DNA of 7,061 nt, from contig DAOVNL010000039.1 in the NCBI GenBank assembly GCA_030630245.1, positions 1 to 7,061 on the forward strand. The letters are read 5' to 3'. Source of the DNA: Candidatus Omnitrophota bacterium (GTDB lineage Bacteria; Omnitrophota; Gorgyraeia; B26-G9). The notes below the pieces were generated by a model. That model had not been told where the DNA came from. It made no database searches and saw only the letters and a program-made list of their open reading frames with translations. Of the stretch, positions 1-7,061 are shown in pieces; the first letter of the stretch is position 1; every line of letters starts with the position of its first letter. Position numbers and translations under genes: made by a program.

Positions 1-66
1 AGGCCTCCCGACAACCTCGACATGCGGCTATTACACAATTAGCTTAAGTCGAACCCTTTCACCCCC
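1..66 (-). ncRNA. ssrA: tmRNA, 5' end only (cut by window edge)
   Basis: tmRNA acts with SmpB to rescue ribosomes stalled on mRNAs without a stop codon, working first as a tRNA and then as an mRNA for a degradation tag. Read on the minus strand, the RNA begins with five Gs (62-66) and then UG. After a short A/G stretch comes the near-invariant UUCGAC (complement of 48-53). This is the tmRNA 5' acceptor and D-arm analogue pattern GGGG...G...GG.UUCGAC. Further in, GCAUGUCGAG (complement of 16-25) and then GGCCU at the edge match the start of the first pseudoknot (GCAUGCCGAGG...CCUCG in E. coli). The tag-coding part and the 3' TpsiC/acceptor half lie outside the window. It follows smpB on the same strand, which supports the call. 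No good -10 box lies directly before position 66, so it may be processed from a transcript that includes smpB. Confidence 0.85.
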
Positions 67-75
67 AATTTTGGC

Positions 76-161
76 AGTCAATAGACCACAGTCCACTGAC
101 TACAGTAAAGTATTACCTTATTTAATTAACCATGGACCGTTGACCATGGACTATGAACTAA
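76..161. repeat. Degenerate 7-bp-period tandem repeats, smpB-ssrA gap
   Basis: The gap between smpB and ssrA holds two blocks of heptamers on the plus strand. Block 1 (76-110) has five words close to WGWCYAC, for example AGACCAC and AGTCCAC. Block 2 (127-161) has five words close to KGACCAT, for example TGACCAT and GGACTAT, and includes a perfect 9-bp direct repeat ACCATGGAC at 129-137 and 143-151, spaced 14 bp (two periods). The blocks are out of phase with each other, with about 16 bp of AT-rich sequence between them. Because CCATGG is a palindrome, block 2 could also fold weakly. No coding frame makes sense here. The function is unknown; I see this as a low-copy relic of a spreading degenerate microsatellite. 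Confidence 0.7.
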
Positions 162-163
162 TT

Positions 164-619
164 TTATTTGCGGAAACTCCCTAGTTTCCTCAAACGCTGC
201 TCAATTTCTTTCTTGGCGATTTTCTCCCGCTGGTCATACAATTTTCGGCCCCGCGCAAGCCCAAGCTCAACCTTTGCCTTGCCCTTTGAGTTAAAATGTA
301 AATTCAAAGCGATCAGGGAATAACCCTTTTGCTTTATTTTACCGATCAGCTTGGTTATCTCCCTTTTATTTAAAAGGAGCTTCCTGACGCGCATTGGGTC
401 AACATTAGCATAACTCCCTTTATCATAAGGGCTTATATGTAAATTGTGCAGAAATACTTCCTCATTCTGTATTCGGGCGAAGCTGTCCTTTAAATCTACC
501 TTGTTTGATCTAAGGGATTTAACCTCTGTCCCCTTCAACTCGATGCCTGCCTCTATTCTTTCAAGAATTTCATATCTGTGTGCCGCCCTTTTATTGGAGG
601 CAATTCTCTTGTTCTCCAT
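164..619 (-). CDS. smpB: SsrA-binding protein SmpB
   Basis: SmpB is the small basic RNA-binding protein that carries tmRNA into the empty A site of stalled ribosomes for trans-translation. The 151 residues are normal for the family and the protein is complete. Visible signatures are the N-terminal NKRAAHRY (9-16), the core EAGIELKGTEVKSLR (23-37), DPMRVRKLLL (74-83), and the C-terminal GLARGRKLYDQRE (120-132), which leads into a basic helical tail (133-151). This tail normally sits in the mRNA channel. The ATG at 619 is the only start that keeps the conserved NKRA.H.Y segment. It lies only 8 bases after a TATAAT box with no Shine-Dalgarno between, so the mRNA is probably leaderless. ssrA follows on the same strand after a gap of about 97 bp. 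Confidence 0.98.
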   Translation of the reverse strand: MENKRIASNKRAAHRYEILERIEAGIELKGTEVKSLRSNKVDLKDSFARIQNEEVFLHNLHISPYDKGSYANVDPMRVRKLLLNKREITKLIGKIKQKGYSLIALNLHFNSKGKAKVELGLARGRKLYDQREKIAKKEIEQRLRKLGSFRK

Positions 620-627
620 ACGAGCTA

Positions 628-656
628 ATTATATCATATAGTCAGACGTATTGCAA
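628..656 (-). promoter_or_regulatory. Extended -10 sigma-70 promoter of smpB
   Basis: On the minus strand a TATAAT box (complement of 628-633) is preceded directly by TGA, giving the extended -10 motif TGNTATAAT. A TTGCAA box (651-656, 4 of 6 matches to TTGACA) lies upstream at exactly 17 bp. A second TTGACA-like element further upstream (complement of 657-662) is too far away to pair with this -10. The discriminator runs straight into the smpB ATG at 619, so the expected transcript start is at about 619-621. Confidence 0.75.
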
Positions 657-680
657 TTTGTCAAAAGCGATAAAATCAGG

Positions 681-719
681 CAGAAAAATAAACCGGAATT
701 AGCCCGAGAAATGTCCGGG
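681..719 (-). terminator. Possible weak terminator after the zinc-finger gene
   Basis: Directly after the stop codon at 720-722, the minus strand reads CCCGG...CGGG and then CCGGTTTATTTTTCTG. Two alternative short stems are possible: CCCG with CGGG, or AACC(C)GG with CCGGTT and one bulge. The second ends at a T-rich run (complement of about 681-690). The stem is short and imperfect, so this is a candidate only. It would separate the GH116/zinc-finger transcript from the smpB promoter. Confidence 0.35.
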
Positions 720-1151
720 TTAGTGTTTTTTCTCAGGGCGAGGCTCATTGCATTCTTTGCAGAAAAGATATACCAACTCATTAATTGTCTTGCATTTAGG
801 ACAACGCCAGCTGCTTGAATTTTTAAGGTACTTCATTTCATTGACCTTATCATTGGCTTTTCTTAAGCCAAGGACTCCCAGGAAAACCAGCCATACAATA
901 ATTGTCACATACACCGGATGAAAAAAAGGCCAAAAGAAAAAAATTATCCAGACACATACCGGTATAATTGTTACAATTAACATCTTTCCAAAACGCTTTT
1001 CCCAGGTCTCGCTTAAGCCGCCAAACGCCAACGCGACAGTCAGCACAAAAAAAATACAGCTTAAGATAAGCGAAATCTGAAACAGCGGATGCGATAAGGT
1101 AAAGTTTATTATCTGCGAAGCAGACATCTTAGATATAATTTCCCTTCTCAT
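720..1151 (-). CDS. Small membrane protein with C-terminal RanBP2-type zinc finger
   Basis: The function is unknown. The 143-residue protein has three hydrophobic segments likely to cross the membrane (about 24-44, 57-76 and 79-95). A short charged linker leads to a C-terminal zinc-binding module, probably cytosolic. That module reads W115-x-C117-x2-C120-x3-N124-x6-C131-x2-C134, exactly the RanBP2-type zinc finger pattern including the Trp and Asn. In eukaryotes this module binds ubiquitin or single-stranded RNA. In bacteria it is usually just called a zinc ribbon on a membrane protein, so function cannot be transferred. The ATG at 1151 lies 5 bases after the GH116 stop, suggesting translational coupling. 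Neither this ATG nor the second one (Met9, at 1127) has an ideal Shine-Dalgarno; Met9 has AGAAGGGA about 13 bases upstream and could be the true start. Confidence 0.78.
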   Translation of the reverse strand: MRREIISKMSASQIINFTLSHPLFQISLILSCIFFVLTVALAFGGLSETWEKRFGKMLIVTIIPVCVWIIFFFWPFFHPVYVTIIVWLVFLGVLGLRKANDKVNEMKYLKNSSSWRCPKCKTINELVYLFCKECNEPRPEKKH

Positions 1152-1156
1152 TAAAA

Positions 1157-3316
1157 CTAAACGTAAGATTCCCGGGCCAATTCCCTTATTTTTTCCAGTC
1201 CCTTTTCAACACGCTCGTTTTGTTTCCCCAAGGCCGGTAAAACAGCCCAGATAACGGAATTTCTCATATAGTAATCGCCGAATCCGAAACTGCCGTCTTT
1301 AGTAAGGATCACATCCGGCTGATTCCAGGGATTTTTATTCTTCTGCGTTAACGTATTCCAGACCTTTTTAGTTAAATTAAGGCCTTCTTTGACAAAGCCC
1401 TCATATATTGCCAATGCCGCGAATGAATAGCAAACTCCCGGCCAGATATTCTGTGAGTGGTATGACTCCTCATCCCGCGTTTTATTTAAAAATACGGAAT
1501 TCGTCGCACCGTACGCTGAATCCTTATCATTTAGCTTGAAAATCCATTTTATCGCGCTCTTTACTTTTTCATCCGGGAATATCCTTCCCAGTCCCAGTAA
1601 ATACGCGTACCACTGCCCGGCAAGCTGAGCAATCATGCACGATTCATAGTCCCTTTTTTCGTCTTTTGCCGTTATATAAAATTTCCCGTTCCAGAGTTTG
1701 CTTTCAAAACTTCTCCTTCCCCTGTCAAATCTTTCCATACATCTAACCGCGAGCCTGTTATCATTTAAAATTTCCGCGATCTTTTTCATGGCCAGAAGGC
1801 TGACAAGAAAAACTCCCGCATTGTAAGCGCTTGTTCCCTTAAATCCCCAGGTATCGAATGTCGTATCAAAGCCTTCATTTTCAGGCAATCCATCACCGTC
1901 ATTATCAAGCTTCAAACTATATTCAAAAGCTTTTTTTAAGGCCGGATACATTTCCTTTAAAAATTTCATATCACCGCTGTTTAAATAAGCATTGTAGCTT
2001 TGCAGAATAAGCTTTGAATTAAGGTCTTTCCAAAGCGTCATTGTAGTTCCGTTGGAAGGCAGATCAATCCGCTCATAGCCGATATCATGAGGCACATATC
2101 CCGATTTGCGAATGCTTTTCTTAAACAGCAGCAATGCCTTTATATTTAATCCCGGGAAAAGCAACGCGATAGGCACAGAAGCGTAGAAATATACGTCAAG
2201 TGTTCCCATCAAAGGGCATATAATAGGCGCCTCATACATTGTAAAATCACCATTGCGCGTAAGCCAGCTGGATGAAAAAAGAGTGTATAAATTATTCATA
2301 AGCGCATCGCAAAGCCAGCCCTCAAGTCCCATTCCATCAATTATCGCGGGAAGGCGTGACGTCCTTTTCCGCAGGTCATCTTTGTTTTTATTTACATACA
2401 ACCCGACTTCGCGGCTCTTTTTAAAACCTTTCTCATAAAAATGCCCCAAAAAATGTTTTGGGAAATACCAGCTATGGACAAAAGGTACTTTTTTATACTG
2501 CTTGGCATTGAGCTTAAATGTAACCGCTAATGCCCCTCCGAGTTCTATGCTTTGACTTTCACTTGGATGTTTCATCTGTATATTGGGAAGCCTTCCCGTG
2601 TCACTGAAATATTCAAACGCGTCAAGGCCAATGTTAGGTTCAAAACAAAAATTTTCTCTTTGCATATTCCACGCGCTCAAGTAACTTACTTTCCCGATGC
2701 CTTCAGGCACACCGATAAAAGTATTTCCAGCAGCAATATCATTCGGCAGCGGATTTTTATGTAAAAATTCAATGCCTATCATATTGTGATCTTTTTTCAA
2801 AAGGTTATATCGGCCGACAGAATTCTTACTAACAAGATTCCTGGCAATAAACATAAGCCCGACCTCGATATCCTTGTTTATCTTGTTTTTCACTTCAAAC
2901 TCAAACAAGGCCGCGGGCAGGCTTGAATTCTTCACATCGCCCGGGATTAGAAATGACCGCGCGTTTAAAGAAATTTCAACCGGCAGGTTATCATCACTGT
3001 AAACAAGGCGCGCATTTGGGAATTTACCGTCAAAATCAATGCTTTTAATAGTATTATAATTCGCGATTTTCTCAGTCTGAAGCAGCTTGCATATAGCAGC
3101 AGCCTTAGTATTAACATAAAGGGCAAAATGAAATCCGGCTACACCTAAGGCTTTTCCTTTTTCTTTGTTTTTCTGGTTTTCAATCGGCCTTGTCCAGTTA
3201 TTCAGGTATGTGATGTAATCAATTGTACCTGATGGAGTAATCTCCAGCTTCCCCGCGCCTATACCGCCTAAAGGCATTCCAGATTTGACTTTTTGTTTTG
3301 AATTATAAACAGGCAT
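1157..3316 (-). CDS. GH116 family glycosidase (beta-glucosidase/beta-xylosidase-like, GBA2 relative)
   Basis: This is a retaining glycoside hydrolase expected to cleave beta-linked glucose or related sugars; substrate cannot be set from sequence. The start is the ATG at 3316, 7 bases after a clear AAGGA; an in-frame TTG at 3340 would add 8 residues but has no such site. The product has 719 residues, slightly short of the roughly 800 of characterised bacterial members. In the numbering from the TTG, the N-terminal beta-sandwich domain (about 20-300) opens with the family signature MPLGGIGAGKLEI (22-34). The alpha/alpha-barrel domain (about 335-705) holds predicted nucleophile E370 (in FTMYEAP), GTLDVYFYAS (379-388), VPHDIG (416-421) with likely sugar-contacting H418, WKDLNSK (437-443), acid/base D496 (in TTFDTWGFKGTSAYNAG), and YMRNSVIWA near the C-terminus with R693 at a probable sugar-binding Arg. 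There is no signal peptide, so it is probably cytosolic and acts on imported oligosaccharides or a glucolipid. It is probably co-transcribed with the zinc-finger gene. Confidence 0.93.
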   Translation of the reverse strand: MPVYNSKQKVKSGMPLGGIGAGKLEITPSGTIDYITYLNNWTRPIENQKNKEKGKALGVAGFHFALYVNTKAAAICKLLQTEKIANYNTIKSIDFDGKFPNARLVYSDDNLPVEISLNARSFLIPGDVKNSSLPAALFEFEVKNKINKDIEVGLMFIARNLVSKNSVGRYNLLKKDHNMIGIEFLHKNPLPNDIAAGNTFIGVPEGIGKVSYLSAWNMQRENFCFEPNIGLDAFEYFSDTGRLPNIQMKHPSESQSIELGGALAVTFKLNAKQYKKVPFVHSWYFPKHFLGHFYEKGFKKSREVGLYVNKNKDDLRKRTSRLPAIIDGMGLEGWLCDALMNNLYTLFSSSWLTRNGDFTMYEAPIICPLMGTLDVYFYASVPIALLFPGLNIKALLLFKKSIRKSGYVPHDIGYERIDLPSNGTTMTLWKDLNSKLILQSYNAYLNSGDMKFLKEMYPALKKAFEYSLKLDNDGDGLPENEGFDTTFDTWGFKGTSAYNAGVFLVSLLAMKKIAEILNDNRLAVRCMERFDRGRRSFESKLWNGKFYITAKDEKRDYESCMIAQLAGQWYAYLLGLGRIFPDEKVKSAIKWIFKLNDKDSAYGATNSVFLNKTRDEESYHSQNIWPGVCYSFAALAIYEGFVKEGLNLTKKVWNTLTQKNKNPWNQPDVILTKDGSFGFGDYYMRNSVIWAVLPALGKQNERVEKGLEKIRELARESYV

Positions 3317-3323
3317 CGCGCTA

Positions 3324-3328
3324 TCCTT
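3324..3328 (-). promoter_or_regulatory. Ribosome binding site deciding the GH116 start
   Basis: On the minus strand AAGGA (within AAAGGAT) lies 7 bases before the ATG at 3316. This favours that ATG over the in-frame TTG at 3340, which has no purine-rich site in the proper position. Confidence 0.8.
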
Positions 3329-3349
3329 TATTAAAAACAACTTATTAGG

Positions 3350-3378
3350 ATTATAATTACAAACCCAATTTCTATTAA
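3350..3378 (-). promoter_or_regulatory. Sigma-70-type promoter of the GH116 gene
   Basis: A perfect TATAAT (complement of 3350-3355) has a TTAATA -35-like box (complement of 3373-3378, 4 of 6 matches) at exactly 17 bp. The expected start at about 3343 gives a leader of roughly 25-30 bases ending in the AAGGA site. No operator-like palindrome is evident. The rest of the gap (3379-3466) is AT-rich, and I see no convincing hairpin terminator for the upstream gene. Confidence 0.6.
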
Positions 3379-3466
3379 TCTTATTAACACCTTACAGCCA
3401 GGATTATTTTAACAATTCGGCGGGAATAAGGCAAGATAAACAGATATGCTGGAAAATTTTTGAATT

Positions 3467-6103
3467 TTAAATTGATTGCCCAATAAAATCTGTCTGCTTG
3501 CCTTCTAATTTCTCAAACATAACACTAAATTTAGTTATTCCCTCTTCCGCCCGTTTTTTACTTATACGCAAACCATGATTTATTTTTGCTTTTTCCTTCC
3601 AGGCAATTAATTTAAAAAAGTATGTCCCGTCATTAGCATGCCGCACAATAACTTTTTGTCTTTGCAATCCGCTCTTAAAATAGAAATGCCCGAGCAGGTT
3701 CGCGTGAGGATCGTAGTTAAGTAATTCGCCATTTTCATCTGTCCCGTATTTTTTATATAAATTATCAAGGTATACCCGCGAACCTTCTTCTACAACAACC
3801 TGTGTAGTTCTAAAACCCTCCGGTATCAAATCAATAACAGCACGCAAAAATTCTGTTGCTAAACCACTATTCCTTTCTTGTTTTTGTTTTTCCATTTCAA
3901 TATCATTAATAAAAAGTTCTCTCCCTTTATCCTGCAGATAAAAAATTCCGTATCCGACAAATTCTCCATCTTTCATTCGAATTATATCAGCGCGTCCTGT
4001 TTGCGGACTATATTCGATTTCATATTCTGCCCCAAATTTATTTTTAATCACCACTCCATCCAAAACTTTAAAAATTGCCTCATCTAATTCTATATCAGTT
4101 ACTTTTTCATCCTTTTCAAAGTTTGTTCTTGATTCTATTTCGATAGCCCTTAAAACAACGTATCCTTTGCGAAAGTTCTCCCTGAACCCTTTTTTAGCTT
4201 TGGCGATAAATTCATAATCCGCATCTAATTCCAGCAACTGCAGCCAGCCTTGCGCCATATTAATGCTATAAGCAAAAATCTGGGTTAGATCATACTCTCC
4301 CATAGTCGGCTGTTCTACAAACTCTGTCCAAGTATGTACCTTTTCTGCTTTTTCATTTGCCGGCATATTATTAAAATCTTCTAAAATTTCCTTGCCTTCT
4401 GCCTCAACTTGGATTTCTCTCATGGCTTCAACTTCCCCGATAACCTCTTTAATGATTTTATCTTCCCTGTTAAGAATTTTTTTTATACTCGGATAAAATG
4501 GATTACCAAAAGCTTTATTTTTCTCGAACTTGAAAAATATCTGTATTAAATCATTGCTCAAAAGCCTTTCTTTGATATTACTCTGGGAATTATCTAATAA
4601 TTCATCGGCTGTTTTAGCGCGAAAATCTACAAATCGAAATTTTCTATGCTTGGCCACATCTTTCATAAGCCAAGACCCTGTGCCATCAAAATTCGGCTCA
4701 GGTTTATGCTCAAGATCAATCACCATGGTTCCTGAACTAACAGGCACAAAACCCAGTTTTATATATAATGACTTTGCTCTGTGATCTATCACATTGTACA
4801 CTGTAATTTTCTTCATACCGGCTTCTTCTGCCAGAGATATAGCCAGCGAAAGCATTGCCGAGGCCAAGCCGTTGTTACGGTGATAATACGTTTTTATAAT
4901 AGTATCATTATTTAAAGACAAGCCGGCTTCCTTTTGTTTCACATCAATAGCAAACTGGCAATAGCCGTTTTTGTCTTCTTTTCCGAAATCGCCTAAAAAC
5001 GGATTGATCTCCATGAGGTTTATCATTCTAAAGGTAACTCCTCTGCCCCGACCATAATGTAATGTTTCTCGTAAAGCAAAAGCATGTTCGCCTCCTTTAG
5101 TAACCAGCAGTGTCTTTAATTGCCCGTGCTTATTTTCAAACGGCAGTTTAAATTCCGGAGAGAGTTTTTCCGCATAATTAAAACCTATCTTATTTAGGAT
5201 TTCTTTTAAATCACCCGCAGCAATAATTTTTCCCTGAAACTCCTTTTGTATAACATTTTTCCGCGGATTTAATTTTAAAGCGCCTGCGGATATATCATCC
5301 AGAGAATATTCATGTACTTCAGTGATCTGATATTGTGTCTTTTCTTCAGAACTCCCGGCATATGTAATTCGTAAAACTTGGTTTGCCGGATGGATAAAAA
5401 TACCCGCGGTATCATTTTTAGCAGTTCTTGGAGCAGGATCCAAATATATATTTTCTAACTCCAGCCCTTTTTCAAATAAAAAATCCCTGATTTGCTTAGC
5501 CAATACAGTATCCGGAGAACGTGATACTATAATAGCCTTTGTCCGGGCTGAAAAAAGATTCGCTTCATCAAAAGCAGGAATAATATTCCCCAACTCATCA
5601 GTACCCGCATAGGCAGCCCATTCAGAAGTAACATTTTCCAAATCAGCCTTCTTCAGCGGATCAATATTTAAATGCGCAAGTGAAATATCCCCTTTCTTAT
5701 CAATAAATACAATACAGGTACAGGATTGAAAAATATCTTGAAAAGGACTTTTAAGCTGCCAATACCCGGAATTTAATCCCTGGACAAAATCAGCATTACT
5801 TATATTATAGAAATCACTTTTCGAATACTTTCGTGTTAATAATTCAGTTTTATCTATTTCCCTGAACGGAAGAACGCCTTGAGAAAAAACACCCCGCTCA
5901 CTTGTTAGAGAAAATACTTTTTTGAAATTATCAAAATGTAAATTTAATCCAGGAGACAAAGTATCTATTTCTGTTTTGCGCGCTCCGGGATTCAGAATAT
6001 CTGTCCCTGCCCAGGCAAACTGGCTAATCAGTATTGCCCGCAGCAGCATTAAGGCTACTACTTTAAATATTAAGCTGTGTTTTAATCTTTTCCGATTCAG
6101 CAT
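3467..6103 (-). CDS. Large exported protein with CheD-like region and two GNAT acetyltransferase domains
   Basis: The gene is not recognised as any named gene. The 878 residues begin with a signal peptide: basic MLNRKRLK, a hydrophobic stretch (11-28), and cleavage probably after A30-W-A32. A low-complexity linker with DTLSP (47-51) follows. Residues about 100-250 resemble the CheD deamidase fold: SC128-T-C130 followed by an Asp-containing turn and LAH144, then a helix and strands (IRDFLFEKG, AGIFIHPA, QVLRITY). GNAT domain 1 (about 327-465) has the acetyl-CoA motif R409-x-x-G412-x-A414 and the closing RAKSLYIKLGFVPV (442-455). Residues 466-665 are helical, charged and unrecognised. GNAT domain 2 (about 670-820) has R744-x-x-G747-x-A749. 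GNAT enzymes move an acyl group from acyl-CoA to an amine; the substrate is unknown. The ATG at 6103 has only a weak purine-rich site (AAGAC), but it is the only start that gives a full signal peptide. An export signal on CoA-dependent domains is odd. Confidence 0.88.
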   Translation of the reverse strand: MLNRKRLKHSLIFKVVALMLLRAILISQFAWAGTDILNPGARKTEIDTLSPGLNLHFDNFKKVFSLTSERGVFSQGVLPFREIDKTELLTRKYSKSDFYNISNADFVQGLNSGYWQLKSPFQDIFQSCTCIVFIDKKGDISLAHLNIDPLKKADLENVTSEWAAYAGTDELGNIIPAFDEANLFSARTKAIIVSRSPDTVLAKQIRDFLFEKGLELENIYLDPAPRTAKNDTAGIFIHPANQVLRITYAGSSEEKTQYQITEVHEYSLDDISAGALKLNPRKNVIQKEFQGKIIAAGDLKEILNKIGFNYAEKLSPEFKLPFENKHGQLKTLLVTKGGEHAFALRETLHYGRGRGVTFRMINLMEINPFLGDFGKEDKNGYCQFAIDVKQKEAGLSLNNDTIIKTYYHRNNGLASAMLSLAISLAEEAGMKKITVYNVIDHRAKSLYIKLGFVPVSSGTMVIDLEHKPEPNFDGTGSWLMKDVAKHRKFRFVDFRAKTADELLDNSQSNIKERLLSNDLIQIFFKFEKNKAFGNPFYPSIKKILNREDKIIKEVIGEVEAMREIQVEAEGKEILEDFNNMPANEKAEKVHTWTEFVEQPTMGEYDLTQIFAYSINMAQGWLQLLELDADYEFIAKAKKGFRENFRKGYVVLRAIEIESRTNFEKDEKVTDIELDEAIFKVLDGVVIKNKFGAEYEIEYSPQTGRADIIRMKDGEFVGYGIFYLQDKGRELFINDIEMEKQKQERNSGLATEFLRAVIDLIPEGFRTTQVVVEEGSRVYLDNLYKKYGTDENGELLNYDPHANLLGHFYFKSGLQRQKVIVRHANDGTYFFKLIAWKEKAKINHGLRISKKRAEEGITKFSVMFEKLEGKQTDFIGQSI

Positions 6104-6134
6104 CTTTTGTCTTGAAGCTTATCTCCCGAGGCTT

Positions 6135-6190
6135 GTATCTCTTGTTCTTCGTCCGTCTTCCGTTTTCTGTTGTCCATGCTCTGCCCTCAG
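6135..6190. repeat. Degenerate 7-bp-period tandem repeat (TNNTCYG)
   Basis: Eight consecutive heptamers on the plus strand fit TNNTCYG, for example TCGTCCG, TCTTCCG and TTTTCTG. The T in column 4 is present in all eight units, and the C in column 5 in seven of eight. The array fills most of the 101-bp gap between the two large genes. Read on the minus strand it is purine-rich (GAAGACG-type) and codes for a peptide with KTEDGRR, a string I know from spurious ORFs in many uncultured bacterial genomes; three 7-mers make 21 nt, so all frames look alike. I see no promoter for the downstream gene in this gap other than weak AT-rich hexamers. Confidence 0.75.
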
Positions 6191-6204
6191 CCACCCATTC
6201 CTAA

Positions 6205-7061
6205 TTATATGGATTGCATCAGTATTGGATTCAAAAACAGAGAAATGGTTTTCATTTTTTTCGAAAAAAGCTGATAAAAAACACTTATAGCAGAAGGAAA
6301 TTCCGCAGGTATCTCTGACATCCAAACCCTCACATCACCATAGCAAAAAATTTCATGCCTATGCACGGGATATTCCGGGTAAGCATCTTTGAAATATTTT
6401 CTAAATAATTGAACCATTGAATTTCTTGAAAAATCACCTATAATTATTCCGCCTTGAAAATTTTGACAAATAAATTCAAAAAATTTTAAAATATATAAAT
6501 AAGTTGTGCTCTTACCCCTAAGCTTTTCATAACGTCCAGCATGCTCATAACTAATATAGAATCTTCTATTTCTAACTTCAACACGAAAAGAAAACAGAAA
6601 TAAGATACTTTTTACTCCTTTTTCTACTTCAGTACCTATAAGTTTTAATTCAACAACTTCCTTAATATCCTTCTTTTTAAAGACTGATATCTTATAAAGA
6701 TGCCCCATTTTCCCGGGAACATGCCTATTAATCTGCTTTTTCAACAACACAAGATAAATATAATCTTCTTCCCCAATTTTTTTAAATCTATCAGAAACCA
6801 TTAATTTATTAAGATTATTTTCTTTTTGTTTGAATCCTGGGATATCCCCTTCAGTAGATTCCAGAAAAAAGCAGCTTAATTCTTTACCGGAGTTAAAGTT
6901 TCGTTGAATATTATCTGCTAAACTTCCTAAATTTTTCGGACTAAACAAAAAATCGTGTTTTTTAAAAATTTTCTCCGCTTTTTCCAGCATTTCCACAGCT
7001 TCTAAATCTTCTTTAGAGCTAATATCAACAGGCCCTTCCGCCTCATTAATCCTTGATATCG
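6205..7061 (-). CDS. Hypothetical protein, C-terminal part, GNAT-like order (5' end outside window)
   Basis: The function is not recognised. An in-frame GTG exists at 6996, but the frame has no stop up to the window edge: 21 more sensible codons precede it (ending ISSKEDLEA). I therefore read this as the last 284 residues of a longer protein. Counting from the GTG, a helix (1-14) and a mixed, Lys-rich region (20-110) lead into strand ILFLFSFRVEV (131-141), strand RRFYISYEHA (144-153), a basic turn LRGKSTT (159-165) with a hydrophobic helix (166-179), strand GGIIIGDFS (182-190), helix NSMVQLFRKYF (192-202), and a final strand near HEIFCYGDVRVW (214-225). This is the order of the GNAT core from beta-4 to the end. 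The RGKSTT turn only loosely resembles the R/Q-x-x-G-x-G/A loop. The TAA stop is at 6205-6207. AT content is high, and the last 25 residues are hydrophobic and basic. It could be a relative of the adjacent GNAT protein. Confidence 0.72.
   Translation of the reverse strand, partial: ISRINEAEGPVDISSKEDLEAVEMLEKAEKIFKKHDFLFSPKNLGSLADNIQRNFNSGKELSCFFLESTEGDIPGFKQKENNLNKLMVSDRFKKIGEEDYIYLVLLKKQINRHVPGKMGHLYKISVFKKKDIKEVVELKLIGTEVEKGVKSILFLFSFRVEVRNRRFYISYEHAGRYEKLRGKSTTYLYILKFFEFICQNFQGGIIIGDFSRNSMVQLFRKYFKDAYPEYPVHRHEIFCYGDVRVWMSEIPAEFPSAISVFYQLFSKKMKTISLFLNPILMQSI

What the first reader, a model, noticed from the sequence alone, without database searches (positions are those of the whole stretch)
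3467..6103. Exported fusion of a CheD-like region with two GNAT domains
The sequence shows an N-terminal export signal with an AWA cleavage site and two separate R-x-x-G-x-A acetyl-CoA loops (R409/G412/A414 and R744/G747/A749), the first followed by a canonical LYIKLGF. CoA is cytosolic, so exported GNAT domains are unusual. Either the signal is an uncleaved anchor facing the cytosol, the domains are degenerate binders, or the protein acts in a target cell where acyl-CoA exists. The combination of domains is one I cannot name. An effector role is speculation.
Basis: partly seen in the sequence, partly recalled or inferred. Interest (0 to 1): 0.75.

Follow-up and report, generated by a model that had tools for sequence, protein, structure and literature searches.

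The report
Two-ended export tag on intracellular-type enzymes
The gene belongs to a large class in an uncultured bacterial lineage (Omnitrophota) in which otherwise unrelated, often enzyme-like proteins begin with the same signal-peptide-like leader and end in the same six-residue tail, so the two ends are likely a new sorting signal that would send enzymes out of the cell, possibly into a neighbouring cell.

Summary
The 878-aa ORF is real: a signal-peptide-like leader (AWA|G), one solid GNAT domain (PF00583, E 8e-8) and a weak second one; the CheD reading failed a profile test. The larger finding is at its ends. The leader (signal peptide plus 'TLSPxxxI') and the last six residues (FIGQSI) recur on unrelated proteins throughout its Omnitrophota family. 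Of 94 leader-bearing ORFs read to their stop, 89 end in [AS][IV] (66 of 71 without the rows that built the leader model; 75 of 80 unrelated tail clusters), against 10 of 325 non-leader ORFs; consensus [LF][IV]EQ[AS]I-COOH, with little information before residue -6. These proteins are cysteine-poor (0.52% against 1.32%), often adjacent, and carry kinase, phosphatase, PGK, radical-SAM, methyltransferase, GGDEF and other domains that need cytosolic cofactors. Sister families carry a related leader, often on giant ORFs, and many end in [AS]A instead. Best reading: a Sec leader plus a free-carboxyl C-terminal peptide form a two-ended sorting signature. The co-occurrence is shown, export and sorting are inferred, delivery into another cell is speculative. 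No reader of the tail was found (S41 and PDZ_6 counts are not raised).

The parts
3467..6103 (-). ORF P0001, 878 aa, exported-type mosaic protein with both end signatures
6008..6103 (-). signal-peptide-like leader, residues 1-32, ending AWA|G
   Evidence: leader profile match 5912-6088, E 2.4e-21
5912..5965 (-). post-signal motif DTLSPGLNLHFDNFKKVF, residues 47-64
   Evidence: alignment A3
   Evidence: CheD not supported
4640..5146 (-). first GNAT domain with its extended N-terminal part, residues 320-488 (Pfam core 408-452)
3797..4003 (-). weak second GNAT match, residues 701-769, below the Pfam cut-off
3470..3487 (-). C-terminal tail FIGQSI, residues 873-878
6205..7059 (-). neighbouring ORF, start outside the contig, last 284 aa, also ends in QSI (ILMQSI): probably a second member of the class
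   Evidence: leader not visible because the contig ends

Best explanation
P0001 is one of a lineage-wide class of Omnitrophota proteins that share a signal-peptide-like leader with a TLSP motif at the start and a six-residue tail, [LF][IV]EQ[AS]I, at the very end, and these two ends likely form a two-part sorting signal that would carry otherwise intracellular-type enzymes out of the cytoplasm. Shown: both ends occur together on unrelated proteins; the tail's conservation begins abruptly at residue -6; the class is cysteine-poor; its recognisable domains are mostly enzymes or signalling domains of the cytosolic kind. Inferred: the Sec machinery moves the protein across the inner membrane and signal peptidase cuts after AWA. 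Inferred: the TLSP segment and the free C-terminal carboxylate are then read by a second, unidentified factor that passes the protein to the surface or beyond. Inferred and weakest: the final place holds ATP, SAM and CoA, most likely the cytoplasm of another (prey or host) cell, where the GNAT of P0001 would acylate a target.
For: 89 of 94 leader ORFs end in [AS][IV], 66 of 71 held out; 75 of 80 unrelated tail clusters against 10 of 325 non-leader ORFs; logo limited to the last six residues; held-out named genome 24 of 27 leader ORFs against 0 of 9 others; family table 58/8/8/326; cysteine 0.52% against 1.32%, p 4e-14; P0001 keeps QSI although its C-terminal third differs from its homologues; 33 of 66 scanned tagged proteins have Pfam matches, largely cofactor-dependent enzymes, 17 of 23 motif checks positive. 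Lifestyle support from another Omnitrophota organism: PMC13153191 passages, PMC10066038 passages.
Against: No tail reader or secretion machine was found: S41 is single-copy in 30 of 32 genomes in and outside the family and PDZ_6 counts are alike. No signal-peptide program was run; the cleavage-site count (112 of 114) uses a permissive pattern, and strict A-x-A is present in 52 of 114. P0001's own h-region holds K14 and R22. Cysteine depletion may partly reflect domain choice. Cofactor-dependent enzymes outside the cytosol are themselves an argument against simple export. Outside the family the tail differs, and 2 of 12 non-leader ORFs there also end in AA.
Confidence: 0.6

Rival explanations
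1. The C-terminal peptide is a degradation or quality-control tag: like SsrA-type tails it would let a protease (CtpA/Prc or Clp) remove proteins that fail to be exported.
For: Sister-family tails often end in AA, like SsrA tails (recalled). One S41 protease with a PDZ domain is present in nearly all genomes. The tail is very short with a free carboxylate.
Against: A conserved degron on most members of a large exported class would be costly; three family tmRNA tags read by ARAGORN do not end in QAI (a tag was found in only 8 of 15 loci).
Confidence: 0.12
2. The proteins are exported but stay in the cell's own envelope, where the tail anchors or assembles them and where they work on local or scavenged cofactors, or bind ligands without catalysis.
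For: Signal-peptide-like leader and cysteine depletion need nothing more than export. Half of the scanned members have no recognisable enzyme domain (33 of 66).
Against: Radical-SAM, GGDEF, kinase and methyltransferase motifs are intact in members checked, which is hard to explain where ATP and SAM are missing.
Confidence: 0.25
3. The shared ends are relics of gene duplication and domain shuffling, not signals.
For: Leader genes lie next to one another (27 adjacent same-strand pairs) and domains are shuffled.
Against: 80 of the tail clusters have no detectable similarity before the last residues, and 75 of them still keep the tail; conservation begins abruptly at -6.
Confidence: 0.05
4. The leader is an uncleaved anchor and the enzyme part stays in the cytosol at the membrane.
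Against: A basic n-region places the following part outside (general rule, recalled); cysteine depletion; small residues at the expected cleavage site.
Confidence: 0.1

Closest known systems
PEP-CTERM/EpsH (exosortase) sorting, PMC1569441 (abstract and outline seen)
   Same: Unrelated proteins of low homology, generally with an N-terminal signal peptide, that share a short C-terminal signal, several per genome.
   Different: PEP-CTERM has a PEP motif, a transmembrane helix and a basic cluster. Here there are six residues at the extreme C-terminus, and no helix or basic cluster is seen in the tails listed.
Type IX secretion with C-terminal domain (PMC4804311 and PMC11285876, listings only)
   Same: Signal peptide plus a C-terminal signal for a second transport step.
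   Different: The T9SS signal is a folded beta-sandwich domain; here no conservation is seen before residue -6.
Free-carboxyl C-terminal ligands: peroxisomal PTS1, PDZ ligands, SsrA tails (recalled)
   Same: A few residues with a free carboxylate that route unrelated proteins.
   Different: Other residues; PTS1 is eukaryotic; none is known to me as a partner of a bacterial Sec leader.
Giant proteins of Omnitrophota, PMC10066038 and PMC12057145 (passages)
   Same: Long mosaic ORFs; a related leader heads many of them.
   Different: Those papers' passages discuss size, adhesion and carbohydrate domains. The text of PMC10066038 contains neither 'signal peptide' nor 'C-terminal'.

Membership tests
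GNAT acetyltransferases (first domain) | profile match above the curated cut-off with the acetyl-CoA loop | tested here: met
   PF00583 33.0 bits against 20.7; R409-x-x-G412-x-A414; P0003 lacks the arginine
GNAT acetyltransferases (second domain) | profile match above the curated cut-off | tested here: inconclusive
   PF13302 19.4 bits against 25.4
CheD | profile similarity to CheD | tested here: not met
   no Pfam match; hhalign 0.5% with shallow alignments
PEP-CTERM proteins | PEP motif, transmembrane helix and basic tail at the C-terminus | tested here: not met
   66 C-termini listed show none; no NCBIfam sorting model in 10 proteins
Type IX secretion cargo | conserved folded C-terminal domain | tested here: not met
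   80 unrelated tail clusters among 94 proteins
Two-ended Omnitrophota signature (proposed here) | leader: signal peptide plus TLSP-type motif | tested here: met
   E 2.4e-21; P0001 is itself a row of the profile
Two-ended Omnitrophota signature (proposed here) | C-terminal [AS][IV] with the [LF][IV]EQ[AS]I pattern | tested here: met
   FIGQSI fits five of six positions
Two-ended Omnitrophota signature (proposed here) | cleavage, export and a dedicated reader in the cell | not testable with these tools
   needs proteomics or binding tests

The most novel reading that the evidence does not exclude
Omnitrophota run an undescribed protein-delivery route: a Sec leader with a TLSP/TLA post-signal motif and a free-carboxyl C-terminal hexapeptide mark a second proteome of kinases, phosphatases, methyltransferases, acetyltransferases and central-metabolism enzymes that leaves the cytoplasm and works inside prey or host cells; the tail's last residue (I in this family, often A in sister families) has co-evolved with its reader, and the giant proteins of the phylum use the same route.
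Probability: 0.27. Interest if true: 0.95.

Novelty: new variant of a known kind. Interest (0 to 1): 0.82.

Why it matters
If the two ends are a sorting signal, the exported proteome of a large uncultured lineage can be read from sequence alone, and the giant proteins of the phylum gain a common entry point. It also makes a concrete question testable: why would a bacterium export phosphoglycerate kinase, radical-SAM, GGDEF and GNAT domains to a place that should lack their cofactors? The answer bears on how suspected Omnitrophota predators act on other cells. A six-residue tail without any domain would need a reader of a kind that I do not know from bacterial secretion.

Tried and rejected
CheD homology of residues 84-276: unsupported. 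Full-length structure: pLDDT 31.8, not used for a fold search. GNAT piece: pLDDT 44, weak support only. GNAT core against solved structures: two weak rows, E 0.09; full-protein profile: nothing. Search for stand-alone relatives of the GNAT piece: one fragment. S41 or PDZ_6 expansion as tail reader: not seen. tmRNA tag as source of QAI: not seen, but a tag was read in only 8 of 15 loci, three of them in the family. Sorting-signal models: none in NCBIfam for 10 tagged proteins; none in Pfam for 66. Leader outside Omnitrophota: not tested. Papers: the searches listed none that describes this leader or tail, judged from titles and starts of abstracts; bioRxiv is not held, so the giant-gene preprint cited in PMC12057145 was not seen.

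Selection to keep in mind. The leader model A3 (25 rows, P0001 among them) was built mostly from tagged ORFs; searches give the counts without its rows or largely so (G390, probably the same genome as G003, supplied one row). Stretches of G002, G006, G007 and G008 included contigs chosen for leader hits, and searches were aimed at leader places; the 40 G000 contigs (about 178 kb of 1,138,904 bases by my addition) were picked by number alone and held 76 complete ORFs of 150 aa or more and no leader. The 325 non-leader ORFs come from the family stretches, not from G390. Dropped before counts: ORFs open at an end or at the 3' end, shorter than 150 aa or 230 aa, and repeats with the same tail. In one search, 4 of the 8 leader-only ORFs end in [AS]V and are counted as tagged in later calls; 4 of the 8 tag-only ORFs have a weak leader. 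The 5 untagged of 94 are listed. An earlier table with a looser hydropathy rule gave 32 leader and tag, 38 leader only, 3 tag only, 229 neither; most of its leader-only rows are membrane or cytosolic proteins without an L[SA]P motif after the leader. Of the tagged proteins Pfam-scanned, 61 of 66 have the leader at E below 1e-3, 4 a weak one, and 1 begins outside its stretch; of the 63 further ones listed (P0001 included), 36 were scanned, P0001, and 26 not.

Full report
What was checked. The ORF at 3467-6103(-) is intact, 878 aa, on a 7061-base contig that is the whole window. Pfam supports one GNAT domain (PF00583, E 8.1e-8, residues 408-452) and only weakly a second one. The CheD-like region has no Pfam match, no PDB match of note and no profile similarity to the true CheD genes of sister genomes (hhalign 0.5%; an unrelated control gives 0.3%). 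Full-length structure prediction failed.

Where it comes from. The SmpB of the window is 91% identical to that of 'Candidatus Omnitrophota bacterium isolate bin S2.42', with a similar 143-aa ORF beside it in both. The organism is therefore Omnitrophota. The protein is rare: four relatives besides the window's own entry, two of them near full length at 68% identity (7985 candidates were scored). It has one copy in its own genome.

The turn in the case. All five proteins of the first alignment end in QSI, although P0006 shares mainly the GNAT core, and the ORF upstream of P0001 in the window also ends in QSI. A search of 12 family genomes with P0001 found residues from about 4 to 65 again at the start of many long ORFs that are otherwise different, and complete ORFs nearby ended in EQAI, QESI and the like. 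In sampled stretches the commonest C-terminal tripeptides were QAI (17) and QSI (11); the next ones occur 3 times.

Statistics. With a leader profile (A3), 400 complete family ORFs of at least 150 aa gave 58 with leader and [AS]I, 8 with leader only, 8 with the tag only and 326 with neither. In the named genome G390, with 34 leader places, 24 of 27 complete leader ORFs end in [AS][IV] and 0 of 9 others do. Pooled, 89 of 94 leader ORFs end in [AS][IV], 82 of them in [AS]I; without the rows used for the profile it is 66 of 71. The 94 tails fall into 80 clusters without detectable similarity, 75 of them with the tag, against 10 of 325 non-leader ORFs. The logo is [LF]-[IV]-E-Q-[AS]-I with 1.0, 2.0, 1.3, 2.7, 2.9 and 3.1 bits, and 0.45 bits or less at each of the eight positions before it. 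P0001 shows the point: its C-terminal third is unlike that of its homologues, yet the last three residues are the same.

Beyond the family. In 384 genomes of the phylum, 93 match the leader profile. All 11 family genomes in that draw match; the listed matches outside the family end by position 54 of 61, except one that reaches 59. A profile of ten outside leaders, with a 'TLAxxSxFQ' motif after the cleavage site, matches 29 of 30 chosen sister genomes, often on giant ORFs. Of 38 tails read to the stop, 29 end in A and 29 have A or S before the last residue. With 10 more, 26 of 48 end in [AS]A, and 11 of 22 clusters do; one cluster holds 23 of the 48. As control, 2 of 12 non-leader ORFs beside them also end in AA. 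The two tails from family f4 end in SAI and SSI. So a short C-terminal motif may be class-wide with a different last residue, but this is less certain than the result within the family.

Are they exported? Small residues stand at the expected cleavage site by a permissive pattern in 112 of 114 leaders, and strict A-x-A in 52 of 114. Cysteine after residue 60 is 0.52% in 66 leader proteins and 1.32% in 247 others (p 4e-14), as expected for proteins that leave a reducing cytosol, although domain choice may contribute. By a simple hydropathy count 42 of 66 have no further hydrophobic segment. No signal-peptide program was available.

What do they carry? Of 66 tagged proteins scanned, 33 have a Pfam match at 1e-4. 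Among the matches: protein kinase, LMW tyrosine phosphatase, phosphoglycerate kinase, PPDK parts, phosphoglucomutase, UDP-glucose pyrophosphorylase, glycogen debranching enzyme, NAD(P)H-hydrate dehydratase, cytidylyltransferase-like, APH, uridine-kinase-like, cytidine deaminase, radical SAM, FAD oxidoreductase, GGDEF, cNMP-binding, HATPase, HEAT repeats and many methyltransferases. One four-domain combination (CTP_transf, methyltransferase, Carb_kinase, APH) occurs in three genomes (L046, L160, L332). Simple patterns found the expected motif inside the domain in 17 of 23 checks; they missed PGM, PPDK, CYTH, one methyltransferase and two CTP_transf domains, and the kinase shows HYDIKPGN but DFD in place of DFG. 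The patterns themselves are recalled.

How it most likely works. Shown: two conserved ends on unrelated proteins. Inferred: Sec export, cleavage after AWA, and a second step that reads the TLSP segment and the C-terminal carboxylate. Speculative: the final place is another cell's cytoplasm, which would give ATP, SAM and CoA to these enzymes. In another Omnitrophota organism, Ca. Velamenicoccus archaeovorus, a paper reports the predator's intron RNA in dead archaeal cells and cites micrographs with open cytoplasmic contact (PMC13153191, passages). P0001 would then be an acyltransferase acting there. No reader was found: S41 is present once in 30 of 32 genomes, and PDZ_6 counts are 2-7 in the family and 2-6 in sister families.

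Known or new? The nearest known designs are PEP-CTERM/exosortase (abstract) and T9SS (listings). Both need a helix or a domain that is absent here. The Omnitrophota survey PMC10066038 contains neither 'signal peptide' nor 'C-terminal' in its main text. NCBIfam has no sorting model that matches ten tagged proteins. The paper searches named under Tried and rejected listed nothing on this signature; preprints are not held. I file it as a new variant of paired N- and C-terminal sorting signals; the bolder reading stands in the section on the most novel reading.

Noticed in passing
G113:C6 (L286), G084:C1:1156745, G062:C5 (L284): Open frames of 57,099, 45,379 and 18,962 aa in sister families; the first and third hold copies of the module at residues 84-276 of P0001, the second begins with the class-wide leader.
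   Followed up: partly
L046:6962-11680, L160:531-4583, L332:390-5189: The same combination of cytidylyltransferase-like, methyltransferase, NAD(P)H-hydrate dehydratase and APH domains in one tagged exported-type protein in three genomes, with the order changed in L332.
   Followed up: no
L342:1265-3085: A radical-SAM domain with an intact CxxxCxxC motif in an exported-type tagged protein, next to a tagged methyltransferase.
   Followed up: no
L161:190-3324, L334:65-3373, L099:11141-15802: GGDEF domains with an intact RGGDEF motif in three exported-type tagged proteins.
   Followed up: no
L341:160-1968: A tagged protein with HD and cytidine-deaminase domains; the deaminase part also weakly matches the MafB19 deaminase model.
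   Followed up: no
window 1157-3340 (-): GH116-type glycoside hydrolase (PF04685, E 1.9e-80) without the leader and without the tail.
   Followed up: no
L070:5488-6627 (-), own genome: An ORF whose start lies outside its contig and which ends in DQAI: a possible further member.
   Followed up: no
window 164-619 and 720-1151 (-): SmpB and a small membrane/zinc-ribbon-like ORF side by side, also in the named relative L141.
   Followed up: partly
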